This document shows positions 1 to 44,168 of a DNA stretch of 44,168 bases, piece by piece; position 1 is the stretch's first letter; each line of letters begins with the position of its first letter. The notes beneath the pieces were generated by a model. The model saw only the letters and a program-made list of their open reading frames with translations, searched no databases and had not been told where the DNA came from. The position numbers and the translations under genes are program-made. Origin of the DNA: Verrucomicrobiales bacterium (lineage in GTDB: Bacteria; Verrucomicrobiota; Verrucomicrobiia; Verrucomicrobiales; DEV007); NCBI GenBank assembly GCA_024641425.1, contig JAHEDC010000003.1:1-44168 (forward strand), written 5' to 3'.

Positions 1-90
1 CCGAAATGGCGCGTTCTCTCGCATGCCCCGTTTTAGCGGAATCAACTCGTGCTGGCAACGGGATTCGCGGGCGGATTTCGAAAGGCCGTG

Positions 91-1560
91 CTACGCGATG
101 ATCTGTTCGATGGGGTCGGCCCCTTCGACACCGACCAGCTTCTGGTCGAGGCCGCCGTAGAAATAACTGAGGTGGTTGGGATCGAAGCCCATTTGTGCGA
201 GCACGGTGGCGTGGAGGTTCTTGACGTGGAATCGGTCCTTCACGGCGGTTCCTCCGAGTTCGTCGGTTTCCCCGACGCTCACGCCTCCTTTGATGCCCCC
301 GCCGGCCATCCACATCGTGAACCCCGCCGCATTGTGGTCGCGACCGGTGCCCTTGGCATACTCGGCGGTGGGCTGGCGCCCGAACTCACCGCCCCAGATG
401 ACAAGGGTCTCATCGAGAAGACCGCGCTGCTTGAGATCCTTGAGCAAGCCGGCAATCGGCTTGTCCGTGTTTCCGGCGTGGAAGTTGTGGTTCTTCTCCA
501 GATCGCCGTGGGCGTCCCAGTTGTCGTCGTTGTGCGCGCCGCCGGAATAGATCTGGATGAAGCGGACACCGCGCTCGACGAGACGGCGGGCGAGGAGGCA
601 TTTGCGGCCGAAGTCATTCGTCCGCTCCTGATCCATCCCGTAGAGGTGCTTGATCGATTCCGGCTCGTTCTCCACGTCGATGGCCTCGGGCGCGGTGGCC
701 TGCATCTTGTAGGCGAGCTCGTAACTCGCGATCCGGGCGGCGAGGTTGCTGTTATCAGGGCGGCCGTCGTGGTGCCGGGCGTTGAAACGATTGAGATAGT
801 CGATGAGAGTGCGCTGTTCGGGCGCGTCCATGCCCTTCGAATGCTTCAAGTTGAGAATGGGATCCCCCTGGGCGCGGAAGACGGTGCCCTGGTAACTCGC
901 GGGCATGTAGCCCGAGCTCCAGTTCTTGGCTCCGCTGATGGGGCCACCGGTCTTGTCGAGCATGACAACGTACCCGGGAAGATTCTCGTTCACGCTTCCC
1001 AGCCCGTAGTTGACCCACGAACCCAGCGACGGGCGCCCGCTGAGGAGCGAACCGGAGTTCATCATGAGCATGGCCGAACCGTGGATCGGCGAATCGGCGG
1101 TCATCGAATGGATGAAGGCGATGTCGTCGACGCATTCGCCGACATGGGGGAAGAGCTCGGAGACGTATTTTCCGCACTGGCCTTTCCGGGAGAACTGCCA
1201 CTTGGGACCGACGACGCGCCCCTGGTTCTTGTGGCCGCCTCGCCCGAAGGTCTTGATCTCGATCGTCTTGCCGTCGAGCGGATAAAGCTGCGGCTTGTAG
1301 TCGAAGGTATCGACATGGCTCGGGCCACCATACATGAAGAGGAAGATGACCGACTTCGCCTTGCCGAACCCATGCGGCATCCTGGGAGCGAGCGGATTGA
1401 CCGCACCGCCTTCGCTGGAGGCCGCGGCCTTGGAGAAAAAGCCGTCGCCGGCAAGCATCCCGGTGAGCGCGAGCGAGGTGAAGCCGCCGCCGAGCGTCGT
1501 CAGCGATTCCCGCCGGTTCATGCGATGGCAGAATGTTCCTTCGGGGCGATCCGTTTTCAT
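91..1560 (-). CDS. DUF1501 domain-containing exported protein
   Basis: A 489-residue protein of the DUF1501 family, a sulfatase/phosphatase-fold family abundant in Planctomycetota and Verrucomicrobiota whose biochemical role is unsettled. Visible hallmarks are the N-terminal Cys followed by NRRESLTTLGGGF (a twin-arginine-like region), VIFLFMYGGPSHVDTFDYK near residue 73, HSMTADSPIHGS, IQIYSGGAHNDDNWDAH and, in the C-terminal third, WGGEFGRQPTAE with GRDHN. The ATG at 1560 keeps the Cys-RRE region typical of the family; an internal ATG at 1521 is the alternative. It lies 7 bases downstream of the PSD1 gene, so the two are almost certainly cotranscribed, the usual arrangement for these partners. 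Inference: an exported component of a carbohydrate-related catabolic module. Family assignment is firm, function open. Confidence 0.93.
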   Translation of the reverse strand: MKTDRPEGTFCHRMNRRESLTTLGGGFTSLALTGMLAGDGFFSKAAASSEGGAVNPLAPRMPHGFGKAKSVIFLFMYGGPSHVDTFDYKPQLYPLDGKTIEIKTFGRGGHKNQGRVVGPKWQFSRKGQCGKYVSELFPHVGECVDDIAFIHSMTADSPIHGSAMLMMNSGSLLSGRPSLGSWVNYGLGSVNENLPGYVVMLDKTGGPISGAKNWSSGYMPASYQGTVFRAQGDPILNLKHSKGMDAPEQRTLIDYLNRFNARHHDGRPDNSNLAARIASYELAYKMQATAPEAIDVENEPESIKHLYGMDQERTNDFGRKCLLARRLVERGVRFIQIYSGGAHNDDNWDAHGDLEKNHNFHAGNTDKPIAGLLKDLKQRGLLDETLVIWGGEFGRQPTAEYAKGTGRDHNAAGFTMWMAGGGIKGGVSVGETDELGGTAVKDRFHVKNLHATVLAQMGFDPNHLSYFYGGLDQKLVGVEGADPIEQIIA

Positions 1561-1567
1561 GGCAGTG

Positions 1568-4576
<3,009 letters not shown>

Positions 4577-4600
4577 GATGAAGAGGGAATGTCGGGGCGC

Positions 4601-5431
4601 TCAGGCCACCCCAAGGGCTCGGTAGCCGAAACGCTCCGAGATACGCGCGGCGCTCTCGGCGGTCAGCCGACCGAATTCCTCGAAATGCGCCTCGGTAAGA
4701 CGGGTGGAGGGCGCCGTGATCCAGATCGCGGCGATAGGGTAATTGTAAGCGTTCACGATGGCCGCCGCCACACAGTGCTGCCCTTCGAATTCCTCGGAGC
4801 TGTCGATGGCGTAGCCATTCTCGCGGACGCGGTGCAGCTCGCTGTGGAACCCTTCGGTGGTGGTGATCGTCCGGTTGGTGAAACGGGGCATCTTCATGGA
4901 TCGGATAATCCGTTCGGACTCCGCCTCCGGAAGCCGGGCCAGGATCGCCTTTCCGGGTGCGGCAGTGTGCAGATAAAAGCGCAGGCCGGGATCCACCATG
5001 AATTTGAAAGGATGTTTCCCGACGACTTGCTCAAGCACGACGCCTTCATTCCCAAGCAGGGTGCCGATGAGCACCGTCTCCTTGGTCTGGTCGCGCAATT
5101 CGCGCATACTTTCCAGCGAGCGCTCGATGAGACTCTGCTCGCCCGAAGACGAGTGGCCGAGGTGGAAGAACTTCTGGGTCAGGCGGAACGCCTTGTTTCC
5201 CTCGTCACGGTCGAGGTATCCGCGCTCGAACAAGGTGCGGGTGATGCGAAAGACGCTGTTTTTGGGCACACGCATCCGTTCCGCGATCTCCGTTGTGTTC
5301 AGCCCGGCCGGGTAGTCACTGAGGAGTTCCATGATCGTCAGCGCCCGGTCCAGGTTTGGCACCTGGTAGCGCGAGGCCTGGGGCTTGTTGGTTTCCGTTT
5401 CCGTCATTTCCTGCTTGGGGGCACTTGGCAT
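4601..5431 (-). CDS. IclR family transcriptional regulator
   Basis: A 276-residue cytoplasmic regulator. Residues about 25-85 form a winged helix-turn-helix (LDRALTIMELLSDYPAGLN, TTEIAERMRVPKNSVFRIT, LFERGYLDRD) and residues about 100-270 an IclR effector-binding domain (KETVLIGTLLGNEGVVLEQV, LHTAAPGKAILA, GYAIDSSEEFEGQHCVAAA, IAAIWITAPSTRL). IclR proteins usually bind a small metabolite and control adjacent catabolic genes and themselves. Here the gene leads into the PSD1 and DUF1501 genes with a 24-base gap, so it probably controls that operon. A 6-bp-arm inverted repeat lies about 50 bases upstream of the ATG and is a candidate operator. The effector cannot be predicted. Length is normal for the family (about 250-280 residues). 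Confidence 0.95.
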   Translation of the reverse strand: MPSAPKQEMTETETNKPQASRYQVPNLDRALTIMELLSDYPAGLNTTEIAERMRVPKNSVFRITRTLFERGYLDRDEGNKAFRLTQKFFHLGHSSSGEQSLIERSLESMRELRDQTKETVLIGTLLGNEGVVLEQVVGKHPFKFMVDPGLRFYLHTAAPGKAILARLPEAESERIIRSMKMPRFTNRTITTTEGFHSELHRVRENGYAIDSSEEFEGQHCVAAAIVNAYNYPIAAIWITAPSTRLTEAHFEEFGRLTAESAARISERFGYRALGVA

Positions 5432-5483
5432 CGGACTATCTACTTCGCAAACTTGTTTTTTATATAGAACGGTTGGGTTGGGG

Positions 5484-5503
5484 CGAATCTCAACAAGGAT
5501 TCG
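5484..5503 (-). promoter_or_regulatory. Inverted repeat upstream of iclR, candidate operator
   Basis: Perfect arms CGAATC (5484-5489) and GATTCG (5498-5503) are separated by 8 bases, in the 86-base gap between the PQQ gene stop and the iclR start. A TATATA element lies at 5461-5466, between the repeat and the start codon. The position suits autoregulation by IclR. A terminator for the upstream PQQ gene is the alternative, but no T-run follows on the minus strand. Confidence 0.35.
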
Positions 5504-5517
5504 TCCTTCCCCGCGAA

Positions 5518-7566
5518 TTACCGCAATGCCGGGCGCGCAACTTCCCGATACCGGCGCGCGGCAAGTCTAGCGTCGGATGCCCGTGCGTAAAAGGCAAATC
5601 CCTCGACCCGACCCCTCCAGGGGCGGGGCTCGATCCATTCGTCGCCGATGACGAGATGCTGGGCCGTCCAGTTTGAGAAATCACCCGTGACGCGACCCGT
5701 CTCGCGGTAGACCTCAGCTCCGTTCAGGTAGCATGCCACGGTGCCGTTGCCGTAGCTGACAAGGCAATGGTAGGGACGCCCCGCCTCGATCGTGCAAAGA
5801 ACGGACTCGGGCTCCATGCCGTTCGCACCGGTAGCCGGGGTGCGGAGGCGGAGGACAAGGGCGTCCCGTTCCTGCCCGAGGGTCACGTTTCGAGAGTAGG
5901 GACTCTCGGAAAAAGTGAGAATCCGCGCCGGGCCATCCTGCTCGGTATCGGCGGCACTGAAGACCATCTCGATGGTGAGGGCGCCGGCCTTCCGGAAGGC
6001 ATTGCAGAGGGCCTCCTCATTCCCCGTAAGGACAAAGCCACCCCCATCCGGACGCAGGCTTCCGTCGGCGTCCACTTTAGCCTCTCCCCGTGCCCCGAGG
6101 CTCCAACGGCCCACCCGCGCGAGTTCACCGGAAAATCCTCGCTTTCCGCCTCCTTTTTTCCAGGCGAGGATGGAGTCGGGTTCGTTTGCTGGCCAGGCGG
6201 TGAGATCAAATCCTGCGGCGAGGGGAGGTTTCACGGGAATCGGGGCCGGCTTCGATACCGCTTCCGCGAGGCGGGCGCGGGCCTCCTTGCCGACGGCAAG
6301 ACATTTCAGGTTCCCCGCACGGTCCTTGCAGAAGATCCGCCCACCGGCGAGCACGACATGCGGCCAAGCCATGTCGCGCAGGACGCCCTTCCGCTCGGCG
6401 AGAACCGTGAACGCGTCCGGCGCTCGGCCCGCACCTTCGACGAGCGTGAGATCGCCGTCGTTCGCCCACACAAGGAGCCGATTGTCGCCGGTCAGAATGA
6501 GCGAGCAGGCCTCGCTGAATTTTCCTCCCGACCAACGAACCTTGCCCGTCCCCGCGTCCAGGCAACGGAGACCCTTGCTGCCAAGGTAGAGGAAGTCTCC
6601 GTCGACGACCGGACTGCAGACCCCCGAGGACTCCCCGCTCCGCCAGACCGGGCGCAACTTTTCCCCGCCCGGGGCGAGCGCAGCCGTGGCGCTGATGTTG
6701 TAATCACTCGTCGCGATGATCGAGCCGTCCGCGAGCACGGCGGGCGTGGCAATATTGTTGATGAAATCCGTCGCCCAGGGAAAGGCCCCGATTTCACGGC
6801 CAGCCGAAATCTCAGTCACCACCACCTGGGTCGCGGTGAGAGAGACCACACAGGGTTTTCCCGCCACGCGAACGGGCACCAGTCCGCCCGCATGACCCGC
6901 CGCGTCCCGGTTTTGCGAGCCCCAGAGCAGTTTCCCGGTCGTCTTCTCAAAGGCGAGGATGTTTCCCCTCTTCGGATCCCCTCCGCCGACGAGCAGCCGC
7001 GCGCCAACCACCATCGGGGCCGTGGCATAGCCGTAATCACGACGGCTGCCCGCGCGCTCGGTAACCTGCGGACGCTGGGGAATGCCATAGGCCTCGTAGA
7101 GATTCAGGTTCCAGACCGGTGCGCCGTTCTTCGCCGTATCCCAACAGCGAAGATCCCCGTCGATTCCCAAGGTGTAAAGCATCCCTGTTTCGGGATCGAA
7201 CTCCGGCGTCGCGCTCGGACCGCGGTAGAAGTTCTTGTCCCCCGTCGAATGGCGCCCATAATCCGGTGCCTTGTACGACTGCTCCCAGAGAGGGCTCCCG
7301 TTCCCGACGTCGAGTGAGGAAACCGTTTCAACGGATTCTTTGTATCCCAGAGCGTAAACCCTGTCACCAACGACCAGCACGGAGGAGGAACCCTGGCCCA
7401 CCTTGGCCGACCAGAGCTCGTCAGGCGGCCAGGCGCCTTCTTCCCAGCCGGAGCTTTCAGTGGTCGTTCCGTCGCGATGCGCGCCCCGCCAGTGGGGCCA
7501 GTCGTCAGCGGCAATCGGAAGGGAGAGAAGGGGAATGAGAAGGACGGCGGAGGCGAGGCGCTGCAT
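5518..7566 (-). CDS. PQQ-like beta-propeller protein with C-terminal LamG/concanavalin-like domain
   Basis: A 682-residue exported protein. A signal peptide (about 1-21, LLIPLLSLPIAADD) precedes WPHWRGAHRDG, the standard opening of the PQQ-propeller family in Planctomycetota and Verrucomicrobiota. Repeated propeller-blade strands follow up to about residue 430 (GSSSVLVVGDRVYALGY, GMLYTLGIDGDLRCWD, GDFLYLGSKGLRCLDAGTG). The last about 200 residues form a LamG/concanavalin A-like domain (FRKAGALTIEMVFSAADT, YHCLVSYGNGTVACYLNGAE, WRGRVEGFAFYARA). Such proteins sit in the periplasm or at the surface; real PQQ binding is not shown by the sequence. It lies just upstream of iclR-PSD1-DUF1501 on the same strand and probably belongs to that module. 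The ATG at 7566 gives a good signal peptide but has no visible Shine-Dalgarno. Confidence 0.9.
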   Translation of the reverse strand: MQRLASAVLLIPLLSLPIAADDWPHWRGAHRDGTTTESSGWEEGAWPPDELWSAKVGQGSSSVLVVGDRVYALGYKESVETVSSLDVGNGSPLWEQSYKAPDYGRHSTGDKNFYRGPSATPEFDPETGMLYTLGIDGDLRCWDTAKNGAPVWNLNLYEAYGIPQRPQVTERAGSRRDYGYATAPMVVGARLLVGGGDPKRGNILAFEKTTGKLLWGSQNRDAAGHAGGLVPVRVAGKPCVVSLTATQVVVTEISAGREIGAFPWATDFINNIATPAVLADGSIIATSDYNISATAALAPGGEKLRPVWRSGESSGVCSPVVDGDFLYLGSKGLRCLDAGTGKVRWSGGKFSEACSLILTGDNRLLVWANDGDLTLVEGAGRAPDAFTVLAERKGVLRDMAWPHVVLAGGRIFCKDRAGNLKCLAVGKEARARLAEAVSKPAPIPVKPPLAAGFDLTAWPANEPDSILAWKKGGGKRGFSGELARVGRWSLGARGEAKVDADGSLRPDGGGFVLTGNEEALCNAFRKAGALTIEMVFSAADTEQDGPARILTFSESPYSRNVTLGQERDALVLRLRTPATGANGMEPESVLCTIEAGRPYHCLVSYGNGTVACYLNGAEVYRETGRVTGDFSNWTAQHLVIGDEWIEPRPWRGRVEGFAFYARASDARLAARRYREVARPALR

Positions 7567-7670
7567 GGCGGGGACGGGTGGAAAATGGACTCGGGGAGAC
7601 AGAGAGGCCGCTCTTGAAGCAAAGCGCTCCTTTCTGATACGGCCGGGCCCGGGGAAAACTTGCTTCGTAA

Positions 7671-7732
7671 TTATTGATTACATTAAAATTCTAATAATAT
7701 TTGATTCTAAAATATCGAGCGCTATTTTAAAA
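7671..7732. promoter_or_regulatory. AT-rich divergent promoter region
   Basis: Between the divergently oriented PQQ gene and the LptA-like gene lies an approximately 60-base stretch that is strikingly A/T rich in an otherwise GC-rich window. It holds TTGATT twice (7674-7679 and 7701-7706), TAATAT (7695-7700) and TATTTT (7723-7728). TTGATT with TATTTT 16 bases later would fit a promoter reading right, which would leave almost no leader before the GTG at 7738. Exact promoter boxes are uncertain. Confidence 0.4.
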
Positions 7733-7737
7733 ACATC

Positions 7738-9456
7738 GTGCGTACACCTTCCAGGATCAGAAACTACCGCCATGTGCTCCTCATATCCCTGTGGAGTGCC
7801 TTCGCCGTGTGGCCTGACAGGTCCGCCACTGCGACGGGCGAGGTATCGGCGGACGAGCAGCGTCTCAGGGATCTTTTCCTTCAGGTTCGCGAAGAGAACC
7901 GCCGCGAGGGCCTTACCCAACCGCTGCCGGCGGCAACCCCTGCCACTCCTCAGAAACCGCGCCCCCAGGAAACCACCGCGCCGAAGCCCCCGTCGCAAAC
8001 CACGCCCGGGAGCCCGGCCAAACCCCGCACTCCTCCGCAGCCTGTCGACAGGGAACCAAGCCATTCCGGTCACAGCAGTCCTTCCCCACCAGCCGCACCC
8101 CCAGCGCCGTCCAAGGCGAAGCGCGGGGTCGCAGCCGCGCCACTCCCGAAACCGGCACCACGCACCAGGCCGGAACCACCACAGCCCGCACCTTCGCGTG
8201 AGACGGACTCGACCGAAGGCCTCGGGCAGAAAGTCCGAGATCTCGCCAGCAACCTGCACGAGCGGCTCTCGTCCCTTCCCCGCACGCCACAAAGCCACGC
8301 CATGGAAACGGCGGATTCCGCGCCTCCCGTTCCCGGCCCTGAATCGGAGCTCGTTCCCATCACCCGGTCAAAACCGAAAGCCATTCCGACGACTCTCGCA
8401 AGGAAGCCGGACGAGAATCGCCCGACTCCCGTGCCGAAGATCGCGCCCGAGAATCCCGTCAAACCCGGGTCTCCGGCTCCAGCCCTCGATTCGACGGAAT
8501 CCTCCCCCGCGAAACTCATGACGAAGGTTGGCCGGACGGTTCCCGAGGTCGACACCGACTCCTTGCTCGGCGAGAAGAGCATTGACCTGAAAATCGACGA
8601 ACCAGCCCGCCGGGAAAGCCTCGCCGCCACCGCCGAGTCGATCCGTCGTTCCCTCCTCGAAGACGACAAGACCGGGACCAAAACCGTCGCGACCGCGAAG
8701 GCCAAGCCAGCCGCACCCTCGAGCGGTCCGATCCCTGTCCCCGTGGCGCCGAAAACCAGCGCCGCAAGAGAGGGACGGCCGTTTGCCGGGGGAATGACCG
8801 GCGCGGTTTTCGAGCGCTTCGTCCACCAGGCGATGACCCTCGGCACGACCGCCGTAATTGCCACGAAACCCGGGCACCCCACCCTTGTGGAACCCGAACT
8901 GAGTCCCGCTCCCGAAGCGGCCGAATCCCTTGAGGCACCGACACCCCAGGATCCCGAGGATGACGTGCCCGCCTATGTGAGGGCCGCCCGAAAGTTCGCC
9001 GAACCTATCGAGAACTTTCCCGCCCTCCCGGAGAACAACCAACCGCCCGGTCTCAACGACTTCGTGATCAGCGCGACCCACCAGACCGATTTCGATATGA
9101 AGTCGTCCTCCATCACCTTCGCCGGGCACGTGATGGTCGAGTCCTCCCGCTTCCACCTCACCTGCGACAAATTCGTTGTTCACATGCTCCCCGAACAGAA
9201 AGGGATGGAATACGGCGAAGCCCTCGGGAACGTCGTGATCCGCATGATGGAGAATCACGAGCCAACCGGCCATACCGGTCTCGCACGCAGGGCCGTCTAC
9301 CGGCCGGACGACGGCGAGATCGTTCTCAGCGGTTGGCCGCGCATCGTGGAGGAGACCAAGGAGCTGGTCGGCATCACCGCCGACGCGCAGATGATCCTCA
9401 CCACGTCCGGGAGCGTCCGAACGATCGGCCGGAACCGCACCATCCTGAAGCAATAA
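7738..9456 (+). CDS. Proline-rich exported protein with C-terminal LptA/OstA-like domain
   Basis: A 572-residue protein from a GTG start. A basic N-terminus and hydrophobic segment (about residues 12-22) look like a signal peptide. Residues about 50-420 are low-complexity and rich in Pro, Ala, Lys and Thr, probably unstructured. The last about 140 residues resemble the OstA/LptA fold that shuttles lipopolysaccharide across the periplasm: FVISATHQTDFDMKSSSITF, AGHVMVESSRFHLTCDKFVV, then EALGNVVIRM, AVYRPDDGEIVLSGWPRI and MILTTSGSVRTIGRNRTILK, matching the LptA pattern of removing, tracking and reporting on beta-strand repeats. LptA itself is only about 180 residues, so the long tether is unusual. 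Start choice is uncertain (a second in-frame GTG lies at 7771). Domain assignment is by pattern and moderately confident. Confidence 0.78.
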   Translation: MRTPSRIRNYRHVLLISLWSAFAVWPDRSATATGEVSADEQRLRDLFLQVREENRREGLTQPLPAATPATPQKPRPQETTAPKPPSQTTPGSPAKPRTPPQPVDREPSHSGHSSPSPPAAPPAPSKAKRGVAAAPLPKPAPRTRPEPPQPAPSRETDSTEGLGQKVRDLASNLHERLSSLPRTPQSHAMETADSAPPVPGPESELVPITRSKPKAIPTTLARKPDENRPTPVPKIAPENPVKPGSPAPALDSTESSPAKLMTKVGRTVPEVDTDSLLGEKSIDLKIDEPARRESLAATAESIRRSLLEDDKTGTKTVATAKAKPAAPSSGPIPVPVAPKTSAAREGRPFAGGMTGAVFERFVHQAMTLGTTAVIATKPGHPTLVEPELSPAPEAAESLEAPTPQDPEDDVPAYVRAARKFAEPIENFPALPENNQPPGLNDFVISATHQTDFDMKSSSITFAGHVMVESSRFHLTCDKFVVHMLPEQKGMEYGEALGNVVIRMMENHEPTGHTGLARRAVYRPDDGEIVLSGWPRIVEETKELVGITADAQMILTTSGSVRTIGRNRTILKQ

Positions 9457-9509
9457 CGCGTGAATTATTCTGGCGCGGCGGTCGCGGCTTCCCTATGATG
9501 AATGCCATC

Positions 9510-9917
9510 ATGAGTGAACCCGCCGATGCGCAGGAATTCGACGTCATCGTCCATCCCCTGGACGACGGAAGCTACTGGGCGGAAGTCGACGGCCTCCCTG
9601 GCTGCCTCACCCAGGCGACCAGTTACACCGACATCCTCACGCGCGTCCGCGACGCGCACGACGCCTGCCTCTTGGTTTTGACCCCGGCGCTCACTGCCGA
9701 GGGAGGCGGCCTCAAGGCGGCCTCGCTGAAGGACCTCCACACCGCCGGTGCCCTCGCCGGCGCCCTGCTCGCCGCCGGCTGGCAAATCGCCGCCCAGGGT
9801 CGTTACCACATCGTCTTTACGACGCTCGGTCGTGACGAGCGCATTTCCGTCCCCACTGACCCGGAAACCATTCTCAACGACGGCTACCTCGGAGGTATCA
9901 GGAGACTCTTCGAATAG
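9510..9917 (+). CDS. Single-chain HicB-HicA-like protein
   Basis: A 135-residue protein from the ATG at 9510; in-frame ATGs at 9495 and 9498 are alternatives. Residues about 9-56 match the HicB antitoxin fold (FDVIVHPLDDGSYWAEVDGL then PGCLTQATSYTDILTRV). After a linker, residues about 74-135 follow the HicA toxin (double-stranded-RNA-binding-like) pattern: a helix with LLAAGW, a GRYHIVF strand, a further strand with ISVP, and GYLGGIRRLF. HicA toxins carry the catalytic His in a GSHH motif; here the aligned site reads GRYH, so the catalytic His appears replaced by Tyr99, though His100 follows. HicB usually ends in a DNA-binding domain, which is absent. No separate hicA is adjacent. Likely not an active toxin; perhaps a domesticated or self-contained RNA-binding protein. 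HicB part is firm, HicA part is my inference. Confidence 0.8.
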   Translation: MSEPADAQEFDVIVHPLDDGSYWAEVDGLPGCLTQATSYTDILTRVRDAHDACLLVLTPALTAEGGGLKAASLKDLHTAGALAGALLAAGWQIAAQGRYHIVFTTLGRDERISVPTDPETILNDGYLGGIRRLFE

Positions 9918-10088
9918 CGTTTGAAGCGATCGACGGGAACCTTTCCCCTTGCGTCCGCCGCCCCCTCGATCTAATCTTAGGCTTCCCTTGGGGGGGAATA
10001 TCAGTCTCACGTCCTTTCAGCCTCTTGGCTTTTCGGGCGTGGGGCTGTGTCTTTTACGGGGCAAACGAGGCACCCGCCGGGCCAGGCC

Positions 10089-10799
10089 TCAACTTTCCTC
10101 TTCGCCGTCCTGAAGCGCCCGCACCAGGCGCTTCACCCGCTGGGGCCTCGGGATGTTCTCGAAGGCCACATCCACCGCATCCCCGACCGAGGAGAATTCA
10201 ACGGTTCCGACGCCCAGGAATCCACGCAAGCCGGCCCGGCGCACGTTGATCGCCCGCACGTCCCGGATCAACACCTCGTTCGAGCTCTTTACCACGAGCC
10301 CCCAGATCACCTCGACCCGTCGCGGCGTAACCACGTATTGCCGCGTCCCGCGGTCCACGAGAATGAAGCACACCGCCCCGACCGCGAGGGCCGAACCGAT
10401 GATGAAATACCAGAGGCTCTGCGGACCAAGGAGATAGCCGCCCACCCCACACCCGACCGCGGCAAGGAGCGAAAACGGGTAGTTCAGCATCGACGGATGC
10501 CCGGAGTAGAGAAGCCGGCCTGGCGGCGGGGGCAAATCCTTTGCATCGTCCTCGAAGTCATCTTCGCCCTCACTCTCACTGCCCTCCCCCTCGTCTTCCC
10601 AATCCTCATCTTGGTCGTCCTCTTCCTCACCCGGCACCACCTCGAAGATCTCGCTCAATCGCCGCCGCCTCGCGCTTCCCACAGGCTGGCAGAAATCGTC
10701 GAAGTCCAATTCCTCCGACTCGAGCATTTCCCGAACCTCCGCCACTTCGTAGGGCCCCTCCCGCTTCCCTCCAACGTAGATGTAAAGCTGCCGTCCCAT
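10089..10799 (-). CDS. GYF_2 domain / bacterial PH (bPH2) membrane protein
   Basis: A 236-residue protein. Residues about 4-53 form a GYF_2 (DUF4339) domain (YIYVGGKREGPYEVAEVREM), a peptide-binding module common in Planctomycetota and Verrucomicrobiota. A very acidic linker (about 55-88, mostly Glu and Asp) follows, then two transmembrane helices (about 105-125 and 130-150) and a bacterial pleckstrin-like YdbS/bPH2 domain (RQYVVTPRRVEVIWGLV, EVLIRDVRAINVRRAGLRGF, VGTVEFSSVGDAVDVAFENI). Likely an inner-membrane adaptor; partner unknown. It lies 25 bases downstream of the YbjN-like gene on the same strand and probably shares its transcript. The about 170-base gap to the HicBA-like gene, which converges on it, shows no convincing terminator. 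Confidence 0.88.
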   Translation of the reverse strand: MGRQLYIYVGGKREGPYEVAEVREMLESEELDFDDFCQPVGSARRRRLSEIFEVVPGEEEDDQDEDWEDEGEGSESEGEDDFEDDAKDLPPPPGRLLYSGHPSMLNYPFSLLAAVGCGVGGYLLGPQSLWYFIIGSALAVGAVCFILVDRGTRQYVVTPRRVEVIWGLVVKSSNEVLIRDVRAINVRRAGLRGFLGVGTVEFSSVGDAVDVAFENIPRPQRVKRLVRALQDGEEES

Positions 10800-10824
10800 T
10801 GCAGAATGCGCTTCTCCGGTAGGC

Positions 10825-11322
10825 TCAATCCGCCGCGCCGCCCGCGTCCGGTCGCAGATCCTCCCGTCGCAGAAGGTGGATGAGGTTCAAGCCCCGCAGG
10901 GCGGGCTCCGGCGTCCTTTCGATTTCCCCGAGAAGGGGCGTCAATCGATCCGTTTCCGCGACGACCATCCGCACGAGACCAGCGAGAAGTTCGGGCTCCG
11001 CGCCCGAACCATCGAAGACATTGGAAACGCGGAACATGACCGCCCCGGTGTCCCAGTCCATCTCCATATTCCCCACCGTCAATTCCTTGTTCCCGCGCAT
11101 GAGCAGCTCCGCCACGGCCGTTCTCCGAGCAGCCGAGACCGTGACCGAAGCGGTCGAGACGATCGAAACGATGCCCATTTCAGGGAAAACCTGCACATGG
11201 AGCGAGACCTTGGCATGGTGGGCCTCGAAGTCCGCCTCCAGCACCTCGCGCCCCTCCACCGGACGGTAGAACCATCCGGCCCGGACAAAGGCCTCGCGTG
11301 TCTGTTGGAAAAGCGGTGACAT
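10825..11322 (-). CDS. YbjN-like domain protein
   Basis: A 165-residue cytoplasmic protein resembling the YbjN / type III secretion chaperone-like fold: an N-terminal helix (LFQQTREAFVRAGWFYRPV), a run of beta-strands (KVSLHVQVFPEMGIVSIVST), a helix (RRTAVAELLMRGNKELTVG), then GNMEMDWDTGAVMFRVSNVF and an amphipathic helix (LLAGLVRMVVAETDRLTPLL). The pattern of helix, strands, helix and short strands with a GNFE/GNME-type motif is characteristic of YbjN proteins, whose function is poorly defined. It is followed on the same strand by the GYF_2/PH gene and is divergent from the CoA-binding gene, 61 bases away. No secretion system is visible in the window, so a secretion-chaperone role is unlikely. 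Confidence 0.8.
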   Translation of the reverse strand: MSPLFQQTREAFVRAGWFYRPVEGREVLEADFEAHHAKVSLHVQVFPEMGIVSIVSTASVTVSAARRTAVAELLMRGNKELTVGNMEMDWDTGAVMFRVSNVFDGSGAEPELLAGLVRMVVAETDRLTPLLGEIERTPEPALRGLNLIHLLRREDLRPDAGGAAD

Positions 11323-11383
11323 TTCCGCTATCTATAGACTGTTTTCCGCATTCCCGTCCACTTTCCATTCCCCAACCCACCCA

Positions 11384-11764
11384 ATGAATCCCGAATCCCC
11401 CTCCCAACGAGTGGTCGTTCTTGGCGCCAGCGACAAGCCCGAGCGCTCCTCGAACAAGGCCGTCCGTCTCCTCCGCGAGCACGGGCATCACGTTATTCCC
11501 GTTCATCCCGGCCTCGCCGAGATCGAAGGAATCCCCGCCGTTCCCTCCCTCTCTTCCGTCACCGGCGCCGTCGATACCGTCACCGTCTATGTCAATCCCA
11601 CTATCGTCGCCGCCGAATCCTACGCCCTTCGCACCCTCGCGCCGAATCGTGTCATTTTCAATCCCGGCAGCGAGGCCCCCGAGGTTGAAGCGGTTCTCCG
11701 AAGCGCCGGCATTGATGTCCAGCACGGCTGCACCCTCGTTCTTCTCCACACCGGCCAATTCTGA
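11384..11764 (+). CDS. CoA-binding domain protein (YccU-like)
   Basis: A 126-residue protein of the small stand-alone CoA-binding family (CoA_binding_2), built on a Rossmann fold. Visible are the opening strand and turn VVVLGASDKPERSSNKAVR, the central LREHGHHVIPVHPGL, VPSLSSVTGAVDTVTVYVNP and NRVIFNPGSEAPEVEAVLRS, then the closing Cys-containing CTLVLL. Length matches the family (about 120-145 residues). The cellular role of these proteins is not well known. The start at 11384 has no Shine-Dalgarno. It is divergent from the ybjN-like gene; the next gene on the strand begins 81 bases after its stop. Confidence 0.9.
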   Translation: MNPESPSQRVVVLGASDKPERSSNKAVRLLREHGHHVIPVHPGLAEIEGIPAVPSLSSVTGAVDTVTVYVNPTIVAAESYALRTLAPNRVIFNPGSEAPEVEAVLRSAGIDVQHGCTLVLLHTGQF

Positions 11765-11845
11765 GACCCTGCTCCATCACGAGGCTGACCGGCAACACAA
11801 ACCCGCACGGGATGCCCGATCCTCCCCATTCTCAGCCATTCTCTC

Positions 11846-12019
11846 ATGTCCTTTTCCCAATCCGAAAAAGCCGCCGCCCTCGCCGCCGCACACGAACGCA
11901 TTGAACTGCTCCGCGGCGAAGTACAACGCAAACAAGCGAAGCTCGCGGATTTCCGCTCTATGCTCGTGCGCCGGGAGGAGAAACTACGGAAACTGGGAGG
12001 ATCAGAAACGAGGGGATAA
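11846..12019 (+). CDS. Small coiled-coil protein, 57 residues
   Basis: An ATG at 11846 opens a 57-codon frame ending in TAA at 12017-12019. The product is almost wholly helical and charged: SEKAAALAAAHERIELLRGE then VQRKQAKLADFRSMLVRREE, with hydrophobic residues at roughly heptad spacing, so a short coiled coil is likely. There is no membrane segment and no family I recognise. It ends 6 bases before the glycosyltransferase start, and its stop codon lies in the loop of a hairpin (12011-12024), so its translation may control that of the next gene. Spacing and amphipathic pattern favour a real gene; the lack of an evident ribosome-binding site keeps confidence moderate. Confidence 0.55.
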   Translation: MSFSQSEKAAALAAAHERIELLRGEVQRKQAKLADFRSMLVRREEKLRKLGGSETRG

Positions 12020-12024
12020 CCCCT
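12011..12024 (+). promoter_or_regulatory. Hairpin covering a Shine-Dalgarno-like AGGGG before the glycosyltransferase gene
   Basis: AGGGG (12011-12015), loop ATAA and CCCCT (12020-12024) form a perfect 5-bp stem. The 5' arm is the only Shine-Dalgarno-like sequence before the ATG at 12026, 10 bases away, and the loop holds the stop codon of the 57-residue gene. A ribosome finishing that gene would open the stem, which suggests translational coupling. This is inferred from sequence alone. Confidence 0.4.
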
Positions 12025-12025
12025 G

Positions 12026-13426
12026 ATGGATGCGGTCATGAAACGCGTATTCATCGGGTATCGGGAAGTCGCCGGCTACTTCGGCGGCCTCTCCGAAGGG
12101 TTCGAGGCGCTCGGTGCCAAAGTATCGTTCGCCGAACTCCATCGCCATCCCTTCGCCTATCGGCCCGACCGTTCACCGTGGATCATACGCCGTCTACGTG
12201 CTTCGCTGGCACGGAATCCGAGCGGGCTTCGGACTAAGCTCTGGAAGTTAGGCACCGCATTGTGGATCGCATTGCTCCACGACGTAGTCATCATTAGCGC
12301 GCTGGAAAGCCTGTTCACCACCCACCGCTTTCTAGAGTGCCGCATCGCTCGCATGTTCAGGAAAAAGGTCATCTTCATGCTCACGGGTTCGGATTGCCGA
12401 CCCGGGTTCTGCGATTTTTTCGGTCTCCAAACAACCGAAGGAAAACCGGTGGCATCGCAAGCCCTCTGCAGACTGAATCGGATGAGAGCGGAACGTGTCG
12501 CCCAGGCGGAAGACTGCTCGAACGCCGTCGTCGGAAATCCGCTTTTCTCGCAATTCAGCCACCGCAAGACCTGTAACTTCTACGAAATCGGCTTTCCCAT
12601 CACCAGCGCAACGCTCGACACTCCCACGCCACGTCTGCCGGAAGCCCCGTTCCGGATTCTTCATTCACCATCCCATCCCGCTCTCAAGGGAAGTGCAAGA
12701 ATACGTGCGGTGATCGAATCCCTCAGAACCCTTGGTTTCTTGATCGAGTATCGGGAACTGACAGGCGTGCCCAATTCGGAAGTAATCAAGGCACTACATT
12801 GGTGCGACTTGGTCGTCGACCAGATTTACAGCGATACTCCAATGGCAGGTCTCGCCTGCGAGGCCGCGATGCATGGCAAAGCGACCTTGGTTGCAGGCTA
12901 CGGCTGGCCTGACTTCGAGAGACACGTTCGCCCGGAACGTCGACCACCTACTTTCACGTGCCTGCCCGAGCAGCTTGAATCGCACCTCGCAACACTCCTT
13001 CGAGAACCGGAGCGGATCACCGCCATGTCCAGGCGAGCGACTGCGTTCTCGGCAACGACCTGGTCGGCGGAAGAAGTGGCGGGACGCCTCCTTCGCCTCG
13101 CATGCGACAGGGCACCCGACCATTGGTTTTTTGACCCGCAGGATCTGCGCTATTTTCTAGGCTGCGGAGTGATCCCCTTCCAGGTGCGCATGATGGCGGC
13201 GACAATTATCCGAAGCGCGGGACGTGAGGCCCTGTGCCTGGAGCATGTCCCCGCGCTTGCCGAAGCCGTTGTCCAATTCGCGGAGGCACCCATTGACGGA
13301 GGTGAACTGGACTCCAGGCTCCGTGAGATATTCGAGCTCGAAATGGAGCTCCAAGCCATTGACTCCGAGCTGGATCAGCTTCGCGCGCATCTCGATGAGT
13401 ATGACATTGCTCTCGCGCGCCACTGA
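12026..13426 (+). CDS. GT-B fold glycosyltransferase
   Basis: A 466-residue cytoplasmic or membrane-associated glycosyltransferase of the GT-B type. The N-terminal domain opens with KRVFIGYREVAGYFGGLSEG; the C-terminal nucleotide-sugar-binding domain shows FRILHSPSHPALKGSARIRA, a helix with SLRTLGF, IEYRELTGVPNSEVIKALHW, CDLVVDQIY and the donor-site region LACEAAMHGKATLVAGYGW. About 90 extra residues at the C-terminus are helical and acidic (LEMELQAIDSELDQLRAHLD) and may form a coiled coil. An ATG at 12038 is an equally good start. It converges on the formyltransferase gene with a 26-base gap. Donor and acceptor are unknown; the locus suggests surface-polysaccharide assembly. Confidence 0.85.
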   Translation: MDAVMKRVFIGYREVAGYFGGLSEGFEALGAKVSFAELHRHPFAYRPDRSPWIIRRLRASLARNPSGLRTKLWKLGTALWIALLHDVVIISALESLFTTHRFLECRIARMFRKKVIFMLTGSDCRPGFCDFFGLQTTEGKPVASQALCRLNRMRAERVAQAEDCSNAVVGNPLFSQFSHRKTCNFYEIGFPITSATLDTPTPRLPEAPFRILHSPSHPALKGSARIRAVIESLRTLGFLIEYRELTGVPNSEVIKALHWCDLVVDQIYSDTPMAGLACEAAMHGKATLVAGYGWPDFERHVRPERRPPTFTCLPEQLESHLATLLREPERITAMSRRATAFSATTWSAEEVAGRLLRLACDRAPDHWFFDPQDLRYFLGCGVIPFQVRMMAATIIRSAGREALCLEHVPALAEAVVQFAEAPIDGGELDSRLREIFELEMELQAIDSELDQLRAHLDEYDIALARH

Positions 13427-13452
13427 TTGTAGCACGAAAAGAGCAATCCAAG

Positions 13453-14235
13453 TCATAATGCGTCTTCCATCTCATCGTCAGGGCGCTCAGGACGCCACAA
13501 TTTGATGCAGATTCTTTGGTCATCGATGTGAAAGAACGCAGGATAATCGGTGGGATCACAAGCACGGATGCTATCGTATAACTCCCGCAGGGATTTGCTT
13601 GCGTCGATTTCGGAATCAGCTGGCTTGCGTCTGGCAGGATACTCGGTCGCCAGCGATTCGTCCTGGGCCTGCGGCGTAAAATCCGGACGATCCAGAAGTT
13701 CGAGCGCACGCAGCACCAGATCCGGCTCAGCCGCGTAGACTTTTCGCTGCATCGAGCGGGTTGTGTCATAGCGTGTCAGTGCCACACGGCTTTGCGCGAC
13801 TATTGCACCCGTATCCATTCCCGCATCCATAAGATGAACGGTTGAGCCGGTTTCCTTTTCGTTGTTAATGATGATAAACGCGCCACTCGTTGGTCCACGA
13901 TAGCGCGGCAGCAAGGTCGGATGAACGTTCAAGCACATCCGGAACCGTTCCAGTATCTCACTTGCTACAATATACGGGAAGCCGACCGATAACAAGACAC
14001 CGCCTGCCAACGGGTGCAAAACCTCGGCAAGCGACGCCTTCCGGCATGCTGCCACCTCGAGTCCCGCTGCCTTGATGCGCTCGATGCTTGCAGTCAAGTT
14101 TGGGGATTCCGGCTGCGGGACCACGACTTTTGCGATCTGGTAGCCGTCCTCCACCAATCGAAGTACGATGTTCTCGCGCCCCCATGAGCCGAACAGAACA
14201 ATCAACGGGTGTCTCTTGAGTGACATGCTACTCAT
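13453..14235 (-). CDS. Formyltransferase-family protein (Fmt/ArnA/VioF type)
   Basis: A 260-residue protein of the N10-formyltetrahydrofolate-dependent formyltransferase fold. Visible are the opening strand LIVLFGSWGRENIVLRLVED, the catalytic region MCLNVHPTLLPRYRGPTSGA with the Asn and His of the active site, and TGSTVHLMDAGMDTGAIVAQ with the catalytic Asp. The C-terminal domain (KSLRELYDSIRACDPTDYPA, CIKLWRPERP) resembles that of ArnA and Fmt. In a sugar cluster directly after an aminotransferase, N-formylation of an amino sugar is the likeliest role, as in VioF or FdtF-type enzymes, rather than initiator-tRNA formylation. The start at 14235 avoids overlap with the FemAB gene; 14226 is an alternative. 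Last gene of the minus-strand three-gene cassette. Confidence 0.85.
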   Translation of the reverse strand: MSSMSLKRHPLIVLFGSWGRENIVLRLVEDGYQIAKVVVPQPESPNLTASIERIKAAGLEVAACRKASLAEVLHPLAGGVLLSVGFPYIVASEILERFRMCLNVHPTLLPRYRGPTSGAFIIINNEKETGSTVHLMDAGMDTGAIVAQSRVALTRYDTTRSMQRKVYAAEPDLVLRALELLDRPDFTPQAQDESLATEYPARRKPADSEIDASKSLRELYDSIRACDPTDYPAFFHIDDQRICIKLWRPERPDDEMEDAL

Positions 14236-14248
14236 TTTTAAGTAAGAT

Positions 14249-15280
14249 TCATGCGGGCGCTTCCAACGCGGAAAACGGAAGAACGAAAAAATACGGGAAT
14301 TCCGCAAGTAAGGTCTCCCTGCTGAGATGCTTCAATTTCTCGCTCCTCAGGATCGTATAATAGAAATACTCAAGATCCGTCGTCCCCCATCGCTTCTTGA
14401 AATCATACACTCCCTTCTGTGCCGGTGCCGTCCCGCCCCAGTTCCAAAAACGGAATCCGGCGTCAAGCGCGTCTTTCATCGCTTCATAGACAATCAGACT
14501 CATCGGTTGATGGTCACGATAGCGCTCGACCGTCACAGGAACGAAATACTCCGCTGTTCGATTGAAGTAAAAACTAAGCAGTGCGGCGATCGGGCCATCG
14601 CCGCACTCGGCAACATAGATCCGAAAGTCCGATCCGTAGTCAAATTTCGATTGGACGAGCTCGAAGAAGGATTTCGGCTTAGGCGAAACGCCTATCTTTT
14701 CCATATTCTCCCGATGCGTCTCGCACAAGAAATCGAGAAAGCCCAGACCACCTTCCCACGAGACCCTAACTTTCATCTTCGCTGCCTTCCTCACCATATT
14801 CCGCGTCTTCGAGTGAAACACATTCATCAACTGGTCGGATGTTTCGGGAAAGCGGGTGACTTGCCCGATTCTCATTTCCTTGAAGCGATGGTCCGATTCC
14901 TCGTAAAGCTCGATGTCGGACTCAAACGGTGCTGTAATGAGTGTGCCCGCAACCGCGTTTTTTTCTTCCAGCATCTCTCTGTACCGCCCGAGTAAGAGTC
15001 TCTTTGTCTCAGGATCCGAGGCAATGGCTCCGCCATTGCTACCGTAAAACGGCAACGAGTTGAATACGGCTCCATGGCGCGCGTGCTCCTTCACGAATAG
15101 CGGTAACACTCCCTTCATCTCACCGGCTTCCGAAGCAAGGAGATAGCAATCTCGGGCACCGAGAAAATCGCGCAGGAAATTCCGATACTTGAGGGAGGCG
15201 AAAAGCGAAGCGGTCTCGAAGCGCAAAATGAAGGCGTGATAGGCCTCCTCGAGGCTTTTGTCCAGCGTCTCAATCTTCAT
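14249..15280 (-). CDS. FemAB-like / BioF2-type acyltransferase
   Basis: A 343-residue protein of the GNAT-like FemAB/BioF2 superfamily: N-terminal SLFASLKYRNFLRDFLGARD and CYLLASEAGEMKGVLPLFVK, central SKTRNMVRKAAKMKVRVSWE and C-terminal IYVAECGDGPIAALLSFYFN, FRFWNWGGTAPAQKGVYDFK and KRWGTTDLEYFYY. The FWNWGG...GVYDFKKRWG pattern is typical of FemAB-like proteins in polysaccharide and exosortase-type loci, which N-acylate sugars or peptides with amino acids or acyl groups. The ATG at 15280 is chosen because AGGAG lies 8 bases upstream; the TTG at 15286 would place it too close. It overlaps the DegT gene by 11 bases, so translation is coupled. Substrate unknown. Confidence 0.85.
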   Translation of the reverse strand: MKIETLDKSLEEAYHAFILRFETASLFASLKYRNFLRDFLGARDCYLLASEAGEMKGVLPLFVKEHARHGAVFNSLPFYGSNGGAIASDPETKRLLLGRYREMLEEKNAVAGTLITAPFESDIELYEESDHRFKEMRIGQVTRFPETSDQLMNVFHSKTRNMVRKAAKMKVRVSWEGGLGFLDFLCETHRENMEKIGVSPKPKSFFELVQSKFDYGSDFRIYVAECGDGPIAALLSFYFNRTAEYFVPVTVERYRDHQPMSLIVYEAMKDALDAGFRFWNWGGTAPAQKGVYDFKKRWGTTDLEYFYYTILRSEKLKHLSRETLLAEFPYFFVLPFSALEAPA

Positions 15281-16295
15281 TGCCAATTCTCCTAATCGCG
15301 TTAACGACGGCTCTCATCTCCCCATCGGTCAAGGCCGGGTAGATCGGAATACAAACCGTCGATGCGAATAGCCGCTCGGCGACGGGATATCCAGTCTTTC
15401 CACATCCGTATCTTTGATGAAGAAGTTCATCGACTCCCTTTCTGATTGCAATGCCTGAATTCTCCGCCTCCCTCCGGGCGGCCTCGAATCCCTTTTGCAT
15501 TCGCAAGGGAAAACGAAAATACATGGAAGCGGACACCGCGCGTAACTGCCGGGTTAGCGATTCGGGCAGGTTCTCGAAATAGTACTGCGCGATCTCAAGC
15601 CTGCGCTCGAGCATCTGAGGATAGATTTCCAGCTGGCTCAGTCCTAGAGCGGCTTGCCCTTCCGTGAAGGGAAGAAAGACCGCATGTTTGGCATGGGCTT
15701 TTGCCAATCTGTCCCGATATTTCTCCCCGAAGCATGCCACCGCGCCCCCTTCTCCGGCCGTCAGGCACTTCGTCGCGTGAAACGAATAGAAAGCGATATC
15801 GCATTCCGCACCTGGGCGGTTCCCTTCGATCTCACTCGTGAGGCACTGGCAGCAGTCTTCGATGACGGGAACGCCGAATCCCTTGAACAGAGACGCGGGA
15901 GCCAGAATCCCATAGATGTGTACCACGATGATCGCACGCGTCCTTTCGGTAAATACGGCGGCGACCGATTCCCTTGTCATCACCCAACTTTCGCCGATAT
16001 CGCAGAAAACAGGTGTGGCACCCAGGAACAGGATCGTGTCGGCAACGGCGTGACACACATAGGTCGGCAGAATGACCTCATCCCCGAATCCGATGTCCAA
16101 GGCCGAAAGCGCCACGAGCAATGCGGCCGCACCATTGGGAGTCAAGAAGACCGACTCTGCATGGAGATAGTCCTTCAAGCACTGAGAGAACTTCAGGGTC
16201 ACCGTGCCATTTGCCAGCGATCCGCTCCCGATCTGTTCGGCGACGCGCTGCACTGAAGCCTGATTAATAAGCGGTTTCGAGTGCGGAATCTGCAT
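15270..16295 (-). CDS. DegT/DnrJ/EryC1/StrS family sugar aminotransferase
   Basis: A 341-residue pyridoxal-phosphate aminotransferase. The family signature is clear: SVFLTPNGAAALLVALSALD, FGDEVILPTYVCHAVADTIL, LFLGATPVFCDIG, PVIEDCCQCLTSE and the PLP-lysine motif SFHATKCLTAGEGGAVACFG (Lys at about residue 176). Such enzymes transfer an amino group to a nucleotide-linked ketosugar. The start at 16295 (QIPHSKPLI) fits the family's usual opening; a GTG at 16316 is an alternative. The length is slightly short for the family (about 360-400). It is the first gene of the cassette with the FemAB and formyltransferase genes, suggesting an amino sugar that is then acylated. Base composition downstream is lower in GC than in the flanks. 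Confidence 0.93.
   Translation of the reverse strand: MQIPHSKPLINQASVQRVAEQIGSGSLANGTVTLKFSQCLKDYLHAESVFLTPNGAAALLVALSALDIGFGDEVILPTYVCHAVADTILFLGATPVFCDIGESWVMTRESVAAVFTERTRAIIVVHIYGILAPASLFKGFGVPVIEDCCQCLTSEIEGNRPGAECDIAFYSFHATKCLTAGEGGAVACFGEKYRDRLAKAHAKHAVFLPFTEGQAALGLSQLEIYPQMLERRLEIAQYYFENLPESLTRQLRAVSASMYFRFPLRMQKGFEAARREAENSGIAIRKGVDELLHQRYGCGKTGYPVAERLFASTVCIPIYPALTDGEMRAVVNAIRRIGNED
15289..15293 (-). promoter_or_regulatory. Shine-Dalgarno AGGAG of the FemAB-like gene
   Basis: On the minus strand AGGAG lies 8 bases before the ATG at 15280, inside the upstream DegT gene. It decides the start between that ATG and a TTG at 15286. It stands out because most genes in this window lack a recognisable Shine-Dalgarno. 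Confidence 0.6.
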
Positions 16296-16425
16296 GGCAA
16301 GGGATAGTGCGTTCACGATGTTCCCAAGCGCACGCCCTTGACGGCCGGTTTGGTTACGGGAAATGAGGGGGGGTGCGGTTCGAAAGGGGGCGTTGAACCA
16401 TGGAGCGGTCCATTGGCGAAGACAA

Positions 16426-17385
16426 TTATTTCTGGGAGATCATCCATTCCGCCGTCCTGCGGATGCCTTCCTCAAGGTCGATCTTGGCTTTGAAGCCGAG
16501 GAGTTTCTGGGTCTTGTCGACGCTCGGGATGCGGAGCGCGATGTCGGCGGAGAGCGGCGGTTCGAAGACGATCTCGGACTGCGAGTTGAGGACGCGGCAG
16601 ACGGTCTCGGCCAACCCGAGGATCGTGATGACGGCGCGGGCGTTGCCGATGTTGAAAGACTCGCCAATGGCGGCGGGATTCGTCAGGCAGCGCAGGATAC
16701 AATCGACGAAATCATCGACGTAGCACCATGCGCGGATTTGATTTCCGTCGCCATGGATGCGAATTGTTTCGCCGGCCATCGCCTTGCGAATAAAGATCTG
16801 TATCGCGCCCTCACCCGTCTGGCCAGGGCCGTAGATATTGAAGGGACGGACGGTGACGACGGGGAGCCCGTCGCGGGTGTGGTAGGCCTTGGCGAGGTGT
16901 TCACCGGCGAGTTTGCTCACGGCGTAGACCCACCGTGCCTCGCCCGCCGAACCCGCGACGGTGGCGTCGTCCTCGGCGGAACGGAACGCCATGGAGCCGA
17001 AGACCTCGGAGGTGGAGAACTCGATGAGCCGGTCCGGAATGCCGTGTTTGCTGGCGGCGGCGAGGACGTTGGCGGTGCCGATCATGTTCACCTCCATCGT
17101 GCGGACAGGATCGCGGATAACCGTATCGATTCCGGCGATGCCAGCCGCGTGGATGACGCTGGTCGCTCCGGCCATGGCCTCGTAGACGGCGGCGGCGTCG
17201 AGGACGTCGCCCTTGACGATACGGATGGACGGATGTCCGGCGAGCGCGCTGCCGCTCAGGGTGTCGCGGTGGAAGTTATCGAAAACGACGATGTTGTTGT
17301 CCTCGACGAGGTGACGCATGAGCGTGTTCGCGATGAAGCCGGCGCCGCCGGTGATGAAGTAGGTTTTTCTCGGTGAATCAGACAC
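16426..17385 (-). CDS. NAD-dependent epimerase/dehydratase (extended SDR)
   Basis: A 319-residue nucleotide-sugar enzyme of the extended short-chain dehydrogenase family. It has the glycine-rich NAD site TGGAGFI (12-18), [10 protein letters not shown], the catalytic stretch EFSTSEVFG (122-130) and the YxxxK pair YAVSK (Y154, K158), then [10 protein letters not shown]. The STSEV motif, with Ser where dTDP-glucose 4,6-dehydratases (RmlB) have Asp, argues for an epimerase, decarboxylase or related activity over RmlB. The GTG start at 17385 overlaps the end of the upstream DegT gene by 8 bases, so the two are translationally coupled and probably act on the same UDP- or dTDP-sugar. Exact substrate unknown. 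Confidence 0.9.
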
Positions 17386-18508
17386 GGAGGGCAGCGTGGA
17401 GGGTTTCGGCCACCCTGTCGATCTCGGAATCGGTCAATCCGGCGAAAAGGGGCAGGGCGAGACTGAGGTCTTCGGCAAGGAAGGCGCGGGGTGTCTCCTG
17501 GGCGGAAGCGGCGTAGCATCCCAGCCGCGCCGGGGCGTGGGTGCCGGGCCGGGTGCCGATGCGGGCGGCGGTGAGGGCGGCCATCACGGAGTTGCGCCGG
17601 GCGTGGGCGTCGGGAAGCCCGGGATCGATGAGGCAGACGAAGCTCTGGTAGCTGTGCCGGTCCGCATCGGCGGGCGGGAGGAGGCCCGGGCAATCGGCGA
17701 GGAGTTCGCGATAGCGGGCGGCGCAGGCTCGGCGGGCGGCGATCATTTCCTCAAGGCGACCGAGTTGGCCGAGGGCGAGCGCCGCCTGGATGTCGCTCAG
17801 GCGATAGTTGAAGCCGACATTGGGAAAGGGCGCCATCTCGTGCGCGGCACCGGTGGCGGATGGGGAGACACCGGCCCCGTGGTTGCGCAGCGAGTCGAGC
17901 GTGTCCGCGAGGGAGCTGTCGTTGGTGACAAGCATGCCGCCCTCGCCGGTCGTGATCGATTTCCGGGGATGGAAGCTGAAACAGGCGAGGTGCGAACCTT
18001 CCCCGATCCGGCGGCCGTTCCGCTCGGTGCCGAGCGCGCAGGCGGCGTCCTCAACGATCCAGAGCCCGTGCCGTGCGGCAAGAACCGCCACGGCGTCCAT
18101 ATCCGCCGCAAGCCCGAAAAGGTGGACCGGTACGATACCGACGGTGCGCGGTGTGACGAGCGATTCGGCGTGCGCGGGATCGAGGTTGAAGGTCGCGAGG
18201 TCGATGTCGCAGAAGACGGCCTTGCCGCCGCAGAGTTCGACCGCGTTCGCGGTGGCGATCCAGGTCAGGCCGGGCACGATGACCTCGTCGCCCGGGCCGA
18301 CGCCCCAGGCCTTCATCGCAAGGTGCAGCGCGGCGGTGCAGGAGGAAACGGCGAGGGCGCGCTCCGCCCCGGTGTATTCCGCGAGCGCTTTCTCGAAAGC
18401 GGCGACCTGGGGGCCCTGCGTGACCCAGCCGGAGCGGAGCACCGCCACGACGGCATTGATCTCGGATTCGGTAAACTGGACCTTGGCAAGCGGAATGGGA
18501 GCGTTCAC
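17378..18508 (-). CDS. DegT/DnrJ/EryC1/StrS family sugar aminotransferase
   Basis: A 376-residue PLP-dependent aminotransferase of normal family length. Signatures are [100 protein letters not shown] and [20 protein letters not shown] with the PLP lysine K183. The family makes amino sugars such as perosamine, Ara4N or bacillosamine precursors. It starts with GTG, 92 bases from the divergent AsnB gene, and precedes the overlapping SDR gene, so the two form a two-gene operon that could make a 4-amino sugar. It is distinct in sequence from the DegT genes at 15270 and 23794, so three different amino-transfer steps are encoded nearby. Confidence 0.95.
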
Positions 18509-18600
18509 GGCGCATCGTTACGCGAGGTCCCCCGTCCATGCAAACAGCCCCGGGCGTGATAAGGGTTGCCCGGCTTCCTTTCCCATGCACACTCTCGGGC

Positions 18601-20802
18601 ATGTGCGGCATCGCAGGATTCTGGAGCAGGAAAGGCACTCCCGCGAGTGCCGCCGACCTCACGCCCGCGCTCGACCGCCTCCGCCATCGCGGTCCCGACG
18701 ATGAAGGCTACCTCGTGGCCGACACCACGAGCGGTCGCGCGACCGCCCTCGCCGGGCCCGAAACCGCCGAAGGTGTCGATTTGCCGCCTTTCGAAAGGGA
18801 TCCGGCGGTGACCGGCGATGTCGTGCTCGGGCACCGGCGGCTCTCGATCCTCGACCTTTCCCCGCGCGGTCACCAGCCGATGGCGTCTCCGGACGGGCAC
18901 TGCTGGGTCATCTTCAACGGCGAGATCTACAACTACGTCGAACTTCGCGCCGAGCTGGCGGCGGACGGCGAGGCCTTCGCGACGGAGACCGATACCGAGG
19001 TCATCCTGCGGGCGTGGCAGAAATGGGGCCCGGAGTGCCTGCACCGCTTCAACGGGGACTGGGCGCTGGCCCTGCTCGACCTGCGCGCCGAGCCGATGCT
19101 CTTTCTCGCGCGCGACCGCTGGGGGGTGAAGCCGCTCTACTTCGCGGAATCCGACGTCGGGCTCTGGTTCGCCTCGGAGGCCAAGGCCCTGATCGGAACC
19201 GCCGTGCCCTTCCTCCCGGCGCGACGGGCGGTGGCCCGCTTCCTCCAGTCGGGCGAACTCCCCCCCGCCGACCAGGGTGCGACCTTCTTCGAAGGCCTCC
19301 GCGAGCTTGCCCCCGGCGAATGTCTGCGCATCACGCCCAAGGGATCCGAACGTGGCCGCTGGTACGACCTGCGGACGGCCTCGCAACCGGTCGAGGACTC
19401 CGTTCCCGAAAAAGCGGTGGCGGAAATGGCGGCGCATCTCGAGCGCGCGGTGCGCCTCCGCCTCCGGTCGGACGTGCCATTGGGCAGTTGCCTGAGCGGC
19501 GGGGTCGATTCCTCGGCCGTGGTCGGAACCATGCGCGAGCTTCTCGGACCGGACGTCCCGCTCCACACTTTCAGCGCCGTTTATCGACTTCGAGGGAAAT
19601 TCGACGAGTCAGCCTGGATTGCCCAGGTCGTCGCCCACGCCGCCTGCGAATCCCACGAAACCTACCCGGACGAACTTCCGCTCACGGAGATGTTCGACGA
19701 TCTTGTCTGGCACCAAGACGAGCCGTTCTCCACACCAAGCATTTTCGCCCAATGGTGCGTCATGCGCGAGGCCCGGAACGCGGGCGTGACCGTCCTCCTT
19801 GACGGCCAGGCCGCCGACGAATTGCTCGCCGGATACCAGCCGGAAACCTACCAGGAACACCAGCTCGAACTCCTCGTCTCCGGCCACTACCTCTCCTTCC
19901 TCCGCGCCCTTTTGGCCCGGCGGCGCGCGACCGGAAATGCCCTCTGCGATCTCTGGCGGGAATTGCGGGCGATCCTTGTTTTCGGTGTCGGCGGTCAGCG
20001 GATGGAATTGCTCGACCAGCAGGAGCAGCTTCGCGCGCTCGCCTTCCGCGAGGACGTGGCCGCCGAGTTCTTCGACAAGGCGACCCTCGATGCCGACGCA
20101 CTCGGCAAAAGGCTTGACGAGGACCGGGCCAAGCTCGACGACTGGCGCGGGAAACGTGCCAAGGCCACCTGCGACGCCCAGCGGTCGCTTGATGAACGGA
20201 TCGCAAAAAAAGAGCAGCAGATCGCCTCGACCCTTCTCAAACGGGCGCGACTCACAGGGAGAGGATTCCGAGCCGTAGCCTGGCAGCGGCTGCGCGGTCG
20301 CTTTGCCCACAATCTGCGCGAGTACCTCATCGACCAGACGACGAGCAGCAATCTCGTCCACCTTCTGCGCTACGAGGATCGCAATTCCATGGCCTTTTCC
20401 ATCGAGGCGCGCGTGCCCTTCACCGATGTCGAACTCGTCGAATGGGCATTCCGACGGGGAAACGCGGTCAAGATCCGGCACGGCTGGACGAAGTGGGTTC
20501 TCCGCAAGACGATGGCGGGAAAAGCCCCGGATACCATCGCCTGGCGTCGCGACAAGACCGGCTTCGAGACCCCCGAGCGCGAACTCGCCCAGCGGCTGCT
20601 CGCCGCCCGCACCGACAGGCACCCCGCCGACTCGCCCCTCCTCCGGCAATTCCTCGATCCCGAACGCATGCGCCAGGCCTGCGACCGTGTCCTCAGCGGA
20701 GAGTCAGGGCGCGAGGAGATCCGCGCCGTCTGGCGCTGGCTGGTCCTCGACGCCTGGCACTGCCAGTTCGCGGCGGCCGGCACTCCGAACCCCCGGAAAT
20801 GA
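18601..20802 (+). CDS. asnB: Asparagine synthase (glutamine-hydrolysing) / AsnB-like amidotransferase
   Basis: A 733-residue class II glutamine amidotransferase joined to an ATP-dependent synthetase. The start at 18601 puts the catalytic Cys2 after Met (MCGIAGFW). The glutaminase part has RHRGPDDEGY, GHRRLSILDLSP and FNGEIYNYVELR; the synthetase part has the PP-loop SGGVDSS (299-305), LLDGQAADELLAGYQPE and SMAFSIEARVPFTDVELVEW. The protein is about 100 residues longer than usual; an extra charged helical stretch (about 490-565, KRLDEDRAKLDDWRGKRAKA and ERIAKKEQQIAS) looks like a coiled coil. It begins a plus-strand run leading into the wbpA-type gene 57 bases later. AsnB-like enzymes in O-antigen loci (for example WbpS) amidate uronic acids, so that role is likelier here than cellular asparagine supply. 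Confidence 0.93.
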   Translation: MCGIAGFWSRKGTPASAADLTPALDRLRHRGPDDEGYLVADTTSGRATALAGPETAEGVDLPPFERDPAVTGDVVLGHRRLSILDLSPRGHQPMASPDGHCWVIFNGEIYNYVELRAELAADGEAFATETDTEVILRAWQKWGPECLHRFNGDWALALLDLRAEPMLFLARDRWGVKPLYFAESDVGLWFASEAKALIGTAVPFLPARRAVARFLQSGELPPADQGATFFEGLRELAPGECLRITPKGSERGRWYDLRTASQPVEDSVPEKAVAEMAAHLERAVRLRLRSDVPLGSCLSGGVDSSAVVGTMRELLGPDVPLHTFSAVYRLRGKFDESAWIAQVVAHAACESHETYPDELPLTEMFDDLVWHQDEPFSTPSIFAQWCVMREARNAGVTVLLDGQAADELLAGYQPETYQEHQLELLVSGHYLSFLRALLARRRATGNALCDLWRELRAILVFGVGGQRMELLDQQEQLRALAFREDVAAEFFDKATLDADALGKRLDEDRAKLDDWRGKRAKATCDAQRSLDERIAKKEQQIASTLLKRARLTGRGFRAVAWQRLRGRFAHNLREYLIDQTTSSNLVHLLRYEDRNSMAFSIEARVPFTDVELVEWAFRRGNAVKIRHGWTKWVLRKTMAGKAPDTIAWRRDKTGFETPERELAQRLLAARTDRHPADSPLLRQFLDPERMRQACDRVLSGESGREEIRAVWRWLVLDAWHCQFAAAGTPNPRK

Positions 20803-20859
20803 AGGCTTGCCTTTGAGAATGCGGTCGCCGACTATCCCCGCCCCAAAAGGAAACGTCCC

Positions 20860-22185
20860 ATGCAGGATACCCAGAGCATTACCAGAATTCGCGAGAAGCA
20901 GGCTGTCGTCGGTGTCATTGGGCTCGGCTACGTCGGCCTGCCCCTCGTCCTCGCTTACGCGGCGAAAGGCATCCACGTCATCGGATTCGACGTCGATGAG
21001 ACCAAAATCGCCCTGCTCCTGAAGGGCGCGAGCTACATCGACCACATCCCGGCGGCGAAGATCGCCGAGGCCGTTGAGGCGAAGCTCCTCACGGCGACAA
21101 GCGACTTCGCCCGCATTTCCCAGGTGGATGCGATCATCATCTGCGTGCCGACGCCGCTGGGCGAGCACCATGAGCCGGACCTCGGATACGTATGCCGCAC
21201 GATCGAGGCCGTGGCACCGCACCTCCGTGCCGGCCAGATTGTCAGTCTCGAAAGCACGACCTATCCCGGCACGACGGAGGAGATCCTCCAGCCCCGCATC
21301 GAGGAGCGAGGGCTGGTGGTCGGAGAGGACGTCTTTCTCGTCTACTCGCCGGAGCGCGAGGATCCGGGCAATCCGGAATTCGCCAGCGTGGATATTCCGA
21401 AGATTGTCGGCGGCGTTACCGAGGCCTGTCTCGCGCACGGCAAGGCACTCTACGGCGCGGTCTTCAAGTCCATCGTGCCGGTCGCGAGCACGCGGGTGGC
21501 GGAGTTCACCAAGCTCCTCGAGAACATCTACCGCTCGGTCAACATCGGCCTCGTCAATGAACTGAAAATGGCCGCCGACCGGATGGGCATCGACATTTGG
21601 GCCGTCATCGCGGCGGCCTCGACGAAACCCTTCGGGTTCACGCCGTTCTATCCCGGCCCCGGTCTCGGCGGCCACTGCATTCCCATCGATCCTTTCTACC
21701 TAACCTGGAAGGCCCGCGAATTCGGTATCCACACCCGCTTCATCGAGCTGGCCGGCGAGATCAACGAGGCGATGCCCCAATACGTCGTCCATCGCGTTAC
21801 CGAACGTCTGAACGAGAGCGCGAAGGCAGTCAAGGGCAGCCGGATTCTCATCATGGGCCTCGCCTACAAGAGCGATGTCGACGACATGCGGGAGTCGGCC
21901 ACCTTTAAGCTCATGGACGAGTTCCGCCGTCTCGGGGCCCTGATTTCCTACCACGATCCCCACATTCCGGTCATCCCGCCCACCCGCGAGCATGCCGACT
22001 GGGCGGGCCTCGAATCGATCCCGTGGAAGGAGCAGAATATCCGCTCCTTCGATTGCATTGTCATCGCCACCAACCACGCAGCCTACCGCCTGGATCAATT
22101 GCTCGAATGGTCCGACTGCATCGTGGACACCCGCAATGCGATCCCCAACCGCGCCACCCATGGAGGCAAGGTGACCACCGCGTAG
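20860..22185 (+). CDS. wbpA: UDP-N-acetyl-D-glucosamine 6-dehydrogenase (WbpA type)
   Basis: A 441-residue nucleotide-sugar dehydrogenase. It oxidises C6 of UDP-GlcNAc to the uronic acid using two NAD+. Visible are the Rossmann motif GVIGLGYVGLPLVLAYA (18-34), VPTPLGEHHEPDLGYV, SPEREDPGNPEF, the region TKLLENIYRSVNIGLVNELK and the catalytic cysteine motif GLGGHCIPIDPF (Cys273). SPEREDPGN is characteristic of WbpA-like enzymes. Length is normal. AAGGA precedes the ATG by about 9 bases, one of the few Shine-Dalgarno-like sites in the window. The genes that follow (wbpB, wbpD, wbpE) support the substrate assignment; a UDP-glucose dehydrogenase is unlikely. Confidence 0.93.
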   Translation: MQDTQSITRIREKQAVVGVIGLGYVGLPLVLAYAAKGIHVIGFDVDETKIALLLKGASYIDHIPAAKIAEAVEAKLLTATSDFARISQVDAIIICVPTPLGEHHEPDLGYVCRTIEAVAPHLRAGQIVSLESTTYPGTTEEILQPRIEERGLVVGEDVFLVYSPEREDPGNPEFASVDIPKIVGGVTEACLAHGKALYGAVFKSIVPVASTRVAEFTKLLENIYRSVNIGLVNELKMAADRMGIDIWAVIAAASTKPFGFTPFYPGPGLGGHCIPIDPFYLTWKAREFGIHTRFIELAGEINEAMPQYVVHRVTERLNESAKAVKGSRILIMGLAYKSDVDDMRESATFKLMDEFRRLGALISYHDPHIPVIPPTREHADWAGLESIPWKEQNIRSFDCIVIATNHAAYRLDQLLEWSDCIVDTRNAIPNRATHGGKVTTA

Positions 22186-22201
22186 TCGCCCCCCACGAAG
22201 C

Positions 22202-23140
22202 ATGAATATCGCAATCATCGGCGCCGGCAACTGGGGCATCAATATCGTCCGCAATCTCCATGAGCTCGGAGTGCTCGCAGCCGTGGCGGATCAGGAAGAG
22301 AGCTTGCGCCGGCGCGCCGAGGAGACTTGTCCCGGGCTCGCCACCTTCGCCGATTACCGCGAATTGCTCGAAGCCGACCTCGACGCGGTGGTTGTCGCCA
22401 CGCCGGCCCAGACCCACCATGAGATCGCGAAAGCCTTCCTCGAACATGGAAAGGATGTGCTTGTCGAGAAACCGATGACTCTCACCACCTACGACGCCGG
22501 AGACCTCGTCGCGACCGCGGACCACACCGGGCAGTTGCTCATGGTCGGTCATTTGTTGCTCTATGATCCGGCCATCCGCTGGCTGGCCGAATATCTTCGA
22601 CGCGGCGAGATGGGCAAGGTTTACAGCCTGCACCAGGAGCGGACCAAACTGGGTCGCGCCCGTCCGGTCGAGAATGTGCTCTGGAGCCTCGGCGTCCATG
22701 ACGTGGCGGTCCTGCTCCACCTCGCCGACGAGGTGCCCTGCGACGTCCGGGTCACCAGCCACGCCTGCCTGCGAACGACCGTCGAGGATGATGCCTACCT
22801 GCATCTCGACTTCCCGAGCGGCCTCAAGGGACACTTGCACAGTTCGTGGCTCTGGCCCGAGGATCGGCGCAGCCTGACCGTCATCGCGGAGAAAGGCATG
22901 CTCATTCTGGACGAGAAAACGAGAAAGGTAACCCGCTACCACAAGACCATCGACGCGGAATTGCGCAATTGTGACGGCGGTTCGGAAGTCGTTTTCGAGG
23001 ACAGGGGCGAAGTCCTGCGCCTGGAGCTGGAACACTTCATCGAGTGCGTCCGCACCCGCGCGACACCGATTTCCGACGGGCGGAACGGCCAGGAAGTCGT
23101 GCGCATCCTTGAGGAAGCCTGCCGGGCCGGAAACCGATGA
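22202..23140 (+). CDS. wbpB: Gfo/Idh/MocA oxidoreductase (WbpB type)
   Basis: A 312-residue NAD(P)-dependent oxidoreductase with N-terminal Rossmann motif NIAIIGAGNWGINIVRNLHE, DAVVVATPAQTHHEIAKAFL and the catalytic region EKPMTLTTYDAGD, and a C-terminal domain with LGVHDVAVLLHLADEVPCDV and LKGHLHSSWLWPEDRRSLTV. In the wbp pathway WbpB oxidises the C3 hydroxyl of UDP-GlcNAc uronate to the 3-keto form, regenerating NAD+ using 2-oxoglutarate as acceptor. It is 17 bases after wbpA and overlaps wbpD by 4 bases (ATGA). Assignment to WbpB is by context plus family; the sequence alone gives the family. Confidence 0.88.
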   Translation: MNIAIIGAGNWGINIVRNLHELGVLAAVADQEESLRRRAEETCPGLATFADYRELLEADLDAVVVATPAQTHHEIAKAFLEHGKDVLVEKPMTLTTYDAGDLVATADHTGQLLMVGHLLLYDPAIRWLAEYLRRGEMGKVYSLHQERTKLGRARPVENVLWSLGVHDVAVLLHLADEVPCDVRVTSHACLRTTVEDDAYLHLDFPSGLKGHLHSSWLWPEDRRSLTVIAEKGMLILDEKTRKVTRYHKTIDAELRNCDGGSEVVFEDRGEVLRLELEHFIECVRTRATPISDGRNGQEVVRILEEACRAGNR

Positions 23141-23787
23141 GCGACTACTTCCAGCATGAAACGGCCGTCATCGACGAGGGAGCGCAAATCGGCGCCGGCA
23201 CGAAGATCTGGCACTTCGCGCACATCTGCGCGGGCGCGGTCATCGGCGAGCGCTGTATCTTCGGCCAGAATACGATGGTCGCGCCCGGTGTCACCATCGG
23301 GAACAACGTGAAGGCGCAGAACAACGTCGCGATCTACACCGGAACAACGATTGAGGACGACGTTTTCCTCGGCCCGTCCTGCGTCCTCACCAACGTCACC
23401 AACCCGCGCTCCCAAATCAACCGGCGGAACCTCTACGAACCGACCCGCATTCGGCGCGGCGCGACGATTGGGGCGAACGCCACCCTCGTCTGCGGCATCA
23501 CCCTCGGGCGCTATGCCTTCATCGCCGCCGGGGCGGTCGTGACAAAGGACGTGCCTGATTACGGCCTCGTCACCGGCGTCCCGAGCCGCCACCAGGGCTG
23601 GATGAGCCGTCACGGGCACCTGTTGGGGAAGGCGGACGACGCCGGCGATTTCATCTGCCCGGAAAGCGGCTTCCGCTACCGCCTGAACGAAGAAGGGGCC
23701 CTACGCTGCCTCGACCTCGATGAGGACGCGCCGCTTCCGCCCGACCTCTCGGAAGGCCGGAAATCCTACGACGATTTCAAATCCTAG
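23137..23787 (+). CDS. wbpD: UDP-amino-sugar N-acetyltransferase, left-handed beta-helix (WbpD type)
   Basis: A 216-residue acyltransferase with hexapeptide repeats forming a left-handed parallel beta-helix: ETAVIDEGAQIGAGTKIWHF, CAGAVIGERCIFGQNTMVAP, GVTIGNNVKAQNNVAIYTGT and ANATLVCGITLGRYAFIAAG. WbpD acetylates the 3-amino group made by WbpE, using acetyl-CoA. The C-terminus has about 50 extra residues after the helix, with CPESGFRYRLNEEGALRC, a tail found in WbpD-like proteins. Its start overlaps the wbpB stop as ATGA, and it ends 6 bases before wbpE, so the four genes form one transcript. Confidence is high for the fold and good for the reaction. Confidence 0.9.
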   Translation: MSDYFQHETAVIDEGAQIGAGTKIWHFAHICAGAVIGERCIFGQNTMVAPGVTIGNNVKAQNNVAIYTGTTIEDDVFLGPSCVLTNVTNPRSQINRRNLYEPTRIRRGATIGANATLVCGITLGRYAFIAAGAVVTKDVPDYGLVTGVPSRHQGWMSRHGHLLGKADDAGDFICPESGFRYRLNEEGALRCLDLDEDAPLPPDLSEGRKSYDDFKS

Positions 23788-23793
23788 TCCGCC

Positions 23794-24888
23794 ATGGAAT
23801 TCATCGACCTCAAATCCCAGCAAGCCCTCATCCGGGAAACCCTCGACAAGCGCATCGCCGCCGTGCTCGACCACGGGAAATTCATCCTCGGTCCCGAAGT
23901 CCGCGAACTGGAGGAACGCCTCCAGGAATACGTCGGGGTGAAACATTGCATCGGCGCCTCCAGCGGCACCGACACGCTGCTCATCGCGATGATGGCCCTC
24001 GGCATCGGCCCCGGCGACGAAGTCATCACCGTGCCCTACACCTGGATCTCCACCGCCGAGATGATCGCCCTCCTCGGCGCGACACCGGTTTTCGTCGACA
24101 TCGATCCGCTGACCTGGAACCTGGACGCCTCGCTTCTGGAAGCCGCCCTCACGGAAAAAACGAAGGCCATCATGCCGGTCGGAATCTACGGCCAGACGGC
24201 GGACATGACCGCGATCAATGAAATCGCGGCCCGGAATGGCAATCTTCCCGTCCTCGAGGACGCGGCCCAGTCGTTCGGCGCCACCCACCACGGGAAGAAA
24301 TCGTGCGCCCTCTCCGGCATCGGCAGCACCTCGTTCTTTCCGTCGAAACCACTCGGCGGATACGGTGACGGCGGTGCCCTCTTCACCGATGACGACGATC
24401 TCGCCGAGCGCATGCGCTGGATCGGCGTGCATGGTCAGGCGAAAAAGCACTACCACCCCATCCTCGGGTTGAACGGTCGCCTCGACACCCTTCAGGCCGC
24501 CGTCGTGCTCGCCAAGCTCGAACTATTCGACGCCGAAGTCATCCAGCGGCAGAAGGTCGCCGAGACCTACGCCAGCCAACTCGGGGAAACCGAGGCCACC
24601 CTTCCCATGATCGGGCCGGGCAACACCTCCGTCTACGCGCAGTATACCGTCCTTTCCGAAGACCGCGATGCCCTTCAGGCCCGGCTGTCGAAGGCCGCGA
24701 TTCCTTCGGTGAGTTACTACGCGGTGCCGCTGCACCTCCAGCCCGTTTTCGCGAATCTTGGCCACGTCCAAGGCGACTTCCCTGTCACCGAACGCGTGGC
24801 CGACCAGTGCCTCAGCCTGCCCATGAATCCGTATCTGAGCGACGACGAAATTTCCCAGGTCTGCGCCGCGATGCTCGGCGCACGCTGA
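23794..24888 (+). CDS. wbpE: UDP-3-keto-sugar aminotransferase (WbpE type, DegT family)
   Basis: A 364-residue PLP-dependent aminotransferase of the DegT family. Signatures are MEFIDLKSQQALIRETLDKR, GPEVRELEERLQEYVGVKHC, ASSGTDTLLIAMMALGIGPG, LPVLEDAAQSFGATHHGKKS and the PLP-lysine motif SFFPSKPLGGYGDGGALFTD (Lys185). The FFPSKPLG form is usual in WbpE-like enzymes. In the pathway it aminates C3 of the 3-keto uronate using glutamate, before acetylation by WbpD. It ends tail-to-tail with the minus-strand glycosyltransferase gene; the two stop codons form the palindrome TGATCA with no space between. Confidence 0.92.
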   Translation: MEFIDLKSQQALIRETLDKRIAAVLDHGKFILGPEVRELEERLQEYVGVKHCIGASSGTDTLLIAMMALGIGPGDEVITVPYTWISTAEMIALLGATPVFVDIDPLTWNLDASLLEAALTEKTKAIMPVGIYGQTADMTAINEIAARNGNLPVLEDAAQSFGATHHGKKSCALSGIGSTSFFPSKPLGGYGDGGALFTDDDDLAERMRWIGVHGQAKKHYHPILGLNGRLDTLQAAVVLAKLELFDAEVIQRQKVAETYASQLGETEATLPMIGPGNTSVYAQYTVLSEDRDALQARLSKAAIPSVSYYAVPLHLQPVFANLGHVQGDFPVTERVADQCLSLPMNPYLSDDEISQVCAAMLGAR

Positions 24889-26040
24889 TCACTTCGTGCC
24901 CGATTCCCGCTTCGAAAGCCCCTTGCGGCAGCGGTTCAGTGCCCGGGCCCATTCCTTCGCCTTCTCGTAGGGATCGTTCCAATCGCCCTTCGGGGCCTTG
25001 ATCTGCCACGCGAGCGCTTGCATTTCGACGCCCAGTTTGTAAGGGAGCCCCACCTCGGCAAGAAATTCGCTCGCGAAGGCCGAGAGCTCACCCATCGTCG
25101 GCGCCCGCCGCGGAGTCGCCACGGACTCCTGATAAAGGGCTTCCAACGCGCCAAGCGTGATTTCCGTTCCGCATTCCGCGCGCACCCAGTCCGTGGCCGC
25201 CCCCGCCTCCGCCACGTCCCAGTCATGAAGACGTTCCGCCACCGCGCCGGGCGTCACTGGAGTGGCCACACAACCCCAGTAGAAACTCCGCGCGCGCAAG
25301 TCCCGGACATTCCCGCCGGTAACGAAGGGGCCGATGCCCCCCGCGTCGCAGACGATGACGCCGCAGCCTACTCCGAGCGCCTCCAGGGCGACCTTTCCCT
25401 TGGCGAAGACCAGATCGAAATCGCGAAGCAGCGACTCCGGCGAGTCGGTAACCTTTCCCACGCCCGCGCCATAGGCCTCGCATTCAAGACCGGCGTCGCG
25501 ACAGGCCCGGGAGACGGCGGAAAGGTAGTTGTCCTCGCCAAGCGCCGCGTAATTGCTGAGGACAAGCGCCCGCCGGGGCCGTTCCGGCAGCGGGAGCCTC
25601 GGTGTAAAGCGCTCCAGATCCACACCGTTCGGAAGCACTGCCATCCGCTCGTCCGGAATCCCGAACTCCGTCCGCATCCGATCAACGCAGGCCGTGTCCA
25701 CGCCAAGATAGCGAAAGACCCAAGGAGCCTCGCACGGAGCCTCCTGCCAGCCCATCCCCCGGCAAAACGACAAGAGTGGAACCTCCGGCCAGCGCAATGC
25801 GGCGACAGAAGTCTCCCAACGATGGTGGCCGTGTATGACATCGGGCCGGTCGACGATCCGACGAACGTCGTCGGTGACATCGACTCCCGCCTCCGCCAGC
25901 TGGCTCGCGACCTGTCCCAACTGGCACGAAAAGGCCGAAACACGGTGGCCGCGAGCCCGCATCGCAAGTGCCGCATCCCTCGTGGAGATTTCCGTTCCGG
26001 CCGGCTTCTCGAGAGTGTTGTTGGTGTAGAGAATGTGCAT
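24889..26040 (-). CDS. GT-B (GT4-like) glycosyltransferase
   Basis: A 383-residue glycosyltransferase. The N-terminal acceptor domain shows MHILYTNNTLEKPAGTEIST, ALAMRARGHRVSAFSCQLG and DVIHGHHRWETSVAALRWP; the C-terminal donor domain has MAVLPNGVDLERFTPRLPLP, RRALVLSNYAALGEDNYLSA and FDLVFAKGKVALEALGVGCG with VIVCDAGGIGPFV. The PNGVDLERF motif is characteristic of GT4. The sequence ends in a basic helix rich in Lys and Arg, possibly for membrane contact. It lies 6 bases downstream of rmlA on the minus strand and is probably cotranscribed with it. Donor sugar unknown; being paired with rmlA makes a dTDP-sugar reasonable. Confidence 0.88.
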   Translation of the reverse strand: MHILYTNNTLEKPAGTEISTRDAALAMRARGHRVSAFSCQLGQVASQLAEAGVDVTDDVRRIVDRPDVIHGHHRWETSVAALRWPEVPLLSFCRGMGWQEAPCEAPWVFRYLGVDTACVDRMRTEFGIPDERMAVLPNGVDLERFTPRLPLPERPRRALVLSNYAALGEDNYLSAVSRACRDAGLECEAYGAGVGKVTDSPESLLRDFDLVFAKGKVALEALGVGCGVIVCDAGGIGPFVTGGNVRDLRARSFYWGCVATPVTPGAVAERLHDWDVAEAGAATDWVRAECGTEITLGALEALYQESVATPRRAPTMGELSAFASEFLAEVGLPYKLGVEMQALAWQIKAPKGDWNDPYEKAKEWARALNRCRKGLSKRESGTK

Positions 26041-26046
26041 GGCCTC

Positions 26047-26916
26047 TCAGAGCAGACCGCCCAGATACTCGCGGTTCGCCGGATTCGGCTCGGCTTCGAT
26101 GAGGCGCTCGAAGGCGGCGCGATCGATGAGACCGCGCGTGTAGGCGATTTCCTCGAGGCAGGCGATCTTGAGCCCCTGCTGCTTCTCGATCGTGCCAATG
26201 TAGCTGGCGGCTTCGAGGAGGCTCTCGGGCGTGCCGGTGTCGAGCCAGGCGATACCGCGACTGAGGATCTCGACGTTGAGTTTCCCGTCGGCGAGGTAAT
26301 CGCGGTTCAGGTCCGTGATTTCCAGCTCGCCCCGCGCGGAGGGTTTCAAGGCGCGGGTGCGGGCGACGACGGTGTTGTCGTAAACGTAGAGACCCGGGAC
26401 CGCGAAGCGGCTCTTCGGATGCTTCGGTTTCTCCTCGATGCTGATGACCTTTCCGTCCTCCCCGAACTCGACCACGCCGAAACGCTCGGGATCGCGCACC
26501 CGATAGCCGAAAACGCAGCCGCCTTCCTCAAGCGCGAGGGCCTTGCGGAAGAACTCGAGGCCGCCGTAGAAAAGGTTGTCTCCGAGAATGAGGGCGACGT
26601 GGGCGTCGCCGATGAAGTCCGCGCCGATGAGGAAGGCCTGCGCGATCCCGTCCGGTTTCGGCTGTTCGGCATATTCGATGCGCAACCCGAGGGACGAGCC
26701 GTCGCCGAAGAGATCGCGGAACTGCGGGAGATCCTTGGGCGTGGAAATGACGAGCACCTCGCGAATACCGCCCAGCATGAGGACGGAAAGCGGGTAATAG
26801 ATCATCGGTTTGTCGTAAACCGGGAGGAGTTGCTTGCAGACGATCTTCGTGAGGGGATGAAGCCGCGTGCCGGCCCCTCCCGCCAGAATGATGCCGCGTG
26901 TGAGTTGGGTGGACAT
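26047..26916 (-). CDS. rmlA: Glucose-1-phosphate thymidylyltransferase
   Basis: A 289-residue nucleotidyltransferase making dTDP-glucose from dTTP and glucose-1-phosphate. Motifs are [19 protein letters not shown] near the start, [69 protein letters not shown] and the C-terminal [20 protein letters not shown]. All are standard for RmlA, and the length matches. The ATG at 26916 is chosen because the family begins just before the GGAGTR loop; the frame stays open to a GTG at 26952, but that would add 12 residues and run over the intergenic palindrome. No rmlB or rmlD is in the window. It is divergent from the RmlC-like gene. Confidence 0.96.
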
Positions 26917-26932
26917 GGACTGGAGGGCGTAG

Positions 26933-26947
26933 TAAATCGTTGATTTA
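26933..26947. promoter_or_regulatory. Palindrome between divergent rmlA and rmlC-like genes
   Basis: TAAATC (26933-26938) and GATTTA (26942-26947) flank a 3-base spacer, directly followed by a second small palindrome GCCA-CT-TGGC (26948-26957). The pair sits in the 62-base divergent gap between rmlA and the RmlC-like gene and is AT rich against GC-rich surroundings. It could be a shared operator or a hairpin in the leader; the protein that would bind it is not apparent. Confidence 0.35.
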
Positions 26948-26978
26948 GCCACTTGGCAAACCTAGTCTCGGGGACTTT

Positions 26979-27686
26979 ATGAGCGACGACGATCTCGACA
27001 AGCGCTGGCGCGGACTCCGTTCCAAGGCACGGGCCCGGCTGGAACAGCGCGATTACTCCGAACGCCCGGTGGCGGCGGGGGATTTTCTGCGTGCGGAGAA
27101 TCCGGCTGCGGTCGTAATTCCGGGGGTCGAAATTCTGCCGCGCACCGTTTACCAGCAGCGCGGGCGCGGGTATTTCGGGGAATTCGCGCGCGCTTCCGAA
27201 GGCCGGTTGCATGCCATTGGCCTTTGGCCAAAACAGTGGGCGACGGCGCGCATGTTCGCGGGGACGGCTAAGGGGTTCCACATTCATCCCCCCGCGATTC
27301 CGGAGGGCACTGTGCCGACGGATTGGTTCCGCGCGCTCTTCATCGACGCGCCCGAGGATTACTCCCGCCGCCCCTACGCCGACGAACAATGGGACGCGAT
27401 GTTCTTCGTCCAGGGGATGGCCGAAATGCTTCTGGTCGACGAGCGGGACGGACTCGGGCGCACGACGATGCGCTTTTTCATCGATGGCGACGACATGCCG
27501 GGCCCGAACAACGCGGGCGTCGTCATCCCCGCCGGTGTCGCGCACGGAATCCGCAGCGTGAGCTCCACCGATCTCATCATGGTCTACGGCACAAGCACCC
27601 TCTTCGAACCCAAATCCGAGGGGCGGATTGCGAGCGGCATCGAGAAACACGCGCTGCCCGCCGACTGGCAGGAGTATCTAGGATAG
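26979..27686 (+). CDS. RmlC-like cupin (dTDP-4-dehydrorhamnose 3,5-epimerase family)
   Basis: A 235-residue cupin-like protein. The pattern follows RmlC: AKGFHIHPPAIPEGTVPTDW in place of the RGLHYQ segment, DAMFFVQGMAEMLLVDERDG for the strand carrying the VDLR-like acid, a run with GVVIPAGVAHGIRSVSSTDL containing the conserved PxGxAHG, then DLIMVYGTSTLFEPKSEGRI. It is longer than RmlC (about 180-190) by an N-terminal 60-residue stretch that looks like a separate region. Catalytic His/Asp/Tyr positions were not all verified, so activity is uncertain. It is divergent from rmlA and 9 bases before the HNH-like gene. Alternative: a related sugar-isomerase cupin. Confidence 0.78.
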   Translation: MSDDDLDKRWRGLRSKARARLEQRDYSERPVAAGDFLRAENPAAVVIPGVEILPRTVYQQRGRGYFGEFARASEGRLHAIGLWPKQWATARMFAGTAKGFHIHPPAIPEGTVPTDWFRALFIDAPEDYSRRPYADEQWDAMFFVQGMAEMLLVDERDGLGRTTMRFFIDGDDMPGPNNAGVVIPAGVAHGIRSVSSTDLIMVYGTSTLFEPKSEGRIASGIEKHALPADWQEYLG

Positions 27687-27695
27687 ACAGGAGCG

Positions 27696-28055
27696 ATGGA
27701 AGACGACCACGACATCTTCGGCCAAAGCGAGTCCACGCCGCGCCAGTCGGACTGGCACGCGCGGGGCTACGACCGCGAAATCGTCGAGCGCGTCTGGAGT
27801 CTCGCGACCAAGGTTGCGGGGAACGATCCGGAAATCTGGCGCAAGGACGCGTACGGGGCCTGGATGCACAAGCTCGACTATCGCAAGCGTGCCTCCGAAT
27901 TCGGGTGGGAGATCTGCGACACGGCCATCGGTGGTTCCTACGGGATCGCCGCTCTCCAACCGATGCAGTGGCAGAACTACGTCGATCAGGTCGCCGCGAC
28001 GACCCAAAGCCGTGTCACCGCCGATGGATTGCGGAACTCGCGACGGCTACTCTAG
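27696..28055 (+). CDS. Degenerate HNH-fold protein
   Basis: A 119-residue protein whose second half follows the scaffold of a common bacterial HNH endonuclease group: NDPEIWRKDAYGAWMHKLDY, ASEFGWEI and ALQPMQWQNY. In active members these read roughly DxCGxxI, GWEIDHI and NLQPLxWxNN. Here the DH pair after GWEI is CD, the Asn before LQP is Ala and the second Asn of the NN pair is Tyr, so the metal-binding and catalytic residues are gone. It is therefore unlikely to cut DNA. It lies 9 bases after the RmlC-like gene and shares a CTAG stop overlap with the convergent GT39 gene. Function unknown; a protein-protein or nucleic-acid-binding role is possible. AGGAG lies only 2 bases before the ATG. 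Confidence 0.75.
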   Translation: MEDDHDIFGQSESTPRQSDWHARGYDREIVERVWSLATKVAGNDPEIWRKDAYGAWMHKLDYRKRASEFGWEICDTAIGGSYGIAALQPMQWQNYVDQVAATTQSRVTADGLRNSRRLL

Positions 28056-29932
28056 CCCGCATTTGGAAGATAACGGTAGATCCGGAAATAGAAAAGATCC
28101 TCGATTCCCCGGAAAGCGGCGACCTGCTCGAAGAGACTGGGATCATCGATCAGGACGAAACCATCGCCCGCTCCCTCGTGCGTGGCGTTGAACTCCCGAT
28201 AGCCGACGATGAGATACAGCGACTTGCCCTTCCATTCCGCCTTCTTAGTCACCGCCTTCAGTTCCGGAAGGCTATTCGTGAAAAGGATCTCCTTATCGTA
28301 CATTGAGATCACGCGCCCGCCGAGTCCGTGACAGGCGATCATTCCGTCCGGACCCGCGAGATCCCGCGCCGCACCCGCCACCTCGCGGAAAGGGGCGTAA
28401 CTACGGGTATTCAGCAGACGTGTTTGCGGCCAAGTGAAGTGGGCGAAGATGAGGAGGAACACTCCCGCCACCAAGGGTTTCCATTTCGCGGAACGCACCG
28501 CCTCGCCCGCGCCGACGGCCACGCAGGCCACACCCGGAACGAAAAGATAAATCAGATAGCGGGGATAGAAATGCTGTTCCAGCTTCCAGGTCAGCAGCAA
28601 ATACCCAACACCTGCCGCTAGGAGAAAACCGAAGACCACCGCCCCCGCGCGCGCCTTCCGCCACAGCAGCACCGCCCCCCACACCAAGGCCGCGCCCATC
28701 GACAGCGCAGTCATCGCGAAGAGCACCGGATACGCCACCCGCATCCTCTCCACCGAGACCAGTCCCGCCGCATCCTCGCTTTCTCCCCAGTGCCTAGCGA
28801 TCCCGAAGGCGAACTGGCAGAGCGTATCGACGAGCAGCCCCTGGGTCAGATACTGGTGGTCGTTCACCTTTCCCCAACCCATCGCTTGAAGCAGATTCGG
28901 CAGGAAAACAACCAGAAACGCCAACCCGGCCACCACGTTCACCACCACCAACCGGCCCAGCGCCGCCCATCGGTCCTTTTGTTCCCTCCATGTCCGAAAA
29001 ACCAGAACCACCGCCGCTGCGAAAAACCCGGCGCTGAAAAGGCAGGAGATCGGCAGTGTCCAGATGAGGAGAAACTGGTTCATTCCAAAGAGAATCCACC
29101 ATCGCCAGGCTCCCGAGCGCAGCGCCCGTGTGAGGAAAAAACAGCCGAGAGCAACGCAGAGAACGATCAGGCTGTAGGCACGAGCTTCCGTCCCGTAGCG
29201 GATGTGCCACGGGTGGATCGCAATGAGAAAGGCCGCCACCAATCCCCCCGCGCCGAATCCCCACTCCCTCAAGAGCAGCGCCACGACCACCATGGTCGCC
29301 AGTCCCGCGAGCAACGACGGCAAGCGCGCCGCCACCTCGTTGAAGGATCCTGACATGCCACCGCTGATCTCGCGCCACGCGTCGAGACTCAAGCGAGAGG
29401 CCACCGCCATGGGCGGGTGATTCGTCGGCTTGCTGTAATGCCACACCGTCATCTCCCACGGAGCCTCGCGGAAGACGAGCGCGCCGTCCTTTCTCGCGTC
29501 GGGCCGGAAGTTCCCCACCATTGTATACTTGATGTTCCAAAGCTCGTCCCACCACAGGCTGCCCCGCGCCAGGTTCCATCGCAGGCCGCCCGCGAGCACC
29601 ATCGCTCCCACGACCCCGATCCAAAACACCCGCCCGGAAATTCCGCTCCCGATCGCCTGGATTCGAGGAGGCTTCATCAGAGGACGGTCCCACCAGCGGG
29701 CAGTCGTCAATAGGCCCAGCGAGCCCACGAGAGCCACCGCGAAGCCGAAATACAACCCGATGGTTACCGACTGCCCGAGGTCCGGCTTCCCCCCCGCCGT
29801 TTTGAGCGCACGCGCCGCCTCCAGGGCTGCGCCTGGCTTCTCGCCCAGCACGAGATAAGCGGCCGAGACCAGCATCAGCCCGAGGGAGATCAAGCGCGCG
29901 GGCGATTTCAGAAGCGGTTTCAGGCTTGTCAT
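28052..29932 (-). CDS. Membrane glycosyltransferase, GT39/ArnT-like (C-type)
   Basis: A 626-residue polytopic membrane protein with about 11-13 hydrophobic helices. It shows the GT39-type first-loop acidic motif GSLWWDELWNIKY after two N-terminal helices, GIRYGTEARAYSLIVL in the middle (a common signature, HIRYGTEARAY), and YPRYLIYLFVPGVACVAVGA. Such enzymes use lipid-linked sugars as donor and act on the periplasmic face. The frame extends upstream to 30292, but residues before 29932 are hydrophilic with no match, and ATG 29932 puts the first helix near the start. It is divergent from the ABC exporter, and its stop overlaps that of the HNH-like gene (CTAG). The acceptor is unknown; a role in decorating the surface polysaccharide or lipid A is likely. 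Confidence 0.87.
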   Translation of the reverse strand: MTSLKPLLKSPARLISLGLMLVSAAYLVLGEKPGAALEAARALKTAGGKPDLGQSVTIGLYFGFAVALVGSLGLLTTARWWDRPLMKPPRIQAIGSGISGRVFWIGVVGAMVLAGGLRWNLARGSLWWDELWNIKYTMVGNFRPDARKDGALVFREAPWEMTVWHYSKPTNHPPMAVASRLSLDAWREISGGMSGSFNEVAARLPSLLAGLATMVVVALLLREWGFGAGGLVAAFLIAIHPWHIRYGTEARAYSLIVLCVALGCFFLTRALRSGAWRWWILFGMNQFLLIWTLPISCLFSAGFFAAAVVLVFRTWREQKDRWAALGRLVVVNVVAGLAFLVVFLPNLLQAMGWGKVNDHQYLTQGLLVDTLCQFAFGIARHWGESEDAAGLVSVERMRVAYPVLFAMTALSMGAALVWGAVLLWRKARAGAVVFGFLLAAGVGYLLLTWKLEQHFYPRYLIYLFVPGVACVAVGAGEAVRSAKWKPLVAGVFLLIFAHFTWPQTRLLNTRSYAPFREVAGAARDLAGPDGMIACHGLGGRVISMYDKEILFTNSLPELKAVTKKAEWKGKSLYLIVGYREFNATHEGAGDGFVLIDDPSLFEQVAAFRGIEDLFYFRIYRYLPNAG

Positions 29933-30037
29933 CCGTGGATTCGGCGATTGTGTAGGGCTCGCCCGAGGAACCAGCGGGCCCGCCACGCGCGTCGAAGGGA
30001 ATGAAGCCCCGATTCGCCGCGCCGCAATCTCGTATCC

Positions 30038-31780
30038 ATGAAAACCATTCTCCGCGTCTTCGCCTATCTCAAACGCTACCCGTTCCTCGGGTCGGCCCAA
30101 CTGGCGTGCGCCATCGTCATGACCCTGCTTGTGGTCGTCTACCCGCAGGTCATCAAGGACATCACCAACAACGTCATCCCGGAGAAGCAGTTCGACCGCC
30201 TTTTGCCGCTGGTCGGCCTCGCCATGATCGCCTTTTTCGGCTCCGACCTCCTGAATTGCCTCCGCATTATCCTCAACAATACCTTCGAGCAAAAAGTCAT
30301 CTTCGACCTGCGCTCCGACCTCTATTCGAAAATCCAGCGTCTTCCCATGACCTGGTTCGACAACAAGCGCACCGGCGACATCATGACCCGCGTCACCGAG
30401 GATGTGACGGCGATGGAACGCGTCCTTATCGATGGTATCGAACAGGGGATCGTCGCGCTCCTCCAGATCCTTATTGTTGGCGGTTACATGTTCTACTCCG
30501 ACGCGAAGCTCGCCCTTTTCGCCCTCATTCCCCTTCCCTTCCTCATCATCGGTGCCCTCCTCTACACTCTGACCGCGCCCCAGCGCTATCGTCGCTCAAG
30601 GAAGGCGACCAGCGCCATGAACTCGCTCCTGCACGACAACATCGACGGCATGCAACAGATCAAGAGTTACACTCAGGAGGAAGACGAACACGCGCGTTTC
30701 AACGATTCCAGCAACAAAGTGCGCCAGGCCAACCTTCACGTCATGCGCGTCTGGGCGATCTACAACCCGAGCATGAATTTCTTCCGCAACCTCGGTTTCG
30801 TCCTGCTCCTCGGCTTCGGCGGACACGCCGTCATGCAGGGAAACACCGACACCGGCACCTTCTTCGCCTTTCTCTTCGTCATTAATCTCTTCTACGAGCC
30901 CGTCAACCGACTCCACCAGCTGAACCAGATGATCCAGCAGGGCCGCGCCGCCGCCGAACGTGTCTTCGCGATTCTCGATTCCGAGGAAGAGAAGAACGCC
31001 ACCGAAGGAAAATCACTTCCGGAACCGATCAACGGCCACATCGTTTTCGACCGCGTCGGTTTCGCCTACACTGAAAAGGGCGCGACCCTCCGCGAGGTTC
31101 ATCTCGAGGCCAAGCCGGGCCAGACGGTCGCCCTCGTGGGCCACACGGGCGCCGGGAAATCGACCATCATCAATCTCCTTACCCGCTTCTACGAATACGA
31201 CCAGGGCGAGATCCGCATCGACGGCCAGCCCATCCGGGAACTGGCGAAATCGTCGTTGCGCGGTGCCATCGGTTACGTCACCCAGGAGAGTTTCCTCTTC
31301 AACGACAGCGTGCGCGAGAACCTCCGCCTCGCCCGGCGGGACGCGACCGACGCCGAACTCTGGGAAGCGCTCCGCATCGCCAACGCGGCCGACTTCGTCG
31401 AGCGCCTTCCCGGCAAGCTCGAAACCAATGTCGGCGAGCGCGGAGTGAAGCTCAGTGTCGGGGAGAAACAACGCGTCTCCATCGCCCGCGCTATCCTCAA
31501 GAACCCGCCGATTCTTCTCCTCGACGAGGCCACGGCCAGTGTGGACACCGAGACCGAGCGCCTCATCCAGGAGGCCTTGGAGCGCCTCATGACCAACCGA
31601 ACGAGCTTTGTCATCGCCCACCGCCTCAGCACCGTCCGCAACGCCGACCGCATCTACGTCCTCCGGCGCGGCGAAGTCATCGAGGAAGGCACCCATGAGG
31701 AACTCCTCGCCCTCGACGGCGAGTACGCCGAGCTCTGCCGAACGTCGTTTCTGGAAAACGAGGACACGCCGGCCTCCTGA
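30038..31780 (+). CDS. ABC exporter, fused permease and ATPase (MsbA-like)
   Basis: A 580-residue half-transporter with six transmembrane helices (about 1-310) followed by a nucleotide-binding domain. Visible motifs are ALVGHTGAGKSTIINLLTRF (Walker A, about 367-376), YVTQESFLFNDSVRENLRLA (Q-loop), LSVGEKQRVSIARAILK (signature, with Val and Glu replacing the usual Gly and Gln) and PPILLLDEATASVDTETERL (Walker B). Homodimeric exporters of this type flip lipid A or other lipid-linked glycans; here it may export the product of the neighbouring cluster. It is divergent from the GT39-like gene. The MsbA assignment is by family, the substrate is inferred. No Shine-Dalgarno is seen before the ATG. 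Confidence 0.95.
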   Translation: MKTILRVFAYLKRYPFLGSAQLACAIVMTLLVVVYPQVIKDITNNVIPEKQFDRLLPLVGLAMIAFFGSDLLNCLRIILNNTFEQKVIFDLRSDLYSKIQRLPMTWFDNKRTGDIMTRVTEDVTAMERVLIDGIEQGIVALLQILIVGGYMFYSDAKLALFALIPLPFLIIGALLYTLTAPQRYRRSRKATSAMNSLLHDNIDGMQQIKSYTQEEDEHARFNDSSNKVRQANLHVMRVWAIYNPSMNFFRNLGFVLLLGFGGHAVMQGNTDTGTFFAFLFVINLFYEPVNRLHQLNQMIQQGRAAAERVFAILDSEEEKNATEGKSLPEPINGHIVFDRVGFAYTEKGATLREVHLEAKPGQTVALVGHTGAGKSTIINLLTRFYEYDQGEIRIDGQPIRELAKSSLRGAIGYVTQESFLFNDSVRENLRLARRDATDAELWEALRIANAADFVERLPGKLETNVGERGVKLSVGEKQRVSIARAILKNPPILLLDEATASVDTETERLIQEALERLMTNRTSFVIAHRLSTVRNADRIYVLRRGEVIEEGTHEELLALDGEYAELCRTSFLENEDTPAS

Positions 31781-31859
31781 TGGTTCACCAGCACTCACAC
31801 GAAGGTGCGAGAAAGTGCCCCCGAAACCACTTGGGCAGTTACCGTGACTCGGAGCTCCG

Positions 31860-33986
31860 CTACTCCCATACGGATTTCAGCGGATAGGCGGTCACCTGGA
31901 CTTCGGTGGCACCCTCGCCGGTGAGGGCGAGGGCGGGCGACGCGCTTCCCAACAACACACCGTGTGAGATGGCGACCGCTCCTTGGTTGGCGAAAATCTC
32001 GATCGAAGCGCTGTCGACCAGGATGCGCAGGGAGAGCTTTCCCTCGACGGTGGCAAGGGTTGCTTTCTTGTCACCGCAGGTAAGTGTCTTCGCGACCGCA
32101 TCGCAAGTGACATCAACCCCGCGCACACATGCGGTCAGGTGCCCAGTCGGGCCCAAAGTAGCCTCGACCATTAATTCGAAAGCCGGGCTCTCGATGCGGA
32201 TCGTCCGTGGAGTGGCATCCAGGACCTCGGTGTCCATCCCGATCTTGTCCCCGCGCAGGGATTCCAGCTCGGTGACAGGCCAGGCGAACATGCGCACTCC
32301 AAGGGGGGTGTCCCGCAGACCAAGGTCGACGGGAACGACCATCTGCTGGTTGAAGGGCATCCCCGGGAAAGTGATGCCGCGGCCCCAGCCGATCTGGACA
32401 CGGCGACCGTCGGGCGCGTTGTCATAGCTTTGGGCGGCATAGAAGTTACCCCACCAAACCTGATGCTTATCCTCGTCCTCGGGGATGAAGGTTTTTCCAT
32501 CGAACTTACCGAGGGCATAGTGACCGTCAGCGCCATAGAGCACCCAACGCGTGTTGGCGGCATCTCCATCAACCGATAACTCGAAGAGATCCGGACATTC
32601 GTAATACCCCTCGATCCGGCTTTGGAATTCCCAGTTCTTGAGATCAGCGGAGTTATGGAAAGTGATCCAGCGCTTGTCCTCGAATTCATCATAGAGGGCC
32701 ATGACCCAATGCTTGCTCGGTGCATGCCAGATGACTTTCGGATCGCGCCCCTTGTGTGTCACCACCGGGTTACCCTCGAACAGGGTCAGGGTGCGGCCGT
32801 TGTCATTGCTGTAGGCGATGGACTCGCCCGCTCCGGTATCGGTGAGGGCAGCCACGAGCGGCGGCTTACCCTCCTTCCCGAAACCGGAGGTATTGGCATG
32901 ATCGATAACGGCCGAGCCCGAGAAAGCGGCGCCGACACAATCCGACCAGGGAAAGATGGCGTCCCCCAGTTCGTGCCAATGGAAAAGGTCCTTACTGACG
33001 GCATGGCCCCAGTGCATGTTACCCCAGTTCCAGCCGTAGGGGTTATGCTGGTAGTAGAGATGCCACTCGCCTTCGTGATAGACCAGACCGTTCGGATCAT
33101 TGAGCCAGCCGATCTTTGAGGTGAAATGGAAAAGCGGTCGTAACTTCTCCTTGTAGATGCCAGAGGAGTGAGGCAGTTCGTCCGACTGGATAAGCTCGCC
33201 CGGTGCCGTGTCGCCGGTCGCAAGCTTGCCGGCTTCCAGCGTGAGGATTTGTCCCTTCCACTTTCCGAGATCCAGGGCGGCGAGAAACGAGGGATCGCCA
33301 TCGAGGGCGAATTCAACATCCATCTCCCGCATCACCCTGGCATCGGCGAGGAGTTTCAGCCTGCGTTTTGGTGCCCCGTTCCGCACGGGCAGGTGGAGGT
33401 AACGCTTCTCGGCGGTGAAGGTGAAGGAAGCGGGCACCGCTTCGCGGCGAGCATCGCTCTGAAAGAGATGGTCGAAGTTAATGTGACCCCAGCCTCCCTT
33501 GTGTGCGTCGACGATCTGGACGACCGCCTCCTTGCCCAATAGATCGGCGACATCCCAGGACGTCCAATCGAGGGCCTCGCTCCCGCCGGCTTCGGTATTC
33601 GGCCCGGTCGCGGTGCGCGGGACGCTTCCCTCGACGAGTAGGTTGACGCAGGTTTCGCCCACATGGCCGCCTCCCCCGATGAGAAAGTTCAGAAAGGGCC
33701 GTTCGATCCTGAAGGGCGGCGAGGTCAGCGTGCCGATGGTGCCATCCCCCTCATGGAACGAGTTGACGAGCCCCTTGCCCTCGAACCCGGAGACATGCAT
33801 CTGTCCGCCAAGACTTCCGGCGGCGGGCCCCGAACCGAAGGCCTCGCCCTCGGCCTTCCATTCGCCATAGCCAGACCCTTCGAAATCGGCGATAACGATG
33901 TCCTCCGCCGCGTGGGCGGAAACGATCGCGCCAACGACGGTGAGGATGGAGAGGAGAAGATTCCTTGGATGGGAGAGTGTTTTCAT
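31860..33986 (-). CDS. Secreted glycoside hydrolase family 32 (levanase/fructan hydrolase-like)
   Basis: A 708-residue exported enzyme from the ATG at 33986, which gives a signal peptide (about 1-27). A non-catalytic N-terminal domain (about 28-280, DIVIADFEGSGYGEWKAEGE) precedes the five-bladed GH32 catalytic domain. Catalytic motifs are WLNDPNG (294-300, nucleophile Asp297), RDP (414-416, transition-state stabiliser) and YECP (462-465, acid/base Glu463). Further typical segments are QHNPYGWNWGNMHWGHAVSK and VGAAFSGSAV. The C-terminal beta-sandwich contains IEIFANQGAVAISHGVLL. It hydrolyses beta-fructans such as levan, inulin or sucrose. It is last in a minus-strand run after the fatty-acid-hydroxylase gene (10-base gap). 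No fructan importer or regulator is adjacent. Confidence 0.95.
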   Translation of the reverse strand: MKTLSHPRNLLLSILTVVGAIVSAHAAEDIVIADFEGSGYGEWKAEGEAFGSGPAAGSLGGQMHVSGFEGKGLVNSFHEGDGTIGTLTSPPFRIERPFLNFLIGGGGHVGETCVNLLVEGSVPRTATGPNTEAGGSEALDWTSWDVADLLGKEAVVQIVDAHKGGWGHINFDHLFQSDARREAVPASFTFTAEKRYLHLPVRNGAPKRRLKLLADARVMREMDVEFALDGDPSFLAALDLGKWKGQILTLEAGKLATGDTAPGELIQSDELPHSSGIYKEKLRPLFHFTSKIGWLNDPNGLVYHEGEWHLYYQHNPYGWNWGNMHWGHAVSKDLFHWHELGDAIFPWSDCVGAAFSGSAVIDHANTSGFGKEGKPPLVAALTDTGAGESIAYSNDNGRTLTLFEGNPVVTHKGRDPKVIWHAPSKHWVMALYDEFEDKRWITFHNSADLKNWEFQSRIEGYYECPDLFELSVDGDAANTRWVLYGADGHYALGKFDGKTFIPEDEDKHQVWWGNFYAAQSYDNAPDGRRVQIGWGRGITFPGMPFNQQMVVPVDLGLRDTPLGVRMFAWPVTELESLRGDKIGMDTEVLDATPRTIRIESPAFELMVEATLGPTGHLTACVRGVDVTCDAVAKTLTCGDKKATLATVEGKLSLRILVDSASIEIFANQGAVAISHGVLLGSASPALALTGEGATEVQVTAYPLKSVWE

Positions 33987-33996
33987 GGGGGCTTGA

Positions 33997-34752
33997 TTAT
34001 GATGCGTCAGAGCTGCAGGGACGGGGATGGCGAAACTGCCGGTCATAGTCGGGATGGAGGGTTCCGAAGAGCTGGTCCCAGAGCAGGGTATAGAAGCCGA
34101 AGTTGTGGCCGGGCGTCCGATGATGTCCGGCATGGAACGTCGACGTTCCAACAAGACGGAGGACGGGAACGGAACGCAGCCGCTCGGGAAAGGGTTCGAC
34201 GCCGGAATGTCCGAGAGTACCGAAGGCGACATTGAGAAAAAGGAAGGCCAGCAGCCCGCCAAGGGTCATCGGATAAAGGACGAGAAAGACGAGCATGAGC
34301 CCACCGAAACCCAGCACCTCGGCCGGATGGAGGACAAAAAGACTGATCGGGTTCGTGGCCTCGTGTCGATGGTGGAAGCGGTGGACGAGGGCGAAAACCC
34401 AGGGATGGTGCGCGAGGCGATGAAAGGCATACATCCCGAGGTCCATGGCCAGGATCATCACAAGGCAATCGAGGGCGGCGCGCGGGACGGTCGAGGGAAC
34501 CAGCGCGATGGAGCCTCTTTTCCAAAGCCACCAGCCGGCGGCGGAAATGGCCGCGTTCAAGAGAATCGATCCGAGGGCGGCCGCCATCTCGATTCCACGC
34601 CATGGCTCCCAGCGATCGAAAATCCGCCGCCCACCATAAACGCGAGCCAACACCAGGCATCCCACCACCGATCCCGTGAAAATGACCGCGTTGAGGGCGA
34701 GAAAGAACCAGAACGCCTCATGCAGTCCGAACTGTGAAAGATTCTCAAGCAT
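33997..34752 (-). CDS. Fatty acid hydroxylase / sterol desaturase superfamily membrane protein
   Basis: A 251-residue integral membrane protein with the di-iron histidine clusters of this family: HRLAHHP, ALVHRFHHRHEATNPISLFV and TFHAGHHRTPGHNFGFY, between about four to five hydrophobic helices (FFLALNAVIFTGSVVGCLVL, LDCLVMILAMDLGMYAFHRL). Members hydroxylate or desaturate lipids using oxygen. The ATG at 34752 overlaps the Ada gene stop by 8 bases; an ATG at 34773 would overlap by 29. It lies 10 bases before the GH32 gene. Bacterial substrates are often hopanoids, carotenoids or fatty acids; which applies here cannot be told. Confidence 0.92.
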   Translation of the reverse strand: MLENLSQFGLHEAFWFFLALNAVIFTGSVVGCLVLARVYGGRRIFDRWEPWRGIEMAAALGSILLNAAISAAGWWLWKRGSIALVPSTVPRAALDCLVMILAMDLGMYAFHRLAHHPWVFALVHRFHHRHEATNPISLFVLHPAEVLGFGGLMLVFLVLYPMTLGGLLAFLFLNVAFGTLGHSGVEPFPERLRSVPVLRLVGTSTFHAGHHRTPGHNFGFYTLLWDQLFGTLHPDYDRQFRHPRPCSSDAS

Positions 34753-35632
34753 TGACCGGGTGATGCGGATCATTTCCCCACACGTTCCCGGTGGATTCAA
34801 GGCCAAATCGATCCGCGCTTTCCCAGGCAAGGAGGGTGCGCTTGCGGAGCGAGCCCCATCGGTAATCGCCGACCACGCCGGTCTCGCGAATAACCCGGTG
34901 GCAGGGGACAAGATAAGCGAGGCGGTTTCGGCCGATCGCGGAGCCGACAGCGCGCGCCGCCCTGGGGTGTCCGAGGGCAGAGGCGAGCCCACCGTAGCTG
35001 GCAAGCCTGCCCTGAGGGATTGCGATGAGGGCCCGCCAGACCCGGACCTGGAAAGCGGTGCCCCGCACACACGCTCGGATCGGGAACTTTTCGGCGAAGG
35101 GATCGCGCTGCGCGAAGATACGCGCGGCACTGTGAGAGGCGCCCGCATCGTCGCGGTGGAACCGCGCTTTCGGCCAACTCTGGCGGAGGAGGGCAACCTC
35201 GGCAGCGTCCGGGTTTTCCGTGAAACCCACGTAGCAGAGCCCGCGCGGACACTCGCCAAGAAGGACGTTTCCAAAGGGGCTCTCCGCAAACCCGTAACGG
35301 ATGGTCCAGCCCGCCCCTTTCATCTTCACCTCGCCGGGAGTCGCCGCTTCCAGGGTGACGCAGAGGTCGTGGAGCCGCCCCGGTCCCGACAGGCCGACAT
35401 CGAGCGAGGCATCGAGCACACTCTTGCCTTCCCGAAGCAACATCCGTGCGTGGGAAGCTGTCAGGCACTGAAGGAAATTCTTTGGCGTGACGCCTGCCCA
35501 GCGGGAAAAGAGCCGATGGAAGTGAAACGGGCTCAGGCCGGCGTACTCCGCGAGGTCCGCAAGGTCCGGCTGTTCGGTCGCGCGCGCGTCGAGATGCCGA
35601 ATCACACGCGCAATGCGTTCATAATCGTTCAT
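34745..35632 (-). CDS. AraC-type regulator fused to methylated-DNA--protein-cysteine methyltransferase (Ada-like)
   Basis: A 295-residue DNA-repair protein. Residues about 1-100 are an AraC-type helix-turn-helix pair (YERIARVIRHLDARATEQPD, LSPFHFHRLFSRWAGVTPKN), and residues about 110-270 an O6-alkylguanine-DNA alkyltransferase (VWRALIAIPQGRLASYGGLA, AVGSAIGRNRLAYL, VPCHRVIRETGVVGDYRWG) with the acceptor Cys244 in PCHRVI. The zinc-binding N-terminal domain of E. coli Ada, with its own methyl-accepting Cys, is absent, so it is the shorter Ada-like form. The start at 35632 (MNDYERIARV) is chosen over 35668 because the AraC domain begins there. Its stop overlaps the hydroxylase start. Confidence 0.93.
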   Translation of the reverse strand: MNDYERIARVIRHLDARATEQPDLADLAEYAGLSPFHFHRLFSRWAGVTPKNFLQCLTASHARMLLREGKSVLDASLDVGLSGPGRLHDLCVTLEAATPGEVKMKGAGWTIRYGFAESPFGNVLLGECPRGLCYVGFTENPDAAEVALLRQSWPKARFHRDDAGASHSAARIFAQRDPFAEKFPIRACVRGTAFQVRVWRALIAIPQGRLASYGGLASALGHPRAARAVGSAIGRNRLAYLVPCHRVIRETGVVGDYRWGSLRKRTLLAWESADRFGLESTGNVWGNDPHHPVNA

Positions 35633-35719
35633 GGTTCCACGGTCGCACGAACGAGCCAAAGCACCCACCCGATTCTTGCGGGGGACTTCGAGCCAGTGAA
35701 GCCATGACCTTGTCCCTTT

Positions 35720-36208
35720 TTATCCGTCACACCCCGAACCAACGGGGGCGATCGTTTTGTCTTCCTCACTGCCGATTTCATTCTTCTCCATGAGTTCGAG
35801 CATCTTCCGGCGGGATTTCTCGACCCTTTGCTTCTGAGCCTCGATGTCGGCCTTGAGGGTGTCGAGCCGTTCATCGAAGGAGGCCTGAAAATGTTCGCCG
35901 ATGAGTCCTTGGAGGGACTCGGCGGCCGCCTTCGCGAGGGTGAGGGCGGCGGTCGCGTCGGTATTGTTGGCGGCGATCACGAAGTGGTCCAACTCTTCGG
36001 CGGGAGTGATGCTAATCTGCCCGCGGAGTTCAGGTTCCTTCACATAGAGCATTTCCGCAAGGGCCGTGGCATCGGGCGCCGCCAGGCCGGAGGGAGAATG
36101 GATTTCAAGCGTGACCGCGGCGGGGCGTTCCTCGGGGACGCGGAGTTGTCCGGCGAGGTAAACGCTCCCGCCGATGAGAGGGAGCCAGAGCCAGTGAAAT
36201 CTGCGCAT
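35720..36208 (-). CDS. Hypothetical membrane-anchored protein with coiled coil
   Basis: A 162-residue protein with one N-terminal hydrophobic segment (about 5-20, LWLPLIGGSVYLAGQL) preceded by Arg residues, so a membrane anchor or signal peptide. A probably globular middle part (AVTLEIHSPSGLAAPDATAL, HFVIAANNTDATAALTLAKA) is followed by a charged helix (ERLDTLKADIEAQKQRVEKS, MLELMEKN) likely to form a coiled coil. I do not recognise the family. The layout of one anchor, periplasmic domain and coiled coil is loosely like chain-length or co-polymerase proteins, but no second anchor is present, so I make no such call. It follows the small gene at 36289 on the minus strand after an 80-base gap. 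Confidence 0.7.
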   Translation of the reverse strand: MRRFHWLWLPLIGGSVYLAGQLRVPEERPAAVTLEIHSPSGLAAPDATALAEMLYVKEPELRGQISITPAEELDHFVIAANNTDATAALTLAKAAAESLQGLIGEHFQASFDERLDTLKADIEAQKQRVEKSRRKMLELMEKNEIGSEEDKTIAPVGSGCDG

Positions 36209-36288
36209 GTTATCGGTTTACGGGGGTTTGGGCTTTGACCCCGGAGACCGCGCATCCGTTCATATTTCGGGATTCCAGCCTGTAGCGG

Positions 36289-36627
36289 TTATTCGAGATC
36301 GATGCGACGGATGGCCTTGCGGAGGAAGCTGGCCTTGATCTCGAAAGGGTGTTTTTTCTTGGGGTCACGGCTTGCCTCAAGCTGACTTTCCACACCCTTT
36401 AACTCCTGCACGAGCCAGCCGCGGATCATGACATAGTGTGCTGTGAGGGTGCCATATTTCGCGATGGTTTCGAGGGACGCGGGCTTTTCCGGGGCCTTGA
36501 TCGCCTCCGCGACGGCCTTGACCATAACCCCGATGCGGTATTCCTCGGAGTCGCGGGCGTTCTCCTCGGCGGTGAGGCTGCCCGCGAGGAGACCGGTGCA
36601 AAGAAAGGAAAGCGTGAGGATTCTCAT
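36289..36627 (-). CDS. Small exported hypothetical protein
   Basis: A 112-residue protein with a clear signal peptide (about 1-17, ILTLSFLCTGLLAGSLTA) and a mainly helical mature part (EEYRIGVMVKAVAEAIKAPE, SLETIAKYGTLTAHYVMIRG, WLVQELKGVESQLEASRDPK) ending in basic residues. The ATG at 36627 is chosen because it opens at the signal peptide and leaves a 7-base gap after htrA; the frame stays open upstream but that part is composition-biased. No family recognised. Gene order suggests cotranscription with htrA, so a role in envelope protein quality is possible but unproven. Confidence 0.7.
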   Translation of the reverse strand: MRILTLSFLCTGLLAGSLTAEENARDSEEYRIGVMVKAVAEAIKAPEKPASLETIAKYGTLTAHYVMIRGWLVQELKGVESQLEASRDPKKKHPFEIKASFLRKAIRRIDLE

Positions 36628-36634
36628 CGCAGGA

Positions 36635-38155
36635 TCATTTTCCCTCGACCGGCCAGGGGGTGACGATGACGTAGGAATTGTGCCAGGCGTTGTAGCCCTG
36701 GATGCGGCGGGAGACGAGCAGGGAAACCGGCTCATGGGCGGTGCCGGCGTCGAGGAGGCGGGTGAACTGCTCGGCGCTGCCGAAGTTCATGCCGTTGCAA
36801 TGGTGGATGATGTCGCCGGGCGCGATCTCCCCGTCGGCGGGGGTGTTGGGCATGACCTTCGTCACAAGGACCCCGCCTTCGTCCGGCCCCGCGCCGATCT
36901 TCTCCTTTTCCTCGGGGGTGAATTCGCGCACTTCGACGCCCAGGCTCTTCGCGAGGTAGGCGGCGGCCTCGCCACCGCCAGCCGGTCGCTCGTTGGCCAA
37001 GGCGCGGGCAGCGGCGGCGTCCTCGTCGTAGGGAACGATCTTTGCCACCACGTCCAGTTCCTTTCCCTCACGAAGGATGCGGAGGTCCAGATCCTTGCCG
37101 GGGAGTTTGCGCACGCGGGCCTTCAGCTCGTCGAAGTTGCGGAGCCTCTGGCCCTCGTATTCGAGGAGGACGTCGCCGGCGCGTAGACCGGCAAGATCGG
37201 CGGGCGAACCGGGCTCGACGGCCTCGACAGTGCGGGGCGAGTTTCGGTCGACGCGGACACCAAGGTATCCGTAAACCGGTTTTCCCTGGTTCAGGATGGC
37301 CTCGAAGCTATCGCGGACATCATTCGAGGTAATGGCGAGGCCGACGCCTTGCCAGAGCCCGGTATTCTTCTCGCCGCTGAAGATGGCGACGTTGATGCCG
37401 ACAATATCGCCGTGGACGTTGACCAGCGGACCGCCGGAATTGCCGGGATTGATGACGGCGTCGGTCTGGAAGAGGTCGGCTCCGGTATCGCTGAATCGGC
37501 GTTCCTTCGCGCAGATAATGCCGCGGGTGATGGTCTCGCTGAGTCCGAAGGGCGCGCCGACGGCGAAAACGAATTCGCCCTGCCGGACCGCGTCGGAGTC
37601 GGCGAACCGGAGGGCGGGGAAGGTCTCACCGTTGGTCTTCGCGAGCTTGAGCACGGCGACATCGGCGACGGGTATGGACCCGACGACGGTGGCGGCAAAC
37701 TTGCGGTTGTCCTTGAGGGTGACCTCGATCTCGCGCGCCTGGTGGACGACGTGGTAGTTGGTGACGATGTGGCCCTCGGTGGTCACGATGACGCCCGAGC
37801 CGAGGCCGGGCTGGAGGACGCGCCGGTTGGAAAACCGGGGCCCGAGATTCGTGCGGGTGAGGGTGGGGATTTCGACTTCGGTCGAGGTCGTGATGCTTAC
37901 GACCGAAGGCGTGACAGCGGCGGCGAGGCGCGTCGATTCCTCGCTCAACTGCGCGAGGACACTGACTTCACCGGGATCGATGCGGGGCTTCGTCTCCAGG
38001 GTGAACGTCTCCTTTTCCGCGAGGGTCGGGCCGTTCCCGGAGAGAAGGTCAAAGATTCCGAAGCCCGAATCCCCCGGCCGAAGAAGATAGAGGACGGCGA
38101 GGGAGATCCCAAGGATGAGCCCGACGATAATGATCCTGCGAGGCGCGTCGTTCAT
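36635..38155 (-). CDS. HtrA/DegP-like serine protease with PDZ domains
   Basis: A 506-residue S1C-family protease anchored by an N-terminal helix (about 8-24). The catalytic triad is visible: His in EGHIVTNYHVVH, Asp in PVADVAVLKLAK and Ser in NPGNSGGPLVNVHGDIVGIN. It is followed by a PDZ domain (YLGVRVDRNSPRTVEAVEPG, ADLAGLRAGDVLLEYEGQRL) and a second, more divergent PDZ-like part (GGVLVTKVMPNTPADGEIAP, GDIIHHCNGMNFGSAEQFTR). Such proteases degrade or refold misfolded envelope proteins in the periplasm. It is 48 bases downstream of the E2 gene of pyruvate dehydrogenase and 7 bases before a small exported protein, so it is probably cotranscribed with one or both. Length is typical. Confidence 0.95.
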   Translation of the reverse strand: MNDAPRRIIIVGLILGISLAVLYLLRPGDSGFGIFDLLSGNGPTLAEKETFTLETKPRIDPGEVSVLAQLSEESTRLAAAVTPSVVSITTSTEVEIPTLTRTNLGPRFSNRRVLQPGLGSGVIVTTEGHIVTNYHVVHQAREIEVTLKDNRKFAATVVGSIPVADVAVLKLAKTNGETFPALRFADSDAVRQGEFVFAVGAPFGLSETITRGIICAKERRFSDTGADLFQTDAVINPGNSGGPLVNVHGDIVGINVAIFSGEKNTGLWQGVGLAITSNDVRDSFEAILNQGKPVYGYLGVRVDRNSPRTVEAVEPGSPADLAGLRAGDVLLEYEGQRLRNFDELKARVRKLPGKDLDLRILREGKELDVVAKIVPYDEDAAAARALANERPAGGGEAAAYLAKSLGVEVREFTPEEKEKIGAGPDEGGVLVTKVMPNTPADGEIAPGDIIHHCNGMNFGSAEQFTRLLDAGTAHEPVSLLVSRRIQGYNAWHNSYVIVTPWPVEGK

Positions 38156-38203
38156 ACAGAGATAAAGTAGCAGGATTCAGGCGGACAGGTAAAAAGGAAG
38201 CGC

Positions 38204-39487
38204 TCACACGAGCATTAACGCCGGGTTTTCGATCCGCTTGCGGAGCTCGGCGAGGTAGGTCGCGCCGACAGCTCCGTCGACGACCCGGTGGTCGCAGCTC
38301 ATGCCGATCCCCATGCGCTGGCCGACAACGATCTGGCCAGCCTCGTTGACGACCGGCTTGGCCTTGGCCGCGCCGATGCTCAGAATGGCGGCCTGCGGCG
38401 GATTAATAATGGCATCGAAGGTGTCGATGCCGTAGGCGCCCAGGTTGCTTACGGTAATGGTGCCCCCCTGGAATTCGTCGGGGGTGAGTTTCTTGCTGCG
38501 CGAGCGCTGGGCGAGGTCCTTCACGGCGAGGCTGAGTTGGGGCAGGCTCTTCGATTGGGCGTCGCGGATAACGGGGGTGACGAGTCCGTCCTCAACGGCA
38601 ATGGCCACCGACAGGTTCACGGCCGCGTACTGGATGATGGCGTCTCCGTCGAAGGAAGCGTTCACTTGCGGCACGGCGGCGGCGGCCCCGACAACGGCCT
38701 TCAGGATGAAATCGTTGACGGTGTACTTGTTTCCATTCTCGCCCGCGCCTTCGTTGATCTGCGCGCGCAGTGCGAGAAGCGGCGCGGCGTCGACCTCGAT
38801 GTTGAGATAGAAGTGCGGGATCTGGGTCTTGCTGGCGAGAAGACGCTCGGCGATGATCGTACGCATGCCCGTGAGCGGGATGCGCCGGTCCCCCTCGCCG
38901 GCTGTGATGGATGGGACGGGCGCGGGGGTCGCCGCGGCCACTTTGGGAGGGGCTGCCTTCGCAAGAGCGGCGGCCGGGGCCTCTCCTGCGGCGGAGGGCT
39001 TTCTTCCCTCGATGTCCGCGCGCACGATACGGCCGCCAGGCCCGCTCCCGGTAAGGCGGGCCAGATCGATGCCCCTCTCGGCGGCGATCTTCCGGGCAAG
39101 CGGGCTGGCCTTGATGCGGCCGCCGTCGCTGCGTGCTGGATCCCGGGTGGCGGCGGTTTTCGGCACTTCGACGTTCTCGCTTTTGGCGGGCGCCTCCGAT
39201 TTTTCAGGCTGGCCAGACGCTCCGGACTCGCCTGTGGGTGCCTCCTCGCCTTCCTCCAGCAGGACGGCGATCCGCGCCCCAACGGCAACCTTTCCGCCTT
39301 CCTGCACAAGGACCTCATGGAGAATGCCCTCGTCGAAGGATTCCATTTCCATCGTCGCCTTGTCGGTCTCGATTTCCGCGACGACATCTCCGACCTCGAC
39401 GGCATCCCCAACTTGTTTGACCCATTTCGCGAGCGTGCCCTCGGTCATGGTATCGCTCAGTTTCGGCATTTCGAGATAGGTCGGCAT
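38204..39487 (-). CDS. pdhC: Pyruvate dehydrogenase E2, dihydrolipoamide acetyltransferase
   Basis: A 427-residue E2 subunit. Domains in order are one lipoyl domain (about 1-77, lipoyl-Lys43 in EIETDKATMEM), a charged linker, the E3/E1-binding domain (about 130-165, ASPLARKIAAERGIDLARLT), an Ala/Pro linker, and the catalytic domain (about 200-427) with HFYLNIEV, NLSVAIAVEDGLVTPVIRDA, and the active-site SCDHRVVDGAVGA. It transfers the acetyl group from lipoamide to CoA in the pyruvate dehydrogenase complex. Order pdhA-pdhB-pdhC on one strand matches Gram-positive-type complexes (E1 alpha2beta2). E3 (lpd) is not in the window. A pyrimidine-rich leader lies upstream. Confidence 0.96.
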   Translation of the reverse strand: MPTYLEMPKLSDTMTEGTLAKWVKQVGDAVEVGDVVAEIETDKATMEMESFDEGILHEVLVQEGGKVAVGARIAVLLEEGEEAPTGESGASGQPEKSEAPAKSENVEVPKTAATRDPARSDGGRIKASPLARKIAAERGIDLARLTGSGPGGRIVRADIEGRKPSAAGEAPAAALAKAAPPKVAAATPAPVPSITAGEGDRRIPLTGMRTIIAERLLASKTQIPHFYLNIEVDAAPLLALRAQINEGAGENGNKYTVNDFILKAVVGAAAAVPQVNASFDGDAIIQYAAVNLSVAIAVEDGLVTPVIRDAQSKSLPQLSLAVKDLAQRSRSKKLTPDEFQGGTITVSNLGAYGIDTFDAIINPPQAAILSIGAAKAKPVVNEAGQIVVGQRMGIGMSCDHRVVDGAVGATYLAELRKRIENPALMLV

Positions 39488-39531
39488 GGCTGTTTTTGAA
39501 AAATGTTAGATCAAGGAGGGAGAACGGGCCT

Positions 39532-40524
39532 CTAGCAGATGGTCAAGGTCTTCTCCACGATGCGGCGCGCATTGGGAAGTTGCTGGGGCTCGACCCCGGG
39601 GCTGTAGATGGCGGGAGCGTCGATGGAGCTGACCCGGAGCACCGGGGCGTCGAGCTCGTCGAAGGCCTTCTCCTGAATGGTGGCGGCGATCTGCGCGGCG
39701 ACGCCGCAGAAAGGCTTGTTCTCCTCGATGACGACAGCGCGGTGGGTCTTGCGCACGGAGGCCAGGAAGGTTTCCTCGTCAAGCGGGCGAATGCTGCGGA
39801 GGTCAACGACCTCCGCATGGATCCCGTGCTCGGCCTCGAGTTTGTCAGCGGCCTCGAGGGCGAAGATGACGGAACGGTTGTGCGCGATGAAGGTCACGTC
39901 ATTGCCCTCGCGCTTGATGTCGGCGCTGCCGAGCGGGATGAGGAGCTCCCCATCGGGCAATTCGTTGTTGTCCGGGACATCCCATGACGCGCCGTAGAGC
40001 ATCGTGTTCTCCATGAAGTAAACCGGATCGTTGTCGCGGATGGCCGACTTGATCAGACCTTTCGCGTCATAGGCGTTCGACGGGCTCACGACCTTGAGGC
40101 CGGGCATGTTGGCGAAGATGTTTTCCGGACAATGCGAGTGCGTCGCCCCGACGTTGGTGCCGCCGTTGGCCGGGCCGCGGACGACGATGGGGACGTGGAT
40201 GAGACCACCGGACATGTAACGGCAGGTGGCCGCGTTGTTCATCATCTGGTCGAAGGCGACATAGGCGAAGCTGAAGAACATGAGTTCCATGACCGGACGG
40301 ACGCCGAGCATGCTCGCACCAATGCCCATCCCGATGAATCCCGCCTCGCTGATCGGCGCATCAACAACCCGCTTGTCACCCCATTTCTTCCAGAGCCCTT
40401 CGGTGACCTTGTAGGCGCCGTTGTACTGGGCGACTTCCTCGCCGATGATGACGACATTGCCGTCGTGGGCGAGTTCCTCGTCAAGCCCCTCGCGGAGAGC
40501 TTCGCGGTATGTGATCTTTCGCAT
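39532..40524 (-). CDS. pdhB: Pyruvate dehydrogenase E1 beta subunit
   Basis: A 330-residue protein of the E1-beta / transketolase pyrimidine-binding and C-terminal fold: ITYREALREGLDEELAHDGN, VIIGEEVAQYNGAYKVTEGL, DAPISEAGFIGMGIGASMLG, AYVAFDQMMNNAATCRYMSG, HSHCPENIFANMPGLKVVSP and VVIEENKPFCGVAAQIAATI. Together with PdhA it forms the E1 heterotetramer that decarboxylates pyruvate and acetylates the lipoyl group of E2. It is 45 bases after pdhA and 44 bases before pdhC. The start at 40524 agrees with the family's usual opening. Branched-chain 2-oxoacid E1 is the alternative, but gene order and sequence favour pyruvate. Confidence 0.95.
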   Translation of the reverse strand: MRKITYREALREGLDEELAHDGNVVIIGEEVAQYNGAYKVTEGLWKKWGDKRVVDAPISEAGFIGMGIGASMLGVRPVMELMFFSFAYVAFDQMMNNAATCRYMSGGLIHVPIVVRGPANGGTNVGATHSHCPENIFANMPGLKVVSPSNAYDAKGLIKSAIRDNDPVYFMENTMLYGASWDVPDNNELPDGELLIPLGSADIKREGNDVTFIAHNRSVIFALEAADKLEAEHGIHAEVVDLRSIRPLDEETFLASVRKTHRAVVIEENKPFCGVAAQIAATIQEKAFDELDAPVLRVSSIDAPAIYSPGVEPQQLPNARRIVEKTLTIC

Positions 40525-40569
40525 GGTCTTGTCTTCGGGCGGGAAAAGGGAGAGCGGCGGGTGGCGCGC

Positions 40570-41691
40570 TCAGTCGTTGAAGAAGTGGCGACCGGTCTGG
40601 CCGGCCGGCGTGTTGTGGTCCACTTCCCAGTAGACGTTCTCGGTTATGGCGCTTGCTTCGGGATACGGGCTCTCGTCGGCGAACGCGACGGCGGCGTTGG
40701 CCTCGTCCTTGGCTTCCTTTTCCAGCTTCGCAACCCCATCTTTGTCAAGAATCCCTTCGGAGAGGAGGCGGTCGCGCCAGACGTTGATCGGGTCGTAGTT
40801 CTGCTTGTAGGCCTCGATCTCCTCGGCAGTCCGGTATTTCTTGGCGTTCGCGTCGGCGACCGAGTGGCCGTAGTAGCGGTAGGTGATGACCTCGAGAACG
40901 GTGGGATGCGATTCCTTGTGCGCGCGCTCGATGGCCGCCTGGGTCTTGGCCCGTACCTCGTAGAGGTCGTGCCCGTCGATGAGGTCCCAGGCAATGTCAT
41001 AGGCTTCGGCACGGTGGGCGAGACAATGCTTGTATGCGGAAGAACGCTCCATGCTGGTACCCATCGAGTAGCCGTTGTTCTCGATGACAAAGATGACAGG
41101 CACGTCCCAAAGCGAGGCCAGGTTGAGCGATTCATGGTAGGCACCCTGGTTGATCGCTCCGTCTCCAAGGAAGCAGAGGCAGCAGCCGGTGAGGCCCTTG
41201 TATTTCAATCCATAAGCAAGACCGAGACCAAGAGGTGTCTGGCCGGCGACGATGCCGTGGCCGCCCCAGTAGTTCTTGTCGGGCGCGAAGAAATGCATCG
41301 AGCCGCCCTTGCCTTTCGAACAGCCGGTAGCCTTGCCGAACATTTCGGCCATACACTCGTTCATACCCATGCCGACGGCGAGGGCGTGGCCGTGGTCGCG
41401 GTAGGCGGTGATAACGTGGTCATTTTCGCCGAGAAGCGAAACCATGCCGACGGCGACGGATTCCTGACCGATGTAAAGGTGAAGGAAGCCGCCCATCTTC
41501 TCCTTCTGGTACTGCACCAGAGCCATCTGCTCGAAGCGGCGGATACGCACCATATCGCGGAGGAGTCCGATCTTGGCTGTGGCATCGAGCGTCGCGTTGA
41601 TCTCGGCCTTGGAATAATCAACCGTCTCTACCGCCGGTTCTTTCCCTGGCTTTGACGGGGCTTTTTTCTTCGCGGTGCGTTTGGTCGGCAT
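40570..41691 (-). CDS. pdhA: Pyruvate dehydrogenase E1 alpha subunit
   Basis: A 373-residue thiamine-diphosphate enzyme subunit. The TPP motif is GDGAINQGAYHESLN (from 176) ending at IENNGYSMGTS, with KGKGGSMHFFAPDKNYWGGH, GHGIVAGQTPLGLGLAYGLK and RYYGHSVADANAKKYRTAEE downstream. A basic Lys/Pro-rich N-terminal stretch (about 1-25) precedes the conserved core that starts near LLRDMVRIRRFEQMALVQYQ. The YHESLN, SMGTSMERSS and YYGHS elements are typical of pyruvate rather than branched-chain enzymes. First gene of pdhABC, 92 bases after a DUF6580-like gene; the leader is rich in pyrimidines and has no Shine-Dalgarno. Confidence 0.96.
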   Translation of the reverse strand: MPTKRTAKKKAPSKPGKEPAVETVDYSKAEINATLDATAKIGLLRDMVRIRRFEQMALVQYQKEKMGGFLHLYIGQESVAVGMVSLLGENDHVITAYRDHGHALAVGMGMNECMAEMFGKATGCSKGKGGSMHFFAPDKNYWGGHGIVAGQTPLGLGLAYGLKYKGLTGCCLCFLGDGAINQGAYHESLNLASLWDVPVIFVIENNGYSMGTSMERSSAYKHCLAHRAEAYDIAWDLIDGHDLYEVRAKTQAAIERAHKESHPTVLEVITYRYYGHSVADANAKKYRTAEEIEAYKQNYDPINVWRDRLLSEGILDKDGVAKLEKEAKDEANAAVAFADESPYPEASAITENVYWEVDHNTPAGQTGRHFFND

Positions 41692-41783
41692 GGGTGAGGA
41701 TTGAGGAGGTCAGAGTGGGCGATACCCGCTAGCGGCTCCGCAGGAGAGATTCGGCTCTGCCGCGCAGGTTTCGGGAAGACCCA

Positions 41784-42401
41784 TCAGGAAGCCGCAGAGG
41801 TGGGAGCGGTCCGGGGAGCAATGACCCGCAGGAAATGGGGCCGGACCGCAAGAACGAAGAGTCCCGTGAAAAGCAGGTCGCTCACAAGCGCGTTGCGGAG
41901 GAATGTCCAGGCGGGCGGAAAACCCGGGAGTCCCGTCGTCTGCGACTGGAGCCAACCGGCAAGCGTTTTGGCATACTCGGGGCTCGTGAGCCACGCTCCG
42001 GTGTTGCTCGCCACGTAGAAGAAGAGCGAGGCCGCGAGGGTTCCGCCAAAGACGAGAGACAGCGAGCGCGTGTTCCGACGTGCCAGAAACGCCCCGAGGG
42101 CGAAGACACCGGCGAAGCCCACGTAGCGAAGGACGAAACCCGCGCTGAGGAACGTTGCCGCGAGGGTTACCCCGTCGGTACTCGTCGCGTAGCGGTAGTT
42201 GAGGATGATGTCACTCACGAAAAGACTGCCAACGGCCACGAGGACGCCGATCCTTCGAGGCAGAAAGAAGGCCCCGCAAAAGAGGATAGCCGCCACGGGC
42301 GCGAAGTTGGCGAAGCCTTCAGACAAGCCGGACGCCGAGGAGGAGGCGAGGACAAGGCGGTAAAAGACGACGGAAAGAATGAGGAGAATCGCGGCGGGCA
42401 T
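41784..42401 (-). CDS. DUF6580-like membrane protein
   Basis: A 205-residue protein with about six hydrophobic helices: AAILLILSVVFYRLVLAS, FAPVAAILFCGAFFLPRRIG, VAVGSLFVSDIILNYRY, FVLRYVGFAGVFALGAFLAR, LSLVFGGTLAASLFFYVASN and FLRNALVSDLLFTGLFVLAV. The helix order and the NTGAWL-type loop followed by NALVSDLLFTGLF match the DUF6580 (ECF-like vitamin transport S-component-like) family. The frame is open to 42530, but the ATG at 42401 begins at the first helix. The gene lies 92 bases before pdhA. Function unproven; substrate-binding subunit of a vitamin importer is one idea, with no energising ATPase nearby. Confidence 0.78.
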   Translation of the reverse strand: MPAAILLILSVVFYRLVLASSSASGLSEGFANFAPVAAILFCGAFFLPRRIGVLVAVGSLFVSDIILNYRYATSTDGVTLAATFLSAGFVLRYVGFAGVFALGAFLARRNTRSLSLVFGGTLAASLFFYVASNTGAWLTSPEYAKTLAGWLQSQTTGLPGFPPAWTFLRNALVSDLLFTGLFVLAVRPHFLRVIAPRTAPTSAAS

Positions 42402-42554
42402 ACGAACAAACGCTTGAAAAAGTGGGGACAAAGGTGCCGACCACTCTAACGACACATGACGGGGCGCGCAATGTTCGATTTGGAAAGACGGATGAGCGCC
42501 CCTTTCGTGGCCTAAGAACGCCATGTTCATCGCGTGGGGGCTCTTGGACCACTC

Positions 42555-42977
42555 TCAGAACGGGATGACCCGTTTCGGTCGCCACTCGATGTTCTCGGTG
42601 TCACCCGGCGAGTAAAAGCCCGTGTAGACAATCACATTCGGACCTTCGACCGCCGCATAGACGCCCTCCGCATCTTCCTCGTGCGCGCCCTCAGCCCAGA
42701 ATATGCCGGCGAGGACTGCCTTCGCGGGAACACCCATACTCCCATATTCGGCGCGTGATGTCTCTTTGAAAGTCGAGGCCCGGGCGACAAAATGGTCTCT
42801 CCCATTCACCCGCACTTGGATATCTGAGGCCCCGCCACTCAGCGGTTGATTCTGCCAGGATATCGACACGACGGTTGGTGCCGGGTTGGAAGCCTCGCCC
42901 GACCCCCGTCCGGTTTCGGTTGAGACACATCCCGGAAGCAGCAAACCCAAGGACGCGAGGATGAGGAATCGTTTCAT
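42555..42977 (-). CDS. Lipoprotein of unknown function
   Basis: A 140-residue lipoprotein. A basic start and hydrophobic core (MKRFLILASLGLLLPGC) end in the lipobox LPGC, predicting cleavage before Cys17 and lipid attachment. The mature part is mainly beta-strand (PTVVSISWQNQPLSGGASDI, QVRVNGRDHFVARASTFKET) followed by VYAAVEGPNVIVYTGFYSPG. No family recognised. The ATG at 42977 is chosen because it places the signal peptide at the start; the frame stays open to 43013. The leader on the coding strand is CCCTCCTTTCC, the complement of a Shine-Dalgarno, not a ribosome-binding site. It is 153 bases before the DUF6580-like gene. Confidence 0.82.
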   Translation of the reverse strand: MKRFLILASLGLLLPGCVSTETGRGSGEASNPAPTVVSISWQNQPLSGGASDIQVRVNGRDHFVARASTFKETSRAEYGSMGVPAKAVLAGIFWAEGAHEEDAEGVYAAVEGPNVIVYTGFYSPGDTENIEWRPKRVIPF

Positions 42978-43331
42978 GGAAAGGAGGGTGCGCGGAATGG
43001 GACGCGCATGCAAGGTTTTCCCGCATGGTTGTGTGGAAGCCAGTCATTGCCCCCCCGCTTGAGCCTATCCTCGGAATAGCCTTTCAGGCGTTCATCTGCC
43101 CACTCGTCGATGAGGTGCCGCCACCATGATTCTCGCCACGGAGTCCCGACCGAGAATGTCGCGTCGCCTGGTGCGCGCCGCTCCCCGGGAACTTCCCCGC
43201 AACCGGCCTCGGCGAGGTTGCCTCCCTGTCGTTTCAGGGCGACCGATAAGGAAGCGGCATGACGGCTTCCCGCTTCGATAGTCGCCTCGATTCCCGATGG
43301 ACGATCTTCGAGAGACCAGCATCCCCCACGA
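42978..43331. other. Gap without a supported gene
   Basis: This 354-base stretch between the lipoprotein start and the end of the thymidylate-kinase-like gene holds no gene I can support. Two things are visible. A plus-strand 21-codon frame (42997-43062) begins 9 bases after AGGAGG (42982-42987). An inverted repeat GGAAGC-N9-GCTTCC (43250-43270) could be a weak terminator for the thymidylate-kinase-like gene. Other open frames here are short, Arg-rich and look like GC-driven noise. Confidence 0.5.
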
Positions 43332-44045
43332 TTACGCCGTTTCGCCGCCTTTTATGATCGCCTTGATCTTCGTACGGAGTTCTTTCTGCACGGCGAAGAC
43401 GTGACGGTCCGCGTCCACGACCTGAAAGCCATGTTCCTGCGTCATCTTGTCGAACTCGTTCATTATCAACTTCTGATAGGCAATGAAGGAGTTGAACATG
43501 TCGGGTTCGAGTCCCATGTCCATACCGGATTCCCAGTAGTCGAGACTGCGGTTCTTGTTCAGGTTCCGCACGATAAGCTGCTCGGGGGAACTGCGAAAGT
43601 AAAAGATTCCGTCCGGAATGAGGGCGGCGCTGAAGAGGTTGCGGAGCCACTTCTCATCCGTGCCTCGTACAAGGGCCCGCGCCATGAGGGTGAAGATGTA
43701 GCGGTCGGCGATGACGATGCTGCTTGCGCTGAGGGCGGGCAGGATCTGGTTCACAAGCTGGTCGAAGAAGTCTGTCGCGTAAAAGAGCGTCATCGTCATG
43801 TGCGTGAGGACGTTGCTCTGTTGCGCGAGTGTCAGCTGTTCGGCGGCAAGGTTCGAGCGTTTGATCCCCATCTGCTTTACGGCATATCCCTTGCTTTCCA
43901 GCCAGCGGGTGAGCAGGCGAATCTGGGTCGAGCGGCCGGAGCCGTCCGCGCCCTCTATGACGAAGAGTTTTCCCGTCAATGGTTCCTCAGGGGTCTCAGG
44001 GAGCTGGCGTCCGAAGAAGCGGGAGAGTTTTTCGCGGTTTGGCAT
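43332..44045 (-). CDS. Thymidylate-kinase-like P-loop kinase
   Basis: A 237-residue kinase of the TMPK fold. Motifs are KLFVIEGADGSGRSTQIRLL (P-loop, about 26-45), FYATDFFDQLVNQI, SIVIADRYIFTLMARA (the DRY/DR motif, helix contacts base and phosphate) and IPDGIFYFRSSPEQLIVRNL. Residues 1-25 extend beyond the usual start, and the C-terminal about 40 residues are Lys-rich helices (KELRTKIKAIIKGG). TMPK makes dTDP from dTMP; this longer relative may be a paralogue with a different nucleotide. The ATG at 44045 opens just 12 bases after the stop of the next gene upstream, so both are on one transcript. Confidence 0.85.
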   Translation of the reverse strand: MPNREKLSRFFGRQLPETPEEPLTGKLFVIEGADGSGRSTQIRLLTRWLESKGYAVKQMGIKRSNLAAEQLTLAQQSNVLTHMTMTLFYATDFFDQLVNQILPALSASSIVIADRYIFTLMARALVRGTDEKWLRNLFSAALIPDGIFYFRSSPEQLIVRNLNKNRSLDYWESGMDMGLEPDMFNSFIAYQKLIMNEFDKMTQEHGFQVVDADRHVFAVQKELRTKIKAIIKGGETA

Positions 44046-44057
44046 GGTCGAGAGGGG

Positions 44058-44168
44058 CTAGAGGTCGGCGCTTTCGTCCTTGTAATCGGCTTCAAAAAGC
44101 AAGTCGTGCGGGAGGCGCGGCATATACGGAAGCTGGTAGCTTTTCAAGTCGATGCGGCTCTTGATGAG
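44058..44168 (-). CDS. 3' end of a gene running off the window
   Basis: The last 36 codons of a minus-strand frame, ending in TAG at 44058-44060, with the rest beyond the window. Visible residues include SRIDLKSYQLPYMPRL and LLFEADYKDES. Composition and codons look like protein, not noise. It is 12 bases upstream of the kinase gene, so the two are likely one transcript. Too short to place in a family; a second nucleotide-kinase-like protein is a guess that I cannot support. Confidence 0.6.
   Translation of the reverse strand, partial: LIKSRIDLKSYQLPYMPRLPHDLLFEADYKDESADL

What the first reader, a model, noticed from the sequence alone, without database searches (positions are those of the whole stretch)
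9510..9917. One polypeptide holding HicB antitoxin and HicA-toxin-like halves with a replaced catalytic His
HicB and HicA are normally separate genes; HicB carries its own DNA-binding domain. Here a HicB-like N-terminus runs into a domain with the HicA pattern, and the aligned GSHH position reads GRYH. A self-inhibited or domesticated RNA-binding protein would be the simplest reading. I am not aware of it being described, but I could not search.
Basis: partly seen in the sequence, partly recalled or inferred. Interest (0 to 1): 0.6.

Follow-up and report, generated by a model that had tools for sequence, protein, structure and literature searches.

The report
Fused HicBA toxin-antitoxin protein, probably tamed
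A single small bacterial protein joins an antitoxin (HicB) to its toxin partner (HicA); this arrangement was already catalogued in 2024, the supposedly lost catalytic histidine is in fact present, but this small family has lost other toxin features and may no longer be poisonous.

Summary
The fusion is real. Window 9510-9917 (+) encodes a short, DNA-binding-domain-free HicB half followed by a HicA half. Profile, profile-profile and structure comparisons agree, and three intact full-length relatives exist in other genera of the same taxonomic family. No separate hicA lies beside them. The "replaced catalytic His" is an alignment slip of one residue. Canonical HicA has His 9 residues after the GW Trp and 3 before a core aromatic; H105 occupies that position in the window protein, and the His is invariant in all four fusions. 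What the fusions have lost is the essential Gly two residues before it, the His of the PxH loop, and most of the strong positive charge. [quoted passage not shown] Best reading: a lineage-restricted Class 12 fused HicBA whose toxin half is masked in cis by HicB and probably attenuated or non-toxic, maintained under purifying selection. Whether it still cuts RNA or was repurposed is open. New member of a known kind; modest interest.

The parts
9510..9917 (+). fused hicBA gene (start ATG 9510 by comparison with relatives; in-frame ATGs also at 9495 and 9498)
   Evidence: full-length relatives
9534..9671 (+). HicB half (UPF0150/short HicB type, no DNA-binding domain), residues 14-59 of P0001, strands 17-21, 27-31, 38-41 and helix 44-59
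9672..9743 (+). linker, lowest confidence around residues 64-70
9744..9914 (+). HicA half, helix-strand-strand-strand-helix (residues 84-139)
9807..9809 (+). codon of H105, equivalent of the catalytic His (BpsHicA His24); invariant in four fusions
   Evidence: PMC3969222
9801..9803 (+). codon of R103, position of the essential Gly (BpsHicA Gly22), lost in all four fusions (R/E/V/A)
   Evidence: PMC3969222

Best explanation
This is a Class 12-type fused HicBA protein: a short HicB without a DNA-binding domain joined by a linker of roughly 15-25 residues to a HicA (dsRBD-like) domain. The HicB half is expected to sit over the HicA active-site face in cis, as separate HicB does in HicAB complexes. 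The HicA half keeps its fold and the catalytic-position His but has lost the essential Gly, the PxH-loop His and much of the basic RNA-binding surface. The most likely state is therefore a permanently neutralised, attenuated or non-toxic toxin kept for a regulatory or RNA/partner-binding role. Shown: the fusion, its homology, the predicted fold, the His, the losses, and constraint on both halves in one pair of relatives. Inferred: cis masking, absence of toxicity, and the cellular role.
For: Fusion and homology. Fold: models with mean pLDDT 84.5 and 85.2 and pTM 0.79 and 0.77, with matches to HicA and HicB of 6g26. The pTM of about 0.78 for a two-domain chain is consistent with fixed packing. 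His retained and Gly lost. In B. pseudomallei HicA, H24A and G22C abolish toxicity while S23A and P41A do not (PMC3969222). Charge: canonical HicA pI 9.6-11.9, net +3 to +10; fused HicA halves pI 5.8-9.7, net -2 to +3. Selection: G013 versus G005 dN/dS is about 0.26 in the HicB half and about 0.22 in the HicA half. HicB masks the catalytic His in solved HicAB complexes (PMC11594946). No defence-model hits for the protein or ten neighbouring genes.
Against: The catalytic-position His is invariant, which is what one expects if activity is still selected. G22C was non-toxic in one HicA only; other backgrounds may tolerate the change. Two relatives keep a mildly basic HicA half (pI 9.6-9.7). Interdomain packing was not inspected in coordinates or as a PAE map. 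Synonymous distances are large, and only one pair is usable.
Confidence: 0.5

Rival explanations
1. An armed fused toxin-antitoxin, CapRel-like: HicB holds an active HicA in cis, and a phage or stress signal releases it to cut RNA and stop growth.
For: The catalytic-position His is invariant in four genera; both halves are constrained. Gerdes 2024 proposes this model for fused HicABs by analogy with CapRel-SJ46 (PMC10865869).
Against: The essential Gly is lost in all members and the positive charge is reduced in all of them. The window gene lies among ordinary chromosomal genes with no defence-model neighbours. No match in phage records at E 0.1.
Confidence: 0.27
2. A trans-acting antitoxin or decoy: the fusion neutralises or titrates HicA/HicB of incoming or resident canonical hicBA modules.
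For: The HicB half is the better conserved half in most pairs. Two of the four genomes hold a HicA-family gene elsewhere.
Against: No HicA above the Pfam cut-off was found elsewhere in the window's genome (90.6% complete), nor any in G005 (62% complete). A covalently tethered HicA half would occupy HicB in cis.
Confidence: 0.13
3. A decaying hicBA remnant fused by frameshift, with no function.
For: Motif erosion; the HicA half diverges faster than the HicB half in most pairs. A truncated, apparently decaying fusion exists in G492.
Against: The frame is intact in four genera, with 33 invariant columns and dN/dS of about 0.2-0.3 in the closest pair.
Confidence: 0.1

Closest known systems
Class 12 fused HicBA (Gerdes 2024, mBio, PMC10865869; example MBI3260764.1)
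   Same: One gene; a small HicB without DNA-binding domain N-terminal, HicA C-terminal. Near-identical domain coordinates: HicB 12-60 and HicA 74-127 in the example, about 5-55 and 73-129 in the G005 protein.
   Different: The HicA half here has lost the Gly of GSH, the PxH His and most of its basic charge. Whether other Class 12 members share this could not be checked (Table S1 not held).
Class 2 hicBA operon (separate short HicB then HicA)
   Same: Order, sizes and domain types; common in the same order of bacteria, some with an overlapping stop/start (L005: 4-base ATGA overlap).
   Different: Two genes, canonical GSHH and PxHG motifs, strongly basic HicA.
B. pseudomallei HicAB (6g26)
   Same: Both halves match its two chains by fold.
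   Different: Separate chains; [quoted passage not shown] HicA there has intact Gly22.
CapRel-SJ46
   Same: Toxin and antitoxin in one chain.
   Different: Unrelated toxin (tRNA pyrophosphokinase); antitoxin C-terminal; only a functional analogy.

Membership tests
Class 12 fused HicBA | single gene, HicB domain before HicA domain | tested here: met
Class 12 fused HicBA | small HicB without recognisable DNA-binding domain | tested here: met
   no HTH or RHH hit; strand-strand-strand-helix then linker
Class 12 fused HicBA | HicA domain superposes on canonical HicA | tested here: met
   6g26_F: TM 0.78 by target length, rmsd 1.6 A over 56 columns
HicA toxin family (PF07927) | Pfam gathering score of 27 bits | tested here: inconclusive
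   window protein 14-16 bits; G013 fusion 27.5 bits, passes
HicA toxin family (PF07927) | catalytic His at the GW+9 position | tested here: met
   H105, invariant in four fusions
HicA toxin family (PF07927) | Gly two residues before the catalytic His (needed for toxicity in BpsHicA) | tested here: not met
   R/E/V/A in the four fusions
HicA toxin family (PF07927) | RNase activity and toxicity | not testable with these tools
   needs expression
CapRel-like anti-phage fused TA | phage trigger and protection | not testable with these tools
   no defence-model neighbours or phage relatives, indirect only

The most novel reading that the evidence does not exclude
A small vertically kept family of domesticated HicBA proteins in which a toxin-antitoxin pair became one non-toxic chain with a new cellular role (RNA- or partner-binding regulator). 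It would trace a path from class 2 operon to fusion to loss of toxicity with the catalytic His kept.
Probability: 0.3. Interest if true: 0.45.

Novelty: new member of a known kind. Interest (0 to 1): 0.27.

Why it matters
In the literature found here, fused HicBA proteins are described only by bioinformatics, and how they are regulated is an open question. This family offers a compact case in which a toxin half kept the active-site His but lost the Gly and charge linked to toxicity. That makes it testable whether fused TAs are armed sensors or tamed domesticates. It also corrects the claim that the catalytic residue was replaced.

Tried and rejected
Replaced catalytic His (GSHH = GRYH): rejected, the register is off by one. 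Assembly frameshift artefact: rejected, intact full-length relatives in three other genera. Antisense frame 9465-10010 as the real gene: not supported, homology is on the + frame only. Plasmid or phage carriage: only weak HicB hits in two plasmids, none in phages. Viral contigs: three partial relatives only; a search with the canonical HicA alignment could not be run. No RNA family near the gene and no promoter or terminator match. Gerdes Table S1, which lists Class 12 members, was not available.

Full report
What is there. The frame ends at 9917 on the + strand; ATGs lie at 9495, 9498 and 9510, and the last matches the starts of the relatives. Pfam finds HicA (16.4 bits, E 0.0099) and UPF0150 (14.3 bits, E 0.04) in the isolated halves, both below the curated cut-offs. 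A profile built from ten canonical HicA sequences fetched here scores the window's C-half at 16.2 bits, and none of 2000 shuffles reaches that; the HicB half scores 54 bits against at most 11 for 500 shuffles. Profile-profile comparison of the four fusions with canonical HicA gives 55 aligned columns with P = 9.7e-9. The structure model (pLDDT 84.5, pTM 0.79) has a HicB-like strand-strand-strand-helix and a HicA-like helix-three strands-helix. Its closest solved structures are the HicB and HicA chains of B. pseudomallei. A relative modelled separately gives the same topology.

Relatives. Full-length single-frame relatives occur in three other genera of the same family: G010, G013 and G005, 33-42% identical to the window protein. 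Three overlapping surveys of 384-388 genomes each, at order, class and phylum level, otherwise found separate hicB/hicA pairs, hicB-like frames or frames with stops. One truncated, apparently independent fusion is in G492. G013 and G005 share an upstream glycosyltransferase gene; the window gene sits 53 bases after an LptA-domain gene. Context is therefore not conserved. No canonical hicA lies next to any of the four. G010 has a separate hicA and hicB on another contig, and G013 a second hicA-like gene.

The histidine. In canonical HicA of these relatives, His lies 9 residues after the Trp of GW (8 in one subgroup), followed in the main group by a core aromatic at +3. In the window these are W96, H105 and F108. 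BpsHicA numbering gives the same spacing: Trp15, His24, Phe27 (PMC3969222). hhalign and hmmsearch both align H105 with the catalytic His. The His is invariant in all four fusions. The Gly two residues before it becomes R, E, V or A, and the His of the PxH loop becomes D, L, S or A. Of five columns invariant in the canonical set (G17, G25, H27, H44, G52 of A2), two are kept everywhere (the Gly of GW and the catalytic His), one is kept in three of four (G52), and two are lost throughout. Fused HicA halves are far less basic than canonical HicA.

Function. H24A and G22C each abolished BpsHicA toxicity, so loss of the Gly and of RNA-binding charge suggests attenuated or absent toxicity; retention of the His cautions against certainty. 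Both halves appear under purifying selection in the G013-G005 pair (dN/dS about 0.26 and 0.22), so the protein is not simply debris. In solved complexes HicB masks the catalytic His (PMC11594946); a covalent HicB would do so permanently in cis unless released. I commit to a cis-masked, probably attenuated fused HicBA with a domesticated role (0.5), with an armed CapRel-like sensor as main rival (0.27).

Known. Gerdes 2024 defined Class 12 as a monocistronic hicBA encoding HicA fused to a small HicB, noted similarity to Class 2, and argued that some members are under selection and might be phage sensors. The present protein meets that definition. The novelty is limited to the eroded toxin features of this lineage.

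Noticed in passing
L087 2639-2971 (G492:C1): A second, apparently independent HicB-HicA single frame in the same phylum. It keeps the canonical GSHHIY motif but is cut short soon after.
   Followed up: partly
window 13453-24888: Cluster of sugar and surface-polysaccharide genes: two DegT aminotransferases, UDP-sugar dehydrogenase, GFO/IDH oxidoreductase, hexapeptide transferase, asparagine synthase, FemAB-like acetyltransferase and a formyltransferase.
   Followed up: no
window 7738-9456: 572-residue protein with an LptA/LptD_N domain after a long Pro-rich N-terminal region, just upstream of the fusion.
   Followed up: no
window 10089-10799 (-): Protein combining a weak GYF_2 match with a bacterial PH domain.
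   Followed up: no
L005 1495-1901: Canonical hicB and hicA overlapping by four bases (ATGA) in the same taxonomic family, a plausible ancestor layout for the fusion.
   Followed up: partly
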